A stretch of 64,000 nucleotides of DNA from Psychrobacter aestuarii (GTDB lineage: Bacteria > Pseudomonadota > Gammaproteobacteria > Pseudomonadales > Moraxellaceae): the NCBI RefSeq assembly GCF_904846035.1, contig NZ_CAJGYT010000001.1:620001-684000 (forward strand). Reading direction: 5' to 3'. Below the pieces are notes generated by a model, which saw only the letters and a list, made by a program, of their open reading frames with translations, had not been told where the DNA came from and ran no database searches. Position 1 is the first letter of the stretch. Each line of letters starts with the position of its first letter. This document shows positions 1 through 64,000 of the stretch, piece by piece. The position numbers and the translations under genes were made by a program.

Positions 1-1
1 G

Positions 2-625
2 CGCGGGCAAATCCATGACCAAAGCATGATGGATAATCATAAGACACCCATCCATATCGACTGCTCGGAGACGCTGATTTTTGGTTATTTTAGTGACTTG
101 CTTGCCGCTGCCATTCAGCAAGACAAACACCTTATCCTCTCCACCAACCACACCCCAATAATCCTCGAAAATGTCAAATCTGGCAAAGCAACCATCGGAC
201 TGAGCGCAGGTCATTTGCCCAATCATACAGGGCTGCTCACCTTTCATTTATTCGACGAGCCGTTTTATATCATCAGCCAGCAGCCCCTTACAGACTTGCC
301 TGCCACTTTAATAACCACCGATTTGAGCAACCCCGCCAATGCGTACCAGTCGGCGGTGCTCGATACGCTTGGTATCACGCCGCTCATGCAGCTCGACTCT
401 TATCATGCCGCCGCGCGGCTGGCACTAAGCGGGGCTGCCGCCGCATTGATGCCGTTATCCATCATTCGCGGTCTTGGCATTCACAGCGCGCATACTCATA
501 GCTTTTCAGCCTTAGATGCGCTGGTGCGCCCCGTGAGCGTGTGTGTGCGGCAAAAAAACTACAGCATTAACCGTGTACAGCAATTGGTAAAAACGCTGTG
601 TGATTATAAGCCCCCGCTCCTATAG
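2..625 (+). CDS. LysR-family regulator, C-terminal part (5' cut by window)
   Basis: The reading frame is open from the first bases, so the gene begins upstream and only about 207 residues are seen. What remains looks like the effector-binding domain of a LysR-type regulator: alternating beta/alpha pattern, the GxATIGLSAG-type segment around residues 50-65, and a late stretch (ARLALSGAAAALMPLSI) typical of the second LysR subdomain. The DNA-binding helix-turn-helix would lie outside the window. It is convergent with the RidA/threonine-synthase-like pair and ends 35 bases from it; regulation of that pair is possible but cannot be judged without its 5' end. The internal ATG at 26 is not a likely start. 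Confidence 0.7.
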   Translation, partial: RGQIHDQSMMDNHKTPIHIDCSETLIFGYFSDLLAAAIQQDKHLILSTNHTPIILENVKSGKATIGLSAGHLPNHTGLLTFHLFDEPFYIISQQPLTDLPATLITTDLSNPANAYQSAVLDTLGITPLMQLDSYHAAARLALSGAAAALMPLSIIRGLGIHSAHTHSFSALDALVRPVSVCVRQKNYSINRVQQLVKTLCDYKPPLL

Positions 626-659
626 CCAACCCAATAACCAGCCACCAAAGTCATTGCTT

Positions 660-1040
660 TTATTCATCGCATACTGCCATACAATCAATCTCAATCCCAA
701 AGCCAAAATGCAGCGCGCTGACAGGCACTATCGTGCGTACGGGCTTGTGATGGATAAAGTACTCAGCACAAATGGCATTCACCTGTGCCCAAAGCCCCAC
801 ATCCGCAATATAAATTACCAGCTTAATGACTTTATCCAGTGACGTCCCCGCTGCTTGCAAAATCAGCGCGATATTGTCAAACACGCGCCTTGTTTGCGTC
901 TCAAAGTCCTCTATGACGTGCGCCCCTGAGTCAGGGTCAATCGGCAGCTGACCTGAGATATACAGCACGCCCGCATGGTTGATGGCTTGGCTGTAATGCC
1001 CAGCGGGCTTTAACGCATTGTCCGTTTGTATGTATTGCAT
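660..1040 (-). CDS. RidA family (YjgF/UK114) enamine/imine deaminase
   Basis: This 126-residue protein has the usual RidA length. It carries the conserved Arg (R102, in PVRTIVPV) and the late Glu (E117), matching R105 and E120 of the E. coli enzyme. RidA hydrolyses reactive 2-aminoacrylate-type enamines released by PLP enzymes in the cytoplasm. The start is supported by a G-rich ribosome site (AAGGGG) that sits over the stop of the gene upstream. Only 9 bases separate it from the threonine-synthase-like gene, so the two are very likely co-translated. This suggests RidA detoxifies an intermediate made by its neighbour. Family sure, exact subgroup not. Confidence 0.9.
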   Translation of the reverse strand: MQYIQTDNALKPAGHYSQAINHAGVLYISGQLPIDPDSGAHVIEDFETQTRRVFDNIALILQAAGTSLDKVIKLVIYIADVGLWAQVNAICAEYFIHHKPVRTIVPVSALHFGFGIEIDCMAVCDE

Positions 1041-1049
1041 ATATGCCCC

Positions 1050-2186
1050 TTACTCCCCGTCCACACCATCAGCCATCAGCGCTTGTAACGTTTGGGTCGC
1101 CTTTAGCCCATTACCCGTGATAATGCCAACTGTGACTTGTCCTGCAAGGATTTGCTGCATTTCTAACAAGCGCTTGATACCCGCAAAAGCAACTGCGGAT
1201 GTCGGTTCGATAAAGAAGCCTTGCTTGCCCATCATATGTAGCGCTGCTTTGATTTCTGGCTCGCTCACAGTAATAAAGCCGCCTTTGGACTCACGCACGA
1301 ACTCAATGATTTCAGACATTCTTGATGAGCGCTGGATTTTGATGCCTTCGGCAAGGGTATCGGTCGCGTCAATGGTAATTTTTTCATTATTAAACTGCTG
1401 CACAAAAGGCTGAATGCCTGTCATTTGTACACCAAATAGCCGCGGTAATTTGTCTATAGCGCCGCCGCGCAGCAATTCTATAAAACCCAAATAAGCACCC
1501 GCTAATAAACTGCCATTACCTGCAGGTACAATGAAATTATCTGGCGCTCGGTAGCCGCACTGCTCCCAAATCTCATAAGCAATGGACTTGACGCCCTCAA
1601 TAAATAGCGGATGCCAATTATGACCCACATAGTGGCTGTCATGGGTTACGCTACTGTTCATCGCCGCCTGCGCCACGTCCTCTCGCGTGCCTGCGACCTC
1701 AAAACAGCGCGCGCCATACATGCGCGTTTGCACCGTTTTTCCCAATGACGTTCCTGCGGGCACAAAAATATTGCAAATCAAGCCGCCTTTTGCCGCGTAG
1801 CCTGCATACGCTGAGCCGCCATTGCCGCTTGAGTCCTCGGAGATGTTGCGAATGCCTTGTGCGTATAAATGGTTGATGACCATTGCCGCGCCACGGTCTT
1901 TAAAAGAGCCTGTCGGCATGAGCGAATCCATCTTGACCAAAATATCCACCTGCCCAATTTTGGCAGTGGCTAGAGGCGTGATGGTCTCATTAAAGGCAAT
2001 GTTGATTTCTGCTTTATCAATCGGATAGGCTTTGGCATAGCGCCACATGGTGAAATCATGGGCAATAATATCGGCTTTAGAAAAGCGTGGTTTTGCATCG
2101 ATCCACAGCGCCCCACCGCAATCACAGCGGATACGCTGCGGTGTCGGGGTGTACTCTTGCGTGCATTGCTTGCATATATATTTCAT
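1050..2186 (-). CDS. Threonine-synthase-like PLP enzyme with N-terminal zinc ribbon
   Basis: The 378-residue protein belongs to the fold-type II PLP enzymes. An N-terminal zinc-ribbon-like segment carries C5, C8, C21 and C23. The PLP lysine is K96 in PTGSFKDRGA, followed by a Gly-rich phosphate loop SSGNGGSAYAG and a C-terminal ITGNG. The loop is closer to Ser/Thr dehydratase-like proteins than to classical ThrC, so the product could be a dehydratase, beta-replacement enzyme or threonine synthase paralogue. The ATG at 2186 has a good ribosome site (AGAGGGATAACC). It is the first gene of a two-gene operon with ridA, which fits an enzyme that releases enamine intermediates. Confidence 0.8.
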   Translation of the reverse strand: MKYICKQCTQEYTPTPQRIRCDCGGALWIDAKPRFSKADIIAHDFTMWRYAKAYPIDKAEINIAFNETITPLATAKIGQVDILVKMDSLMPTGSFKDRGAAMVINHLYAQGIRNISEDSSGNGGSAYAGYAAKGGLICNIFVPAGTSLGKTVQTRMYGARCFEVAGTREDVAQAAMNSSVTHDSHYVGHNWHPLFIEGVKSIAYEIWEQCGYRAPDNFIVPAGNGSLLAGAYLGFIELLRGGAIDKLPRLFGVQMTGIQPFVQQFNNEKITIDATDTLAEGIKIQRSSRMSEIIEFVRESKGGFITVSEPEIKAALHMMGKQGFFIEPTSAVAFAGIKRLLEMQQILAGQVTVGIITGNGLKATQTLQALMADGVDGE

Positions 2187-2356
2187 GGTTATCCCTCTAT
2201 ATTGTGATTACAGATAGGATATAAGCGATAGTGGGAATGGATAAGCGAAAGGTAAAAATACGTTGTATGCCTGATTGGCATGGGTTGGAATCATAGCTGG
2301 ATTTGAATGCCGTAAGCTGCAAGCGCTTGTAAAAATAGAATTAGAAAATTCAGGCA

Positions 2357-2389
2357 CAAAAAAACCCCAAACAATTTAATGCTTGGGGC
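2357..2389 (-). terminator. Rho-independent terminator of tRNA operon copy 1
   Basis: Read on the minus strand, a CCCCAAGC...TTGGGG stem is followed by seven T residues, about 40 bases after the tRNA-Asp gene. The same hairpin ends the second tRNA operon copy at 34280-34311. Confidence 0.85.
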
Positions 2390-2430
2390 GAAACTTGTAT
2401 AAACTTTGAAGTCTAAATTCGTTTTAAATA

Positions 2431-2507
2431 TGGCGCAGCGGACGGGACTCGAACCCGCGACCCCCGGCGTGACAGGCCGGTATTCTAACCAACTGAACTA
2501 CCGCTGC
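2431..2507 (-). tRNA. tRNA-Asp (GTC), copy 1
   Basis: A 77-base cloverleaf with acceptor arms GCAGCGG / CCGCTGC, anticodon GTC in a CCTGTCACG loop, a GGTTCGAGTCC T arm and an encoded CCA end. It is very close to E. coli tRNA-Asp. It follows tRNA-Val by 36 bases in one transcription unit and is identical to the copy at 34162-34238. Confidence 0.97.
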
Positions 2508-2543
2508 TTAGGTCGTCTAGCTTTTTTACCACAAGCTAATAAG

Positions 2544-2619
2544 TGGTGGGTGATGACGGATTCGAACCGCCGACATTCTGCGTGTAAGGCAGACGCTCTA
2601 CCAACTGAGCTAATCACCC
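2544..2619 (-). tRNA. tRNA-Val (TAC), copy 1
   Basis: A 76-base cloverleaf: acceptor GGGTGAT / ATCACCC, D arm AGCTCAGTTGG, anticodon TAC in CCTTACACG, T arm GGTTCGAATCC, discriminator A and encoded CCA. It is the first gene of the tRNA-Val/tRNA-Asp unit and identical to the copy at 34050-34125. Confidence 0.97.
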
Positions 2620-2634
2620 TGAGCGAGGATATAG

Positions 2635-2684
2635 CGAAGCACTGCTTCGTCCGAGCGCAAGAGAATTTACATTTTCGTAAATTC
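2635..2684 (-). other. Two conserved leader hairpins upstream of tRNA-Val, copy 1
   Basis: In transcript order, hairpin A (2663-2684) has arms GAATTTAC / GTAAATTC and a 6-base loop. Hairpin B (2635-2649) has arms CGAAGC / GCTTCG with an AGT triloop. A GGA/TCC outer helix flanks hairpin B with a 5-base bulge on its 3' side. Both occur at the same place in copy 2 with changed bases but preserved pairing, so they probably act as RNA structures in leader processing or stability. The role is inference. Confidence 0.65.
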
Positions 2685-2816
2685 TAAAAACTCGATAACT
2701 ATATGTATCGCGAAAACCCTTAAAAGATTTTCTTAGTAAGCTATCATCAGCTGTCACACTCGATGTTAACTTAATCAGCTGGGCTTGTTTTGTTTAGCCC
2801 CTTGCTGTGGGTGTGT

Positions 2817-2844
2817 ATTATATAGATTTACATACCCCTGTCAA
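2817..2844 (-). promoter_or_regulatory. Consensus sigma-70 promoter of tRNA operon copy 1
   Basis: On the minus strand TTGACA (2839-2844) and TATAAT (2817-2822) are both perfect consensus with a 16-base spacer. The identical promoter precedes the second tRNA operon at 33868-33895. Confidence 0.9.
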
Positions 2845-2923
2845 ACACTTTTTGCAGTTATTTTGCCCTTTTTTTAAAGTTTTTTATAAGATATTGTTTT
2901 CGCTGTGATTATTTAGCACTACT

Positions 2924-3415
2924 TTACACACTTTTTTGTGCAAGCTGTGCTTCGATGTCGTCAGCCAAGGCTTTTGGCTCGGTCGTTGGGGCGTAACGCT
3001 CGACCACTTGACCCTCACGATTGATTAAAAATTTGCTAAAGTTCCATTTAATCGCATCCAGCAGGACGCCACCTTTTTGTTCTTTCATCCATTTGTAGAT
3101 GGGATGTGCGTCACTGCCGTTAACGTCAACCTTTGCCATCATAGGAAAGCTGACACCATAGTTCTTTTGGCAAAACTGCCCAATCTCTGAGGCATCGCCC
3201 GGTTCTTGATGCCCAAACTGGTTGCAAGGAAAGCCGATGATGACCAACCCTTGGTCTTTATACGTCTGATACAGCTGCTCTAGCCCTTCGTATTGCGGCG
3301 TCAGTCCACATTTGCTGGCGGTATTGACGATGAGCAGTACTTTGCCTTTGTAGTCTGCGAATGACTGCATGCTGCCATCCAGGCGCTCGGCTTCAAACTG
3401 ATAGATGTTGTCCAT
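2924..3415 (-). CDS. Glutathione peroxidase family protein
   Basis: A 163-residue thiol peroxidase reducing hydroperoxides, probably cytoplasmic since no signal peptide is seen. The peroxidatic Cys is C36 in NTASKCGLTP. The other family residues are Q66 in GFPCNQFG and W124 in KWNFSKF. It uses Cys rather than selenocysteine, as usual in bacteria. The frame extends 21 codons further upstream, but the ATG at 3415 gives the normal family start (MDNIYQFEAERLDG) and has an AAGGACAG ribosome site. It lies 111 bases downstream of msrB in the same direction, so the two may form an oxidant-defence unit. Confidence 0.92.
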   Translation of the reverse strand: MDNIYQFEAERLDGSMQSFADYKGKVLLIVNTASKCGLTPQYEGLEQLYQTYKDQGLVIIGFPCNQFGHQEPGDASEIGQFCQKNYGVSFPMMAKVDVNGSDAHPIYKWMKEQKGGVLLDAIKWNFSKFLINREGQVVERYAPTTEPKALADDIEAQLAQKSV

Positions 3416-3526
3416 GATTCTGTCCTTATTTGTTTTGGCTGTTATGGTTTTTATATTGCTGCGAATATTAATGGGCAAAGCGCGCTTTTATCACGCGCTC
3501 TGCTTTTATAGATTTAATGTCGCTTA

Positions 3527-3952
3527 TTATTTCGCGTCTTTGTCCAGCTCTAGCGCCACTGAGTTGATGCAGTAGCGCATGCCTGTGGTCTCGCGTGGAC
3601 CGTCTGGGAAGACGTGACCCAAGTGCGCGCCGCAGTTGCTACAAGTGACTTCGGTACGGCGCATGCCGAGTGAGGTGTCTAGGTGTTCGTCAATGGCGCT
3701 GTTGTCGATGGTTTGGTCAAAGCTTGGCCAGCCGCAACCTGCATTAAACTTGTTGTCCGCGTCAAACAGCTTTGCGCCGCAGCCTTTACAACGATAGACG
3801 CCGTCGTCAGTGGTGTCGTTGTATACGCCAGTGAATGGACGCTCTGTGCCTTTCTCGCGCATGATTTGGTATTCTTCTGCACTTAGGCGCTCTTTCCAAT
3901 CGGCGTCGGTCAGTTGGGCGATTTCTTCTTTGGTCAGTTGATTGTCTTGCAT
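3527..3952 (-). CDS. msrB: Peptide-methionine (R)-S-oxide reductase
   Basis: A 141-residue cytoplasmic MsrB that reduces the R epimer of methionine sulfoxide in proteins. Zinc is bound by two CxxC pairs (C55/C58 and C104/C107). The catalytic Cys is C128 in MRYCINS, and C73 in GCGWPS is in the usual place for a resolving Cys. Length and motif order match the single-domain MsrB, with no MsrA fusion. The start at 3952 has a clear AAGGA ribosome site. It is followed by the glutathione peroxidase gene. Confidence 0.96.
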
Positions 3953-4124
3953 AAGGTGTCCTTAATCTTGTGATGTATTCGTTATCAATGGTTATCAGAT
4001 AAAGCGCAATCGTTGCTCTAGTCTGCGCTTTTAATATGGCGATAACCAGTGGCTTTTGCTAGTGTTCCTGCTACGAAATGTTGATGTCTGGTCACAATAT
4101 GCTAATGGTGCGTAAAATCAACCC

Positions 4125-4218
4125 TATTTTGCAAGATATACTTGCAAAATATCTGTGTTTACTAAAAAGTCAAAAACTCCGTTTGCCATCCACCTTTTTT
4201 TGCAATAATATCTTGCAT
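4125..4218 (+). promoter_or_regulatory. Two TTGCAA-N7-TTGCAW palindromes upstream of the HTH-aminotransferase
   Basis: Site 1 (4125-4151) is an inverted repeat with 11-bp perfect arms around ATATA and the core TTGCAA-N7-TTGCAA. Site 2 (4200-4218) has TTGCAA-N7-TTGCAT with the same spacing, 71 bp downstream centre to centre. Site 2 overlaps a possible promoter whose -35 would be TTGCAT (4213-4218) and -10 GATTAT (4236-4241), spacer 17. Matching half-sites and spacing suggest operators, most simply for the HTH domain encoded just downstream. Binding is inference. Confidence 0.6.
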
Positions 4219-4284
4219 TACCCTATGTGGATACAGATTATGCCTTTGACCTTATAAAGGCTCTATCAAGGATGCAGTGTCACT

Positions 4285-5865
4285 ATGACAGATCAGACAA
4301 GTAAAGACCGACTGGCGCAGGCGGCACGGTTGGTGCGCCTACGCCGCAACCAAGGTCTGACCGCCGAACAGCTGGCGCAAGCGATGACTGAGGCAGGCGC
4401 AAAAGTTAGTCGCGGCGCTATCTCTAACTGGGAGCGCGGTACCAATGGTATCGTTTCCTCAAAGCTGCCCACGCTTGCGCGTATTTTGGGCTGCACAGAA
4501 GGTTATCTGCTGCGTGGTGAAGATGCCAACGAGGCATCGAACGCACCCGCCAAGCGCGCGCCCGCGTCCTCTATAGCCGCCACTACCACAACGCCCCCTT
4601 TATCCTCCCAATCGACTGCAACGGGTCATGCTATGAAACCATTAACCAAATCGACCAAACTTAAAAACGTCTGCTACGACATCCGTGGCCCTTTATTGCA
4701 AACGGCCAATCAAATGGAAGCCGATGGTCACCGTATTATTAAGCTCAATGTTGGCAACCCTGCCCCATTTGGTTTAGAAGCGCCGCATGAGATTTTGCGT
4801 GATGTGTCGATGAACTTGACCGAAGCGACAGGCTATTCAGACTCGCAAGGGATTTTTTCGGCGCGTAAGGCAGTATTGCAGTATTATCAGTCTAAAGGCT
4901 TGCTCTCAGCGGTCGATGTGCGCGATGTGTATTTGGGCAATGGCGTGTCTGAGCTGATTGTGATGACCATGCAAGCGCTGATGAATGATGGTGATGAGGT
5001 GTTGATTCCGATGCCTGACTATCCTCTTTGGACAGCTGCCGCCAACCTATCAGGCGGTACAGCGGTACATTATCGCTGTAATGAAGAGGACAACTGGCAA
5101 CCTGATATTGAAGACATCAAGTCAAAAATTACCGACAAAACCAAAGGTATTGTGGTTATTAACCCCAACAATCCGACAGGCGCGCTGTATTCGACTGAGG
5201 TGTTAAAACAAATCGTAGATTTGGCGGTGGAGCACGATTTGGTGATTATGGCGGACGAGATTTACGACCGCGTGCTTTATGATGATGTGGTACATACGCC
5301 GATGTGTACGCTGACCGATGACGCGCTGGTCTTGTCTTACAATGGCTTGTCCAAGTCGCACCGCATCGCAGGTTTTCGCGCAGGCTGGATGCTGGTCTCA
5401 GGCAAAAAACAACACGCCAGCGACTTTATCGAAGGGCTAGACATGCTTGCCTCAATGCGCTTGTGTGCCAACGCGCCAGCGCAGCACGCCATTCAAACGG
5501 CAATGGGCGGCTATCAAAGCATGCAGGAGCTGACGGCGGAGACAGGACGCTTGTACAAGCAGCGTGAGATGGCGATTTCGCGTTTGAACGCCATCAAGGG
5601 TATTTCTTGCACCAAGCCGCAAGGGGCGTTTTATTGCTTTCCAAAAATGGACCCTGAGGTCTACCCCGTCAAAGACGACATGCAGTTTATGATGGACTTA
5701 CTTGTCGAAGAAAAAGTGCTCATCGTCCAAGGTACAGGCTTTAACTGGGACAAACCCGACCATTTTCGCGTGGTGTTCTTACCCAATCTGTTAAATCTTG
5801 AAGATGCGATGGACCGTTTGGACCGCTTTTTTGCCAAAAAACGCCAACAGTTCGGCACCGATTGA
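4285..5865 (+). CDS. XRE-type HTH domain fused to a class I aminotransferase (AlaA-like)
   Basis: The 526-residue protein has an N-terminal XRE/Cro-type HTH (about residues 8-75, including GAISNWERG), a low-complexity Ala/Thr/Ser/Pro linker (80-115) and a full fold-type I aminotransferase (117-526). The transferase looks catalytically complete: NPNNPTG, MADEIYDR, PLP lysine K357 in YNGLSKSH, and carboxylate-binding R495 in HFRVVF. It resembles AlaA-type alanine/glutamate-pyruvate transaminases. An internal ATG at 4633 would give the enzyme without the HTH, but no ribosome site is obvious there. The annotated ATG has AAGGA about 11 bases upstream. Two palindromes upstream suggest autoregulation. 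The fusion itself is known in related genera. Confidence 0.85.
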   Translation: MTDQTSKDRLAQAARLVRLRRNQGLTAEQLAQAMTEAGAKVSRGAISNWERGTNGIVSSKLPTLARILGCTEGYLLRGEDANEASNAPAKRAPASSIAATTTTPPLSSQSTATGHAMKPLTKSTKLKNVCYDIRGPLLQTANQMEADGHRIIKLNVGNPAPFGLEAPHEILRDVSMNLTEATGYSDSQGIFSARKAVLQYYQSKGLLSAVDVRDVYLGNGVSELIVMTMQALMNDGDEVLIPMPDYPLWTAAANLSGGTAVHYRCNEEDNWQPDIEDIKSKITDKTKGIVVINPNNPTGALYSTEVLKQIVDLAVEHDLVIMADEIYDRVLYDDVVHTPMCTLTDDALVLSYNGLSKSHRIAGFRAGWMLVSGKKQHASDFIEGLDMLASMRLCANAPAQHAIQTAMGGYQSMQELTAETGRLYKQREMAISRLNAIKGISCTKPQGAFYCFPKMDPEVYPVKDDMQFMMDLLVEEKVLIVQGTGFNWDKPDHFRVVFLPNLLNLEDAMDRLDRFFAKKRQQFGTD

Positions 5866-5890
5866 TTGTATTAAAACATAAGCGCCATAT

Positions 5891-5927
5891 AAAAAAAGCG
5901 TACTGCCAATCGGGAGTACGCTTTTTT
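5891..5927. terminator. Bidirectional terminator between aminotransferase and phosphate transporter genes
   Basis: Stem AAGCGTACT / AGTACGCTT with a 10-base loop, A-run before and T-run after, lies between two convergent genes and can serve both. Confidence 0.85.
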
Positions 5928-5959
5928 AGTGCTTGTGTTTGGTAATTGTCTGTTACGAC

Positions 5960-7570
5960 TTAACCAAAAATGTTGTTTAAAACCACAAAGCTGATGGCAG
6001 ACATTGCCGCAGCAGCAGGCAGGGTAATGACCCATGCCAAGCCGATTGGCTTCATCAGTGCCCAGTTGGTGTTTTTATTGACCATACCGATACCCAGTAC
6101 CGCACCAACCAAGGTATGCGTACTTGAGACAGGCAGACCCATGGTTGACGCGCCCATGACGACCGCAGCGGCAGCAAGCTCGGCTGAAAAGCCTGAGGCT
6201 GGGTGCATTTTGGCAAGGTTGGTACCGACGGTCTGAATGACTTCTTTACCAATAAACCAAAGACCGACAATCAGCGCCACACCAAAGGTGAGCATCACCG
6301 CTGAGGGTACAGCAGCTTGCGCAGCGATGCTGTTGTTACGAATCACGTCCATAATCGCAGCGAACGGACCGACCGCGTTGGCGATATCGTTTGAGCCGTG
6401 ACTAAAGGCAAAGGCTGAGGCGGTAAATACCTGCATCCAGCTGAACATAATAAAGGTGGCTTTGCTCAAGTCTTCTTTGTGCTTACCACGGATACTCTTG
6501 GTATAGATAAAGGTCGCAAGCCACACCAGCGCACCAATCATACCCATGATTAAGAAGGCATTGAGGTTGCTCAATGAGCTGTTGACGTTCTTTAAACCTT
6601 TAAACACGACCAAAGAGGTCATGACCACACCACCGCCCGCAGCGATAAGCGGTACCCATTTTTTGAGGGCTTTTAGCGTGTCTAGGTCGTTACGCTCACG
6701 CTCGATGTCATATAGGTTTTGATAATAGTCGGTTTCTAGGTCTTCACGCGAGCAGTCGTCGTCTTTATAGATTTCTTGGTCGCGTAGCATCGCTGAGGTG
6801 TATGACAGCTGTAGTGACTCTGAGAGCTTGTCAAAAAATTCTTTGTGGTTTTGCTTGAGCGCTTTTTTGGCTTGCTTCAAATCATGGATACGCGCTTCGG
6901 TCATGTCATTGTAGTCAATGATGTTCTTTTTAATCTGACCGTAAAGAATGTACGATAAAATACCACCCAAGACAGGCGACAGTACCCATGAAATAGCGAT
7001 TTGACCAATGGTGCCCCAATCTACGGTAGACAGTGCCATGTCGGTACCGCCGACATAAATACCAAGGACAATCGAGCTACCAATCACACCGCCAATAATC
7101 GAGTGCGTGGTCGAGACAGGCAGACCTTTGCGCGTGGCGTATAGCAGCCATAATGCGGCTGCAATCAAGGCTGAGAGCATCACATAGATGAACTGGTTGG
7201 GCGTCACCGACAGACCGTCCAAATCCACAATACCCTTACGAATGGTGTCGGTCACCTCACCACCTGCCAGCACCGCACCAGACACTTCAAAAATCGCCGC
7301 CACGCCTAAGGCTTGGGGAATGGTCAGTGTTCCGGCACCAACGGACGTACCAAACGAGTTGGCGACGTCATTACCGCCGATATTAAACGCCATGAAAATA
7401 CCAAAGGCGGTGGCAACGACAAACAGTAACGTCTGCTGATGCAATGTGTAGCCAATACCCCACCATAGGAAGTAAATGGTCATTACAATCAGAAGAATGG
7501 CAAAGAAGAGATTCACTCTCATCGAACCGACTTTTTTGGTCGGTTGCGTAGAACTGCTGCTAATACCCAT
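5960..7570 (-). CDS. PiT-family inorganic phosphate transporter
   Basis: A 536-residue inner-membrane carrier taking up phosphate (or metal-phosphate) with protons. Both halves carry the inverted PiT signature: GGNDVANSFGTSVGAGTLT near residue 66 and HGSNDIANAVGPFAAIMD in the C-terminal half. Numerous membrane segments flank a long charged cytoplasmic loop (about residues 215-305) that is mostly helical and acidic. Length is normal for PitA-like proteins. The N-terminal start is not strongly supported by a ribosome site; a second ATG sits 16 codons in. It is upstream of nothing in its own direction and probably monocistronic. A polyphosphate kinase gene lies just beyond its promoter region. 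Confidence 0.92.
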   Translation of the reverse strand: MGISSSSTQPTKKVGSMRVNLFFAILLIVMTIYFLWWGIGYTLHQQTLLFVVATAFGIFMAFNIGGNDVANSFGTSVGAGTLTIPQALGVAAIFEVSGAVLAGGEVTDTIRKGIVDLDGLSVTPNQFIYVMLSALIAAALWLLYATRKGLPVSTTHSIIGGVIGSSIVLGIYVGGTDMALSTVDWGTIGQIAISWVLSPVLGGILSYILYGQIKKNIIDYNDMTEARIHDLKQAKKALKQNHKEFFDKLSESLQLSYTSAMLRDQEIYKDDDCSREDLETDYYQNLYDIERERNDLDTLKALKKWVPLIAAGGGVVMTSLVVFKGLKNVNSSLSNLNAFLIMGMIGALVWLATFIYTKSIRGKHKEDLSKATFIMFSWMQVFTASAFAFSHGSNDIANAVGPFAAIMDVIRNNSIAAQAAVPSAVMLTFGVALIVGLWFIGKEVIQTVGTNLAKMHPASGFSAELAAAAVVMGASTMGLPVSSTHTLVGAVLGIGMVNKNTNWALMKPIGLAWVITLPAAAAMSAISFVVLNNIFG

Positions 7571-7979
7571 AGGTTGATATGCCCTGCGTCAGCTTATGAA
7601 AAAATAGTGCGAATAAACACCTGAGCCAATGCGCCACGCTTGATGTCAGCATGGGGTGTCAGCACAAGTGGGGATGTTGGGCATCATACTGCGGCTAAGA
7701 CGCGTCTGTCTGAATTGACCAAAAAGGTGCTAGACGCGAAATGCTAAAGCTGTCAAGAGGATGATGCGCCGCCTATTATATTAGATATGTATCTAGAATG
7801 CATGGTTCTGTGTCGATATTTACCGCCATGTTGATACATTCCAAGATAAGATTGAATAACTGCCGCGCTGGTTGTACATCGCGGCAGCCCTATTATGGTG
7901 ACTCTTGCGCAATTGTCAAAGACAATCGTGAGTATGACAAGTCATTTTACATTTTATATTTTTATGACGATTCAAGCAG
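7571..7979. other. Non-coding gap with hairpin downstream of ppk2
   Basis: 409 bases without a convincing gene. It should hold the promoter of the phosphate transporter. A hairpin at 7860-7887 (arms CTGCCGCG / CGCGGCAG) lies about 95 bases past the ppk2 stop and may end that transcript, although the following T content is low. No pho-box match was obvious by eye. Confidence 0.4.
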
Positions 7980-9701
7980 TTAGCGCAAACCCTTAGCGCT
8001 CTCCAGCTGATTGATCGCATGCTCGAGCACTTGTAGGCGCGCGCGGCGCTTATCATTGGTGGCAATGATATGCCACGGTGCGGCATCGGTATTGGTGCGC
8101 GCCAGCATGTCCGCCGCCGCTTGTACGTAGTCGTCCCACTTATCACGGTTGCGCCAGTCGTCATCGGTCAGCTTGTATTCTTTATGCGGTGTCTCCTCGC
8201 GCGCTTCAAACCGCTCAAGCTGTGTCTTTTTATCAATCGCCAGCCAGTATTTTAAGACCGTCGTCCCTGACGCTACCAGCTGCGCTTCAAAACGGTTAAT
8301 CTCACCATACGCGCGCTGCCATTCATGGTCTTTGGCAAATCCCTCGACCCGCTCTACCAGTACCCTGCCGTACCATGTGCGGTCAAAAATAGCGACGCGG
8401 CTGATGCGGTCGGTACGGGTGTTGGGCAAACGCGTCCAAAAACGCCACAGATACGGATGCTCAAGCTCGTAATTCATGGGCGCGCCGATGTTATACACTT
8501 GATATTCACGCGGGTCGAGCGGCGCAACCAAGCGCTTGATTGCGCCGCCCTTGCCCGCCGCGTCCATGCCCTCAAAGGCAAACACCACATGCCTATCCCC
8601 ACGCGCGCGCAGTAGCGCTGCCAGACGGCTTTGCTTGTCCGCCAATGCTTTATGGTAGTCATCCTTGTCCATATCGGGGGCGCCAATATCGGTCAGCACT
8701 TCAGGAATGGGCGCACACACGAACTCGCTGGCGTCTTTGCTATTTATTTCTTCGTCCTCGGCAGCTTTGTCCTCTGCCTTTTTATTATCTGTATCGTCTT
8801 GGTTTACTGGCAATGCTTTGCTGTCAACGAGCGTGTGCTGTATGGCGTGCAAGACTTCATGACAAAAGCGGTTGGTCGCGCGCGGCTTGTCGGTGCCATC
8901 GATGATGACCCAATCGCCTTGCTGCTCAATCAATAGCGTGGCAACTTTATTAAAGGCTTTGATTACGGCTTGGTCATCCCAGTCAATTTGATACAAAAAT
9001 TCAGGGTCGGCATCATCATCGTGCAGTCGGTCTTTTAAGGTGTCGGCATCAATATGAAACCAGCATTTTAACAGTTTGGTTTGGTTGGCTGCCAAGTCGC
9101 GCTCGAAGTCACTAAGCTGCGTTAAAGCACGCTGTAAATAGTCGCGCCATGCTTTTTTGGCGTGTTTTTTAGCAGATTTGTTCTTACCCTTATCTCCTTT
9201 GGCGTCTTTGTCTTTACTGTCGCTGATAAGGCGCATCACCTGATAAATCAAATCGGCATACCAGTTACCAAAATACACCATCACCTCGCCTGTACGCGGC
9301 AGGGTGTGGGTGTGCGTCTGCCAAATCGGCTGCGCAGGTTGCGGCGCGGTACCGATGGTCGCCTCGACCTTGAGCAATCTTGGGTCGACCCATTCGCGCA
9401 GCTGTTTGACCGCTGCGCCTTTGCCCGCCTGCTCCATCCCATTGACCAGCACCAACAGACCGTGCGGCGTGGTGTTATATTCTGCTTGTTGTTGGCGGGT
9501 CGCACGCAGCGCATATTGGGCGGTAATCAGTGCCAAGCGCAGCGCATCATCATCAAATGAAAACTGGCTGAGCGGATTGGGCGTCAATAGCGCACGGTGA
9601 CTGTCGTCCTCACTTGGGAGGGTACGTGTGGTTGTCTTTTGCGGTTTTTTGGCGGGTTTATCGCGGTCTTTTTCATCTTTTTTTGCTTTACTTTTTGCCA
9701 T
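7980..9701 (-). CDS. Tandem-domain polyphosphate kinase 2 (polyphosphate:AMP phosphotransferase type)
   Basis: The 573-residue protein has two PPK2 domains, the arrangement of class II PPK2 enzymes that make ADP from AMP and polyphosphate. Walker A motifs are seen in both: GMEQAGKG (about 88-95) and GMDAAGKG (about 377-384). The C-terminal copy keeps the lid motif FDRTWYGRVLVERV. The matching place in the N-terminal copy reads YFGNWYADLIYQV and has lost the DR/GR residues, so catalysis probably sits in the C-terminal domain. A Lys-rich N-terminal tail (1-27), a Lys-rich insert and an acidic interdomain linker are unusual low-complexity additions. Start has AAGGA 10 bases upstream. Neighbour of the phosphate transporter. 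Confidence 0.9.
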   Translation of the reverse strand: MAKSKAKKDEKDRDKPAKKPQKTTTRTLPSEDDSHRALLTPNPLSQFSFDDDALRLALITAQYALRATRQQQAEYNTTPHGLLVLVNGMEQAGKGAAVKQLREWVDPRLLKVEATIGTAPQPAQPIWQTHTHTLPRTGEVMVYFGNWYADLIYQVMRLISDSKDKDAKGDKGKNKSAKKHAKKAWRDYLQRALTQLSDFERDLAANQTKLLKCWFHIDADTLKDRLHDDDADPEFLYQIDWDDQAVIKAFNKVATLLIEQQGDWVIIDGTDKPRATNRFCHEVLHAIQHTLVDSKALPVNQDDTDNKKAEDKAAEDEEINSKDASEFVCAPIPEVLTDIGAPDMDKDDYHKALADKQSRLAALLRARGDRHVVFAFEGMDAAGKGGAIKRLVAPLDPREYQVYNIGAPMNYELEHPYLWRFWTRLPNTRTDRISRVAIFDRTWYGRVLVERVEGFAKDHEWQRAYGEINRFEAQLVASGTTVLKYWLAIDKKTQLERFEAREETPHKEYKLTDDDWRNRDKWDDYVQAAADMLARTNTDAAPWHIIATNDKRRARLQVLEHAINQLESAKGLR

Positions 9702-10041
9702 GAGGAATGTCCTTATTGCTGTTGTTATTTTTGCCTTAAAAGCATAGCATTTGCGCTTGCGGCATCATGTAACCGTTTGCATTTGTATTTTGTTTGCTTT
9801 TCTTTTAAGGTGGCGGTCGCTGAATAATGGTATGCTTGACCAGCATGCTTGTCTGATGGGCGGCTTGGGACAATCGGTATCGGATAGGGTCGCCTTATTA
9901 AGCATATGGGCGGCGCACCTATTTTATGATGACCCGCGCAAAGACACCAAAAAGCAGCAACCGCTTTTGTATTTTTTTATAAGCTCGAACGGATGGTTTT
10001 ACCGTGTTCGACATTGGATATTTGATAGAGGATAGCTTGTC
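9702..10041. other. Divergent intergenic region between ppk2 and the 10042 gene
   Basis: 340 bases without a supported gene. It must carry the promoters of two divergent genes. No clear operator, hairpin terminator or RNA gene was seen. Confidence 0.4.
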
Positions 10042-10752
10042 ATGGCTGCGCTGACTGAACTACAACGACACATCACCCACTACTGGTCTTTGCCTTATCA
10101 TCAAGATGAGGCGTTAAACTATAAGCTAAACGAGGTGCAGGCGTGGCAACGTGAGCGCATTCGCCACACGCATCGCCAGATGTTTGAGCAGCCAAAAAAC
10201 AAACCAATGGCGAACTATTTTTTAAACAAGCTCTATGGCGGCGCAGAATTTGGTTTGCTTGCCAAACAGCTTGAGCGCATCTTGCCAAAGACCAAAAAAA
10301 TCGAAAAACTGGCTAAAGAGTCGGCATTAGAAGCAGGCAGCCTTGCCATTCAAGCGTCCATCCTCGCCATTGAGCTGGACATGCACTTGGCAGAATGGCT
10401 GTTAAAAGAAGACTTGCCTGTCAATGATGACAACATGCTCGCCGCCTATCGCGCCGTCGATGAAGCGGACAAGCGCCGTACACAAATTCGCAACCTAAAA
10501 GAAGTCTGCTACCGCACCGATAAAGATTTAAACTCGTTTATGCTAAGAAAGGCATTTGCCTTAGCCAAAAGCACCGCCTATCGCCGCAACTATCAGCCTT
10601 TATACGACTTTATCGAAGCAGGTTTTGAGGCGATGAAGCCGCTAAAGAGCGTGGGCACGTTTATCGACCCATTTTGTGAGCGTGAACTGGCGTTGATTGA
10701 GCGTGTACATCAGCCGCAAGCGACCGACAGCAAAAGCGCGTTTGGCTTATAA
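10042..10752 (+). CDS. Conserved protein of unknown function (236 aa)
   Basis: A soluble, largely helical, charged protein without signal peptide or membrane segment. A motif ANYFLNKLYGGAEFG near residues 53-67 recalls a gammaproteobacterial family recognised by an FFL(E/D)(E/D)-Y-G signature, whose function is not known. The sequence is rich in Lys/Glu/Arg helices and has the Leu/Ala heptad feel of a helical bundle. The start has a GAGGATAGCTTGTC ribosome region. It precedes ubiE by 118 bases in the same direction, so co-transcription is possible. I do not assign a function. Confidence 0.8.
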   Translation: MAALTELQRHITHYWSLPYHQDEALNYKLNEVQAWQRERIRHTHRQMFEQPKNKPMANYFLNKLYGGAEFGLLAKQLERILPKTKKIEKLAKESALEAGSLAIQASILAIELDMHLAEWLLKEDLPVNDDNMLAAYRAVDEADKRRTQIRNLKEVCYRTDKDLNSFMLRKAFALAKSTAYRRNYQPLYDFIEAGFEAMKPLKSVGTFIDPFCERELALIERVHQPQATDSKSAFGL

Positions 10753-10870
10753 CAATCAGCACGACAAAAGACCACCGTCAGCGCGGGCGCGAACGACCGT
10801 ATGATTCAGCAGTTAAACCCTGTCAGTACGCGCACCGCCCTACTGACCCACTAAAAAAACGGATAAGACA

Positions 10871-11941
10871 ATGAGCAACTCAACAAAAACAACGACCGAC
10901 ACCACCGACAACGTACAAGACAAGCTGGTGCAAGACAGCCTAGACGCGCAAAAAGCCTTAAATGAGAAAACCAAAGGCGCACCAAAAGCGGACGCGCCTG
11001 TTGCGCCAGCAGACAAGGCAGCAAACCCGTCAACAAAAGAAGACGAGACTTTTACTGATGTGACCGACTTGCCAGCGGGCGCGCCACAAGGTCAGCAGCA
11101 ACCCCTTGCCGCACCGAGCGAAAGCCCAACCATCAATAGCCAAACTACCTTTCACCCACGCGACGACATCAACAACCCACACACGCCAGACACCGACGGT
11201 TTAGAAGACACGCATTTTGGCTATCAAACGGTTAAAAAGTCTGAAAAACAAGCGCGTGTGGCAGACGTCTTTACCTCAGTCGCCAAAAAATACGACATCA
11301 TGAATGACTTGATGTCATTCGGTATCCATCGTCTGTGGAAGCGCTACGCCATCAGCCTATCTGGCGTGCGTAAAGGTCAACACGTGCTTGATATCGCAGG
11401 CGGCACGGGCGATTTGGCAAAAGTATTCAGCCGTGAAGTCGGTCGTACAGGTCACGTCGTGCTCTCTGACATCAACGCAGCAATGCTTGAAGTTGGTCGT
11501 GAGCGCCTGATTAACGCGGGCTGCAACAATGTGGACTTCGTCCTTGCCAATGCCGAAACGCTTGCGCCGTTTGAAGACAACAGCTTTGACTTGGTGACCA
11601 TCAGCTTTGGTCTGCGTAACGTGACCGACAAAGACGCGGCACTGCGCGCTATGTACCGCGTATTGAAGCCAGGCGGACGCTTGCTGATTTTGGAATTCTC
11701 AAAGCCTATCTTTGAGCCATTATCAAAAGCCTATGACTTATACTCATTCACTGCGCTGCCATTGATGGGCAAAATCGTTGCCAATGATTCTGAGAGCTAT
11801 CAGTACTTGGCGGAGTCGATTCGTATGCACCCTGACCAACAAACGCTGAAACAAATGATGCAGCAAGCAGGCTTTGAAAACTGTAGCTTTAACAACCTAA
11901 CCGCAGGCATCGTTGCTGTACACCGCGGCTTTAAAGCGTAA
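10871..11941 (+). CDS. ubiE: Ubiquinone/menaquinone C-methyltransferase UbiE with long N-terminal extension
   Basis: The C-terminal 240 residues (from about 114, THFGYQTV) are a full UbiE: SAM motif [47 protein letters not shown]. It C-methylates the demethyl quinone ring in ubiquinone (and where present menaquinone) synthesis. UbiE is normally about 250 residues. Here about 113 extra N-terminal residues, rich in Asp, Thr, Ala and Pro and without recognisable fold, are in frame with the only start preceded by a plausible ribosome site (GGATAAGACA). An alternative internal start is not obvious. ubiJ, often next in other proteobacteria, is absent; ubiB follows after a 403-bp gap holding a mobile-like element. 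Confidence 0.93.
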
Positions 11942-11947
11942 CGGATG

Positions 11948-12121
11948 TAGGGTGCGTCATCAATTAGCACATGAAGTCATTTAGCGGTCTTAAACTGGCT
12001 AAATCTTGTCAAACAGCGTCAAAAATCTTGTGAATATATCTATATTCTCTGCCATTTTTTCCTTGTTTGACTGCGATTTATCTCACTTTAAGCCTCGCTA
12101 TCTAAATGATGACACACCCTA
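11948..12121. mobile_element. MITE-like element A (174 bp)
   Basis: The element starts TAGGGTGCGTCATC and ends with its near inverted complement GATGACACACCCTA. The 20-bp terminal inverted repeats differ at two positions and TA sits at each outer edge, as expected for a TA target duplication. It has no coding capacity. The element at 40395-40568 is the same length (174 bp), has the same type of ends and shares an interior core (GAGATAAATCGCAG, CAAACAAGGAAAA, GATTTAGCCA) in inverted orientation. It lies between the ubiE stop codon and the likely ubiE terminator. Confidence 0.75.
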
Positions 12122-12219
12122 GGTTTGGTTGACAGCGTCTATATTGCTTAGGCTATTTTAAAAGGCGTGTTAAATCACTATACATCTTTCAATGCTCTTA
12201 AGCTTTAAAGATATTAATG

Positions 12220-12253
12220 CCCAGCGATGGTAATGTCTGTCGCTGGGTTTTTT
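12220..12253 (+). terminator. Intrinsic terminator, probably of ubiE
   Basis: Arms CCCAGCGA / TCGCTGGG with a 12-base loop followed by six T residues. It is 278 bases past the ubiE stop, with the MITE-like element between. Confidence 0.85.
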
Positions 12254-12344
12254 ATGCGTTAAAAACGCTTGCCCGCAGTAGCGGTCATTTTGGCTGGGTT
12301 CATGCTATGATAATGCGTGTTTTTTGGCAATATGACGACCGACC

Positions 12345-14003
12345 ATGCTCCTATCCCATCAAAAGCGCCTGCGCGAGCTGTGGCGCATTGCCGCGACCTA
12401 CCGCATCGACACCCATTTACCGCTCGAAGACATGCCGCAGCTTGCGCCTATTGCGCGGCTGATTCGCTTGCACCCTGCTGCGTGGGGCAAAAAGCATCAG
12501 CAGGATGCCATCAAGTACGCGCTTGAGGACATGGGTACGCTGTTTTTAAAATTGGGTCAGCTGCTCTCCACGCGCCGTGATCTTGTGCCGCCCGAGATTA
12601 TCGAGCAGCTCATTAAGCTACAAGACAAGGTCAAGCCCTTTAGCCCTGATATTGCTATCGCACAAATCGTCAAGCCGCGTACAGGCTTGGGGCAGCCGCT
12701 GGATACCTTGTTTGCCCGCTTTGATAGCAAGCCCCTTGCCGCAGCTTCTATCGCGCAGGTGCATACTGCGGCGCTGCCAGACGGACATGAAGTGGTGGTC
12801 AAGGTAGTGCGCCCTGAGATTCGCGCGACCATCGTGCGCGACTTTGAGCTGCTGCGCGGCGTTGCTGATTGGGCATCGGCGCGTATTGAAGCGGCGCGGG
12901 CGGTACACATCATCACTATTGTCGAAGACTACCGCCAAGTGATGCTCAATGAGCTGGACTTGACCATCGAGGCGGACAACACCACGCAGATGCGCAATAA
13001 CTTTTTAGGCTCTCCGCTGATGTACGTGCCTGAGGTGTATCTGAGTGCCAAGAACGTCATGGTCATGGAGCGCATCCAAGGCGTGCCCATCTCGCAGACG
13101 CACGTTTTTGACCAGCTTGGTTACGACCGCGCCACGCTGGCGGAAAAAGGACTGACCATCTTTTTTACCCAAGTGTTCCGTGACAACTTTTTTCATGCCG
13201 ACATGCATCCTGGCAATGTGTTTGTTGAGACACCGCCGCTTGCTGAGCTGAGCGCAGGTACTGCTGCACCCCTGCCGCACCCGCCGCGCTATATTGGGCT
13301 GGACTGCGCGATTATGGGCTCACTGTCGCCTGATGACCAAATGCTGGTGGCGCGTTTGCTGCTCTCAGTGATGAATAATAACTTCGAAGCGCTGGTGACC
13401 ATCGTCAGTCGCGCAGGCTGGATACCGCCCAGCGCGGACAAGCACGCCTTGCAGCGCGATATGCAGCGCAGTATCGGACCGATGCTCAACAAGCCGATTA
13501 ATGAGATTGATTTTGCGGGTGTGCTCGTGCAGATACTCGACATTGCGCGCAAACATCACATGACCATACCGCCGCAGCTGATGCTACTGCTCAAGACGTT
13601 GGTACACGTCGAGGGACTCGGGCGCGACCTCTACCCCGCGCTTGATATTTGGTCACTTGCCAAGCCCATTATTAACGATTGGGTACAAACCCAACTCGAC
13701 CCCAAACGCAAGCTCAAACAACTGCGTGCCCAACTGCCTGAGCTGCTACTCTCTGGCGCCGAGCTGCCCAAATTGCTCGATAAAAGCGTGCAAAGCCTCG
13801 CGGCTCAAGGCGCTCGCCAAGACCAACAGATAAGGGAAATCCAGCAAATACGCGCCGATATGCTCAACACGCGCCGTAATGATTGGCTGGCGCTCGCTGT
13901 CTTTGCCATCGCCATCGCTGCCGCCATACAGATTGACGGCTGGGTATCACTCATCTTTTACATGCTTGCCGTCATCGTGGTGGTCATTCGCCTGCTGCCA
14001 TAA
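12345..14003 (+). CDS. ubiB: UbiB, ubiquinone-biosynthesis ATPase/kinase-like protein
   Basis: A 552-residue member of the ABC1/ADCK family needed for ubiquinone synthesis at the inner membrane. The family KxGQ motif is seen as FLKLGQLLSTRRDLVP (about residues 66-81), the Ala-rich loop as PLAAASIAQVHTA, and the metal/catalytic region as FFHADMHPGNVFVE and LDCAIMGSL. The usual Gly in the last motif is Ala. Two hydrophobic segments at the C terminus (about 510-552) anchor it, as in E. coli UbiB. Start has no strong ribosome site; the ATG at 12345 matches family length. Transcribed separately from ubiE because a terminator lies between. Confidence 0.94.
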   Translation: MLLSHQKRLRELWRIAATYRIDTHLPLEDMPQLAPIARLIRLHPAAWGKKHQQDAIKYALEDMGTLFLKLGQLLSTRRDLVPPEIIEQLIKLQDKVKPFSPDIAIAQIVKPRTGLGQPLDTLFARFDSKPLAAASIAQVHTAALPDGHEVVVKVVRPEIRATIVRDFELLRGVADWASARIEAARAVHIITIVEDYRQVMLNELDLTIEADNTTQMRNNFLGSPLMYVPEVYLSAKNVMVMERIQGVPISQTHVFDQLGYDRATLAEKGLTIFFTQVFRDNFFHADMHPGNVFVETPPLAELSAGTAAPLPHPPRYIGLDCAIMGSLSPDDQMLVARLLLSVMNNNFEALVTIVSRAGWIPPSADKHALQRDMQRSIGPMLNKPINEIDFAGVLVQILDIARKHHMTIPPQLMLLLKTLVHVEGLGRDLYPALDIWSLAKPIINDWVQTQLDPKRKLKQLRAQLPELLLSGAELPKLLDKSVQSLAAQGARQDQQIREIQQIRADMLNTRRNDWLALAVFAIAIAAAIQIDGWVSLIFYMLAVIVVVIRLLP

Positions 14004-14032
14004 ATAAAATTAAAAAACTGCAATGCTTAGAC

Positions 14033-14068
14033 AAAAAAAGGCTTACCCCAAATGGTAAGCCTTTTTTT
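14033..14068. terminator. Bidirectional terminator between ubiB and ruvB
   Basis: Stem AAGGCTTACC / GGTAAGCCTT with loop CCAAAT, A-run before and T-run after, between convergent genes. Confidence 0.9.
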
Positions 14069-14111
14069 CATTTCATAACTGTTTTTAAAAAATTATCTTA
14101 TTTAAAAACCA

Positions 14112-15092
14112 TCAGATTTGGTCAATCGCCATTTGCGTCAACACCCGACCACGTGCGGTACGCAGCACATAACCTTGTTGAATCAAATACGGCTCAATGA
14201 CGTCCTCTAGCGTGCCTCTGTCCTCTGCCATCGCAGCGGCAACCGCTTCCACACCCGCAGGACCGCCATCAAAGCGCTCATGCAAAATCTCAATATAGCG
14301 TCTGTCTAAATGATCGAGTCCGCGTCTATCGACCGCGAGCATATCGAGCGCACTGCTGGCAATCTCACCCGTCACGTGACCATCACTTTTGACCTCAGCA
14401 TAGTCACGCACACGGCGCAACAGGCGGTTGGCGATACGTGGTGTCCCGCGCGCACGGCGGGCAATCTCCACCGCGCCCTCTTCACTCATGGACACTCCCA
14501 TCAGACGCGCGGCACGGCGGACAATCGTGGTCAAATCCGCCACGCTATAAAACTCAAGGCGCTGTACGATACCAAAACGATCACGTAGTGGTGAGGTCAA
14601 CAGTCCCGCACGCGTGGTCGCCGCCACCAAGGTAAAAGGTGGCAAGTCGAGCTTAATCGAGCGCGCCGCAGGACCTTCACCTATCATAATATCAAGCTGA
14701 AAATCCTCCATCGCAGGATACAGAATTTCCTCAATCACAGGGCTTAAGCGGTGAATCTCATCGATAAACAACACATCACCTGCTTCAAGATTGGTCAGCA
14801 TCGCCGCCAAATCGCCCGCACGCTCCAGCACAGGACCTGAGGTTGAGCGCAGATTGCCGCCCATCTCGCGCGCAATGATATTGGCAAGCGTGGTCTTACC
14901 CAGCCCAGGCGGTCCAAATATCAGCGTATGGTCAAGCGCTTCATCACGAGCGCGCGCCGCACCAACAAAGACCTCCATCTGCTCACGCACCACGGGCTGA
15001 CCGATATATTCAGCCAGTAACGCAGGACGAATATTGCTGTCAGGGGCATCGGTGGCGGTTTCGTTGGGATTGATCAGGCGGTCTTGCATCAT
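14112..15092 (-). CDS. ruvB: Holliday junction branch migration ATPase RuvB
   Basis: About 326 residues. RuvB is the hexameric AAA+ motor that drives Holliday junction migration with RuvA. Walker A is [16 protein letters not shown], Walker [10 protein letters not shown], sensor 1 LVAATTRAG, arginine finger region LRDRFGI, and the C-terminal winged helix ends [16 protein letters not shown] chose the ATG at 15092 (MMQDRL) because homologues begin there; an upstream ATG at 15119 and a TTG at 15137 are in frame, and none has a clear ribosome site. It lies downstream of ruvA in the same direction, but a small ORF and about 600 bases separate them. Confidence 0.95.
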
Positions 15093-15307
15093 AGTATCTA
15101 CATCATCTTGGGTTATCATCAGCGCTGCTATCAGCAATAGACAGCATACCCAATGCCGCGTACAAAGTCATGCAAAAAGGCACAGCATTGCAACAGGTAT
15201 TAAAAATAAGCGACAATGAATGTCGTGTTATATGGTGTACTGGAATTTGAAGGGCGTGGAGGTAATACTGAGTGTACAGTGAAAAGAAATCTATCTGTAC
15301 AATATAG

Positions 15308-15562
15308 TTATTCAATATTATAAGAAACTAACTGAGCTAATAAATCATCAATAATTTTTAAGCACGTTTCTTGTGACAATACAAACTCAGCACCAATATC
15401 CATCGCAATCAAGCTGTGTAGATCGCTCTGCATACAGTAGGGTATCTCAGCGGAATATTGTAATAAAAAACGCATGGACAATTCTGCTACCTTAATGGGC
15501 TGGTAGTCGACTGCTATTTTCTCCCGCAAGCTTAAAAGCTCTTTTTGCTTCATTGACTTCAT
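15308..15562 (-). CDS. Small hypothetical protein between ruvA and ruvB
   Basis: An 84-residue frame, more A+T-rich than its neighbours, with no recognised domain. The sequence reads like a small, mostly helical acidic protein (KIIDDLLAQLVSYNIE at the end) with two Cys and no signal peptide. The ATG at 15562 has only a weak purine-rich upstream region (GTTGAAAAAAT); a second ATG is three codons in. It occupies the otherwise empty ruvA-ruvB gap. It may be a recent, horizontally gained or lineage-specific gene, or not a gene at all. Confidence 0.5.
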   Translation of the reverse strand: MKSMKQKELLSLREKIAVDYQPIKVAELSMRFLLQYSAEIPYCMQSDLHSLIAMDIGAEFVLSQETCLKIIDDLLAQLVSYNIE

Positions 15563-15657
15563 ATTTTTTCAACATTAACATTTAATTATCATTCAGTTCT
15601 ATATAGCCTTTAAGCTGCTTTATTAGTCATAACATATAAAACATTATAGCGAACAAT

Positions 15658-15691
15658 AAAAAAAGCTGGCTACTTTACAGTAACCAGCTTT
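15658..15691 (-). terminator. Terminator of ruvA
   Basis: On the minus strand arms AAAGCTGG / CCAGCTTT with an inner TACT/AGTA pairing are followed by a T-run, 15-50 bases past the ruvA stop. Confidence 0.85.
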
Positions 15692-15705
15692 GATAAAGCA
15701 CCTGA

Positions 15706-16326
15706 TTAAAAGCTCGACAGCTGCCGTAGGGTCGCTTTGAGCAAGCTTTGCGTGTCATCAAAGTCATCTGACTGACCACGCGCCGCTTTAATCGCTTGCT
15801 GCGCTTCTTTTTCCTTATAACCAAGGCTAATCAGCGCGCCTTCAACCTCTGCATTGATGCTGCTATCACTGCTGATGGCGTGCTCGGTATACTCAGGCAT
15901 ACCTGCATTGCCCGCCACTTCAATATTCTTAAGCTTGTCTTTGAGCTCAATGAGTAAGCGCTGTGCCGTCTTTTTACCAATACCTGGAATACGCGTCAGC
16001 GCAGCTTCCGAGCCTTGCTCGACCTGCGCTTTTAGCTCTGCCGCCGACATCGCTGAGAGCATCGCGAGTGCCATTTTTGCGCCCACGCCGTTGATTTTAA
16101 TCAGCTGGCGGAACACATCACGCTCACTGCGACTCATAAAGCCATAGAGCAGCTGGGCATCTTCGCGCACATGGTGGTGTGTCCAGATACGCGCATCGTG
16201 CTCTAATTGCAGCTGACAAAATGATGGCAGCGGCAGTTCGATATCATAGCCGACCCCTGAGCTGGTCAAGACACAGGCGCTGGGGGCACTTAGGTGTACC
16301 ACTTGCCCACAAATCAGTCCAATCAT
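15706..16326 (-). CDS. ruvA: Holliday junction binding protein RuvA
   Basis: A 206-residue RuvA, the tetrameric DNA-binding partner of RuvB. The N-terminal OB domain (1-65, MIGLICGQVVHL) is followed by the two helix-hairpin-helix motifs (LIKINGVGAKMALAML and LTRIPGIGKKTAQRLL) and a C-terminal three-helix domain that contacts RuvB (from about 155, EGALISLGYKEKEAQQAI). Length is normal. AGGAG lies 6 bases before the ATG. ruvC is not in the window. Its terminator lies between it and the small ORF, so ruvB probably has its own promoter. Confidence 0.96.
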   Translation of the reverse strand: MIGLICGQVVHLSAPSACVLTSSGVGYDIELPLPSFCQLQLEHDARIWTHHHVREDAQLLYGFMSRSERDVFRQLIKINGVGAKMALAMLSAMSAAELKAQVEQGSEAALTRIPGIGKKTAQRLLIELKDKLKNIEVAGNAGMPEYTEHAISSDSSINAEVEGALISLGYKEKEAQQAIKAARGQSDDFDDTQSLLKATLRQLSSF

Positions 16327-16411
16327 CGCCTGCTCCTCTATTCTCTATTGGTGGCTGTTCTTTGACTGCCGCCATGAATACATGACGGCGATTTGCGCTA
16401 TATCGCCAAGC

Positions 16412-17449
16412 TTACTCGTAAAATGCGACCATGCCTTCTAGGCTGATTGGACGGATTTTGCTGGCTTGACCTGCTGAACCAAAGGCTTCAAAGCGGTTGG
16501 TGCAGATATCTGCCATCGCTTGCATTGAGGCTTTGAAGTATTTGCGTGGGTCAAATTCGCTTGGGTTGTGCGCCAAGTACTGACGAATCGCGCCCGTCGA
16601 TGCCAAACGCAGATCAGTGTCGATATTGACTTTACGCACGCCGTGCTTGATGGCCTCAACGATTTGCTCAACCGGTACGCCGTACGTTTCGCCAATCTCA
16701 CCGCCAAACTCGTTAATCACTTTTAGCCATTCTTGCGGCACGGATGATGAGCCGTGCATGACCAAATGCGTGTTCGGGATACGTGCATGGATTTCTTTGA
16801 CGCGCTCGATAGATAGGATGTCCCCTGTCGGTGGACGGGTGAACTTGTACGCGCCGTGGCTGGTACCGATGGCGATAGCAAGGGCATCGACGTTGGTGTC
16901 ATTTACGAACTGCTCCGCTTCATCCGCGCTGGTCAATAGCTGGGTGTGGTCGAGTACGCCTTCTGCACCGATGCCGTCTTCTTCGCCCGCCATGCCCGTC
17001 TCTAAGCTGCCTAGGCAACCGATTTCGCCTTCAACAGACACGCCACACGCATGCGCCATTTTGACCACTTCTCGGGTCACGTCAGCATTGTAGTCGTAGT
17101 CCATTGGCGTTTTGCCGTCGGTACCGAGTGAGCCGTCCATCATCACTGATGAAAAGCCCAGCTGGATTGAACGCTGACAAACGGCAGGCGATGTGCCGTG
17201 GTCTTGGTGCATTACCACAGGAATATGTGGCCATTCTTCAATCGCGGCAATAATCAGATGACGCAAAAACGCTGAGCCTGCATAGTTACGCGCGCCCGCA
17301 CTCGCCTGTACTATAACAGGTGAGTCACAAGCATCCGCCGCCATCATGATGGCACGCATTTGCTCTAGGTTGTTGACGTTAAAAGCAGGAACGCCATAGT
17401 TGTGTTCAGCCGCGTGGTCTAACAATTGACGCAAGGAGATTAAAGCCAT
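16412..17449 (-). CDS. fba: Class II fructose-bisphosphate aldolase
   Basis: 345 residues; zinc-dependent class II aldolase of the longer Calvin-type subgroup, cleaving fructose 1,6-bisphosphate in glycolysis and running in reverse in gluconeogenesis. Metal-binding His residues are visible in [18 protein letters not shown] and [11 protein letters not shown], and the catalytic Asp in [15 protein letters not shown] is the phosphate-binding NIDTD motif. The frame opens 18 codons earlier, but the ATG at 17449 ([10 protein letters not shown]) matches homologues and has GAGAG upstream. pgk lies upstream in the same direction with a lipoprotein gene and terminator between. Confidence 0.96.
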
Positions 17450-17599
17450 AAATCGCTCTCTGGTTGGGTATAAAAAAGTCATGATGACAGCAGATAACCG
17501 CACGCATCACCATCAGGCGCAGATTATAACAAAAATCATCGCGCTCTCGCAGCTTTACGCCATTATTTATGCCAATCTGTATGCAAAATCCTCAGACAC

Positions 17600-17629
17600 A
17601 AAAAAAGCCTTAGCAATAACTAAGGCTTT
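17600..17629 (-). terminator. Terminator after the Ala-rich lipoprotein gene
   Basis: On the minus strand GAAAGCCTTAG / CTAAGGCTTTTTT with a 6-base loop, about 100 bases past the lipoprotein stop and upstream of fba. Confidence 0.8.
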
Positions 17630-17731
17630 CGTCACAATGAGGACTAATAAGAAGCAAATGCGCTATACATTGACCATCAAATAAACAGCAATGTACTTAT
17701 ATGGCATGTCGCTAAGCGTTTATAAAAACGA

Positions 17732-18136
17732 TTAGTAGTTTTGCTCTTCAGAAACTTTGTCTTTCGCTTCAGCGTCAGCAGCGACATCGTTCGCGCCTTC
17801 AGCAACGTTGTTTGCGCCATCAGCAACGGCTTCAGCAGTGTTTTCTACTGCATTGTTAGCGCCTTCTGCGATTGCGTCACCAGCGTTTTCAGCAGCACCC
17901 GCAGCAACTGCGCCTGCAGTCTCTGCACTGTCAGCAACTTCTGCGCCAGCGTTTTGAGCTGCAGCTTCTGCATCAGCAGCAGCAGCTTGGGTGTTTGCAG
18001 CAGCGTCATCAGCTGCAGATTCTGCAGCTGCTTCAGTGTTGCCTGCATCCGCTTGCTCTTCAGTTTGTTGGCTACAAGCCGTAACTGCAAAAGTACCAGC
18101 AAGTACGCTAGCAAGTAACAAATGACGTTTTAACAT
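17732..18136 (-). CDS. Alanine-rich putative lipoprotein
   Basis: 134 residues starting MLKRHLLLASVLAG, a signal peptide with lipobox-like FAVTAC. The mature part is a low-complexity Ala/Glu/Asp/Asn-rich helix-prone tract with quasi-repeats of AEGANN and ENAGDAIAEGA types. It is acidic overall and should be tethered in the periplasm by a lipid-modified Cys. Such Ala-rich lipoproteins resemble in composition small envelope spacer proteins, but no homology is claimed. The ATG at 18136 has a GAGG ribosome site; an upstream in-frame start would spoil the signal peptide. Located between pgk and fba with its own terminator. Confidence 0.8.
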   Translation of the reverse strand: MLKRHLLLASVLAGTFAVTACSQQTEEQADAGNTEAAAESAADDAAANTQAAAADAEAAAQNAGAEVADSAETAGAVAAGAAENAGDAIAEGANNAVENTAEAVADGANNVAEGANDVAADAEAKDKVSEEQNY

Positions 18137-18432
18137 AGTCAACCTCGTGTAAATAATGCATGCCCTCTGCATGCTGGCGCTATTTTATAGCCAGTAAATC
18201 AGACATGCAATAATAATTTTTAGTATAAAATTTCATACCTGCGTAAAAATCATTGCTATTGTCAGTATGGCTATTCATCTTATTAGTATGGCTTCATAAT
18301 GTTGATACTATGACGCATACTGATATGGGCTAAATAGCGCTGCGCTCCTATAAATGGCGCAAAGCGACTGACAACGTGCTTATAGCCTATCGCAGTTAAT
18401 TGTCACTTGCTGTACGTATCGTGTTACCGAGT
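18137..18432. other. Intergenic region between pgk and lipoprotein gene
   Basis: 296 bases, no gene or RNA recognised. It is A+T-rich on the lipoprotein side and probably holds that gene's promoter. Confidence 0.4.
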
Positions 18433-19641
18433 TTATACTTGTAGTGCAGCAACGGCGGGTAATACCTTGCCTTCGACAAACTCTAAGAACGCGCCGCCAC
18501 CCGTTGACATGTAGCTGACGTCATCGGCGACATTGTACTTGTCAATCGCCGCGAGCGTATCACCGCCACCTGCGATGGAAAAGCCTGCGCTTTCTTTGAC
18601 CGCTTGTGCCAAAATCTCAGTACCTGCACCAAAGGCATCCACCTCAAACACACCGACAGGACCGTTCCAAAGAATGGTTTTGGCGTGGCAGATGGCATCG
18701 GCCAATACCGCGGCGCTCTTTGGTGCGATATCCAAAATCATATCATTGTCACCGATGGCATCGACCGCTTTGATGGTCGCCGTCGCGTCTTGCAAGGAGT
18801 GCGTAAAGTCTGAAAAATCAATCTCACTCTTATCCGCGACCACCACATATTCAGGCAATAAGATGTCGGTTTTGGTCATAATCTCGCGCGCGCTGTCAAT
18901 CAAGTCAGGCTCATACAAAGACGCGCCCACGCTGTGCCCTTTGGCCGCCAAGAAAGTATTGGCAATGCCGCCGCCGACGATGATTTGCTTGCACACTTCA
19001 GCCAGACTGTGCAGCACTTCAAGCTTGGTTGACACTTTTGAGCCGCCCACGATGGCGAGCATGGGCTGGGCTGGCGTTTCAAGCGCACGGCTTAGCGCGT
19101 CCAGCTCGGCGGCAAGCAGCAAGCCTGCACAAGCGCTCTTGCCTTCTTCACGCATGATGCGGGTCACGCCTTCTGTCGAGGCTTGCGCGCGATGCGCCGT
19201 ACCAAAGGCATCCATCACGAACACATCGCATAGGTCAGCGTATTTTTTGGCAAGGGTCGCGTCGTTTTTCTTCTCGCCTGCATTAAAGCGCACGTTTTCG
19301 AGCAATACCAGCTCGCCTGCGGCAATCTGTACGCCTTCGGTCAGATAGTCGCGGCTTAAGGTAACTGGGCTCTTTAGCTCTGTCGCCAGTGCGTCATTCA
19401 GATAATCAGCGACAGGGGCGAGCGAATACTTTTCTTCAAACTCGCCTTCGGTGGGGCGACCCAAATGCGAGCAGACAATGACCGCCGCGCCTTTTTCGAG
19501 CGCCAAGCGAATGGTGGGCAAACTTGCCTGCAAGCGTGCAGCACTGGTCACCTGCCCGTTTTTGATAGGCACATTCAAATCTTCACGAATCAGTACCACT
19601 TTGTTGTTTAGCGAAAGCTCACTCATACGCAAAAAATTCAT
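18433..19641 (-). CDS. pgk: Phosphoglycerate kinase
   Basis: 402 residues; cytoplasmic glycolytic kinase moving phosphate between 1,3-bisphosphoglycerate and ADP. Seen in order: substrate-binding [29 protein letters not shown], the hinge [12 protein letters not shown], and the nucleotide loop NGPVGVFE with the closing GGGDT and [10 protein letters not shown]. Length is normal. The ATG at 19641 has an AGGAGTGAGTC ribosome site; a second ATG five codons in is possible. fba lies downstream in the same direction, a common pairing, here broken by the lipoprotein gene. Confidence 0.97.
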
Positions 19642-19892
19642 GACTCACTCCTATTATAGACATCGATAGAATAAAAAATTGGCGGCACAGGCGATAGTGA
19701 TGCCCGATACACAGTCGCGCGTGAGTGTAGCACAGCCATAGATTTTGCGGTAAAAATATCGCCATTTACCGCCCAGACGGTGTCACTTGCGCGTTGTAAC
19801 ATTTCGTGGTGGCAACCGCTGCCCTATACTTTTACTATAGACAGTCACAACAACGATTGATAAAAAATTGCTTAATATTAAAGGATAAGACA

Positions 19893-20222
19893 ATGACCGA
19901 TAACAATAATGATGCCCGCCAGCGCCTATTGGCACTCAAAGAAGAATACCGCACGCGTATCGACGCCATCGAAGACCATATTCAAAACCCGCAAGACGAC
20001 TTAAACGAACATTGGGAAGACCAAGCCATCTCCTATCGCCAAAACGACATGCGTAAAAACCTGCAAGCAGAAGCGCAGCAAAATCTGGTGTATGTGGACA
20101 ATGCCTTGAGCCGTATCGAAAATGGCACCTATGGCGAATGCGAAGTGTGCGGTGAAGCCATTGAGCCGCAGCGCCTAGAAGCCGTCCCTTATGCAACCCT
20201 GTGCATGCAGCACGCTGAATAA
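19893..20222 (+). CDS. DksA/TraR-type zinc finger protein
   Basis: 109 residues: a long N-terminal coiled-coil-like helix (about 5-78) and a C-terminal zinc finger with C83, C86, C104 and H107. The last ligand pair is C-x2-H rather than C-x2-C. It is shorter than DksA (about 150) and the coil tip lacks a clear DxxDxA motif, so it is more like the small YbiI/TraR-like members that may touch the RNA polymerase secondary channel. The ATG at 19893 has AAGGA upstream; an earlier in-frame ATG at 19806 does not fit the family. A terminator follows directly. Confidence 0.85.
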   Translation: MTDNNNDARQRLLALKEEYRTRIDAIEDHIQNPQDDLNEHWEDQAISYRQNDMRKNLQAEAQQNLVYVDNALSRIENGTYGECEVCGEAIEPQRLEAVPYATLCMQHAE

Positions 20223-20247
20223 ACGCCTATCCATATATTTAATAATA

Positions 20248-20275
20248 AGCGCCTATCCATGAGGCGCTTTTTTTG
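20248..20275 (+). terminator. Terminator of the DksA-like gene
   Basis: AAGCGCC / GGCGCTT stem, 9-base loop, T-run, 26 bases past the stop codon. Confidence 0.9.
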
Positions 20276-20292
20276 TGCTGGGCACTATGCTA

Positions 20293-20958
20293 CTACGACT
20301 TGGCACCCAGCTTTGCTAAAGCGCTTTGCCATTCTGCGCAGCGCGCAGCAATCTTGTCAGCGGGCAAATCCATGACATCGCCGACCACCGCCACATAACG
20401 TATCGGCAGACCTGTAAGCGACGATACGTTATGCGGGGTCAAGCCACCAATCACACAAATCGGCATGCCTGTTGCGCAGCCATCCGCGAGCGCTTCTCTA
20501 CTGATGGTCGCCGCATTCGGCTTGGTCGTTGAGGCAAAAATCGCACCCATCGCCGCATAATCTGCGCCCGCCGCTTGCGCGTCTTTTACCAAGTCCGCGT
20601 CGCCATGACAGGTGCGACCAATGATTTGCCCTTTTGCCAGCTGGGCTTTTGCCTCACGGACACTGCCGTCTTGCTGTCCAAGATGCACACCGACGCCCAG
20701 CTGTTTTGCCAAGTCCATATCATCGTTCATGACCACAGGGACATTATACTGCTTAGCAAGGGCAACCATTGCTTTGGCTTCAGCGTACAGCTGTGCTTGC
20801 CCATCAGCCTGCGCCAAGACTTGTTTGCGGCGTATTTGTAACAGACCGACCACCTGCGTAGCAAAGGCGGCTTTAAGCTTTTGCAGCAACACATCAAGCG
20901 GGTCATCGTTGGTCAATAGATACAGCATTGGGGCTGCTGGTGGATGCGGCTGGGTCAT
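20293..20958 (-). CDS. thiE: Thiamine-phosphate synthase
   Basis: 221 residues, TIM-barrel enzyme joining HMP pyrophosphate and thiazole phosphate to give thiamine phosphate. Motifs are VVMNDDMDLA, VGVHLGQQDGS, the phosphate loop GAIFASTTKPNA and VIGGLTPHN. The usual QLRDK reads QIRRKQV, so one pyrophosphate-contacting position is changed. No TPP riboswitch (no CTGAGA box) is seen upstream, where the pbpG gene and its terminator lie. It stands alone rather than with other thi genes. Confidence 0.88.
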   Translation of the reverse strand: MTQPHPPAAPMLYLLTNDDPLDVLLQKLKAAFATQVVGLLQIRRKQVLAQADGQAQLYAEAKAMVALAKQYNVPVVMNDDMDLAKQLGVGVHLGQQDGSVREAKAQLAKGQIIGRTCHGDADLVKDAQAAGADYAAMGAIFASTTKPNAATISREALADGCATGMPICVIGGLTPHNVSSLTGLPIRYVAVVGDVMDLPADKIAARCAEWQSALAKLGAKS

Positions 20959-21000
20959 AGCAAGATTCTTTTATGGTTAATGGCAATAAAGCGCGGCAAT

Positions 21001-21035
21001 AAAAAAGACCGTTATGGCAATAACAGTCTTTTTTT
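21001..21035 (-). terminator. Terminator of pbpG
   Basis: AAAAAAGAC-GTTA / TAAC-GTCTTTTTT stem with a short loop, 15 bases past the pbpG stop; symmetrical A/T runs. Confidence 0.85.
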
Positions 21036-21050
21036 AAAGCTTACACTGAC

Positions 21051-22103
21051 TTATACCGTACGGCGCGTCGCCAAACTGGTTAGGATATTTTTGGCATCGC
21101 CCCAGCGGGTGGCTGAGCTGTTCGCACCTAGGATAACAATGATGGCAGGGCGGTTGTTGACGCGGGTTTCCATCACCACGCAGCGACCTGCTTCGTTAAT
21201 AAAGCCTGTTTTTGACAAGCCAATTGGGTAATCGCCTGAGCGTACTAGGCTGCTGGTGTTGTTGGCTTTGTACACGCGGTTGCCGCTTGAGTAGTTTGAC
21301 ACATAAAAGTCATAGCTTTTGGTGGTCGAAAAACGGCGAATCACGTCATAGTTGCCCGCAGCGCGTACCATTTTGACAAGGTCATTTGGTGAGGCGACAT
21401 TGCGCTTATCTAAGCCTGTTGGGTCACCAAAGAAAGCGCTGGTCATGCCAAGCGATTGCGCTTTGCGGTTCATATCACGGATAAAGGCATTGTAACCGCC
21501 TGGATAATTGCGCGATAGGCTCTTAGCGGCTGGGTTTTCTGATTTCATAAGTGCCATCAGCAAAAGCTCAGCACGGTTCATGCGGTCGCCTGATTTGAGA
21601 TTTGAGCTGGCACGTTTTGGACCTACAAAGTCTTCGGGGTCAAGCGTAATCTCTTCACGCATATCAAGGTTGGCGTCTAGGACGACCATCGCGGTCATCA
21701 GCTTACTGATACTGGCGATAGGACGCGCCACATCAGCACTTTTTTCGTAAAGCGCTTCGCCTGTTTCGGCATCAATCACCGCTACGCTACGCGAATCGGC
21801 ACTGATAGGAATCATATTGCTGCTGCCAAAACTGCCACGGTAAGTGGTTTTGTATGTATTGGCGCTGTTGGTATTGGTGATGTTGGTGGTGCCATAACCA
21901 GAATCTACTGAGCGAATGCTTGAGCTGCCACTGCTGCTGTACATAATGTTACGTGCTTCTGACAGACCGTTCGCGCCGCCCCAACCGATACGTGCGCTGC
22001 TGTCTGCGCCATTAATAGTAAGTCCCGCCTGTGCAAGGCTGCCTAGGCTCAAGGACATCATAGCAGCAAACAGTTGCTGCTTCGTTAATGGTAGATATTT
22101 CAT
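21051..22103 (-). CDS. pbpG: D-alanyl-D-alanine endopeptidase (PBP7/8 family)
   Basis: 350 residues, exported, S11 family serine peptidase that cuts peptidoglycan cross-links. A signal peptide (MKYLPLTKQQLF...SLAQA) is followed by a Ser/Asn/Gly-rich stretch (about 30-85). The three penicillin-binding motifs are S-x-x-K as SISK, S-x-N as SEN and K-T-G as SKTG. The LGANSSATRWGDAKNIL ending fits PbpG rather than DacA (no long C-terminal domain). The start at 22103 has GGGGGAAGC upstream; a further in-frame ATG at 22118 lacks one. Monocistronic with its own terminator. Confidence 0.9.
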   Translation of the reverse strand: MKYLPLTKQQLFAAMMSLSLGSLAQAGLTINGADSSARIGWGGANGLSEARNIMYSSSGSSSIRSVDSGYGTTNITNTNSANTYKTTYRGSFGSSNMIPISADSRSVAVIDAETGEALYEKSADVARPIASISKLMTAMVVLDANLDMREEITLDPEDFVGPKRASSNLKSGDRMNRAELLLMALMKSENPAAKSLSRNYPGGYNAFIRDMNRKAQSLGMTSAFFGDPTGLDKRNVASPNDLVKMVRAAGNYDVIRRFSTTKSYDFYVSNYSSGNRVYKANNTSSLVRSGDYPIGLSKTGFINEAGRCVVMETRVNNRPAIIVILGANSSATRWGDAKNILTSLATRRTV

Positions 22104-22525
22104 GCTTCCCCCGCTCATATTTCCGCGGCAACAAGGTACATATTGTCGCGATGAGGTGATTACGTTGCGATTTTAAGTGCTTTGTAGGTAGTCGTACAAG
22201 GTTTTTGTACTTTTAGTGTATCATGGTTTGTATTTAAGTTTAGTGTACGAAGCGGTTATCATAGAGTTTTTTCATCCTTGTTCAAACTTTATTACATTCC
22301 CTTATGTTTTGGACAATCTTGCTTAACACTATAGCAATATATAATATTCAAACACCTTTTGCAGCATATTGACGCAAAATAAGCGGCTTTTTTTCAATGA
22401 TTTATCCAAATATGGTCATAAAAGCGTGTATCAATAAGTCCCCATCTTCCCCGTAACTGCGTTACACTAATGATATGGTCGGTGGCGGATGCTGCTGTCA
22501 TTGAACAGTGATGAAGAGTGAGATT
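22104..22525. other. Divergent intergenic region pbpG / gacA-type regulator
   Basis: 422 bases without a gene. A possible sigma-70 promoter toward the regulator has TTGCTT (22319-22324) and TATAAT (22340-22345), but the 15-base spacer is short. A weak inverted pair GTACAA / TTGTAC lies near 22190-22210. No RNA gene was recognised. Confidence 0.35.
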
Positions 22526-23161
22526 ATGATTCGAGTGTTGGTGGTTGATGACCACGATTTGGTACGTATGGGTATCAGCCGAATGCTGGCAGACAGTGAT
22601 GATATCGAGGTGGTCGGTGAGGCAGACAGTGGCGATATGGCCATCAAACTTGCCAAGCAGTTGAGCCCCGATGTGGTACTGCTGGATGTCAATATGCCCA
22701 ATATTGGCGGGCTTGAGGCGACCAAGCGCTTGGTGCAATTGGATATGGGTATTAAAATTTTAGCGGTCAGCAGTATGGCAAGCCAGCCCTACCCATCGAT
22801 GCTGCTAAAGGCAGGGGCAAACGGCTATATCACTAAGGGCACGCCACTTGATGAGATGATACGTGCGATTAAAAAGCTGTATCAAGGCGGGCGTTATTTT
22901 AGTCAAGATGTCGCCGAACAGCTCGCTGAGGTACTGCTCTCAGACAATGCAGGCTCGCCTTTTGATCTGTTAAGCGACCGCGAAAAACAGGTGGCGATGA
23001 TGGTGGTCAACTGCCAAAGTCCGCAGCAAATCGCAGACCAACTGTTTGTCAGTGTAAAAACCATCAATACCTATCGCTACCGTATTTATGAAAAAGTGGG
23101 CGTCGATAGCGATGTAAAACTCACGCATATGGCCATTCGTCACGGACTCATTCAGCCATAA
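22526..23161 (+). CDS. GacA/UvrY-type NarL-FixJ response regulator
   Basis: 211 residues. The receiver domain (1-120) has the acidic pocket VVDDH, phospho-acceptor D54 in VLLDVNMP, and K in ITKGTPLDE. A LuxR-type helix-turn-helix (about 145-205) has LSDREKQVAMMVV and SVKTINTYRYRIYEKVGV. It matches the length and layout of GacA, which in other gammaproteobacteria switches on small regulatory RNAs that titrate CsrA. A GacS partner is not in the window. The ATG at 22526 (MIRVLVVDDH) has AGAGTGAGATT upstream. pilS and pilR follow on the same strand. Confidence 0.87.
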   Translation: MIRVLVVDDHDLVRMGISRMLADSDDIEVVGEADSGDMAIKLAKQLSPDVVLLDVNMPNIGGLEATKRLVQLDMGIKILAVSSMASQPYPSMLLKAGANGYITKGTPLDEMIRAIKKLYQGGRYFSQDVAEQLAEVLLSDNAGSPFDLLSDREKQVAMMVVNCQSPQQIADQLFVSVKTINTYRYRIYEKVGVDSDVKLTHMAIRHGLIQP

Positions 23162-23205
23162 TCACAATGCCTTATGAGCACTCACCCCAATAGGATGACG
23201 CTTTG

Positions 23206-24957
23206 ATGAAATCGGCCACCTCCCCCATCAACGATGCCATCTTAGGCTACTTACAGCGCGCCGACACCCTGCCTCGACCCCAGCTCAGAAAGCTGGGACT
23301 GATTTATAGCAGCTATCGCGTGGCGGTCAGCCTGTTTTTTGTGATGATGGGCTACGTCTCTGTCAAAGCGGACAGTAACTTTTTGCTGGTCACGCTATTG
23401 CAGCAGGCTGCATTGCTGTTTTATGTATTGCTCAGTGTCATTTTATTTGCGCTGTTTTTGGTGGTCACCAAGCGGCCATGGCACCAGTTGGCATTTGGGC
23501 TTGGGCTGGATGTGATTATTCTAAGCCTACTGCTGTATACCAATGGCGCGCCCGATTTGCAGCTGACCATGCTGTATATGGTGGTGGTGGCGGCAAGTTT
23601 TATGCTGCTGCACGGCACGCAAGCGCTGATTATCACGCTGCTCGCCATTATTTTGGTCATTTATCAGCAGTTTTTTTATGCGATTGCCAACAGTATGAGC
23701 CTGACCAATTTGGGCGATGCGCTACTCATGTCGGCAAGTTTTTTGGCGGTCGGGTTTTTAAGCTGGTCGGTCTCTCAGCGCTTGGTACACGTCGAGCGTA
23801 TGGCGCTACAGCACGCAGAAGAGGTGGAGCGCCTAAATACAATCAACCAAGAAGTCATCAGCCAGATGCTAAACGGGGTGATGGTGCTAGAGTGTGGCCG
23901 CGTGGTGATGGCCAATACCGCCGCCTATCAGCTCTTGGGCATCAGCGACCATCACGAAGATATGCCACAGGATGCGCCCACAAATGAGCGCCGCTGGTAT
24001 CAAAAAAAAGTCATTACAGACAATCTTGACCCCTTAGCGGCGTTTCAAGCGCAATTGCAAGAGCAGCACGACACGTTATATCAAGGGTTTTCAGCGGTGC
24101 CGTACGGGCAGTCGCGCGCCTTTGTGTACGAGCCTCCTTATAGCATTCAAGAGACGGCTGCCAGCAAGATACGGGTGCAAGTCATCCCGCTCAAAGACCG
24201 CAGCCAGCTGATACTGCTTGAGGACTTGCGCCGCGAGCAGGCCCAAGCGCAGCAGCTCAAGCTTGCCGCCCTTGGGCAGCTGACCGCCAGTATCGCGCAT
24301 GAGATTCGTAACCCACTCGCCGCCATTTCACAAGCCAGCCAGCTATTGATGGAAGATGTGACTGAGCTTGAGGAGACCGAGACGCCTATGGGCATGGCGA
24401 TGGCGGCTAACTTTGAGCTGTATGAGATGATTTTTGGTCAAACCAAGCGCGTCAACCGCATCATCGAGGATGTGTTAAAGCTCTCCAAACAGCAGCCGCC
24501 CAAGCAGCAGCGTATTGATTTGTCCTTGTGGCTGCCTGAATTTTTAAAAAATTATTTTACAGGGCATGATGTGTTTTTGCGCTGCAAACTGTGCCCCAGC
24601 ATACAGTTTGATACCCATCAGCTTGAGCAAGTATTGATTAATTTGATTAACAATGGGCTGCGCTACAGCAGCTATGCCCACCCTCATGCGTGTGTGGAAA
24701 TCGAAACCTATTGCCAGCAGAACGATGTTATAATCGACATCCTAGATGACGGCGCGGGCATACGCCCTCAAGACGTTGAGCAGCTTTTTCATCCTTTTTT
24801 TACCACCGATAAAGCAGGCACAGGACTGGGACTGTATTTGTCGCAAGCCTTTTGTGAAGCCAATCACGCGCGCCTGCTGTACGTGACAGAGCATGAAAAA
24901 ACCTGCTTTCGCCTGTTGATACCGACGGCAGGCTATCAAGTAGACATTCACACCTAG
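23206..24957 (+). CDS. pilS: Sensor histidine kinase PilS
   Basis: 583 residues. About six hydrophobic segments span residues 30-195 and form the membrane domain typical of PilS. A PAS-like region follows (about 205-330), then HisKA with the phospho-acceptor His in TASIAHEIRNPLAAISQ, and an HATPase with N box LINNGLRYS, G1 DDGAGI and G2 KAGTGLGLYLS. PilS phosphorylates PilR to control type IV pilin transcription. The start is ATG 23206 with AGGATGACGC upstream. It lies 45 bases after the GacA-type gene and 143 bases before pilR. Confidence 0.92.
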   Translation: MKSATSPINDAILGYLQRADTLPRPQLRKLGLIYSSYRVAVSLFFVMMGYVSVKADSNFLLVTLLQQAALLFYVLLSVILFALFLVVTKRPWHQLAFGLGLDVIILSLLLYTNGAPDLQLTMLYMVVVAASFMLLHGTQALIITLLAIILVIYQQFFYAIANSMSLTNLGDALLMSASFLAVGFLSWSVSQRLVHVERMALQHAEEVERLNTINQEVISQMLNGVMVLECGRVVMANTAAYQLLGISDHHEDMPQDAPTNERRWYQKKVITDNLDPLAAFQAQLQEQHDTLYQGFSAVPYGQSRAFVYEPPYSIQETAASKIRVQVIPLKDRSQLILLEDLRREQAQAQQLKLAALGQLTASIAHEIRNPLAAISQASQLLMEDVTELEETETPMGMAMAANFELYEMIFGQTKRVNRIIEDVLKLSKQQPPKQQRIDLSLWLPEFLKNYFTGHDVFLRCKLCPSIQFDTHQLEQVLINLINNGLRYSSYAHPHACVEIETYCQQNDVIIDILDDGAGIRPQDVEQLFHPFFTTDKAGTGLGLYLSQAFCEANHARLLYVTEHEKTCFRLLIPTAGYQVDIHT

Positions 24958-25100
24958 CACATACTGCCTATCACAGCGCAGTTGCAGCCGCCGCTACGTC
25001 TGCTATGCTAAAGGTGACAACAACAATAAACGACAAACCGCAATACACATGACATCTGCACGCAGGCGGGTGTCATCGTGATGGGCACTATGGGGTGATT

Positions 25101-26720
25101 ATGACAGCAACAGCATTGGTGGTTGATGATGAGGTGGATTTGTGCCGTTTGATGCAAATCACACTGACCAAAATGGGCATCAAAAGTGATGTCGCCTATA
25201 CCCTAACCCAAGCGCGCGAGTATTTAGAAGACAAAAGCTATGACTTTTGCTTGACCGATTTAAAGCTGCCTGATGGCTCGGGACTGGAGCTGGTGCAACA
25301 AATCAGCGGCAGCCGTACCCCTGTTGCGGTGATTACCGCGCATGGAAGCATGGACTTGGCGATTGAGGCGCTTAAGCTTGGCGCTTTTGATTTTGTCAAT
25401 AAACCCCTTGAGCTGCCTCGCTTGCGACAATTGGTCGAAAATGCGCTGAAGGTGGCGGCGCAAGCAACCGCTGAAACTGCCCCCAATACCCGCACCCCCG
25501 AACAGGTGCTGCTCGATGAGCGCTTAATCGGACAGTCTGCGGTTATGGTGCAGCTAAAAACAACCATCTTAAAGCTGGCGCGCTCGCAAGCGCCCGTGTT
25601 TTTATCTGGAGCATCCGGCACGGGTAAAGAGGTGGTGGCGCGTTTGATACACGATTTAAGCCCTCGCCGCGAGCACAGTTTTGTGCCTGTCAACTGCGGC
25701 GCGATTCCCTCCGAGCTCATGGAGTCGGAGTTTTTTGGGCATAAAAAAGGCAGCTTTACTGGTGCGGTGACGGACAAGCAAGGACTGTTTCAGCAGGCGA
25801 ACGGTGGCACGCTGTTTTTGGATGAGGTGGCGGATTTGCCGCTTGCCATGCAAGTCAAGCTCCTGCGCGCCATTCAAGAAAAAAGCGTACGCGCTATCGG
25901 GGACACCAAAGAAGTCGCGGTCGATATTCGCATCTTGTCGGCCACGCACAAAGACTTAGCGCAGCTGGTACAGGTGGGCGCGTTTCGACAAGATTTGTAT
26001 TATCGCATCAACGTTATTGAGCTGTCTTTGCCCGCCCTACATGCAAGGCAAGAGGACATTCCCGCCCTTGCGCAACATTTTTTGGCGCTGATTGCCAAAG
26101 AATGGCAATTAGAGAGTCTCTTTACCCTCACGCCCGCCGCCTACCAACGTTTGCGCCAGCATGAGTTTGCAGGCAATGTGCGTGAGCTGCGCAATATCTT
26201 GGAGCGCGCCATCACACTGGCAGAAGATTCAGAGATTGACGTTTCGCATTTGGGTCTGTCAACGCCTGTAGCGCCTGAACGCAATAATACAGCGGATATG
26301 ACAGAAGCCACCGAAGCGACCGAGACTGCCCGCAGCGTACCATTTGAAGAGCCTGTCCTTGCAGTCACAGGCAAACATGCGGTGTCCGCTGCCGTAAATT
26401 TGCACCCCTATCGTACCAACAGCCAGCCATACCCGTCAGCCATCTCGTCTTTGGCCCACCCGCCTTTGCACGCGCCTGCGAGCGAGGCGTCATATAACGA
26501 TGATGATGCAGCGTCTGAATCCGCATCGTCCACTACTGAGCTGCCACAAAAAGGGTTGGAAGCCTATCTGCAAGAACAAGAAAAGCGCTTGATTATCACA
26601 GCGCTAAAACAAACCGACTGGAACAAAACACAAGCGGCAGAGCTCTTGGGCACGACCTTTCGCTCATTACGCTATCGTATGAAAAAGCTCAATATCGATG
26701 ACGGTCGCTACGATGATTGA
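25101..26720 (+). CDS. pilR: Sigma-54-dependent response regulator PilR
   Basis: 539 residues. Receiver domain with D53 in FCLTDLKLPDG; central AAA+ sigma-54 activator domain with Walker A GASGTGKEVVARLIHD, the sigma-54 loop KGSFTGA (GSFTGA, as common in PilR), Walker B GTLFLDEVADLPL and the arginine finger region; and a C-terminal Fis-type helix-turn-helix (about 490-535, TQAAELLGTTFRSLRYRMKK). PilR with phosphate activates the sigma-54 promoter of pilA. A low-complexity linker of about 95 residues (389-485) before the HTH is unusually long. Start ATG 25101 has GGGGTGATT upstream. Confidence 0.93.
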   Translation: MTATALVVDDEVDLCRLMQITLTKMGIKSDVAYTLTQAREYLEDKSYDFCLTDLKLPDGSGLELVQQISGSRTPVAVITAHGSMDLAIEALKLGAFDFVNKPLELPRLRQLVENALKVAAQATAETAPNTRTPEQVLLDERLIGQSAVMVQLKTTILKLARSQAPVFLSGASGTGKEVVARLIHDLSPRREHSFVPVNCGAIPSELMESEFFGHKKGSFTGAVTDKQGLFQQANGGTLFLDEVADLPLAMQVKLLRAIQEKSVRAIGDTKEVAVDIRILSATHKDLAQLVQVGAFRQDLYYRINVIELSLPALHARQEDIPALAQHFLALIAKEWQLESLFTLTPAAYQRLRQHEFAGNVRELRNILERAITLAEDSEIDVSHLGLSTPVAPERNNTADMTEATEATETARSVPFEEPVLAVTGKHAVSAAVNLHPYRTNSQPYPSAISSLAHPPLHAPASEASYNDDDAASESASSTTELPQKGLEAYLQEQEKRLIITALKQTDWNKTQAAELLGTTFRSLRYRMKKLNIDDGRYDD

Positions 26721-26755
26721 TAGCGACCGCGCTTGTTTGACCGCCGCTATTTTTT
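26720..26755. terminator. Possible terminator between pilR and ctp
   Basis: ATAGCG / CGCTAT arms with a 19-base loop and five T residues, in the 26-base gap between convergent genes and overlapping the ctp stop codon. Weak stem. Confidence 0.4.
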
Positions 26756-28186
26756 ACTTGCCGCTTTATTTTTAGAGACAAAGCGAATCCCTGGCGTATA
26801 GGCTTTGTCTTGCAGTACAGCCAAAGCCTTGTCCTCCCACGTACGCTCATCATCAATTAAAGCAATGTCTGGCGTCACGCCCACCTCATCAATGCTCTTG
26901 CCTTTGGCAGTCAGATAATGCGCGACGGTTAGCTTGACCGCATGCTCATCATCAAGGGGAATCACCGACTGTACCGACCCTTTACCATAGCTGACCTCAC
27001 CAACGATGGTCGCGCGCTTTTGCGTTTGTAGGCTGCTGGCCAAGACTTCTGCTGCCGAGGCTGAATATCGGTTTTGTAATACCACGACGGGCAGGCGTTT
27101 TAGGAGCGCACTGCCTTTGGTGCTGAGTGTCTGTAGCGGCTCTTTGCGGCTTTTGACTTTGACCACGTCTGTATTTTCCATAAAGAGGCTGGCGACTTGT
27201 ACCGCCGCATCCAGCACGCCGCCTGGATTGTCACGCACGTCAATGACCACGCCAGATATGGGCGCATCAAGCTGAGTAAGTCCCTGCAATATCTTTTCGC
27301 GGCTGTTGTTTTGAAAGGCAGGCAGCTTTATCACTGCCATACCGTCTACCAGCTTGGTTTCGATGGTTTGCGGGTGGCTGTTGTTGCGCTGTAGCGTGCT
27401 GGTGTGCTTGCGCCGTCCTGCGCGCGAGGTGACCACGTCCACTTGCGTCCCTGCAATGCCTGTGAGCATCTGCGCCACGTCGTTGTCTTGTTGCTCGGTA
27501 TCGAGTCTTAGCTCATCAATCTGATGCAGGTAGTCGCCTGTCTTGATGCCTTGCTTGGCGGCAGAAGAATTGCTGAGCACTTTGGTAATCACCCAGTAGC
27601 CCGCGTTTTCATCATAAGCGGCGCTGATGCCCACATCGCCGACATCGCCTTGGGTAAAGGCGCGTAGGTTTTCATAAGCCTCGGCATCCAAAAATTCTGC
27701 ATGCGCATCAAGTTTGCTGAGCATACCGCTCATGGCATTGTTAAACAGCACTTCATCATTGACAGGGTCAACATACTCGCGGCGTACCAAATCGATGACG
27801 GAAACAAAGGTCTTTAAGGTTTCAGGAGAAATCGCGTTTAAAGACACGTGCGCCACAGGGTTGTTGCTCGCCTCTTCTATGGGCAAATCCTCGATATCAA
27901 AGGTGTCCTCTGACAAGTCATCGTCCACCGCGCTCATATCGCGCTCGCCATCAATCCAGTCGTCCTCGTTGATGCCCTCGCCATCATCAAAACCATTGCC
28001 TGCAGGCACCGCATCCCCTTGCAGGCTGATAAGCTCAATGCCTTTGGTCGCGTCTGGCGCGGCAAACGCGGTCACGGGCAGCAGCAGTGCACCGACCAAG
28101 CCCACGCTACAGGCTTGCGTTAAGCGGCTGGGCACAAGGACACGCCCGACAGACGCATGTAACAACTTATAAATGGCTTTATGCAT
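26747..28186 (-). CDS. Carboxy-terminal processing peptidase (S41 family)
   Basis: 479 residues, exported. A signal peptide ends near LLLPVTAFAA. An acidic stretch (about 55-100) precedes the S41 N-terminal region. The PDZ domain is around residues 165-250 (VGISAAYDEN...GIKTGDYLHQID), and the protease domain carries catalytic Ser in NRYSASAAEVLASS and Lys in SYGKGSVQSV. Such enzymes trim or degrade envelope proteins in the periplasm. The frame is open 74 codons further, but only the ATG at 28186 gives a signal peptide. Convergent with pilR. CtpA is the closest named type, without certainty. Confidence 0.87.
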   Translation of the reverse strand: MHKAIYKLLHASVGRVLVPSRLTQACSVGLVGALLLPVTAFAAPDATKGIELISLQGDAVPAGNGFDDGEGINEDDWIDGERDMSAVDDDLSEDTFDIEDLPIEEASNNPVAHVSLNAISPETLKTFVSVIDLVRREYVDPVNDEVLFNNAMSGMLSKLDAHAEFLDAEAYENLRAFTQGDVGDVGISAAYDENAGYWVITKVLSNSSAAKQGIKTGDYLHQIDELRLDTEQQDNDVAQMLTGIAGTQVDVVTSRAGRRKHTSTLQRNNSHPQTIETKLVDGMAVIKLPAFQNNSREKILQGLTQLDAPISGVVIDVRDNPGGVLDAAVQVASLFMENTDVVKVKSRKEPLQTLSTKGSALLKRLPVVVLQNRYSASAAEVLASSLQTQKRATIVGEVSYGKGSVQSVIPLDDEHAVKLTVAHYLTAKGKSIDEVGVTPDIALIDDERTWEDKALAVLQDKAYTPGIRFVSKNKAASKK

Positions 28187-28324
28187 ATCTGAACTCAAAA
28201 AATAAGTAAATAAAAAAAAGCATAACATCAACCCGCCACACCAATCTAGAGCTGTATTGCAAGCGATGTGTGAATATACGCTAACAGATAAAGCGCACGC
28301 GTAGCCACCCGCATCGGCGCACAA

Positions 28325-28357
28325 AAAAGGGAAAGACAAAGATGCCTCTCCCTTTTT
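28325..28357 (-). terminator. Terminator of gpmI
   Basis: AAAAAAGGGA / TCCCTTTTTT with imperfect inner pairing (AG/CT), about 120 bases past the gpmI stop and upstream of ctp. Confidence 0.65.
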
Positions 28358-28477
28358 TAGCTGGCAGATTGTTCGCCAATAATCTTTCGCTAACCATTTC
28401 TTAGCCAACCATTTATTAAATAGCCGCGACTGCCAATAGTGGCGCAGTCATGACGCGTTTTGCCAGCAAAAATGGCA

Positions 28478-30097
28478 TTACGCGCTTTGAAGCAAGCTCT
28501 CGCCCGTCATCTCTTCAGGAATCGGTAGCCCCATCAATGACAAAATAGTGGGCGCAACGTCGCTAAGCTTGCCGCCTTCACGCACATTGACCGCACGCTC
28601 GCCGACATAAATCAAAGGCACAAGCTCGGTGGTATGCTGGGTGTGTACCTGCCCGCTGTCGTGGTCGTGCATCTGCTCGCAGTTGCCGTGGTCAGCGGTA
28701 ATCAGCATCTCGCCGCCCGCCGCACGCACCGCCTCTTCAATACGCGCCACGCAGACATCTAGCGCTTCGACTGCCTTAACCGCCGCATCAAAGACACCGG
28801 TATGCCCAACCATATCGCCGTTGGCATAGTTGACCACCAACACATCATATTTGCCCGACTCAATCGCCGCTACCAGCTTATCAGTGACTTCAGGCGCGCT
28901 CATCTCAGGCTGCAAGTCATAGGTCGCCACATCAGGAGACGACACCAGTATACGCGACTCGCCGTCGTATTCTGCTTCGCGGCCACCACTAAAGAAAAAG
29001 GTCACATGCGCGTATTTTTCGGTTTCGGCAATACGCAGCTGGGTTTTGCCTTGGTTTTGCAGATATTCACCCAACGTGTTGGTCAGTGAGGTGGGTAAAT
29101 AAGCAATACTGGTGTGCGCGTTTTGCGCCAGCTCGTCTGAGTATTTGGTCATCATGACAAAGGCGGCAAGCTTTGGCTGCTTATGACGGGCAAAGCCTGA
29201 AAACTCGTGGTCAGGCAGGACAAAGGCTTGCGACAACTCACGCGCGCGGTCGGCACGAAAATTCATAAAAATCAGCGCGTCATTGTCATTGATAGTAATG
29301 GGCGTCTCACCGTGCTCAATGACCGTGGTTGGGGCAACGAACTCGTCCGTCTCACGCGCCTTGTATGCTGCTTGTACCGCGCCATCTGCACGCGTCGCTA
29401 CACGGGCGCTTTTACCTTCGGTCATCAGCTCATACGCTTGCTGTACGCGGTCCCAGCGGTTGTCACGATCCATCGCATAATAGCGACCGATGATGCTGGC
29501 AATCTGCGTGTGCCCATCGTAGTGCGCGTTTAATTGGTTAAGATGCTCGCGCAAACGGTTGATGTACTTGTCTGCTGATTTTGGCGGGGTGTCGCGACCA
29601 TCCAAAAAGCAATGCACAAAGACATTTTTGGCGCCATGCACCAGCGCCATGTGGCACATGCTTTCAATATGGTCTTGATGCGCATGCACGCCGCCATCTG
29701 AGAGCAGACCCATGATGTGTACGTCACCGCCTTTGTCATTGGCGGCATTGATGGCATTGACCAGTGCTTCATTTTTATAAAACTCACGGCTGGCGATTTG
29801 GCTTGAAATCAAGGTTGAGTCTTGATACAACACGCGACCTGCGCCAAGGTTCATGTGCCCGACCTCTGAGTTACCAAACTGCCCATCAGGCAAGCCCACA
29901 TCTTCACCCGAACCTGAGATTAAACCATGCGGATACTGCGCATAGATACGGTCCATATTGGGCGTATCAGCCGCGGCAATCGCGTTGTCTTCAGTGTCTT
30001 CACGATGCCCAAAACCGTCCAATATCATAAGGACGTGTGGGGTCTTTTTCGTTGTGTTCGTAGCTTGCGCTGCTTGGGTGGTGTCTGTACTCGTCAT
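28478..30097 (-). CDS. gpmI: Cofactor-independent phosphoglycerate mutase
   Basis: 539 residues. Alkaline-phosphatase-superfamily enzyme interconverting 3- and 2-phosphoglycerate with two manganese ions. Metal-binding VLMILDGFG, the phospho-Ser in [51 protein letters not shown] and [11 protein letters not shown] are all seen. It has about 25 extra Thr/Gln/Ala-rich residues at the N terminus compared with the shortest family members. AAGGAG lies upstream of the ATG. Divergent from the 6S RNA gene. With pgk and fba it adds a third lower-glycolysis enzyme to the window. Confidence 0.96.
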
Positions 30098-30233
30098 AGA
30101 TTACCGCTCCTTGAGTAAATAAGCGTCTATAGTGCCATAGTGAGGTGTTGTCAGCCTGCTATCTTAACACACATCTGAAAATTGCCGAAAACAACCCGCT
30201 CACAGCACCAAAAATGGGCTCTACAAATCTGAC

Positions 30234-30262
30234 TTGCAATCTGACAAACCATTGGTTAAGAT
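30234..30262 (+). promoter_or_regulatory. Sigma-70 promoter of 6S RNA
   Basis: TTGCAA (30234-30239) and TAAGAT (30257-30262) with a 17-base spacer; transcription would start about 30269, exactly at the predicted 5' end of 6S RNA. Confidence 0.7.
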
Positions 30263-30268
30263 GGGTCT

Positions 30269-30456
30269 ATTCTGAAGTGTTGGCTAGTAGATGTTTATTC
30301 CCTGAGCCGATAATCTTTTAAATGGATGCGCTACCTATTGTGTCAATGTGTATGCCTGCACCCTTGCGGTGTATCAGGAAACCTACCGATACAATGACGC
30401 ATCCGCCCTGAACTTCACGGTTCATGGGTCACCATCTTACGGCGGCACTTCGGTTG
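30269..30456 (+). ncRNA. ssrS: 6S RNA
   Basis: About 188 nt, close to the E. coli length of 184. Conserved blocks match by eye: CCCTGAGCCGATA near the 5' side (30300-30312), and CCTGAACTTCACGGTTCATGGGT followed by GCGGCACTTCGG near the 3' side. The terminal helix pairs CTGAAGTG (30272-30279) with CACTTCGG (30446-30453). 6S RNA mimics an open promoter and binds sigma-70 RNA polymerase in stationary phase. The usual downstream gene (5-formyltetrahydrofolate cyclo-ligase) is absent; a terminator follows instead. The short reading frame across this region is not a gene. Confidence 0.88.
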
Positions 30457-30513
30457 TTATATTCCGCGACATACAGGCACAGATACCCGATTGGTTGATG
30501 CCTGTTAGCGATT

Positions 30514-30551
30514 TAAGCCCCCACTGTCTTTGACAATGGGGGCTTTTTTAC
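30514..30551 (+). terminator. Terminator downstream of 6S RNA
   Basis: Strong stem AAGCCCCCA / TGGGGGCTT, extended by TGTC / GACA, then a T-run. About 60 bases past the mature 6S end, so the primary transcript would need 3' trimming. Confidence 0.9.
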
Positions 30552-30571
30552 GGTTATTTTTTATGAATAAT

Positions 30572-31960
30572 TTACAAAAGAACAATCAGCAGTATTGCCA
30601 CCACAGCGACAATGCCCAATAACATCTGATAGCGCTGGATGCTCGATTGCTCTTGTTTGCTACTCATCATCAGCGCTTCTGCTTGCTGCCACTCGGCAAT
30701 CAAGGCACTTGCCTCAGGATGTCCATTGCTGGCGGCTTTCTCTAGCCAATATTTGCCTTGCAAGGCATTCATCGGCACGCCAATGCCTTGGTAATACAGA
30801 TGACTGAGCAAGCGCTCGGCGCGGACATCGCCTTTTTCTGCCGCTTGTTTGACTAAGCTGACGCCCACTTCCTTATCATCATTTATTCCCTCGCCCAATA
30901 GCGTATACATGGCAAGACGCAGCTGTGCGCCTGTATGTCCTGCGTTGGCGGCTTGCTGCAATGTCAATAAAGCCTGCTTGCGCGCGCTGATGTGCTTGTC
31001 CGAAAAATGCACCTCAGCACGCGGTTTGTTTTGCTTGGCGATATGCTGCTCAAACTGGTCAAGGACTTTGCTGGCGTTTTGGTAGTCTTCTATCCCTGCG
31101 GTTTGTGCCACGTCGATACTTACAAGCTCATCTAACAGCTGCATAAAAGGCTGCGGGGTGGGCTTGATAGGCTGTGGTTTTGGTGGCGTTTCAACAACAG
31201 TCGCAACAGACTCAGGTTCAGGCTGAGGCGCTGGCATGGGCGGTTCTGGTAACACTTTTGGAGCTGGAGCTGGAGCTGGAGCTGGAGCTGGAGCTGGAGC
31301 TGGAGCTGGAGCTGGAGCTGGAGCTGGAGCTGGAGCTGGAGCTGGAGCTGGAGCTGGAGCTGGAGCTGGAGCTGGAGCTGGAGCTGGAGACAGGCTATCG
31401 CCTGCCGTATGGGCTTGCAAATAGCCACTGACCGCTTGATACAGCCCGCCTGCCACCGTGCCGCCTGCCGCAGCGACAAATGGTCGGTCAATCGAGCCAA
31501 ACAAGCGCTGACCTATCGGCTCTAATAAAAACAATACCTGAGCCGACGGCGACTCATCATGCACCAGCGCCATCTGCTGATAAAAATCTGTCGGCGTCAA
31601 TGTGAGCGTGGGCGCATACTGCTGCAAAGCAGCCTGACCATACCAGTGCCACGGCTGTCGGCTGGTCATCGCCAATACCCGCCCCGCATAAAATGCCAAG
31701 AACAACACCAAATGACGACTCGGCGCATGTTGCAACCGCATTACCTCATTACTGTCAGTCGCGCGCAACCAGTCACGGCGCACTTGCGAAAGCAAGCGAT
31801 CCAAGCGCTGCAAACTGGCAAGCGACAAGTCCAGCTGACACGCACGCACCTCGTCTTCATAGGCCATGCCCCCAGCAATCGGACGTGCGGCAATCACATC
31901 TTGCCAGTAGTCTGCCGCCACTTCATCCAACGGCGTCTTGGTCTGTACTGCATGGTTCAT
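30572..31960 (-). CDS. Sel1-repeat protein with long Ala-Pro tract and C-terminal anchor
   Basis: 462 residues. The N-terminal part (1-190) is of unknown fold. An uninterrupted Ala-Pro tract of about 21 dipeptides follows (about 193-235), then a Pro/Glu/Gln-rich linker, Sel1/TPR-like repeats (about 330-430; ANAGHTGAQLRLAMYTLLGEG and AEKGDVRAERLLSHLYYQGIG patterns) and a final hydrophobic helix (about 443-462) that should anchor it in the inner membrane. Sel1 repeats mediate protein contacts; a specific partner cannot be named. It lies 90 bases after the cardiolipin synthase gene, same strand. The Ala-Pro tract is coded by a perfect hexanucleotide repeat. Confidence 0.8.
   Translation of the reverse strand: MNHAVQTKTPLDEVAADYWQDVIAARPIAGGMAYEDEVRACQLDLSLASLQRLDRLLSQVRRDWLRATDSNEVMRLQHAPSRHLVLFLAFYAGRVLAMTSRQPWHWYGQAALQQYAPTLTLTPTDFYQQMALVHDESPSAQVLFLLEPIGQRLFGSIDRPFVAAAGGTVAGGLYQAVSGYLQAHTAGDSLSPAPAPAPAPAPAPAPAPAPAPAPAPAPAPAPAPAPAPAPAPAPKVLPEPPMPAPQPEPESVATVVETPPKPQPIKPTPQPFMQLLDELVSIDVAQTAGIEDYQNASKVLDQFEQHIAKQNKPRAEVHFSDKHISARKQALLTLQQAANAGHTGAQLRLAMYTLLGEGINDDKEVGVSLVKQAAEKGDVRAERLLSHLYYQGIGVPMNALQGKYWLEKAASNGHPEASALIAEWQQAEALMMSSKQEQSSIQRYQMLLGIVAVVAILLIVLL
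31260..31385. repeat. (GGAGCT)21 perfect hexanucleotide microsatellite
   Basis: Twenty-one uninterrupted copies of GGAGCT (126 bp) code (Pro-Ala) on the minus strand with the same two codons throughout. Unit length is a multiple of three, so copy changes would alter protein length without frameshift. Confidence 0.97.
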
Positions 31961-32050
31961 AACTGCCCATCACCTCGTATTTGTGGCCCGTTTGACTGCC
32001 AGTAGTCTTTGATTTAATAAAAGCTTGTCAGCGTGTTATCCAATTAATCA

Positions 32051-33586
32051 TTACAGCAGCGGGCTAAACAAGCGAATCACATCATCCAATAAGCGCTCAG
32101 TTCGTGGACGATAGCGCCACGTCTCAAGGCGCAAATACTCACAACTTTGTAAATAAGATGCCTGACACGCGGCAATCTGCGCCACCATATCTGGCGTATA
32201 AATGGCCAAACTGACTTCCATATTCAAATAAAAGCTGCGCATATCAATATTAACCGTGCCAAACAGCGCGTAATCATCATCCACCACCACTGTCTTGGTG
32301 TGCAGCAGCCCACCTTTAAAGCGTGCAATGTGAACGCCCGCCTCCAGCAGCTCTTGATAATAGGCTTGGGACGCGTGCTGTACCAAGAACGAATCCACCT
32401 TTTCTGGGATAATCAGCGTCACCGTGACTCCGCGCTTTGCCGCCGTACACAGCGCGCCTGACAACGCCTCATCAGGCACAAAATATGGCGTGGTGATGCG
32501 GATGCGGTGATTGGCACGGTGGATAATCGTCACCAGCGTGTTGTATATCACATGCGCAGTCACTTGCGGGGCAGAGGGAATCAGCTGCGCCACCACATCA
32601 GGTACGGCAGGCATCTGCGGCATACAGCGCGGATGCCGTGCGGCGTCATCGACCGTCTGTGCCGTCTCGACCAGCTGTACGCGGCTACTGATATCATTGA
32701 TGGTCGGGCGCGACACATAAAGCTTACGCGTGTAGCTGTTCATGCGGTGATTCAGCGCGCTTAGGTTTTCATTGCTCTCCGCGCCGATGTCGGTCACCAC
32801 CACTTTCGCCATCGCTGTTGCGATACTGACAGGCGCATCGCTCACGCTACGTATCATCACATCAATCCACTGACCGACGTTTTTTTCTTGTTTAAAAAAC
32901 TTGGGATCAACCAAGTTAAAGCTGCCTGTATAGCCGATAGACTCATCAATCACCACCATCTTACGATGATTGCGCAAATCTGAACGCTTAAATAAAGTCT
33001 TAAACAGACCCACGGGCAGGGATTGGTGCACAAATACCCCTGCTTGCTCTAATGCCTGATGATGCACACTGCTTAAAAAGCTAAAACTGCCCACACTATC
33101 GACCAAGATATGGCACTCGACCCCGCGCTTTGCCGCCGCCGTCAGTGCAGCAAACACATCGAGCACCCGACCTTTGGGATAAATGATATAAAACTCCATC
33201 AAAATCCGACTGTGCGCCGCATTGATGTCCTTAATCAACCATTCAAACACCGCCTCTGTTGACGCGAGCAAGCGCATCTCTTGATTGCCAAGCACGCCAA
33301 ACCCTGTCCAGCGTGTGCCGATACGGCTGACCCCGCGATATTCTGCGTCCAGCAGCTCCTCACCTTGGTCAAACACCAAGCGCTCGCGCGTCGCCATATC
33401 ATTCATCAATAGCCGCGCCTGCGTCATACGCTGACGATAGCGCCGTCCGATGGTCGGCTCACCCACCAACATATAAGCAATCAGCCCCACCAGCGGCAAG
33501 GTATACAGTACCGCAATCCATGCGATAGCGACACCAATATTGCGCTGGATGCTGACGATACGCAGCGTCAGTACCACCATCACCAA
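32051..33586 (-). CDS. cls: Cardiolipin synthase (phospholipase D family)
   Basis: About 511 residues as given. Inner-membrane enzyme condensing phosphatidylglycerol into cardiolipin. Two HKD motifs are seen: HRKMVVIDESIGYTGSFN and HTKTVVVDDDYALFGTVN. One membrane segment (about 15-40, GVAIAWIAVLYTLPLVGLIAYMLVG) is in this frame, and homologues have another before it. The frame is open upstream to a stop at 33677-33679, coding a hydrophobic GLGLLLHILVMVV segment that would complete the first membrane helix, but no ATG/GTG/TTG lies in that stretch upstream of the TTG at 33586. A strong AGGAGAGG at 33671-33678 precedes it. The true start is therefore uncertain. Confidence 0.88.
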   Translation of the reverse strand: MVMVVLTLRIVSIQRNIGVAIAWIAVLYTLPLVGLIAYMLVGEPTIGRRYRQRMTQARLLMNDMATRERLVFDQGEELLDAEYRGVSRIGTRWTGFGVLGNQEMRLLASTEAVFEWLIKDINAAHSRILMEFYIIYPKGRVLDVFAALTAAAKRGVECHILVDSVGSFSFLSSVHHQALEQAGVFVHQSLPVGLFKTLFKRSDLRNHRKMVVIDESIGYTGSFNLVDPKFFKQEKNVGQWIDVMIRSVSDAPVSIATAMAKVVVTDIGAESNENLSALNHRMNSYTRKLYVSRPTINDISSRVQLVETAQTVDDAARHPRCMPQMPAVPDVVAQLIPSAPQVTAHVIYNTLVTIIHRANHRIRITTPYFVPDEALSGALCTAAKRGVTVTLIIPEKVDSFLVQHASQAYYQELLEAGVHIARFKGGLLHTKTVVVDDDYALFGTVNIDMRSFYLNMEVSLAIYTPDMVAQIAACQASYLQSCEYLRLETWRYRPRTERLLDDVIRLFSPLL

Positions 33587-33867
33587 GATATGGAGCAGCA
33601 GACCCAGACCCGCAAAGTCGCCCCACGTCCATGACGCCAGATACTGCTCATTCTCTAAAGCCGCTATAACCCTCTCCTAGCCCAATACTGCCCCAAACCT
33701 CCTTAGTATAGAGGCTTTTACCGCGCAGACAACAGCGATAACCTGTAACGCTGAGTGACCGCTTGCACCCTTGGTATCCATACCTATTTATTTATAAAAA
33801 TATTATCTACAAAAACAATACCTTATAAAATATTTTAAAAAAAAGGCAAAATAACTGCAAAAAGTGT

Positions 33868-33895
33868 TTGACAGGGGTATGTAAATCTATATAAT
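33868..33895 (+). promoter_or_regulatory. Consensus sigma-70 promoter of tRNA operon copy 2
   Basis: TTGACA (33868-33873), 16-base spacer and TATAAT (33890-33895), identical to the copy 1 promoter together with about 100 bases of flank. Confidence 0.9.
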
Positions 33896-33983
33896 ACACA
33901 CCCACAGCAAGGGGCTAAACAAAACAAGCCCAGCTGGTTAAGTTAACATCGAGTGTGACAGCTGATGATAACGAAGCAATACA

Positions 33984-34046
33984 GAATTTTCGAATAAGAA
34001 AATTCTCTTGCGAACCTAAAATTGCAGTGCAATTTTTCAACGGTTC
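33984..34046 (+). other. Two conserved leader hairpins upstream of tRNA-Val, copy 2
   Basis: Hairpin A (33984-34005): GAATTTTC / GAAAATTC, 6-base loop. Hairpin B (34018-34036): AAAATTGC / GCAATTTT with AGT triloop, enclosed by GAACC / GGTTC with a 5-base 3' bulge. Layout equals that of copy 1 (2635-2684) but paired bases differ in a compensatory way. Confidence 0.65.
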
Positions 34047-34049
34047 TCA

Positions 34050-34125
34050 GGGTGATTAGCTCAGTTGGTAGAGCGTCTGCCTTACACGCAGAATGTCGGC
34101 GGTTCGAATCCGTCATCACCCACCA
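34050..34125 (+). tRNA. tRNA-Val (TAC), copy 2
   Basis: Same 76-base sequence as the copy at 2544-2619, with encoded CCA. First gene of the second tRNA-Val/tRNA-Asp unit. Confidence 0.97.
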
Positions 34126-34161
34126 CTTATTAGCTTGTGGTAAAAAAGCTAGACGACCTAA

Positions 34162-34238
34162 GCAGCGGTAGTTCAGTTGGTTAGAATACCGGCCTGTCAC
34201 GCCGGGGGTCGCGGGTTCGAGTCCCGTCCGCTGCGCCA
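34162..34238 (+). tRNA. tRNA-Asp (GTC), copy 2
   Basis: Same 77-base sequence as the copy at 2431-2507, anticodon GTC, encoded CCA. The 36-base spacer after tRNA-Val is also conserved. Confidence 0.97.
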
Positions 34239-34279
34239 TATTTTAAAACGAATTTAAACTTTACGTTTATACAAGTTTC

Positions 34280-34311
34280 GCCCCAAGCATTAGATTGTTT
34301 GGGGTTTTTTT
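34280..34311 (+). terminator. Terminator of tRNA operon copy 2
   Basis: CCCCAAGCA...TTGGGG stem then seven T residues; same hairpin as in copy 1 with one loop difference. Confidence 0.85.
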
Positions 34312-34428
34312 GTGCTTGTTGATTTGAACAGCTTCTATCTCTAATGACTTATTGTTAGGTATTGCCTATCGCAAATCTATTAGGTCATACCGCATGTAAA
34401 CATCTGCAAGTACGACCGTATCTGTCGT

Positions 34429-35340
34429 CTACGACTTTGCCCCCACGGCATTGACCAAGGTCGCAAACACAATCAGCACCACGCCAAAGGTTTGTAACGG
34501 TTTTAAAGATTGATTAAGCAGCACGACTGCCAGCGTGATGGCGGTGAGTGGTTCAATGATGGTAAATACAGAGGCTTTGGTAGCGGAGAGTTTGTTTAGC
34601 GCACTGGTATACAAAAAAAACGGCGCAATCGTTCCGACCACACTCAAGCCGAGCGCCAGCGCCCATGCCGACATCGGCAGCTGAATTAACGCTCCGTAAG
34701 TCTGGTACGTTTGCGGGAGGAACAATAATACTGCCGCACTAAAGGTGACGGAGCTAAACAGTACCAGATTCGGCGGGTGCTGGTAGGAGAGCGCTTTTTT
34801 GCCCAAAATGCCGAATAACGAATAGCACACCCCAGAGAGTAGCCCGACCAGCATACCAAGGTTAACACTGATTTTGTCGCCGAGCATCAGGCACGCCACG
34901 CCCATAACCGCAACTATTGCCAATAATGCCGACTTAATAGACACCGCCTCGCCCAAAATAACTCTGGCAAAAATCAGACTAAAAATAGGCGCGGTGTATA
35001 AGAGCGCGACCGCCATACTGACGCCAACATGCGCGACGGCAAAAAAATAACACAGCGTCATACCAAGCACGCCGACGAGCGACTGCAGTATCAGATTCAT
35101 CCATTCGGGGAGCTGCATGGTTTTGAGGGTTGACCAAACCTGCGGCAGCAAGGTCAATAGCAACACGCCTGCCGTCAGTATGCGCAGTATCGTGATTTGA
35201 AAGCTGCTAAAACCCATAGCGCCAAGCTGTGTTGAGAATATGCCAAGCGTGCCCCAACACACGCCCGCCATAATCACCTGTAGCGAGCCTATCAGTGCAC
35301 CATGATTGACACTTGGTCTCGCCCCTATCGCTCTATTCAT
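34429..35340 (-). CDS. EamA/DMT-family transporter
   Basis: 303 residues with about ten hydrophobic segments in two EamA repeats (about 15-150 and 165-298), the layout of drug/metabolite exporters. Family-like features are GVCWGTLGIFS in the first helix, the small-residue helix ends and the C-terminal TIIEPLTAITLAVVLLNQSL. Inner membrane; the substrate (amino acid, metabolite or drug) cannot be read from sequence. AAGGA lies upstream of the ATG. Alone on its strand beside the second tRNA operon. Confidence 0.9.
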   Translation of the reverse strand: MNRAIGARPSVNHGALIGSLQVIMAGVCWGTLGIFSTQLGAMGFSSFQITILRILTAGVLLLTLLPQVWSTLKTMQLPEWMNLILQSLVGVLGMTLCYFFAVAHVGVSMAVALLYTAPIFSLIFARVILGEAVSIKSALLAIVAVMGVACLMLGDKISVNLGMLVGLLSGVCYSLFGILGKKALSYQHPPNLVLFSSVTFSAAVLLFLPQTYQTYGALIQLPMSAWALALGLSVVGTIAPFFLYTSALNKLSATKASVFTIIEPLTAITLAVVLLNQSLKPLQTFGVVLIVFATLVNAVGAKS

Positions 35341-35760
35341 CCCGCCTTCCTTGATTTTTTATAACTTGATTTTTGTTCAATGAATATGCCTGAGTATACA
35401 CGGCAAAATCTCGCTGCCCTATAGTCAATGCTGACTATACTGGGCACTCATACGATATTTAAACAATGACACATTGTATCTGAGGATTGCTTGCCTTCAC
35501 TGCTCAATTTTTGCCGTATTTTTGAGCAATTTATCAGTAATTCTGCAAAAAATCCCTAATAACAGCATTGATTTTGTGCGATGGCTTGTATCGTCATACA
35601 GCTGTGGTATAAAAGAGCATACGGCGAGTGCAAACTCTTGCCGCTAAAATGTGTCATAACGTGTTAAAAATAAAGGGCGTAAATCACAACACAGGCGATA
35701 GGCTAAAAGTTTAAGCTTTACGCCGTGTTTTTTTATCCATCAATGTTAGGGAAGTTAGGG
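35341..35760. promoter_or_regulatory. Divergent control region EamA gene / ppc
   Basis: 420 bases without a gene. A possible ppc promoter has TTGTAT (35586-35591) and TATAAA (35608-35613), spacer 16. A small inverted repeat GCTCAA / TTGAGC lies near 35500-35526. Regulatory role is guesswork. Confidence 0.4.
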
Positions 35761-38538
35761 ATGACTTTAGATAATGATGTATTGCGTAGACGTACCAGTG
35801 TGTTGGGCTCGTTATTGGGGGATGCCATCTCGCGCCAGTCTGGCAACGAGACGCTGGCGATTATTGAAAAACTGCGTAAAGGCTTTGTACAACAGCGCCG
35901 CACGCCCGATGAAGCGCACAAACAGCAGCTGCTTGATTTTATCGCCTCACTTGACAATCAGACGTTAAAAAACGTTATTCGCGGCTTTTCTATTTATTTT
36001 TTCTTAGCCAATCTGAGCGAAGAAAACTACCTGCGTGAAGTGCGCCGCGCCCAACGCACCCAGTTGGAGCAAAGTTGGGAAGGCTCGTTTCGCCGCACGC
36101 TACTTGAATGCCGCGAGCGCAATATCGAGCCTGCGCAAATGCAAGAATTGCTCGAGCATCTCAAATACATGCCTGTCTTTACCGCGCATCCCACCGAAGC
36201 ACGTCGGCGTACCACCATGAATGTGCTGCAAGGGCTGTTTGCGCATAGCGATGCGCTGAACAACTATGAAGAAGGCAGCTACGCCTACGAAGAAGCCAAA
36301 GCGCAGACCGCACAGGCGATTGATTTGTTATGGCTGTCAGATGAGGTGCGGACCCGCAAACCCTTGGTGTATGACGAGATTAATAACGGGCTGCATTATT
36401 TTAATGCCAGCTTATTTAGCGCCATTCCCAAAGTCTATCGCAATTTAAAAAATGCCATCGTTGATATTTATCCTGAGCTGACAGACAACCCAGTACCTGC
36501 CTTTTTGCGCTTTGGTTCGTGGATTGGCGGCGATAGAGATGGCAATCCCTTTGTGACCCATGAGACCACTGAGCTTGCGGTATTAAAGCATGCCGATACG
36601 GTGCTGCGTCACTATCAAGTCTTAATCCGCCAGCTGCGCCGCCAGCTGATTCATAGCGATACCATCGTCACGGTATCACAAGCGGTTTATGCCAAAATCG
36701 ACAGCTATGACGACTTAGCGCAGCGGGTGTTTGAATACAATCTTGATGACTACAGCAATGAGCCGTACCGCCGCTTGCTGTCGCTTATCTTTGCCAAGAT
36801 CAATGCCACCAACCGCTTGATTCAAAGTAAAGGCGCGGACACGGATGCCAAACGCGATGCCTACAGCGATCCTGAAGCGCTGCTCGATGACTTGCGCTTG
36901 ATTCGCCAGAGCGTCAGTACGCACGACAAGGCACACGCGGACGGTCTGCTGCTCGATACCATTCGCTTGATTAAAACCTGCGGCTTTCATTTGGCGGCGC
37001 TCGATATTCGCCAAGAGTCGTCTTATCATGGCGAGGTCATTGCCGATATTTTTGCCAGCGCCTCGAACCTGCCCGACTACCACAGTTTGAGCGAAGAGGA
37101 ACGGCAAACATGGCTGACGCGCCTGCTGTCGCATCAAGGCACGCCGCTGATGTATACCGACAATCTTAGCGATAAGACCCGCGAGCAGCTGTCCTTAATG
37201 AACTCAATTGCTAAGCTGCGTAAACTTGTGGGTAAAGACACCTTTGGCAGCTATGTCATCTCGATGACCAACAATGCCAGCCAGCTGCTCGAAGTCTTGC
37301 TGCTTATGCGCTTTGCGGGTTTATGCACCATTGATGATGACGGCGTACTGTCAGCGGATTTGCCCGTTGCGCCTTTGTTTGAGACCATTGAAGATTTAAA
37401 AAATATCGACACCATCTTGCCTGCCGTACTTGATAATCCGCTATACCGCGGGCTACTGCAACACGGGGATAATACGCAAGAGATTATGCTCGGCTATTCG
37501 GACTCGTCCAAAGATGGCGGCATCATCACCTCGGCATGGCAGCTGTACAGCGCGCAGCAAACCATCAACGGCATTGCCGAAAAATACGGCATCAAAACCC
37601 GCCTGTTCCACGGTCGCGGCGGCTCAGTCAGTCGTGGCGGCGGCTCGACGCATAAGGCGATTGCCGCGCAGCCAGCAGGCACACTACACGGTCAGATTAA
37701 AATCACCGAGCAAGGCGAAGTGCTGTACGCCAAATATGCCAATACCGACACCGCTGTGTTTGAGCTGACGATGGGCATCACAGGTGCGCTCAAAGCCTGC
37801 TCTAGCCGCTTTGTCATGCAGCCTGAGGCGCTGCCCAATTACGAAGCCTTATTTGCGCGCCTTGCCGAAGCGGGCGAACAGCGCTACCGCCAACTGACCG
37901 ACCATACCGATGGCTTTTATCAGTTTTATTCGCAAGTCACGCCAGTGCAAGAAATATCCTTGCTCAATATCGGCTCACGCCCCGCGCACCGCAAAAAAGG
38001 CGTGCCCAGCAAAACCACCTTACGCGCCATTCCGTGGGTGTTTGGCTGGTCACTCGCGCGCTTTACCTTGCCCGCGTGGTATGGCGTTGGCAGCGCGCTG
38101 CATAGCGTCGCTGAGGATGGCGAACTGATGAAAGAGATGAATGACAACTGGCCGTTCTTTAGTGTGTTTATCAGCAATATTGAAATGGCATTTACCAAAT
38201 CGGAGATGAACATTGCCAAGGCCTATAGTCAGCTGTGCGATGATGACACGCTGCGTGATGCGATTATGAATGAGGTGCTAGAGGAGCACGCGCTGACTGA
38301 GTCGGGGCTGAACACCTTGCTTGACCAAGATACCTTGTTATCCAGTCAGCAAAGCCTCGCCAGCTCATTGCAATGGCGCGATGCGCACCTTGACCCGATT
38401 AATTACATTCAAATCGAGCTGCTCAAACGCGCCCGCCAGCAAGACGCCGACAGCCTTAACGATGGCGAGCTGAATGTGGAAGACCCCTTGATTCGTAGCA
38501 TCAATGCGCTCGCCGCAGGTCTACGCAACACAGGCTAA
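35761..38538 (+). CDS. ppc: Phosphoenolpyruvate carboxylase
   Basis: 925 residues, normal for bacterial PEPC, which makes oxaloacetate from PEP and bicarbonate to refill the TCA cycle. The catalytic motifs are FTAHPTEARRRT, GYSDSSKDGGIITSAW and the Gly-rich FHGRGGSVSRGGG; also SWIGGDRDGNPFVT for substrate. The C terminus SINALAAGLRNTG is intact. I chose ATG 35761 (MTLDNDVLRRR) with GGGAAG upstream; a GTG 12 codons earlier (35725) is less likely. A strong terminator follows, so the gene is probably single. Confidence 0.97.
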   Translation: MTLDNDVLRRRTSVLGSLLGDAISRQSGNETLAIIEKLRKGFVQQRRTPDEAHKQQLLDFIASLDNQTLKNVIRGFSIYFFLANLSEENYLREVRRAQRTQLEQSWEGSFRRTLLECRERNIEPAQMQELLEHLKYMPVFTAHPTEARRRTTMNVLQGLFAHSDALNNYEEGSYAYEEAKAQTAQAIDLLWLSDEVRTRKPLVYDEINNGLHYFNASLFSAIPKVYRNLKNAIVDIYPELTDNPVPAFLRFGSWIGGDRDGNPFVTHETTELAVLKHADTVLRHYQVLIRQLRRQLIHSDTIVTVSQAVYAKIDSYDDLAQRVFEYNLDDYSNEPYRRLLSLIFAKINATNRLIQSKGADTDAKRDAYSDPEALLDDLRLIRQSVSTHDKAHADGLLLDTIRLIKTCGFHLAALDIRQESSYHGEVIADIFASASNLPDYHSLSEEERQTWLTRLLSHQGTPLMYTDNLSDKTREQLSLMNSIAKLRKLVGKDTFGSYVISMTNNASQLLEVLLLMRFAGLCTIDDDGVLSADLPVAPLFETIEDLKNIDTILPAVLDNPLYRGLLQHGDNTQEIMLGYSDSSKDGGIITSAWQLYSAQQTINGIAEKYGIKTRLFHGRGGSVSRGGGSTHKAIAAQPAGTLHGQIKITEQGEVLYAKYANTDTAVFELTMGITGALKACSSRFVMQPEALPNYEALFARLAEAGEQRYRQLTDHTDGFYQFYSQVTPVQEISLLNIGSRPAHRKKGVPSKTTLRAIPWVFGWSLARFTLPAWYGVGSALHSVAEDGELMKEMNDNWPFFSVFISNIEMAFTKSEMNIAKAYSQLCDDDTLRDAIMNEVLEEHALTESGLNTLLDQDTLLSSQQSLASSLQWRDAHLDPINYIQIELLKRARQQDADSLNDGELNVEDPLIRSINALAAGLRNTG

Positions 38539-38557
38539 AGGTATAATGAGGCGAATG

Positions 38558-38602
38558 AACGGTATCTGTCGAGCGATATGTTGCTGGACAGATACCGTTT
38601 TT
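38558..38602 (+). terminator. Terminator of ppc
   Basis: Perfect 13-bp arms AACGGTATCTGTC / GACAGATACCGTT with a 16-base loop and T-run. Confidence 0.93.
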
Positions 38603-38673
38603 AGCATACCGTTACGGTAGTAAACCAAACCTTTGTATATACTTAAGTCATATTTTTATGACTTAGCGTGTGT

Positions 38674-39978
38674 ATGATTATGAAAACTTCTGACTCAATC
38701 CAGCAAAAACCAAGCCTATTTACCCCAAAAAAACTGAGCCTTGCCGTACTGGTCATCAGCGGTATTGTTGGGCTGAGTGCCTGTACCACCATGCCGACGA
38801 CGGGTCAACCGAACGACGACCGTGACAGCGCCGAAGAGCGCATTGCCACCCCTGAGGGCATCGCGCAAGTGGTCAATGCCAACAACCAATTCGCTATCGA
38901 TATGTATAAAGAAATCAATAGCAGCAATACGACAGACAATGTGTTTTTCTCGCCTTATAGCTTATCGACCGCCGTTGCCATGCTCTATGCAGGCGCGCAA
39001 GGCGACACGCAAGCGCAAATCCAAAACACCTTTCACTACCCTGCGCCACTGATATTAAATGCCAACAGTGCCGCGCTATACAACCGCTTTAACCAAGCGA
39101 ACGCCGCCTACGACATTACCACCGCCAATGATTTGTGGCTCGATAATACACTCAAACCCAAGCAGCGCTATATCGACACCATCACCCGCTACTATGGCGG
39201 TAAAGTCACCAATTTAGACTTTGCCAACCGTCCTGAACCTGCGCGCCAAACCATCAACAGCACCATTGCTCAGCACACTCAGCAGATGATTCCTGAACTG
39301 CTACCCTCGGGCAGCATCAAGCGCGATACCGCCTCAGTATTGACCAATGCCATTTATTTTAAGGGCGATTGGGACGAAGCATTTGACATGAGCAGAACCG
39401 CTGACAACTTTTATAATCTTGATGGCACGGCGACACAAACCAAAATGATGATAAAAGACAAGCAATTTGACTATATGGAAAATGCGCAAATACAGATGGT
39501 CTCATTGCCTTATAAAGGCGATGACTTGTCGATGCTCGTTGTCGTGCCCAAATCAAAGAACGCCAGCGCCATACGCCAGCTAAACGCCAATCTCAGTATG
39601 GACAAAATCAACAGCTGGACAGCACAGTTAAAGTCTCGATACGCACGCGTGACCATGCCGAAGTTTAAACTGAGCGAAGACTATCAAATGAAACCGCTAC
39701 TCAGCAAAATGGGCATGCCGATTGCCTTTAGTAGTCGTGCGGACTTTAGCGGCTTTAGTGACACCGTGCCATTGACGGTGGACGCTATCGTGCATAAGGC
39801 GGTGGTCGAAGTGGATGAAAAAGGCACCAAAGCTGCCGCAGGTACAGGCGTGACGATAAGACCTGTTTCTACTGAGTTCGCAAGCGTACCCGTCAAAGCC
39901 GATCACCCCTTTATGTTTATGATTAAAGACAACAAAACCAATGCTATCTTGTTCTTAGGACAAGTGAATGAGATTTGA
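38674..39978 (+). CDS. Lipoprotein serpin (serine protease inhibitor)
   Basis: 434 residues. A signal peptide with lipobox LSAC (C37 in this frame) predicts a lipid-anchored envelope protein. The rest is a full serpin: NVFFSPYSLSTAVAMLYAGA near the start, NAIYFKGDWDEAF in the middle, and the C-terminal ADHPFMFMIKDNKTNAILFLGQV. The reactive-loop hinge (EKGTKAAAGTG) has the small residues needed for an inhibitory serpin. Counting from the hinge, P1-P1' would be Val-Ser, suggesting elastase- or subtilisin-like targets (inference). No clear ribosome site; starts at 38668 (GTG), 38674 and 38680 are all possible. Monocistronic. Confidence 0.92.
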   Translation: MIMKTSDSIQQKPSLFTPKKLSLAVLVISGIVGLSACTTMPTTGQPNDDRDSAEERIATPEGIAQVVNANNQFAIDMYKEINSSNTTDNVFFSPYSLSTAVAMLYAGAQGDTQAQIQNTFHYPAPLILNANSAALYNRFNQANAAYDITTANDLWLDNTLKPKQRYIDTITRYYGGKVTNLDFANRPEPARQTINSTIAQHTQQMIPELLPSGSIKRDTASVLTNAIYFKGDWDEAFDMSRTADNFYNLDGTATQTKMMIKDKQFDYMENAQIQMVSLPYKGDDLSMLVVVPKSKNASAIRQLNANLSMDKINSWTAQLKSRYARVTMPKFKLSEDYQMKPLLSKMGMPIAFSSRADFSGFSDTVPLTVDAIVHKAVVEVDEKGTKAAAGTGVTIRPVSTEFASVPVKADHPFMFMIKDNKTNAILFLGQVNEI

Positions 39979-40035
39979 TTGAGACTGTTTTTTTTAAGCA
40001 GTATTTCAAGTAAAAACGCGCATTTTAAAAAAATT

Positions 40036-40067
40036 AACCTCAAGCATTTAGGTGCTTGAGGTTTTTT
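40036..40067. terminator. Bidirectional terminator between serpin and YrhK genes
   Basis: Perfect arms AACCTCAAGCA / TGCTTGAGGTT, 6-base loop, T-rich on both strands; between convergent genes. Confidence 0.9.
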
Positions 40068-40090
40068 ATTACTCATTGATGAACACAATA

Positions 40091-40372
40091 TCAGCCATCA
40101 GCATTCTTAGCATAGCTTTTATACACCCGTCCCACATGAATCAGACCAATCAATTTAATCAATGGCTTGATAAGCAGCTGGGCGCTACCGACAATAAACA
40201 GCCACGTACCATCGGTGGTCAATGATTCTTTTAAAAAGAAAACACTGCCAATCAAAAACCAAATCGCAATCAGCGCGTCATTCACTGCCCCAAGCGCGTC
40301 ATAGCGCCGCTGTATCACGATGTGTCGCTGCCCGATATCCACGTCTAGCTTATTATGTTGACTCAAAATCAT
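40091..40372 (-). CDS. YrhK-domain small membrane protein
   Basis: 93 residues. Sequence around RYDALGAVNDALIAIWFLIGS and TWLFIVGSAQLLIKPLI fits the YrhK family. Two hydrophobic hairpin helices (about 30-48 and 55-72) predict an inner-membrane protein with both ends in the cytoplasm. Function of the family is not established. Start lies in an A+T-rich region beside the second MITE-like element, which sits 22 bases upstream and may carry or disturb its promoter. Confidence 0.8.
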   Translation of the reverse strand: MILSQHNKLDVDIGQRHIVIQRRYDALGAVNDALIAIWFLIGSVFFLKESLTTDGTWLFIVGSAQLLIKPLIKLIGLIHVGRVYKSYAKNADG

Positions 40373-40394
40373 TCCTTTCTTTCTATTATTTGCT

Positions 40395-40568
40395 TAGGGC
40401 GTGTCTTTATTTTAAAAATGACGATAAAAATGAGATAAATCGCAGGCAAACAAGGAAAATAGCGCAGCTAATATTGAGATATTAACCATCTATTTGACAC
40501 CGTTTGCCAAAGATTTAGCCATTTTTAGCCCATTTAGTCTTAATCGTTTAAAGTGAAGACACGCCCTA
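40395..40568. mobile_element. MITE-like element B (174 bp)
   Basis: Starts TAGGGCGTGTCTT and ends AAGACACGCCCTA; the roughly 22-bp terminal inverted repeats differ at two positions, with TA at both outer edges. Same length as element A and recognisably the same interior in opposite orientation, but only about 70 percent alike by eye, so the two insertions are not recent copies of each other. No coding capacity. Confidence 0.75.
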
Positions 40569-40630
40569 TACATTGCGCCATTAGGTATAGCAGCTGGGCA
40601 TTTACGCTGTCAATGTCGTCCCTGTTGTCA

Positions 40631-41125
40631 TTAGGCAGGCTCGATGCTGTTTGCCAGCCATGCCCGCTCTGCCACGCATTTAGTTTTTGGGGGCTGCTGC
40701 CATGGGGTGTCAAATGTCAGTATGTTTTGATAGGTCGTAGATGAGCCACCGACGACGACGCGCTCACCGAGGCGCACTGCTACTCTGTCGCCATCCGTGA
40801 TGGTAAAGGGCGCATCTGTCCAGCGAATATAGGGACTGGCGATAATGACCAACATATCATCGACGTACAAACAACCGTGCTGGATGTTTAATACGCCTTC
40901 GCTCGCGGCGGCATTGCCTTCGTTACTTGAGACGTCGAGCGCAGTGACATAAACGGGCGGATGGTTATTGTCCTGGGTGGTGGTACTGACAATTGTTTTG
41001 GTATTAGCTGCTGTGTCGGTATTAGAAGGCTGGCTCTGTGTTTGCGCGTCGTTGATGGGTTGGCAGGCACTGATGGTGAGTGTGCTGATGAGTAGGCTGA
41101 TGCTAATATCTTTTTTTGTCTTCAT
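40631..41125 (-). CDS. Putative lipoprotein of unknown function
   Basis: 164 residues from ATG 41125 (MKTKKDISISLL). Signal peptide with lipobox TISAC, then a Thr/Gln/Asn/Ser-rich linker (about 25-55) and a small beta-rich domain with two Cys (HGCLYV and KTKCVAERAW) that could form a disulfide in the periplasm. The last part (FDTPWQQPPKTKCVAERAWLANSIEPA) is distinctive. No family recognised. Divergent from another lipoprotein gene at 41251, with a 125-base shared promoter region. Confidence 0.75.
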   Translation of the reverse strand: MKTKKDISISLLISTLTISACQPINDAQTQSQPSNTDTAANTKTIVSTTTQDNNHPPVYVTALDVSSNEGNAAASEGVLNIQHGCLYVDDMLVIIASPYIRWTDAPFTITDGDRVAVRLGERVVVGGSSTTYQNILTFDTPWQQPPKTKCVAERAWLANSIEPA

Positions 41126-41250
41126 AACCTTTTCCAAAAGCTAAAATTATTTTGGGTATTTTACGTTATACTCATTATGGTGTGATATGCGGTTTATCTT
41201 GATTTAAGTTTACTGCTTTATTGTTTATAAATATATTTGAGTCCATCATC

Positions 41251-41961
41251 ATGCGCCACACCCTACGCATTGCTGTTATTTTTATAGTAACAGCGAGTGC
41301 CTTAACAGGCTGCCAGAGTCAGCACTTAAGCCACTCTACGGCACCTCTTGACCAAAAAGTGAATACAAAAGCCGCCGAACCCTTTGCATCCTTAGTGCAT
41401 GAGGATATTGAGATACTGCCCTGTCAGCCATGGTCAATGGGTATGTATGGTGATCCTAACGGTGTTGAGCTGGTCGATGTTGACCCAGACTATCAGCCGC
41501 CTGAGTTTGCACCTCTTGGCGCGGCTCAGATATTGGCTATCGACTCAAAATACTACGCGCTCGCTTACGGTGTGAGCCATACCGAGGCTATGCGTCAGAT
41601 GCTCATACAACATGATAATAGTGCGGCTACAGAGGAGATACGGGCTGAGTTTGGTGACAAAATCACGGCAATCGGTCTGACTACTGAACCAGAATACGGC
41701 ATGGTCGTAATATTAAAGGACGTAGAGACTGCGCCACCGATGCGCAGGATGTATCGTGATGCCAAACCATTGGCAGAACGCAAAATCGTTGCCGCTAGTT
41801 TTGCAACACCCAATGATCGGGGCGTCACGCTAACGCAAGCAGAAGTAGACACCGCAACGGCATTGATAACGTCGCCAACGGCGTTTATTGTCAGATTTGA
41901 GCTAGAAAAAGACTTGCTACCTCTTCCTGAGCCAGAATATAGATTGTGTACAAATCCATGA
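41251..41961 (+). CDS. Putative lipoprotein of unknown function
   Basis: 236 residues from ATG 41251 (MRHTLRIAVIFIV). Lipobox ALTGC gives a lipid-anchored envelope protein. The mature region has Cys in LPCQPWS and near the end (YRLCTNP), a beta-rich middle and no recognised domain. The upstream in-frame start at 41221 would spoil the signal peptide. Its stop codon overlaps the next start (ATGA), so it is translationally coupled to the GNAT gene. Confidence 0.75.
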   Translation: MRHTLRIAVIFIVTASALTGCQSQHLSHSTAPLDQKVNTKAAEPFASLVHEDIEILPCQPWSMGMYGDPNGVELVDVDPDYQPPEFAPLGAAQILAIDSKYYALAYGVSHTEAMRQMLIQHDNSAATEEIRAEFGDKITAIGLTTEPEYGMVVILKDVETAPPMRRMYRDAKPLAERKIVAASFATPNDRGVTLTQAEVDTATALITSPTAFIVRFELEKDLLPLPEPEYRLCTNP

Positions 41962-42383
41962 TTACGCCCGCCACCTCACACGATACCGATGCCATTTTGT
42001 CTGTTTGGCTACAGACGTCCAAACAGGCGCATGATTTTATTACCCCCGATTTTTGGGACAGTCAGTTGCCTGCGATGAGGGAGGTTTACTTGCCTGCCGC
42101 AGATACTTATGTGTATCGCTTAGAGGATGCGGTATGCGGATTTTATTCGATGGTGGGTGATACGCTGGCGGCTATCTTTGTATTGCCAAGCCATCAAGGT
42201 CAAGGCATTGGCAAGCAGCTGATCAACCATGCAAAAGCGCGGCATCAAACGATAACGCTGAGGGTCTATAAAGACAATCAGGCGGGCGTTGGTTTTTATA
42301 AGGCGCAAGGGTTTGTGGTCACGCAGGAGCAAATGGACGCGCATAAGGGGCAACTTGAATGTGTGATGGTCTTTAATACATAG
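41958..42383 (+). CDS. GNAT-family N-acetyltransferase (YjaB-like)
   Basis: 141 residues from the ATG at 41958, which overlaps the TGA of the lipoprotein gene. The acetyl-CoA pyrophosphate loop is HQGQGIGKQLINHAK, with VYKDNQAGVGFYKAQGF following as the usual C-terminal GNAT signature. It resembles YjaB-type acetyltransferases acting on small molecules or protein amines; the substrate is unknown. Normal length. Confidence 0.88.
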   Translation: MITPATSHDTDAILSVWLQTSKQAHDFITPDFWDSQLPAMREVYLPAADTYVYRLEDAVCGFYSMVGDTLAAIFVLPSHQGQGIGKQLINHAKARHQTITLRVYKDNQAGVGFYKAQGFVVTQEQMDAHKGQLECVMVFNT

Positions 42384-42461
42384 AAATAAGGCAGCGCATA
42401 ACAATATGCCCTGCCCTTTTATCGTCTAATTATGGCGTTTGATTGTCGCTTTTGATTACCG

Positions 42462-42842
42462 TCACAGCATGCCGTGCTTGGTCAAAACAGGACGAGCAAT
42501 ACGGAAGCACTCGACCCCTTGTGGTACGCCGCAATAAATAGCGATGGCATGGATGGCGGCGCGGATTTCTTCGACTGTGCAGCCGTTGGTAATCGCGCCG
42601 TTCAAATGCAATTCCCACTCGTGCATTTTGCCGAGCGCCGCAATCATAGTGAGGTTCATTAGCGAGCGCGTTTTGGCATCAATCGCATCATCGCCCCAAC
42701 CAAAGCCCCAGCACCATTCGGTCATGGCTTCTTGAAACGGCTCATTAAATGCATCGGCGGCTTGTAGGTTGCTCTCCACATAGTCAGCGCCTAGCGTGGC
42801 TTTGCGTTTGCTTAGTCCCAGTTCAAATCGCTGCTTATCCAT
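42462..42842 (-). CDS. Carboxymuconolactone decarboxylase family protein
   Basis: 126 residues of the PcaC/AhpD-like fold, mostly helical. It has the PcaC-like WCWGFGWGDDAIDAKTRSLMNLTMIAALGK and HLNGAITNGCTVEEIRAAI segments and one Cys in the latter. It lacks the CxxC of AhpD, so a decarboxylase- or lactone-type role is more likely than peroxidase support. AAGGAG precedes the ATG. It follows the GntR gene by 18 bases and so belongs to the divergent arm of the catabolic cluster; it may act late in the same pathway (inference). Confidence 0.87.
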   Translation of the reverse strand: MDKQRFELGLSKRKATLGADYVESNLQAADAFNEPFQEAMTEWCWGFGWGDDAIDAKTRSLMNLTMIAALGKMHEWELHLNGAITNGCTVEEIRAAIHAIAIYCGVPQGVECFRIARPVLTKHGML

Positions 42843-42860
42843 CGTACGACTCCTTGTTTA

Positions 42861-43517
42861 TTATTGATTCAATCGCAGACCTGTGCGGCATGCTTCATTG
42901 ATGTGTTTGCGGCACGCATCCACCGCAGCGGCACTATCGCCTTTGGCAATATTACTGACGATATCTTCTAGATTTTTGGGACCTTGAATCACCCGTTCTT
43001 TGGTTGATAGGGTCAAAAACCGCAGGCGTCCGATACGTCCATTTAGTCTGTCAGTCAGCTCCCATGCTACCGTCATGCCTGCCGTCAAAAACAAGCATTC
43101 ATAAAACAAATAGCTGTATTCCAAGGCTTTGACCACATTACCTGCCAGTAGCTCTTTACGTATTTCAGTCACTGCGGTTTCAAGCGTGGCGATGATTTCT
43201 GGGGTTGCTTGCTCTGCGCAGTGGCGCACCGCCTCACTCTCGAGCATAGCGCGCAGCTCGTAGACTTGACGAATCTCATCATTACCGAGCACGGCGACAG
43301 AAGGCCCGCCAGAGGACACCGTGACCAAGTGTTCACTTTCCAAGTGACGAATACATTCCCGTACGACCGTACGACTGACACCCATCTGCTCGCACAATGT
43401 GCGCTCTACCAAACGCTCCCCAGGCGGCAGCTGTCCTGTCATGATTGCCAGACGCAGCTGCTCGAGCGTGGTTTCTTTTAAGGTCTTTGGCTTTTCAACT
43501 CTACCCAACATCAGCAC
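42861..43517 (-). CDS. GntR-family (FCD/FadR subfamily) regulator
   Basis: About 218 residues. The winged helix (10-75) has TLEQLRLAIMTGQLPPGERLVE and the recognition segment MGVSRTVVRECIRHLESEH. The C-terminal FCD domain (about 95-215) is the all-helical effector domain that usually binds metal and a carboxylate ligand. The first codon given is GTG; an ATG two codons in (43511) is also possible. It diverges from the operon starting at 43694 and most likely binds the two TGGTATACCA palindromes between them, with a pathway compound as inducer (inference). Confidence 0.9.
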   Translation of the reverse strand: MLMLGRVEKPKTLKETTLEQLRLAIMTGQLPPGERLVERTLCEQMGVSRTVVRECIRHLESEHLVTVSSGGPSVAVLGNDEIRQVYELRAMLESEAVRHCAEQATPEIIATLETAVTEIRKELLAGNVVKALEYSYLFYECLFLTAGMTVAWELTDRLNGRIGRLRFLTLSTKERVIQGPKNLEDIVSNIAKGDSAAAVDACRKHINEACRTGLRLNQ

Positions 43518-43587
43518 GGTACCTTTTTATGATAAAGCACAATTATAGACACAATCGGTGGAAAATACAGTACTGTTTCATATAATG

Positions 43588-43654
43588 ATATGGTATACCA
43601 TATTATCGTAATAAAGTTCTAGCAATTTAATTTTAGTTGTATTATGGTATACCA
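43588..43654. promoter_or_regulatory. Twin GntR-type operators in divergent promoter region
   Basis: ATATGGTATACCATAT (43588-43603) is a perfect 16-bp palindrome. A second TGGTATACCA (43645-43654) lies 54 bp away centre to centre, about five helical turns. The core fits FadR-subfamily sites (T-x-G-T...A-C-x-A). Site 2 lies just upstream of a TATTAT-like -10 (about 43665-43670) for the DUF1185 operon. Confidence 0.75.
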
Positions 43655-43693
43655 ATAAATCAGATATTATTATAGGCATACAAGGAAGTCATC

Positions 43694-44296
43694 ATGTCAC
43701 ACCCTCAAATCCGAAAAATCGTCACCTTCGAAGAAGAAACCCTCATCGAAGGCTATAAAACGGCAGCAACGCCTTTGCGTATGTTTGCGGTCGCTGCCGT
43801 GGTCACCAATCCATGGGCGGGACGCTATGTCGATGATTTACAGCCTGAGATTCAAAGTTTTGCGCCTGTACTCGGTCAGCTCTTGACCGATAAAATCATC
43901 GAAGTCGCTGGCGGCGCAGACAAGATTGAAGCCTACGGTAAGGCGGCAGTCGTCGGTCTAAATGGTGAAATCGAGCACGCCTCAGGTCTGATTCATACCC
44001 TGCATTTTGGTAATTTTTATCGTAAAGCCCTCTCTGCCAGCAGCTATCTGTCCTTTACCAATACTCGCGGCACAGCAAACACACCCATCATGGTGCCGCT
44101 CATGGACAAAGACGATGTCGGTCGTCGCTCTCACTATCTGACATTACAGTTTGCCATTGCTGATGCGCCACGCGATGATGAAGTGGTGATTGTGTTAGGC
44201 GGCGCAACCTCAGGACGTCCGCATCACCGTATCGGTGACCGCTATCAAGACTTAAAAAATTTGGGGCACGATGTGAATAACCCCGCCGCCGTTTAA
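43694..44296 (+). CDS. DUF1185 (amino acid synthesis family) protein
   Basis: 200 residues, soluble, of the family named AA_synth/DUF1185, whose biochemical role is not established despite the name. Recognisable parts are IRKIVTFEEETLIEGYK at the N terminus, VTNPWAGRY, GADKIEAYGKAAVVGLNGEIEHASGLIH in the middle and VIVLGGATSGRPHHRIGDRYQD near the end. Members are typically found in amidohydrolase-like and flavin monooxygenase clusters. AAGGA precedes the ATG. First gene of the six-gene operon, directly after the twin operators. Confidence 0.85.
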   Translation: MSHPQIRKIVTFEEETLIEGYKTAATPLRMFAVAAVVTNPWAGRYVDDLQPEIQSFAPVLGQLLTDKIIEVAGGADKIEAYGKAAVVGLNGEIEHASGLIHTLHFGNFYRKALSASSYLSFTNTRGTANTPIMVPLMDKDDVGRRSHYLTLQFAIADAPRDDEVVIVLGGATSGRPHHRIGDRYQDLKNLGHDVNNPAAV

Positions 44297-44329
44297 TACC
44301 TTACCGCTTGCTGACAAGGAGCAGTCACC

Positions 44330-45154
44330 ATGGAATGGTCCCGTAAATCTTCAAATGGCATCGCCTACTACGCCGATACGCATGCCGATGACCGCGCCAC
44401 CCCTGTGGTATTCATCCACGGTGTTGGGCTGCGTGCAGAGAGCTGGCAGCATCAGATGGAGGCTTTTATTGCTCAGCGTCATTGTTATGCCATTGATATG
44501 CCTGGACATGGTGAAAGTGCCTTATTGCCTATCACAGAAATCAACTTAAAACACTTTGCCGCTGCGGTATCGGACTTCATTCATACCGTGGTTGGCAAAC
44601 CTGCCATCATCGTTGGGCACTCTTTGGGGGCGATGGTCGCGCTGCAACTGGCGGTCAGTTATCATGCGCTCGTGCAAGGTGTGGCGGCACTTAATGCCAT
44701 TTATGAGCGCTCAGACAGTGCCATCGCAGACGTCCAAAAACGGGCAACATCGCTGCTACAAAACATGGAGCAAGATGTCAGCGCGCGCCCTGTTGAGCGC
44801 TGGTTTGTGAACAATCCGCAATATCAGACCGCTGCCGATTTGTGCCGTACTTGGCTAGAGAATGGCAATCGTTTGGGCTATGCCCGCGCCTATCAGATGT
44901 TCGCTCAGCTGCGCGGTATCGAGCCTGCCCAACTACAGCAGATTGGCTGTCCTGCACTGTTACTCACAGGTGAGCTGGATGCCAATTCCAGCCCTGAAAT
45001 GTCTGAAGCGATGGCAGACATCATTCCTCATGCAACCGCTATTATCGTCCCTGACGCGCGCCACATGACTCAGATGACGCATGTTGATGCGGTAAATCAA
45101 GCGCTCGCTGATTTTTTTAAGCAGTGCGACGCGTATCACGTGTGTCAGGCATGA
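44330..45154 (+). CDS. Alpha/beta hydrolase, candidate TgnD-like amide hydrolase
   Basis: 274 residues. Canonical alpha/beta hydrolase: oxyanion HG motif FIHGVGLRAESW, nucleophile Ser in VGHSLGAMVAL, Asp in LLTGELDANSSP and His in PDARHMTQMTH. In the trigonelline and pyridoxine catabolic pathways, hydrolases of this fold cleave the N-acyl enamine succinate left after ring opening; gene context makes that role plausible here. Other options are an esterase or lactonase. AAGGAG upstream; 33 bases after the DUF1185 gene. Confidence 0.85.
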   Translation: MEWSRKSSNGIAYYADTHADDRATPVVFIHGVGLRAESWQHQMEAFIAQRHCYAIDMPGHGESALLPITEINLKHFAAAVSDFIHTVVGKPAIIVGHSLGAMVALQLAVSYHALVQGVAALNAIYERSDSAIADVQKRATSLLQNMEQDVSARPVERWFVNNPQYQTAADLCRTWLENGNRLGYARAYQMFAQLRGIEPAQLQQIGCPALLLTGELDANSSPEMSEAMADIIPHATAIIVPDARHMTQMTHVDAVNQALADFFKQCDAYHVCQA

Positions 45155-45195
45155 TGATTTTTTAATTAAAAAATGAAAAATAAGACGAGGTTATT

Positions 45196-46113
45196 ATGAA
45201 ACAACTCGACCCCAAACTGCTCCGCAAAGCCTTTGGCAGTTATATGACGGGCGTCACCGTAATAACGGCGATAAATGATGACGGTCAACCTGTGGGCTTT
45301 ACCGCCAATTCGTTCACATCCGTCTCTCTTGAGCCGCCGCTACTATTGGTCTGCCCGTCTAAGTTTTTATCAAGCTTTGATGTGTTTGCCAATTGCCAAA
45401 ACTTTGCGGTCAATATTTTAAGCGAAGATCAGCAAAGCATCTCCAACATCTTTGCAGGCTCAAAAGACGACCGCTTTGCACAAGTGGACTGGCACATTGA
45501 CGACTATGGCAATCCCATTCTTGCAGGCACCCTCACCCATTTTTCGTGCAAGACGCACCAGACTATTGAGGCGGGTGATCATCACTTACTCATCGGTGAA
45601 GTGCTGGACTTTGCATCGCGTGAAGGGCATGGATTGGGCTACGCATCAGGTGGCTATTTTAGCTTAGGTCTAGAGCGTGAGGCGGCCGAAATCAGCGTGC
45701 AGCAAACACACGTTCATGTCGGTGTCATCGTCGAACATGAAGGCAAAGTACTGCTCTGTACGCAAGACGGCAAAGCGAGCTTACCGAGCGTGGTGTGTGA
45801 TGACAATGACAATACCAACGCCGTCAGCGCGATTGAGCAGTTTTTGATACAACAAGGTATTCAGGCACAGCTCGGTGCGGTGTTCTCTATTTATGAAAAC
45901 AGCAAAACCCACAACAACTACATCTTTTATCGTGCCAGCGCAAGCGCACCTGATACGCAAGGTATAGGCGAGTATGTGCCGCTCAGTGAGCTGCCCACCC
46001 TTGACTTTGCGACACCAGCGATGCAGTCGATGATGAGCCGCTACGTCACCGAAAGCAAAAATGGTCTGTACGGGGTGTACGTGGGACAAGAAACCACAGG
46101 AAAAGTACATTAA
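45196..46113 (+). CDS. Flavin reductase fused to degenerate Nudix domain
   Basis: 305 residues. The N-terminal flavin reductase domain (1-165; GSYMTGVTVITA, GFTANSFTSVSLEPPLLLVCP, GDHHLLIGEVLDF) should supply reduced flavin to the monooxygenase encoded next. The C-terminal domain (about 175-300) has the Nudix fold pattern (HVHVGVIVEHEGKVLLCTQDG) but the Nudix box is lost: the REUXEEXGU positions read EQFLIQQGI, so all catalytic glutamates are missing. It cannot be a working Nudix hydrolase and may bind a nucleotide or effector. GAGG lies upstream. TgnB is the closest functional analogue (inference). Confidence 0.88.
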   Translation: MKQLDPKLLRKAFGSYMTGVTVITAINDDGQPVGFTANSFTSVSLEPPLLLVCPSKFLSSFDVFANCQNFAVNILSEDQQSISNIFAGSKDDRFAQVDWHIDDYGNPILAGTLTHFSCKTHQTIEAGDHHLLIGEVLDFASREGHGLGYASGGYFSLGLEREAAEISVQQTHVHVGVIVEHEGKVLLCTQDGKASLPSVVCDDNDNTNAVSAIEQFLIQQGIQAQLGAVFSIYENSKTHNNYIFYRASASAPDTQGIGEYVPLSELPTLDFATPAMQSMMSRYVTESKNGLYGVYVGQETTGKVH

Positions 46114-46186
46114 ATAAGCGTGTACCCGCACAAACCCATATAAAAAATAGGATATTACTACTCGAACCACGCAAAGGAAGGACCTT

Positions 46187-47224
46187 ATGAAATTCTCATT
46201 ATTTGTACACATGGAACGTACTGACGAATCACAAACCTACGAGCAGCTTTACCATGACTTTATAGAGCTGGCAAAAATTGCTGATGATGGCGGCATGCAT
46301 GCCGTTTGGACAGGCGAGCATCATGGCATGAACTTTACCATCGCGCCAAACCCATTTTTAAACCTTATTGATTTGGCACATCAGACCAAAAATGTCCGCT
46401 TGGGTACAGGCACGGTCATTGCGCCGTTTTGGCACCCTATCCGCTTGGCAGGTGAAGCGGCGATGACCGACATCATCACCAATGGTCGCTTAGAGCTTGG
46501 CATTGCGCGCGGTGCCTATAACTTTGAATACGAGCGTTTGATGCCCGGTATGGATGCGATGGAGGCAGGCGGGCGTATGCGCGAGCTGGTGCCTGCGGTG
46601 CAAGCCTTATGGAAAGGCAACTATGTCCACAATGGCACATATACGCAGTTTCCAAAAACCACCTCTGCCCCAAAACCCATTCAAAAAGGCGGCGTACCGA
46701 TGTGGATTGCCGCGCGCGACCCAAACAGCCACAACTTTGCCATTGAGCAGGGCTGCAACGTGCAAGTCACGCCGCTGTGGCAAGGGATTGAAGAGATTGA
46801 AACCTTAATGCAGCGCTTTAATGACGCCAAAGCAGCACATGGCGAAGGTAAAAATCCAAAAATTATGCTATTGCAGCACGCGTATGTGGGCAGCGATGCC
46901 GATGACGTGGCGGAAGCGGCCAAGTCTATCAGCCGCTTTTATTGTCACTTTGGCGCGTGGTTCAAAAACGAGCGCCCGATCAATCAAGGCATTATCGAGC
47001 CATTAAGCGAAGAAGAAATGGCAAAGATTGAGATGTATGCGCCTAAAAAAATGCTTGAGAACATGCCTATTGGCACCGCTGATACCGTCATTGAAAAACT
47101 CAAACATTACGAAGCATTGGGCTACGATGAATTTTCATTTTGGATTGATTCGAGCATGAGCCACAAAGACAAATGCGCCTCACTGCGCCGTTTTATTACT
47201 GAGGTGATGCCTGCCTTTGCCTAG
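46187..47224 (+). CDS. Luciferase-like flavin-dependent monooxygenase
   Basis: 345 residues, bacterial-luciferase TIM-barrel family using reduced flavin from a separate reductase. Family signs are MKFSLFVHMER, VWTGEHHGMNFT, TKNVRLGTGTVIAPFWHPIRLA, NGRLELGIARGAY and the C-terminal GTADTVIEKLKHYEALGYDEFSFW. With the flavin reductase 73 bases upstream it should form a two-component monooxygenase, like TgnA of trigonelline and PyrA-type enzymes of pyridine ring cleavage. The ring-opening role here is inference. AAGGAAGGACC precedes the ATG. Confidence 0.9.
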   Translation: MKFSLFVHMERTDESQTYEQLYHDFIELAKIADDGGMHAVWTGEHHGMNFTIAPNPFLNLIDLAHQTKNVRLGTGTVIAPFWHPIRLAGEAAMTDIITNGRLELGIARGAYNFEYERLMPGMDAMEAGGRMRELVPAVQALWKGNYVHNGTYTQFPKTTSAPKPIQKGGVPMWIAARDPNSHNFAIEQGCNVQVTPLWQGIEEIETLMQRFNDAKAAHGEGKNPKIMLLQHAYVGSDADDVAEAAKSISRFYCHFGAWFKNERPINQGIIEPLSEEEMAKIEMYAPKKMLENMPIGTADTVIEKLKHYEALGYDEFSFWIDSSMSHKDKCASLRRFITEVMPAFA

Positions 47225-47313
47225 CAGCGCATGCTTTGATTTTATTTGATGATTCACCTGTATTTTTGACGCACAGCGTGCGTAGATTCGCCCGATACCC
47301 CTAGGAGAACCCC

Positions 47314-48801
47314 ATGACAAAGCCACACTATCAGCTCTATATCAACGGCGCATGGTGCGAAGGCAGCGACAACCAGCGCCTCGACAGCATCAACCCTGCC
47401 ACTGGTCAGGCATGGGCGAGCTTTGCTTGCGCCAATGCTGACGATGTCGAGCGCGCAGTACAAGGCGCACGTGCAGCGCTCAACAATCCTGAATGGTCTA
47501 AGATGAGCGCCACGAATCGCGGCAAATTGCTCTATCGCTTGGCGGAACTTATTGAACAAAACGCCGAGCGCCTTGGACAAGTCGAAACCACCGACAGTGG
47601 CAAACTGGCGCATGAGACCGTCGCACAAACCCGCTATGTTGGCGATTATTATCGCTACTATGCAGGGCTTGCGGACAAAATCCAAGGCGCGACCCTACCC
47701 ATTGATAAGTCTGACATGCACGTGTTTACGCGCCGAGAACCCATCGGCGTGGTCGCCGCAGTCGTCCCTTGGAACGCGCAGATGTTTTTGACAGCGACCA
47801 AGCTCGGCCCTGCCCTTGCAGCAGGTTGCACCATCATTTTAAAAGCCTCAGAAATTGCCCCATGCCCGATGTTTGTCTTTGCTGAGCTGATTGAACAAGC
47901 AGGCTTTCCTAAAGGTGTCGTGTCCGTCATCACAGGTGATGCCGAAAATTGCGCCATACCCCTAACCAGTCATCCTGATATCGACAAAATCGCCTTTACT
48001 GGCGGACCTGAAGCAGCGCGGCACGTGGTCAAAAACTCCGCCAACAACTTTGCGGTCACCAGCCTTGAGCTGGGTGGCAAATCACCGATTATCGTCTTTG
48101 ACGACTCCGATTTAGAAAGCGCCGCCAATGGTCTGATTGCAGGTAATTTTGGCGCGGCAGGTCAGTCCTGCGTGGCAGGCTCACGCGGCTTTGTACAGCG
48201 CAGTATCTTGCCCAAGTTGATTGAGCGTATCGAAGAAAAAGCCAAAGACATTATCATTGGCAATCCCCTTGACCCGGCAACGCATGTCGGCCCGTTGTGT
48301 ACCAAGGCGCAAGTCATGCGTATTAAAGACACGCTAGCAAAGGCCACCGAACAAGGCGCGACCATTCGTTTTGGCGGTACTGCGCCTGAGGATGCGGCAT
48401 TACAAGGCGGCAACTACTTTTGTCCCACGCTTGTTGAATGTCCCAATACCGATATCGAAACACAAACCATCGAGATGTTCGGACCTGTGATGTCGCTGGT
48501 CGCCTTTGATACTGAGGAAGAAGCCATCGCGATGGCGAACAACAGCGTTTACGGTCTAGGCTCAGGCGTATTCACCCAAAACTTGGCGCGCGCGCACCGC
48601 GTCTCCCAGCAAATTCATGCAGGTATCTGCTGGATCAATACCTACCGCGCGATATCGCCCATCGCACCTTTTGGTGGCTATAACCAATCGGGCTATGGAC
48701 GTGAGGCAGGCAGTGATTCGGTTTTAGAGTATACCCGTACCAAAACGACGTGGATTAACATCTCAGCAGAACCAATGGCCAATCCATTTATCATGCGGTA
48801 G
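47314..48801 (+). CDS. NAD(P)-dependent aldehyde dehydrogenase
   Basis: 495 residues, full ALDH. The cofactor-binding PWNAQMF, ILKASEIAP and FTGGPEAAR are present, with catalytic E252 in LELGGKSP and nucleophile C286 in GQSCVAGSR, and the C-terminal FGGYNQSGYGREAG. It is close to betaine-aldehyde/semialdehyde dehydrogenase types. In the cluster it could oxidise the semialdehyde formed after ring cleavage (TgnC role) or succinate semialdehyde (TgnE role); only one ALDH is present. AGGAGA upstream; 89 bases after the monooxygenase gene. Confidence 0.9.
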   Translation: MTKPHYQLYINGAWCEGSDNQRLDSINPATGQAWASFACANADDVERAVQGARAALNNPEWSKMSATNRGKLLYRLAELIEQNAERLGQVETTDSGKLAHETVAQTRYVGDYYRYYAGLADKIQGATLPIDKSDMHVFTRREPIGVVAAVVPWNAQMFLTATKLGPALAAGCTIILKASEIAPCPMFVFAELIEQAGFPKGVVSVITGDAENCAIPLTSHPDIDKIAFTGGPEAARHVVKNSANNFAVTSLELGGKSPIIVFDDSDLESAANGLIAGNFGAAGQSCVAGSRGFVQRSILPKLIERIEEKAKDIIIGNPLDPATHVGPLCTKAQVMRIKDTLAKATEQGATIRFGGTAPEDAALQGGNYFCPTLVECPNTDIETQTIEMFGPVMSLVAFDTEEEAIAMANNSVYGLGSGVFTQNLARAHRVSQQIHAGICWINTYRAISPIAPFGGYNQSGYGREAGSDSVLEYTRTKTTWINISAEPMANPFIMR

Positions 48802-48850
48802 TTAATCGACACAAATGCAATAAGGAACATTGTATTTTGAGGAAACCACT

Positions 48851-50611
48851 ATGTCTATCCGACCCCCACTCAAAGAGCTGAACATCAAAACCCATAACAA
48901 GGGATTTTATAAGGGTTTTAACCGTTCAGTCACCGTCACCTCCAAAATTTTGGTCACGCTGGTCGTCATCTGGATTCTAAGCGACATTGAAAATTCAGGT
49001 GCGATTTTAGAGGCGATGAAAAACTGGTCATTCACCAATTTAAACAGCTACTACACCTATGCGGTCGCTTTTTATGTTCTGGTATGTTTGGCCGTCATTC
49101 TCATCCCTTCATTTGGACGCACCAAGCTGGGTTCAGACCCCAATGGCAAGCCTGAATTTTCTAATTTTTCATGGTTTTCGATGATATTTGGCGCAGGTAT
49201 TGGTATCGGCGTGCTGACATATAGCGCTGCCGAGCCGCTATGGCACTTGGCAAACAACCCTGATACCATCATGGCCAAAGATATGATTATTGCCTCGTTG
49301 AACAGCAATAACATTCCGATTCCCCAAGATGCAGATGTCTTTGCGCTCTATCAATCAGAAGTGGCCGCCAATGCCATCCCTGCGCTTGATGGTATCGTCG
49401 TGCCAAAAACCGAAGCCGCGCTTGACGCTGCTTATCGCTACTCCTTTTTTCACTGGGGTATCAGCGCGTGGGCGACCTACAGTCTGGTTGGTATTTGCCT
49501 CGCGTTTTTTTGCTACGCGCGCAATCTGCCTTTGACCATGCGCTCCGCTTTAGCGCCTTTATTTGGACGCAGTTTGGAAGGTCCCTTGGGCAATATCATC
49601 GATATCTCGGCAGTGATTGCCACCATTTTCGGTATCGCGCAGACCATCGGTATTGGTCTCAGCTCCTTTGCCTCAGGGCTGTATAGCTTGACAGGCATGA
49701 CGTGGCTGGTGACCGATGCTGCCAATCCTGAACCTACCGTTGGCGCGCTATTGATGTCTTTACTCGTGGTGATGTGTTTATCAATGGCATCAGCGCTGTC
49801 CGGCGTCGGTCGCGGGGTAAAATGGCTCAGTAACATCAATATGGTGCTGTCGTTCTTATTACTCGCGTTTTTCTTAATCTTTGGCGCGTCTATGTTTGCG
49901 CTAGAGATGCTGGGCAAGGGTATCTTGTCTTATGTGATACATCTGCCTGCGATGCTCGTTACCGTATGGGACCCCAATACCGAGCTTGGGGTATGGCAGA
50001 CCAGCTGGTCAGTGTTTTATTGGGCGTGGTGGATTGCGTTTGCGCCTTTTGTCGGCATGTTTTTGGCGCGTATTTCCAAAAACCGTACCATCCGTGAGTT
50101 TGGCTTGATTGGTATTGTCGCGCCGAGCTTAACCTTATTTATCTGGTTTTCATTCATCGGCGGTACAGGCATTAACCTTGAAATGAGCGGCATTGCCAAT
50201 GGTCAGATTTACAACTCAGGTTTGACCGCGCAGCTGTTTGATATCATTGGCTTGATGCTAAGCCCTGCGATGGCAAACGCTTTATCCGCGATGGTGGTAG
50301 TACTGCTTTTGACTTATCTGGTGACGTCTGCGGACTCTGCCTTGCTGGTCATCAATATGGTTAATGCCGCAGGCAAAGTGCAGGTGGAAAACGGCCAAAA
50401 GCACATCATCGTTTGGACCATAGCGCTAACGGCAGTGATTGCCGCGCTTATCTTGGCGGGTGGGCTGGACGCCATTACTTCAGCGATGATGGTCGCGGCA
50501 ATCCCCTTCTCCTTTATTATCATCCTTATGGCAATCAGTCTATTAAAGGCGCTGATATTGGATAACCGACGAGCGAAAGAAGAGATACTAGAAATAAACA
50601 CCGAACAATAA
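48851..50611 (+). CDS. BCCT-family transporter (betaine/carnitine/choline type)
   Basis: 586 residues, about twelve membrane segments. BCCT signatures are GAGIGIGVLTYSAAEPLWHL (about 115-135) and the Trp-rich segment WSVFYWAWWIAFAPFVGMF (about 385-403) with RISKNRTIREFG. Such carriers import quaternary-ammonium compounds with sodium or protons. The C-terminal cytoplasmic tail is short, so osmosensing like BetP/BetT is less likely and uptake for catabolism is favoured. ATG 48851 has GAGG eight bases upstream; an upstream TTG is weaker. Last gene of the operon, before a strong terminator. Its presence is the main clue to the cluster's substrate class. Confidence 0.92.
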   Translation: MSIRPPLKELNIKTHNKGFYKGFNRSVTVTSKILVTLVVIWILSDIENSGAILEAMKNWSFTNLNSYYTYAVAFYVLVCLAVILIPSFGRTKLGSDPNGKPEFSNFSWFSMIFGAGIGIGVLTYSAAEPLWHLANNPDTIMAKDMIIASLNSNNIPIPQDADVFALYQSEVAANAIPALDGIVVPKTEAALDAAYRYSFFHWGISAWATYSLVGICLAFFCYARNLPLTMRSALAPLFGRSLEGPLGNIIDISAVIATIFGIAQTIGIGLSSFASGLYSLTGMTWLVTDAANPEPTVGALLMSLLVVMCLSMASALSGVGRGVKWLSNINMVLSFLLLAFFLIFGASMFALEMLGKGILSYVIHLPAMLVTVWDPNTELGVWQTSWSVFYWAWWIAFAPFVGMFLARISKNRTIREFGLIGIVAPSLTLFIWFSFIGGTGINLEMSGIANGQIYNSGLTAQLFDIIGLMLSPAMANALSAMVVVLLLTYLVTSADSALLVINMVNAAGKVQVENGQKHIIVWTIALTAVIAALILAGGLDAITSAMMVAAIPFSFIIILMAISLLKALILDNRRAKEEILEINTEQ

Positions 50612-50614
50612 ATA

Positions 50615-50645
50615 AAAAAAGCCCTCGATAATAGAGGGCTTTTTT
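50615..50645 (+). terminator. Terminator of the catabolic operon
   Basis: AAGCCCTC / GAGGGCTT with a 7-base loop and T-run, four bases after the BCCT stop codon. Confidence 0.93.
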
Positions 50646-50785
50646 GTGATTATCACGTCATTATTTTTTGAGTCAAAGGTTGGATAGATGACATACTCCA
50701 ACAATCAAAACACATCGCTTCAAAACCAAGACTTTATATAGTCAATCAAGCTGCCGATACTGCCGCACAGCTTATTGTCATCACT

Positions 50786-52096
50786 TCACCATGAGGTCAA
50801 TGACGCCGCACTGCTTTGGCTGATAAAGCCATCAGGCGTCTGTCCGTTGTCTTGCTGCCAGCGCTGAAAGGCTTTTTTGGTGTTGGTGCCGATGACGCCA
50901 TCCGCGCCTTTGGTATCATAGCCTGCGCGGGTTAAGCGCTCTTGTAGGTTACGTACTTGGCTGGTCGATAGCGGGCGCTCGTAGCGTGGCCATGACTGAC
51001 GCAGACCAATCTGACCATCTATCGCACGACCAAGCAGGCTCACACCGAGCGCGTAGTTCGATGAGTTATTGTACACTTTGATGGCGTCAAAGTTTTTGCT
51101 GAGCAGCAGTGCTGGACCATCTTTACCAGCAGGCAGCCACAGCTCGAGCAAGGTATTGGCATCAAGGGTCACATCCGCCATGGTATCAATACCTGTCGAT
51201 GCCCAATAAGCGGCAGTTTGCTTGCTGCCGACTTTTGAATAGTCGAAGCCTGCAGGAATCGTGACTTCATAAAAAGGTGACAAGCCGCGTACCCAGCCTG
51301 CATTGTTCAGATAGCTGGCGGTTGACGCGAGTGCATCGGCGGTTGACCATGGGTTTTTGTGTCCATTATAGTCGCCATCGACGCCTTCATTCAGCCACGT
51401 TGTGGGGATAAACTGCGTCTGTCCCATACCGCCTGCCCACGAGCCTTCAAGCTGCGACCACGACACATCACCGCGCTCAAGCAAAGTCATGAGTGATAAC
51501 AGCTGCGACTCAGCAAACTCCTGACGGCGACCATCATAGGCCAGACTCGCCAGCGCGCTTGGCAGATAGGTACTGCCTGTCACCGCCCCATAGGACGATT
51601 CCATACCCCAAATAGCCGCGACAATCTCAGCATTGACGCCGTAGCGCGACTCAAGCCCTGACAAATAGCTGCGCTGGTCGGCAAATTTGCTTTTACCACG
51701 GCTTACGCGACCGTCAGATACGGCAGAATCAGCATATTCCCATGGCATTTTTGAAAATTCTGGCTGCCCTGAATCAAGTGAGATGACGCTGCTTTTTAGC
51801 GATGCCGAAGCCAATAGGCGCTGTACATCATTGCCATTGTGACCTTGCGCGATGGCGCGCTGGGCAAAGTCCATCTTCCAGTCATCAAAGCTATTGTAGT
51901 TGGCTTTAGGCGTAGGTATGGGCTTTGGCGCAGGCGGCGTGGGCTTTGGCGTGACACGCACAGTCTGCTGCTCTTCAATCTGCACATTGCCTTGGCGCAC
52001 AGGCTTTTGTACTTGCGGCTGCATGGTGGGCTGGGTGGCACAGCCCGCTAGGGTCAATACTGACAGCACCGCGATATAAGGCTTTTTTAACATCAT
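50786..52096 (-). CDS. Lytic murein transglycosylase lipoprotein with peptidoglycan-binding domain
   Basis: About 436 residues. Signal peptide with lipobox TLAGC, a Pro/Gln-rich spacer (about 25-65), an SLT_2/MltB-type catalytic domain with Glu in IWGMESSYGAVTG and the downstream GSWAGGMGQTQFIPTTWL, and a C-terminal PG_binding_1 domain (about 375-436; LQERLTRAGYDTKGADGVIGTNTKKAFQRWQ). It cleaves glycan strands, leaving anhydromuramic ends, from the outer-membrane inner face. The start at 52096 has GAG six bases upstream; an earlier start would put a hydrophobic stretch before the signal peptide. Gene family certain, MltB paralogue number not. Confidence 0.92.
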   Translation of the reverse strand: MMLKKPYIAVLSVLTLAGCATQPTMQPQVQKPVRQGNVQIEEQQTVRVTPKPTPPAPKPIPTPKANYNSFDDWKMDFAQRAIAQGHNGNDVQRLLASASLKSSVISLDSGQPEFSKMPWEYADSAVSDGRVSRGKSKFADQRSYLSGLESRYGVNAEIVAAIWGMESSYGAVTGSTYLPSALASLAYDGRRQEFAESQLLSLMTLLERGDVSWSQLEGSWAGGMGQTQFIPTTWLNEGVDGDYNGHKNPWSTADALASTASYLNNAGWVRGLSPFYEVTIPAGFDYSKVGSKQTAAYWASTGIDTMADVTLDANTLLELWLPAGKDGPALLLSKNFDAIKVYNNSSNYALGVSLLGRAIDGQIGLRQSWPRYERPLSTSQVRNLQERLTRAGYDTKGADGVIGTNTKKAFQRWQQDNGQTPDGFISQSSAASLTSW

Positions 52097-52318
52097 AATC
52101 ATCTCAGGTAGGAATAAGAACAAAAATAAATCAAATATAGAGCAAGGCAGAACACCTGCATGACTTTGAAAGATAAGGAAGTTTACCCTTAAAAGGTCAA
52201 ATTACTGTAGCAACAAATGCCCATAATGTCGATACGAAAATAGCGATATCTTAGCGCTCCCCTGACGCACACCATGCCAAAATAGAGCCTCAAAACACCG
52301 CCATAAAATACAGGCACA

Positions 52319-52347
52319 AAAAAAAGACACGCTTGGGTGTCTTTTTA
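52319..52347 (-). terminator. Terminator of the 52369 membrane-protein gene
   Basis: AAAAGACAC / GTGTCTTTT stem, 6-base loop, T-run on the minus strand, 20 bases past the stop. Confidence 0.85.
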
Positions 52348-52368
52348 ATCATCAAAGTTATCAGCTGC

Positions 52369-52986
52369 TTACTTGTCCGCGCCCTTTGCCTTGGCTTTTA
52401 CTTTGTCTTTGGCGCTGCTGTCTTTGATAAGATTAACCTCAGATTTTGGCGTTTTTTCTAGCACCGCTGGCACATCGTCTGGTTTTTCTGCGATATAGTT
52501 GCCGCCTGCAAACTGCATATTGGCGACCGTGTCATCTTCGGTGCGGCGGCGCGCAGCGTCCATACTGACGGCGAACACACCGCGTATCAGCTGCCAGATA
52601 AAGCCCATAAACAGCCCGACCACGAACACCACGAGCACAGGCACCGCATTGCTAATAGCAGCAGGGATGTCTTTCATCAGTACGGCGTAGACCACGCTGA
52701 TGCTGGCAGGCGCCATGCTGCTTGGGTCTTCTAGGGCGTAGCCTGGGGTAAATAAAATCGCAAAAATCCCCACCCATGTGATGCCGCCCAATGGACGCGG
52801 CAATACGCGCGCGACCAATATCCACAGCACCAGTACCACAATCGAGCCACCAATGTAAGCGTACATTGGCAAGTCGGCAGGCGGTACGTCTTTGACCATC
52901 TGACTCCACCAAATCACAATCTCGCCGAGAATGTCACTGAAGGTATCGAGTGGCAAACTTTGTATAATACTTTTTAACCAATCCAT
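52369..52986 (-). CDS. Inner-membrane protein of unknown function
   Basis: 205 residues with an amphipathic N terminus, three likely membrane helices (about 43-63, 66-82 and 117-137) and a charged cytoplasmic tail rich in Lys/Ala/Asp (KDKVKAKAKGADK). It looks like a conserved Moraxellaceae membrane protein; no domain named. The N-terminal WW-containing helix may lie at the membrane face. The ATG at 52986 has no strong ribosome site. Own terminator, single gene. Confidence 0.75.
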   Translation of the reverse strand: MDWLKSIIQSLPLDTFSDILGEIVIWWSQMVKDVPPADLPMYAYIGGSIVVLVLWILVARVLPRPLGGITWVGIFAILFTPGYALEDPSSMAPASISVVYAVLMKDIPAAISNAVPVLVVFVVGLFMGFIWQLIRGVFAVSMDAARRRTEDDTVANMQFAGGNYIAEKPDDVPAVLEKTPKSEVNLIKDSSAKDKVKAKAKGADK

Positions 52987-53247
52987 GCGGGGTAAGCTAC
53001 CTGAATATGTAAGTCGCGTGCGCTAGAAAAATATGGTCATCGGTCATCCAAGCTAAAAAACCACGCCACCAACACGCGCCCTACCTTACCAGTAGGTCAC
53101 CTATTGCGGCAGTGCTCAGATATACCGACAGCTACTCATATACGATAAACCGCTAGTTTATCACGACTTTAGCGCAAAAAGCATACGCACTATGTAATAC
53201 ACCGCGCGACTTGCCCACCAAAACTTGGCGGCGCGTGGTCTGGCGCG

Positions 53248-53568
53248 TTAGTGATATTTGCTGTCTTGCATCTCAAGGGCGCGCAATTTGGCTTGTTTGA
53301 GCATCACATCGGCAGGCGGCATCTGTACGTAATAGCCTTGTGATTCGAGCTTTTCGAGCACTTCGGCTTTGTCCACGCGTGCCAGCCTTTCGGTGGCATC
53401 AAGGTCAAGGTGCATGACAAATTTGCTGGTGCCGAGGCTTGCACGAAAGTCCTTGGGCAAGACCGACAGCCAATCACGCACCGTCTCGGTATCGTCTGGA
53501 TAATCAGGTCGCGCAATGTAGACGTACATGTCGTCGTGTTTGGAAAATTTATAAATATCGCAGTGCAT
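53248..53568 (-). CDS. ycgL: YcgL-domain protein
   Basis: 106 residues of the YcgL family: N-terminal CDIYKFSKHDDMYVYI, LARVDKAEVLEKLESQGYYVQMPP typical of the C-terminal half. Function is not known. In many gammaproteobacteria ycgL follows rnd; here rnd is 7 kb away at 60701, with the gcv genes between, so the pair has been split. AAGGGTGATGT precedes the ATG. Confidence 0.88.
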   Translation of the reverse strand: MHCDIYKFSKHDDMYVYIARPDYPDDTETVRDWLSVLPKDFRASLGTSKFVMHLDLDATERLARVDKAEVLEKLESQGYYVQMPPADVMLKQAKLRALEMQDSKYH

Positions 53569-53760
53569 ACATCACCCTTATGTCATCAAAAAAGTCTATT
53601 GGTTATGGCGCTAAGCCTAGCACAGTTTGGCTATCAACCTAAAAGCCGTCAGACAAAAAAGTACCAAAAACCGCGCCTAAGCCCTCAAGCCCGCCAGCAG
53701 CGCACGACCCCGCACCTGTAGCACGCATGATGCTGCCCTAAAATTAATCGCGCGTATGCC

Positions 53761-53789
53761 TTGTAAAAGCGTTAGTAACCTTTCATAAT
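53761..53789 (+). promoter_or_regulatory. Putative promoter of the gcv riboswitch transcript
   Basis: TTGTAA (53761-53766), 17-base spacer, CATAAT (53784-53789); transcription would start just before the first aptamer. Confidence 0.5.
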
Positions 53790-53802
53790 AAAGTCCTTAT
53801 TC

Positions 53803-54026
53803 AGGAGAGCGCACGCCCATGTTGCGTGCCACCGAAGGCGCATCCACCCTGCCAATCGCTCAGGTACAAGGACTGAATAACACATGCCTTAATGGTCATA
53901 CGACCACGGCATAACAAATCTGGAGAGCGGTAAGTACGGACGACGGCTTACCCACCGAAGGGGAGAAAACGCCAGCGCTGCACCATGCTGGACGTTGAAA
54001 ATCTCAGGTCACAGGACAGATAGGGC
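53803..54026 (+). promoter_or_regulatory. Tandem glycine riboswitch
   Basis: Two glycine aptamers in series. Aptamer 1 (about 53803-53880) has GGAGAGCG, CCACCGAAGG and CTCAGGTACAAGGACTG. Aptamer 2 (about 53920-54026) has GGAGAGCGG, CCACCGAAGGGG, AACGCC and CTCAGGTCACAGGACAG. Layout and the short linker match the known tandem glycine class that switches on glycine cleavage genes. A hairpin ACCAGT / ACTGGT (54033-54051) between the second aptamer and gcvT may belong to the expression platform; no T-run follows, so control may act on translation. Confidence 0.95.
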
Positions 54027-54112
54027 TATACGACCAGTATTGATGACTGGTTTGGCTTTATTGACGTTCTTCTCCACTATTTATGACGCTTTTGCCGTCT
54101 TTAGGATTTGTT

Positions 54113-55273
54113 ATGACCGACACCACCCAAGCCGCAGACGCCCCACAAAAAACCCCACTGTATCAAGCGCATATCGATAGCGACGGCAAAATCGTTGACT
54201 TCTCAGGCTGGCTATTGCCCATCCATTATGGCTCGCAAATTGACGAGCACGAAGCGGTACGCACGGACGCTGGGATGTTTGACGTCTCACACATGGTTGT
54301 CGTCGACGTGACAGGCAACGACAGCAAAGCATGGCTACAAAAGCTGCTCGCCAATGATGTCAATAAACTCAAAAAAGTCGGTAAGGCGCTGTATTCTGCC
54401 ATGCTAAATGAGCAAGGCGGCGTGATTGATGACCTTATTGTTTACTTAATGAACGAAGAAGAAACCGCTTACCGCATCGTCTCAAACGCCGCGACCCGCG
54501 CAAAAGATTTGGCGCAGTTTGGGCGCGTTGCCGAAGGCTTTGACGTCACCATTACCGAGCGTCCTGAGCTGGCGATGCTTGCGATTCAAGGACCAAACGC
54601 GATTGCTAAATTATCTGATGCCAAGCCTGCTTGGGCGGACACCTTAGCGGGTCTAAAGCCATTCGTTGGTGCAGACTTGACCGAGATTGAAGGCGATGAT
54701 TGGTTCGTCGCCCGTACAGGCTACACAGGTGAAGACGGCGTTGAAGTAATTTTGCACGCTGATGACGCGCCCGCCTTTTTTAACCTATTAAAAGAGCATG
54801 GCATCCAGCCAGCGGGACTTGGCGCACGCGATACCTTGCGCATGGAAGCGGGTATGAACCTTTACGGTCATGACATGGATGAGACCATCAATCCGTATGC
54901 TTGCGGTATGAGCTGGACATTGGCACTCAAAGACGAGCGCGACTTTGTCGGTCGTCCTGCCCTACTTGCCAGCAAACAAGCCGATGATAATACGTTGATG
55001 AAGCAAGTCGGTCTGCTGCTAGAGACGCGCGGTGTACTGCGTGAAGGCATGAGCGTTACTATCAATCAAGGTACGGACAAGGAAGCGACAGGCATCATCA
55101 CCAGTGGCACCTTCTCACCCACCCTAAAACAATCTATCGCTATTGCGCGCGTGCCCGCCAGCCTCACCGATGGCGACAGCGTCCAAGTCGATTTGCGCGG
55201 TAAAGGCAAATATGTGGACGTGCGCGTGCTTAATTTGCCGTTTGTGCGTCATGGCAAGGCACAATTTGACTGA
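54113..55273 (+). CDS. gcvT: Glycine cleavage system T protein (aminomethyltransferase)
   Basis: 386 residues; moves the methylene group from the H protein's aminomethyl-lipoate to tetrahydrofolate, releasing ammonia. The N-terminal [22 protein letters not shown], the folate-binding [13 protein letters not shown] and the [22 protein letters not shown] block fit GcvT. I chose ATG 54113 (MTDTTQA) with AGGA seven bases upstream; the ATG at 54083 in the same frame falls in the leader. First gene of the riboswitch-controlled set gcvT-gcvH-nitroreductase-gcvP. Confidence 0.95.
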
Positions 55274-55408
55274 TTGCGGCATTGTCGTCTTGACGTCATC
55301 GAATGAATAGTATGAGATAAGCCCTGTGCAATGTCTGCTAACATTGCCCACGCTCATCCATATATGATGCGTATTTTTTATTGTTAACTATCCTTAGAGG
55401 AGCTTTTT

Positions 55409-55789
55409 ATGAGCAACATTCCTGCCGAATTAAAATACGTTGCCAGCCACGAGTGGCTACGCCTAGAAGACGACGGTACCATCACTGTGGGCATCACTGA
55501 CCACGCTCAAGACTTGCTGGGCGATGTGGTGTTCGTTGAGCTGCCAGAAGTCGGCGACACGGTCGCGGTCGATGACGAAATCGCCGTTGTTGAGTCGGTC
55601 AAGGCTGCATCAGACGTTTACGCGCCACTATCAGGCGAAATCGTTGCTATCAATGACAACCTAGAAGACGAGCCAGAAATCATCAACTCTGACCCGTACG
55701 GCGATGGCTGGTTCTTTAAAATCAAGCCGCTAAACGCTGATGACTATGATGAGCTGTTAAGCGCTGAAGACTACCAAAACGAGCTATAA
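55409..55789 (+). CDS. gcvH: Glycine cleavage system H protein
   Basis: 126 residues; lipoyl carrier shuttling the aminomethyl group between GcvP, GcvT and lipoamide dehydrogenase. Lipoyl lysine K65 sits in [12 protein letters not shown], and [19 protein letters not shown] is the standard N-terminal strand region. AGAGGAGC precedes the ATG. It lies 135 bases after gcvT, without a terminator between. Confidence 0.97.
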
Positions 55790-55949
55790 GCGATGGCGTT
55801 TCCGTTTTAAAAACAGCTAAATACTCATTGATTTACAGGTACTAAGGCACGCTTGGTATCTGTCCTCATTTTTACCTTTTGGCACTTTTATACGTGCGTA
55901 CCCTTTTATTTTTATATGTGTTTCAGACGCTTCGGCTTAGGAGTCATTG

Positions 55950-56693
55950 ATGGGCAATCAAGAGCAAACCAGCACCATAGATACCCCGCATTTAGACAGC
56001 TTTCGTGCGGTGGTCGAGTCGCGCCGTTCGGTACGCCGTTTTACCGACACGCCCATTCCTGATGATGTGTTGCGTGAGTGTTTGCGCCTTGCCATGCTCG
56101 CGCCCAACTCCAGCAACTTGCAGCCGTGGGAATTTTTTGTCATCGACAGCCCCAACATTCGCGCCAAAGCGGTAGACAACTGCATGCGCCAAAATGCGGC
56201 AAAGACCGCAGCGCGCCTAATCGCTATTGTTGCGCGTACTGACAACTGGCACGAGCACGCCAAACAAGTGCTGCGCGAATATCCGCTGTCGCCTGTCCCC
56301 AAAAAAGTCAAAGACTATTACGGTCGCTTGATTCCGCTGGAGTTCGTACGCGGTCCTGTCAATGTGCTGTCCCTTGCCAAATGGGGCGTGACGCAAACGC
56401 ACCGCCAGCTCAAAGGTCCGATTAAGTCGCCGTATTATACCCTTGAAGACATTAAGCAATGGGCGACCAACAATACCGCGCTGGCTGCCGAAAACCTAAT
56501 CTTGGCACTACGCGCGCACGGTTTTGACAGCTGCGCGATGGGCGGCTTTGATGAGCCTGCTATGAAAGATCTCTTAAGTCTTGGCGAGCACCAGCATATT
56601 GTGATGATGCTCGCGGCAGGAGAGCGCGCCGATAAAGGCATCTATCACCCGCAGTTTCGCTTTGCCCAAGAGCAATTTGTCCATTATGTTTAG
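55950..56693 (+). CDS. Nitroreductase-family protein within the gcv operon
   Basis: 247 residues. FMN-binding nitroreductase fold: SRRSVRRFTDTPIP at the N terminus, LAPNSSNLQPWEFFVI, and the late GFDSCAMGGFDEPAM / IVMMLAAGERADKG. It should reduce a flavin-accessible substrate with NAD(P)H in the cytoplasm; the substrate is unknown. The ATG at 55950 has AGGAG seven bases upstream. It sits between gcvH and gcvP on the same strand, which is not the usual gcvTHP arrangement. Confidence 0.9.
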   Translation: MGNQEQTSTIDTPHLDSFRAVVESRRSVRRFTDTPIPDDVLRECLRLAMLAPNSSNLQPWEFFVIDSPNIRAKAVDNCMRQNAAKTAARLIAIVARTDNWHEHAKQVLREYPLSPVPKKVKDYYGRLIPLEFVRGPVNVLSLAKWGVTQTHRQLKGPIKSPYYTLEDIKQWATNNTALAAENLILALRAHGFDSCAMGGFDEPAMKDLLSLGEHQHIVMMLAAGERADKGIYHPQFRFAQEQFVHYV

Positions 56694-56788
56694 CCCCGCA
56701 TGATATTAAGCCAAGCGAAGCACTAAGCTTGGCGCAATGATTTATTTTTTGTGTCACCCCTCGTAAAGACTTTTAGTTAAGGATTGTC

Positions 56789-59692
56789 ATGACTCTATCC
56801 CAACGCCCGACCTTTGCTACGTTCCAAGGCTTGTTTAACGATGCCGAATTTGTCTACCGCCATCTTGGTTCAAACGATGAGATGCAGCAAGAAATGCTGT
56901 CTGCGATTGGCTACGATGATATGGACAGCTTTATCAATGACACTGTGCCTGAGCCTGTTCGTTTGCATAAAGATTTAAACTTGCCAAAAGCCATCAGTGA
57001 ACACGCCGCCCTTGCCAAACTGCGCGGCATGGCGGACAACATCACGGTCAATAAAAGCTATATCGGTCAAGGCTACTCGCCCGTGCGTATGCCTGCGGTC
57101 ATTCAGCGCAATGTGCTCGAAAATCCAGGCTGGTACACCGCGTACACGCCGTATCAAGCAGAGATTTCACAAGGTCGTCTAGAGGCGCTATTAAACTTCC
57201 AGCAGGTGTGTATTGACCTCACAGGATTGGAACTGGCTGGTGCGTCATTACTTGACGAAGCTACCGCCGCTGCCGAAGCGATGGCGATGTCAAAGCGCGT
57301 AAGCAAAAGCAAATCGAACGCCTTTTTTGTCGATGAGCGCGTGTACCCACAGACGCTCGACGTCATCAAGACACGTGCCAAATACTTTGGCTGGGATGTG
57401 GTGGTCGGTGATTTTGACACCGCAACATCAGGCGATTACTTTGGCGCGCTGTTCCAATACGTGGGTAAAGAAGGTGATGTTAAAGACTTGACCGACGTTA
57501 TCAGCGCGGTAAAAGCCAATAAGACCTATACCACCGTCGTAAGCGACATCATGAGCCTTGTGTTGCTCAAGTCACCTGCCGAGATGGGCGCGGACATTGC
57601 GCTTGGCAGCACCCAGCGCTTTGGTATCCCCATGGGCTTTGGTGGTCCACACGCCGCCTACTTTGCCTTTAGCGATAAGGCAAAACGCTCGGCCCCTGGT
57701 CGTATCATCGGCGTATCAAAAGACGCCGAGGGCAACACCGCCCTACGCATGGCGCTACAGACCCGCGAGCAGCACATCCGCCGCGAAAAAGCCAACTCCA
57801 ACATCTGTACCTCACAAGTACTGCTCGCCAACCTTGCAGGTATGTACGCTGTGTATCACGGTCCCAGCGGGCTACAGCGCATCGCCACACGTATCCATGC
57901 GCTCGCCAGCGCCTTTGCTAAGGCTATCGACAACACAGCGGGCGACAGCACTGAACTAAAAGTCGTGCATCAGCAGTTCTTTGATACCGTCTTGGTCGAT
58001 TGCGGCTCAGAAAAGCTCGCTACCCAAATCTTTGATAATGCGGACAACTTAGGCTACAACCTCTGGCGCATTAGCGACAGCAAAATCGCGGTATCCTTTA
58101 GCGAAACCAGCGACAGCGAAGACTTTGCAGTCTTAACCCAGCTGTTTACCAATAAAGCGCAAGACTTGCCCACTGACGCTACTTTGTCACTGGACAGCGC
58201 GCATTTGCGTACCGATGACATCTTGACCCATCCTGTGTTTAACTCGCACCACACCGAGCACGAGATGCTGCGCTACTTAAAATCGCTTGAGGACAAAGAC
58301 CTTGCGATGAACCGCAGTATGATTTCACTTGGCAGCTGCACCATGAAGCTCAACGCCACCAGCGAGATGCTGCCGATTACGTGGGATGAGTTTGCCAATG
58401 TGCATCCGTTTGCCCCGCGTGACCAAGTCAAAGGCTATATCGAGATGATTGATAGCCTACAAGACCAGCTCAAAGCCATCACAGGCTTCGACGCCGTGTC
58501 GATGCAGCCGAACTCTGGTGCGTCAGGTGAATACGCTGGTCTGCTCGCGATTCGCCGCTATCATGAGTCACTGGGCGAGACCGAGCGCGATGTGTGCTTG
58601 ATTCCAAAATCAGCACACGGCACCAACCCCGCCACCGCGATGATGATGGGCATGCAAGTGGTCGTGGTCAATACCGATGACAATGGTAACGTCGATGTTG
58701 ATGACCTGACCGCCAAATGTGAAGAGCACAGCGCACGCTTGGGCGCGTTAATGATTACCTATCCATCAACGCACGGCGTGTTTGAAGAAGGCATCCGCCA
58801 TATTTGTGACCTCATCCACAGTCACGGCGGTCAAGTGTATATGGACGGCGCAAATATGAACGCGCAGGTCGCCATCATGCAGCCAGCGGACGTGGGCGCA
58901 GACGTATTGCACATGAACCTACACAAAACCTTCTGCATCCCACACGGCGGCGGCGGCCCTGGCATGGGTCCAATCGGTATGCAAGCGCACCTTGCGCCAT
59001 TCATGGCGAACCACGTGGTCAGCCCTGTACACAACGCAGAAAAAGACGGCATGGCGGTATCGGCTGCCCCGTATGGCTCGGCGAGCATCTTGCCCATCTC
59101 ATGGATGTATATCACCATGATGGGTCGCGATGGACTGCTCAAAGCCACCAACCTTGCGCTGCTTAACGCCAACTACGTGGCCAATGCGCTCAAAGACGAT
59201 TACCCCGTCTTGTATACAGGCAAAAGCGGTCGCGTGGCGCACGAGTGCATCATTGATATCCGTCCGCTGAAAGAGAAAACAGGCTTTAGCGAAACCGACA
59301 TCGCCAAGCGCTTGATGGATTATGGCTTCCACTCGCCCACTATGAGTTTCCCTGTCGCGGGCACGCTGATGATTGAGCCGACCGAATCTGAGCCAAAAGC
59401 TGAGCTTGACCGCTTTATCTCTGCGCTCAAAGCCATCAAAGCCGAAGCGTTAAAAGCGCATAGCGAAACCGATGGCTGGAGCTTGACGGACAATCCGCTG
59501 GTCAATGCGCCGCACACTGCATCCATGATTACCAAAGACACGTGGGAACACGCCTACAGCCGCGACGAAGCCGCCTTCCCGCTGCCGTATGTACGCGCGC
59601 ATAAGTTCTGGCCAAGCGTCGCCCGCATTGATGATGTGTATGGGGATAAGAATCTGATGTGCTCATGCCCAAGTATTGAAAACTATATGTAA
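56789..59692 (+). CDS. gcvP: Glycine dehydrogenase (decarboxylating), P protein
   Basis: 967 residues, the full single-chain P protein with N- and C-terminal PLP-fold halves. PLP lysine K713 lies in [22 protein letters not shown]; the first half has [16 protein letters not shown]-like and [18 protein letters not shown] segments. It decarboxylates glycine and passes the aminomethyl group to GcvH. AAGGA precedes the ATG. Ends in a strong terminator at 59726-59765. Lipoamide dehydrogenase is not in the window. Confidence 0.97.
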
Positions 59693-59725
59693 GCTTTTGC
59701 ACATGTAATCATTAAAAGACCATAC

Positions 59726-59765
59726 AAAAGCCCCCAAGTCAGCGCTTGACTTGGGGGCTTTGTTT
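59726..59765 (+). terminator. Terminator of the gcv operon
   Basis: AAAGCCCCCAAGTCA / TGACTTGGGGGCTTT with a 4- to 5-base loop and T-rich tail, 34 bases past the gcvP stop. Confidence 0.93.
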
Positions 59766-59841
59766 TTCTTACGCTTAGGCTATCGACTGTTTTTTATTAA
59801 TACTTTATTCCTTTACCGCTGCCATAAGGACGACAGACGTC

Positions 59842-60552
59842 ATGAGCCTACCCCCTGCCCCAGAAGCCAACCGCGTCATTTTAATTCACGGTCTGCACCA
59901 GACCGCGTGGGTCATGCGCCCAATGGCAAAGCGCTTACAAGCGCAAGGCTTTCGTACCCACCAATACGCGTACCGCAGTATGCGCGATGACATCCAGACC
60001 AACAGCCGCCGCCTAAACGACTGGCTTACGCAGTATCACGACCCTGAGCAGCCGATTGACCTTGTCGGGCACAGCTTGGGCGGGCTGATTATCCGTGATT
60101 TTGTTTATCGGTATCCCAAATGGACAATTGGACGCTGTGTGACGCTCGGTACGCCGCATGTGGGCAGCACCTGCGCCGCTTACGTCAAGCGCCTGACGCC
60201 TGTGATGATGGGACGCGCTTATCAAGGGGCACTCGATGGCTGCGTGCCTGAATTGCCCGCGCACATCACGCTTGGGGTGATTGCAGGGGACAAGCCTTAC
60301 GGCATCGGTCAGCTGTTTTTGGAGTACCACAATCGCAAGCTGCGCCGTAGTGGCAAACCCTTACCGCTCGGCGAGCGTGCACATGATGGCACGGTGTATG
60401 TGAGTGAAACCAAAATTGAAGGCGCGTGCGACCATTTGGTATTGCCTGTGACGCACACAGGAATGCTGGTCAATCCTGAGGTGGCGCGGCAGACGCTGCA
60501 CTTTTTGCAGCATGGGGAATTTAATCACGCCAAACGGGCGCAGCCTTTATAA
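59842..60552 (+). CDS. Alpha/beta hydrolase, lipase/esterase-like
   Basis: 236 residues. Oxyanion motif LIHGLHQTAW, nucleophile Ser in VGHSLGGLIIRDF, and late Asp/His regions (HDGTVYVSETKIEGACDHLVLPVTHTGML). Resembles small triacylglycerol-lipase/PGAP1-like acyl hydrolases; no signal peptide, so cytoplasmic. Substrate unknown. AAGGA lies 10 bases before the ATG. Separated from gcvP by the terminator, so a separate unit. Convergent with rnd. Confidence 0.85.
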   Translation: MSLPPAPEANRVILIHGLHQTAWVMRPMAKRLQAQGFRTHQYAYRSMRDDIQTNSRRLNDWLTQYHDPEQPIDLVGHSLGGLIIRDFVYRYPKWTIGRCVTLGTPHVGSTCAAYVKRLTPVMMGRAYQGALDGCVPELPAHITLGVIAGDKPYGIGQLFLEYHNRKLRRSGKPLPLGERAHDGTVYVSETKIEGACDHLVLPVTHTGMLVNPEVARQTLHFLQHGEFNHAKRAQPL

Positions 60553-60561
60553 AAGGTCGGA

Positions 60562-60673
60562 CAATCAGCGAAATATAGCTGATTGCTTATAGAAGTAGCA
60601 TAACGAGATTGACCCCTAGTTTTTGCAGCCTCTGGAGATGAAGTCACAGCAAGCAAAAAAACAGGGGTCAATC
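60562..60673. repeat. Palindromic repeats between hydrolase and rnd genes
   Basis: Two inverted repeats lie in the 148-base gap of convergent genes. A hairpin (60562-60585) has CAATCAGC / GCTGATTG arms. A larger one (60607-60673) has perfect GATTGACCCCT / AGGGGTCAATC ends plus inner TTTTTGC / GCAAAAA pairing around a 26-base middle. The second looks like a tiny terminal-inverted-repeat element or REP-like unit; it may also stop transcription from both sides. Confidence 0.6.
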
Positions 60674-60700
60674 GGAATATATTGCGCAAATATAATGTTA

Positions 60701-61951
60701 CTAAGCCAAGCCCATGCCTTGCTTTAGCTCTGCTTGGTGGGTTTTGATTAACGGAATCAGCGTGTCTGTGACCCACGATTGACGCCAGCCTTGCAAGCCC
60801 TCAGGCAGCGCCTTGGTATCGTCCTCTTTATCTAATGCCACGACTTCATATAAATCGTTTAGCCATTTTTTACGCATAAGGACATTTTTGGGCACGCCAA
60901 TTTCTGCGGCATGCTGATTGACCGCCTTTTGTACCGCATTGCTCAAAGTTTTGTTTTTTGAACGATATGGCGGCAGCGGACTTGCTGGCTGCTCGGCGGG
61001 GTGGCTGTCTTTTGCTGCTTTGATGACCGCGAGTAGCTCGTCACCGTACAGACGTATCACGTGCCGATGTATGGTGGTCTTGTGCATCAGCTCACGAATG
61101 GTCTTGGGCTGCATCTCCACGATTTCGCGCATGGCTTGTTTTTTGATGATAAAAGTGCGCGGCTGATTGGTGGCACGTGCCAAGGCTTCGCGCCACGCCG
61201 CCACATCACGCAAGATGGTCATCTGAATGGGATTGTAGCGAAAGTCCGCCATGCTGTGATACATCTGGTCATCGTCCAGATGCTGCGCGCCATGCAGCTC
61301 ACGCGCATACAGCTGACAGTCTTCCCACACCGCGTCCGTCAGCCCTTGCGCTGCCAAACAGGTCTGTAAACGCTCGTATAAAGGTATTAAGTAGCGCACA
61401 TCAGCAATCGCGTAGCGCTCTTGCTCATCAGACAGTGGGCGCTGTAGCCAATCGGACTGGCTCTGCTCTTTGTCGATATGGATGTCTAGCACATCACTGA
61501 TGGCCTTCTGATAGCCAATTTGCAAATCACCTGTCAAATACGACAGCGCAATTTGGGTATCAAAGATATTGTCCAGCGCAGGACAACCTGATAAGAGATA
61601 AAAAATCCCCAAATCCTCGCCGCACGCGTGCCACACCGCAACCGACACCTTACCGAGTATTTGCCACAGCGCATCTAGGCGCAATGTGGGCGCATCGAGC
61701 AAGTAGATGTGCGTGCCTGTATTCACCTGCACGAGTGCCAAGCGCGGATAATAGGTATCGCGCTTGATAAACTCGGTGTCAAGTGCCACCACCTGCGCGT
61801 TTTCAACGGCGCTCAGCACAGCGTCCAAATCGGTCTGCGCAGACACCCACGTGACAGGCAGCGTATCGGCAGCCGCCACGACGGATGACGTATCGGGCGC
61901 GCGCAGCGCCTCATAAACAGAAGGTAGCGGGGTAGAAGACGACTCAGACAC
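60701..61951 (-). CDS. rnd: Ribonuclease D
   Basis: 416 residues; 3'-5' exonuclease that trims tRNA and other stable RNA 3' ends. The DEDD catalytic residues are in VVALDTEFIKRDTYYPRLALVQV, HACGEDLGIFYLL and the late YAIADVRYLIPLY; an HRDC domain (about 235-315) and a second helical domain follow. It has about 30 extra residues at the N terminus. The start is GTG with a weak ribosome site (AGG ten bases upstream). Separate from ycgL here. Confidence 0.93.
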   Translation of the reverse strand: MSESSSTPLPSVYEALRAPDTSSVVAAADTLPVTWVSAQTDLDAVLSAVENAQVVALDTEFIKRDTYYPRLALVQVNTGTHIYLLDAPTLRLDALWQILGKVSVAVWHACGEDLGIFYLLSGCPALDNIFDTQIALSYLTGDLQIGYQKAISDVLDIHIDKEQSQSDWLQRPLSDEQERYAIADVRYLIPLYERLQTCLAAQGLTDAVWEDCQLYARELHGAQHLDDDQMYHSMADFRYNPIQMTILRDVAAWREALARATNQPRTFIIKKQAMREIVEMQPKTIRELMHKTTIHRHVIRLYGDELLAVIKAAKDSHPAEQPASPLPPYRSKNKTLSNAVQKAVNQHAAEIGVPKNVLMRKKWLNDLYEVVALDKEDDTKALPEGLQGWRQSWVTDTLIPLIKTHQAELKQGMGLA

Positions 61952-62055
61952 GGGCAGATACCTGCAGTAATGATAAAGATAATAAAAAAGGCGCTCAGTA
62001 TAACAGCATCGCTAGTCGCGATGACAGCAAGATGACACAGATAAGCCGCTACGCG

Positions 62056-62649
62056 CTATAAAAAAGCGCGGTTTTGTAGCGCTTGCCCAAGCGTCATACT
62101 GTCCAAATACTCAAGCTCACCGCCCATCGGTACGCCCTGCGCCAGACGCGAGATTTTTTGTACATGACGGCTGACTGCTTCACTGATAAAGTGCGCGGTG
62201 GTTTGCCCCTCAACCGTCGTGCCTGTTGCGAGTATCAGCTCGGCAATCGGCTCTTGCTGTACGCGGCGCACCAGCTGCTCAATGTGCAAGTCATCGGCGC
62301 TGATGCCATCGATGGGTGACAGATGCCCACCCAGCACAAAATAGCGCCCCTGATAGCCTGCGGTCTGCTCAATCGCCATCACATCCGCCGCCGTCTCGAC
62401 CACGCACAACACGCTATCATCACGGCGCGGGTCTTGGCACAGTGGACACACTGCCTCATCACTAAAGCTGTGGCAGCGCTGACACTCAACGATACCGCGC
62501 ATCGCCTCATCAAGCGCGGCGGCGAGCGCCATACCTTGCGGGCGTTTTTTGCTCAGTAAATGCAGCGCCATACGTTGGGCGCTCTTTTGTCCCACCCCTG
62601 GCAGGATACGCAGCTGTTGTACCAGTGCGTCAAACTTGGCTGTAAGCAA
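62056..62649 (-). CDS. recR: Recombination mediator RecR
   Basis: 197 residues. N-terminal helix-hairpin-helix ([20 protein letters not shown]), C4 zinc finger (CQRCHS...CPLC), TOPRIM domain ([15 protein letters not shown]) and C-terminal Walker-like [17 protein letters not shown]. With RecF/RecO it loads RecA onto gapped DNA. The start is TTG at 62649, supported by AAAGGAAGTCGCT upstream and by homologues starting [13 protein letters not shown]. ybaB, the usual partner, lies upstream but 326 bases away. Confidence 0.96.
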
Positions 62650-62975
62650 AGCGACTTCCTTTATCTGTTGATCGTATCGGTAACGTGCGGTCGGTTATGT
62701 GCCTGATGGTTAACCAGACGATTGCCCTAAATGATGGACCATTATCAAAGTATTATTCAGGCATCAATAACAAAACCTACCCATAAAAATGGGGTCGCAT
62801 CCTATGGATAACAACCCCAAATCCGCGCAGCCAACCCCTTTATTACACGGGAAATATTAGTCTGCGTCTTACTACTTATAGCGCCAAACCTAAATAAAAA
62901 CGACAGCTTGTGAGCAACCTGCTCGACCAAACGGTATCGCTTTATACCACATGCTTATAGGCGTCGCCGAATTGC
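62650..62975. other. Gap between ybaB and recR
   Basis: 326 bases. No gene, RNA or clear terminator recognised; a few G/C-poor short inverted repeats only. It may hold a separate recR promoter, which is unusual because ybaB and recR are normally adjacent. Confidence 0.35.
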
Positions 62976-63305
62976 TTAGAACAAGCCTTGCATGCCTGGT
63001 GGCAAGCCCATGCCAGAGGTCGCGCCCGCCATGGTCTCTTCATACAGCTCGTCCGCTTGACGTACCGCATCGTTAATTGCTGCGGCAATCAAGTCTTCAA
63101 TCATGTCAGGCTCGTCTTCAAGTAGGCTTGGGTCGATGCTTAAGCGCTTGACCACATGGCGACCTGTCATGGTGACTTTGACCAGACCGCTGCCCGCTTC
63201 TGCGTGGACTTCTTTATTTGCCAATTCTTTTTTTGCCGATTCGACATTGGCTTCGACTTTCTTTTGCATGTTTTGTGCTTGTTGCATCAATGCTTGAATG
63301 TTCAT
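62976..63305 (-). CDS. ybaB: YbaB/EbfC family nucleoid-associated protein
   Basis: 109 residues, small dimeric DNA-binding protein. Typical parts are the N-terminal [18 protein letters not shown] coil, the strand [21 protein letters not shown], and the ending [20 protein letters not shown] lies before the ATG. Located just upstream of recR, the common arrangement, though with a wide gap. Confidence 0.95.
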
Positions 63306-63406
63306 AACTGCCTCGAGTGCTGGTGAATAAGGGAATACCTAAAAACTAAATTTGTTGTAATCGTGAGCATCATAACGATGCGCTGGCGCTGATTATACCG
63401 CCATCT

Positions 63407-64000
63407 TTATAAACTGTCTAAACCACGCGCCAAATCTTTGATGATGTCATCGGCGTCCTCTAGCCCGACCGATAGGCGAATTAAGCCGTCTTTGACGCCC
63501 GCTTCTGCACGCGCTTCTGGCGTTAAGCGAAAATGCGTGGTGGTCGCAGGATGGGTGATGGTGGTTTTGGCATCGCCAAGATTGTTGGTGATAGATATCA
63601 TGCGCGTGTTGTCAATCACGTGCCACGCAGCGGCTTTTTCGTCTTTATCTGCCGAGGCTTTGACCTCAAAGCCCATAATCGCGCCGTAGCTGTCTTTTAG
63701 GTGGTGCTGCGCTTGCGCCAATGCGTGCGCGGGATGGTCTGTAAGCCCTGAAAAATGCACTTTGCTGACCTGCGGATGCGCGTCCAAAAATGCCGCCACT
63801 TGGTTGGCATTGTGGCAATGCGCCTGCATACGCAATTTGAGCGTCTCAAGTCCTTTGGTAAACACCCATGCGTTAAACGGACTCATGCTGATACCGCCGG
63901 TGCGCACCACGGCAAAGGCTTCTTGCATCAAGGCATCACTACCGACCAATGCGCCGCCAAGCACACGTCCTTGACCATCCAGATACTTGGTCGCTGAGTG
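63407..64000 (-). CDS. metZ: O-succinylhomoserine sulfhydrylase / Cys-Met PLP enzyme, 3' part
   Basis: The gene runs off the right end; about 197 C-terminal residues are seen. In frame at the window edge reads HSATKYLDGQGRVLGGALVG, which contains the PLP lysine (SATKYLDGQGR). NNLGDAKTTITHPATTTHFRL and GLIRLSVGLEDADDIIKDL complete the Cys/Met-metabolism family pattern. The SATKYLDGQGRVLGG block fits sulfhydrylase MetZ better than cystathionine gamma-synthase. It would make homocysteine from O-succinylhomoserine and sulfide. Confidence 0.85.
   Translation of the reverse strand, partial: HSATKYLDGQGRVLGGALVGSDALMQEAFAVVRTGGISMSPFNAWVFTKGLETLKLRMQAHCHNANQVAAFLDAHPQVSKVHFSGLTDHPAHALAQAQHHLKDSYGAIMGFEVKASADKDEKAAAWHVIDNTRMISITNNLGDAKTTITHPATTTHFRLTPEARAEAGVKDGLIRLSVGLEDADDIIKDLARGLDSL

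Follow-up and report, generated by a model that had tools for sequence, protein, structure and literature searches.

The window analysed here, a stretch of 64,000 nucleotides from Psychrobacter aestuarii, carries a gene in which an XRE-type helix-turn-helix (HTH) is fused to an AlaA-type aminotransferase, with two operator-like palindromes in front of it and msrB on the other side of the intergenic region (Table 1). An earlier note, made from the letters of this DNA, had described an XRE-type HTH joined to a complete aminotransferase, and Pfam indeed recognises HTH_3/HTH_19 and Aminotran_1_2 (2e-58) within the same open reading frame.

Table 1. Features of the alaA locus, in positions of the window
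Feature	Position	Strand	Remarks
msrB, divergent, intergenic region common with alaA	3527..3952	-	divergent in 75/77 loci
Operator-like site 1, TATTTTGCAAG-ATATA-CTTGCAAAATA	4125..4151		perfect arms of 11 bp
Inferred -35, TTGCCA	4183..4188	+	orthologue alignment and promoter scan
Operator-like site 2, core TGCAATAATATCTTGCA	4201..4217		encloses the -10; conserved in 77/80 Psychrobacter loci
Inferred -10, TAATAT	4206..4211	+	17 nt past the -35, within site 2
XRE-AlaA fusion gene	4285..5865	+	526 aa; fused in 80/80 Psychrobacter loci
XRE-type HTH domain, aa 13-80	4321..4524	+	recognition segment SRGAISNWERG; Pfam HTH_3/HTH_19
Variable linker, aa 81-114	4525..4626	+	mean identity 20%; low pLDDT
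AlaA-type fold-type-I aminotransferase, aa 115-517	4627..5835	+	homology to 4cvq
K357 codon	5353..5355	+	within aminotransferase domain
R495 codon	5767..5769	+	within aminotransferase domain

The best solved relative of the enzyme domain, over its whole length, is E. coli AlaA (4cvq; 566 bits, E 3.7e-169). The top NCBIfam match of the protein is the alanine aminotransferase model PRK08363, but its score of 359 bits lies below the cut-off of 534, and we therefore class the fusion as AlaA-type by homology and not as a PRK08363 equivalog. K357 (context NGLSK) and R495 (context FRVVFLP) are found where the note had placed them and, like the plug motif YDIRGP (Y131-P136), show no variation in 28 diverse orthologues. 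The dN/dS ratios obtained within the genus are 0.027 (catalytic domain), 0.030 (HTH) and 0.69 (linker); they are rough because dS is near saturation (mean 1.4-1.8). Moreover, the second-ranked aminotransferase listed in the P. aestuarii genome is just 27% identical to the fusion enzyme, so that the fusion is probably the sole AlaA of this genome. With its key residues intact and purifying selection acting on it, the enzyme domain looks catalytically active, as had been suggested. We could speculate instead that the protein, like MocR, serves purely as a regulator and that its aminotransferase domain has lost transaminase activity, since MocR and BzdR provide precedents for an enzyme fold turned sensor (PMC6677901, PMC3602430). 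However, this idea is very unlikely given the invariant active-site residues, the low dN/dS of the domain and the low identity of the next listed aminotransferase, which would probably leave the cell with no other AlaA.

The head is recognised by Pfam as HTH_3 in the full protein (26.4 bits, cut-off 23) and as HTH_19 when the domain is searched in isolation (34.1 bits, cut-off 30.2). The full-length AlphaFold model of the fusion was rejected as too poor for use (pLDDT 60); the model of the head is confident (pLDDT 84), and its helices (3-23, 27-36, 43-51, 58-68 and 72-77) make up a five-helix lambda-repressor-like fold. Foldseek matches this model to ClgR and P22 c2, with modest E-values of 2e-3 or weaker, and it superposes on P22 c2 at 0.8-1.0 Å rmsd. 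Judged from the ratios given above, the HTH evolves slowly like the catalytic domain, and purifying selection acts on the head. A profile search with the HTH across 61 genomes of the family found a single copy per genome in 21 of them, the frames listed being the fused gene, and no stand-alone homologue of the XRE head in any of the 61. PADLOC returned just a weak XRE-domain match as a defence link of the locus.

The paired palindromes reported earlier withstand closer inspection. The 64-kb window has no exact TGCAA-N7-TTGCA pairs other than sites 1 and 2, and the perfect 11-bp arms are those of site 1. The conserved consensus of the two sites is TGCAA-G/T-N5-CTTGCA. In 17 genomes of the same genus, 47 of the 78 genome-wide matches to TGCAAKN5CTTGCA lie within 350 bp upstream of the alaA fusion, against 0.0035 expected in those upstream regions from the remainder of the 17 genomes; thus, the palindromes are not there by chance. 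Conservation was followed in 80 Psychrobacter loci, whose HTHs are, among named genomes, closest to that of the window. The core of site 1 is kept in 65 of these and that of site 2 in the number given in Table 1, and at least one site is present in 79 of the 79 loci with sufficient upstream sequence, the upstream region of the remaining locus being too short. A TGCAA-N7-TTGCA pair is also found upstream in most Moraxella-like (g10) genomes. The note had named orthologues without the palindromes as an outcome that would refute its reading, and the comparison of orthologues came out in favour of that reading.

In one respect the reading has to be changed: the second palindrome had been placed over a possible -35, but site 2 in fact lies over the -10, and the -35 is separate. 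In 63 of 64 distinct upstream sequences, TAATAT is preceded by a TTG at a distance of 17 nt, and a promoter scan of the window also picks TTGCCA-N17-TAATAT. The spacer of site 2 is almost invariant and holds TAATAT, and that of site 1 is variable. With TAATAT inside it, 17 nt past the TTG, site 2 thus resembles an operator that covers the -10. In most orthologues the -35 reads TTGCAT or TTGCAA, which is itself a half-site. XRE-AlaA thus has what would mark an autoregulatory enzyme, namely conserved and specific sites that overlie the promoter of its own gene. The spacings between the two sites cluster at 44, 54 and 64, without clear support for a 10.5-bp helical phasing, and the palindromes gave no noteworthy Rfam match to an RNA element. 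Site 1 was also considered as a terminator hairpin, with site 2 as a chance promoter repeat, and both strands of site 1 do score for a terminator-like pattern. We disfavour this candidate as extremely unlikely: there is no real T-tract (TCTGTGTTTA), the arms are conserved while the rest of the region (spacer and flanks) drifts in the alignment, and nothing needs terminating at this position because the flanking genes diverge.

The msrB-alaA neighbourhood is common to Acinetobacter, Moraxella and Psychrobacter. Because the divergent msrB uses the same intergenic region in nearly all loci (Table 1), site 1 could also act on msrB. It might even be proposed that the palindromes mainly govern this adjacent gene, all the more as site 1 overlaps with a weak match to a promoter on the minus strand. 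This is quite improbable, however, as the -10 of alaA falls in the best conserved site, site 2, and Acinetobacter has an adjacent divergent msrB too, yet with different sites.

A single other site recurs among 25 genomes of the genus, namely TGCAATTGNNYCTTGCA, listed in 17 of them. In the seven genomes read, it precedes ilvA, the gene for threonine ammonia-lyase, by approximately 100-150 bp. The arms of the site do not vary and its centre does, and a possible promoter, TTGCAA-N17-TAGGCT, is seen by eye downstream of it. This site may be a second target or, alternatively, a conserved promoter block. In one A. baumannii record, no site of this type was found upstream of ilvA. A large regulon was considered and rejected: the other exact matches read in the genus are coding or species-private, and only alaA and ilvA recur. 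One copy of the ilvA site, outside the window (L114, 1501-1517; G000:C1:420113-420129), reads TGCAATTGCTCCTTGCA and is operator-like; its arms and position are alike in several Psychrobacter genomes.

When the orthologues were read across the Moraxellaceae, at least four unrelated N-terminal domains were found on AlaA. The plain form occurs in genera g2-g6 and g12, the XRE head in g1, g7, g8, g10, g14 and g16, and an StbA-homologous head in most Acinetobacter (g15) and in g9. The homology of the Acinetobacter head to StbA is established by a stretch matched to the structure 7pc1 (E 3.5e-9), and this head has stand-alone plasmid relatives, including one annotated stbA. The head of g11 is weakly related to a protein of small mobilisable IncQ2-type plasmids, and searches of Pfam, PHROGs and PDB found no match for the compact head of g13 (DPNFVGELKKGR; L083, L086, L097, L098 and L199). 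Both heads presumably bind DNA. Outside the Moraxellaceae, the longest open frames around AlaA were taken from other Pseudomonadales (20 fetched, of which the motif used allowed 16 to be read) and from Gammaproteobacteria (four); those read gave only spurious read-through and no recognisable domain.

In a tree of the enzyme domain, the plain form is basal and every head type is close to a single clade. The g13 and g11 heads form one clade each, with support of 98-99%, and the XRE and StbA heads require three changes each, explicable by losses. Thus, as far as this tree can tell, the heads were independently gained or swapped in place. For the StbA and g11 heads, which lie inside an XRE-containing superclade, the tree fits independent gain and replacement alike and does not decide between the two. 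Two plasmid proteins resemble these heads: a stand-alone StbA-like protein on an A. tibetensis plasmid (NZ_CP098733, L196 3747-4100) shares 55.6% identity with the AlaA head of Acinetobacter, and a hypothetical protein encoded near mobC on the IncQ2-type plasmid pKPSH212 (L210 5001-5468) is weakly related (37.5% identity, E 2e-3) to the N-terminal domain of the g11 AlaA.

Different heads are accompanied by different upstream sequences. The StbA-headed alaA genes are preceded by phased, StbA-like direct repeats of GTAAGCA (AGTAAGCAA). With up to one mismatch, 87 copies are observed in 36 distinct sequences, versus about 4.5 in shuffles, and their spacings are mainly 11, 21-23, 30-34, 52-54 and 63-65 bp, that is, about multiples of 11 bp. 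At least one repeat precedes all 37 genes with the StbA head and none of the 18 Acinetobacter genes without it, counts of head-site co-occurrence that are phylogenetically non-independent. The A. tibetensis plasmid homologue is also preceded, by eye, by AGTAAGCAA. In g13 a palindrome, ATAGGRAATAKCCTAT, lies near the start of the gene in the five distinct sequences read, and g11 has a conserved block, GTGTTAAATCGGTTAAT, in three sequences only. In a Moraxella-like genome (L076), the XRE head is lost and the palindrome is absent.

No TGCAAG palindrome precedes the XRE-AlaA genes of g7, g8 and g16. In its place, three g7 genomes, close relatives of one another, have TGTCAG-N5-CTGACA, with the identical 6-5-6 geometry, and their recognition segment reads SRAA and not SRGA; for the others of g7, for g8 and for g16, nothing upstream stood out clearly as an alternative site. 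The missing canonical site in these genera would fit a reading in which another regulator binds the palindromes and the HTH of AlaA serves, for example, in nucleoid tethering. We regard this as unlikely, because the sites follow the type of head, including their joint loss, and differing heads go with differing sites. In addition, the search of 61 family genomes described above found no separate homologue of the XRE head, and hence no candidate in the family for an alternative owner of the palindromes. As unrelated heads each come with upstream sites of their own, autogenous control by the fused head appears to have been selected repeatedly.

We consider it likely, on the sequence comparisons presented here, that AlaA in this locus is bifunctional, being both an active transaminase and, through its XRE head, a repressor of its own gene acting via sites 1 and 2, and that such control has been repeatedly selected in the Moraxellaceae. 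The C-terminal domain would act as a PLP-dependent glutamate-pyruvate (alanine) transaminase and would also supply the dimer, so that two P22-c2-like XRE heads per dimer could read TGCAAG-N5-CTTGCA. Binding of a head at site 2 would mask the -10 box, and site 1, about 70 bp upstream of site 2, together with the -35 half-site, would join in repressing alaA, producing negative autoregulation. We infer that this autorepression is under metabolite control, with a ligand or the PLP state tuning it through the N-terminal arm and plug that close over the AlaA active site. In the E. coli AlaA dimer, the N-terminal arm forms the interface, and in the acetate-bound structure the arm covers the active site as a plug to which Tyr15, Ile17 and Arg18 belong (PMC4094517). 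Since the head joins the enzyme immediately ahead of this arm, closure of the arm could reposition the heads, which makes the arm and plug a plausible coupling point between head and enzyme.

A variant with the same DNA-binding part, in which autorepression is constitutive and holds the enzyme level constant whatever the ligand state, is a serious possibility, if one to which we give somewhat less than an even chance. The variable and poorly conserved linker makes tight allostery less obvious, and unrelated heads would attach more easily if no fine-tuned coupling were needed; nevertheless, the head directly precedes an arm and plug that in AlaA move with the substrate (PMC4094517). It is also tempting to speculate, with a confidence only just short of even, that AlaA became its own repressor on at least four separate occasions within one family. 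Unrelated DNA-binding proteins, some of plasmid origin, would have been captured in place along with their operators, and every such fusion would link alanine/keto-acid status to the promoter of its own gene, with ilvA perhaps a further target in Psychrobacter.

XRE-AlaA resembles the MocR/GabR regulators in joining an HTH to a fold-type-I aminotransferase fold, in forming a dimer through the PLP domain and in its possible control by PLP or an amino compound. However, MocR/GabR proteins have a GntR winged HTH and a domain that is aminotransferase-like, whereas the fusion described here has an XRE head (HTH_3/HTH_19) and an AlaA orthologue that is complete and retains its catalytic residues. 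Membership in the MocR/GabR family was rejected, as Pfam gives no GntR match, just HTH_3/19/31, in line with the original assignment of the HTH to a family other than that of MocR. Several enzymes, such as NadR, BirA and PutA, are autoregulatory and combine enzyme and repressor in one protein; NadR likewise carries an XRE-type HTH, and the DNA-binding domain of BzdR is also of the XRE type. NadR, BirA and PutA belong to other enzyme classes and use other operators than XRE-AlaA. BzdR, in which an enzyme fold recruited a DNA-binding domain through a linker, has an N-terminal DNA-binding domain and a shikimate-kinase-like domain that has lost kinase activity and binds benzoyl-CoA (PMC3602430); its enzyme domain is thus inactive, in contrast with the intact residues of XRE-AlaA. 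StbA of plasmid R388 (7pc1), the homologue of the Acinetobacter head, binds 9-bp direct repeats with a 2-bp spacing (11-bp period) around its own promoter (PMC3098194), and these resemble the repeats upstream of Acinetobacter alaA; it is, however, a stand-alone plasmid stability and transfer protein and differs from the XRE head in the window. E. coli AlaA (4cvq) has no DNA-binding head. XRE-AlaA would work like the MocR regulators or BzdR, yet it is not a MocR.

In the literature searched, whose coverage excludes most subscription papers, no paper on a DNA-binding head fused to AlaA was found. What is surprising is that a single enzyme has captured heads repeatedly, some of them related to plasmid proteins, and on the sequences compared AlaA is a case of such recurrent recruitment. 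It provides a natural series in which one apparently active enzyme carries unrelated DNA-binding heads, with identifiable sites and joint losses of head and site, so that the question of how enzymes turn into transcription regulators becomes directly testable among closely related genomes. The series also provides a design that is modular and compact, in which a metabolic enzyme would read the promoter of its own gene, and it suggests that control proteins of plasmids can become domesticated parts of central metabolism.

For the XRE head itself, no plasmid or phage donor was found beyond records of Moraxella prophages, and in the one such record read for the head the host alaA is simply included. 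This is the record of Moraxella phage Mcat15 (KR093639, L195 1-1400), which starts with the host msrB, an unannotated XRE-alaA and the palindrome; the prophage boundary was probably set too wide in this 'complete genome' record. Moraxella phage Mcat18 (KR093642) has the same HTH match close to the start of its record. The A. baumannii plasmid pTG29392_1 (NZ_CP039931, 85 kb; L197) carries a chromosomal-looking block of dapC, gpx, msrB and StbA-alaA, and in another record (L194, G262:C117) the StbA-headed alaA is split into two reading frames, by a frameshift or an assembly error. Finally, in Psychrobacter sp. I-STPA10 the XRE-AlaA locus occurs twice and lacks msrB (L287 and L288), and directly upstream lies a gene that, by eye, resembles one for a MocR-type GntR regulator.
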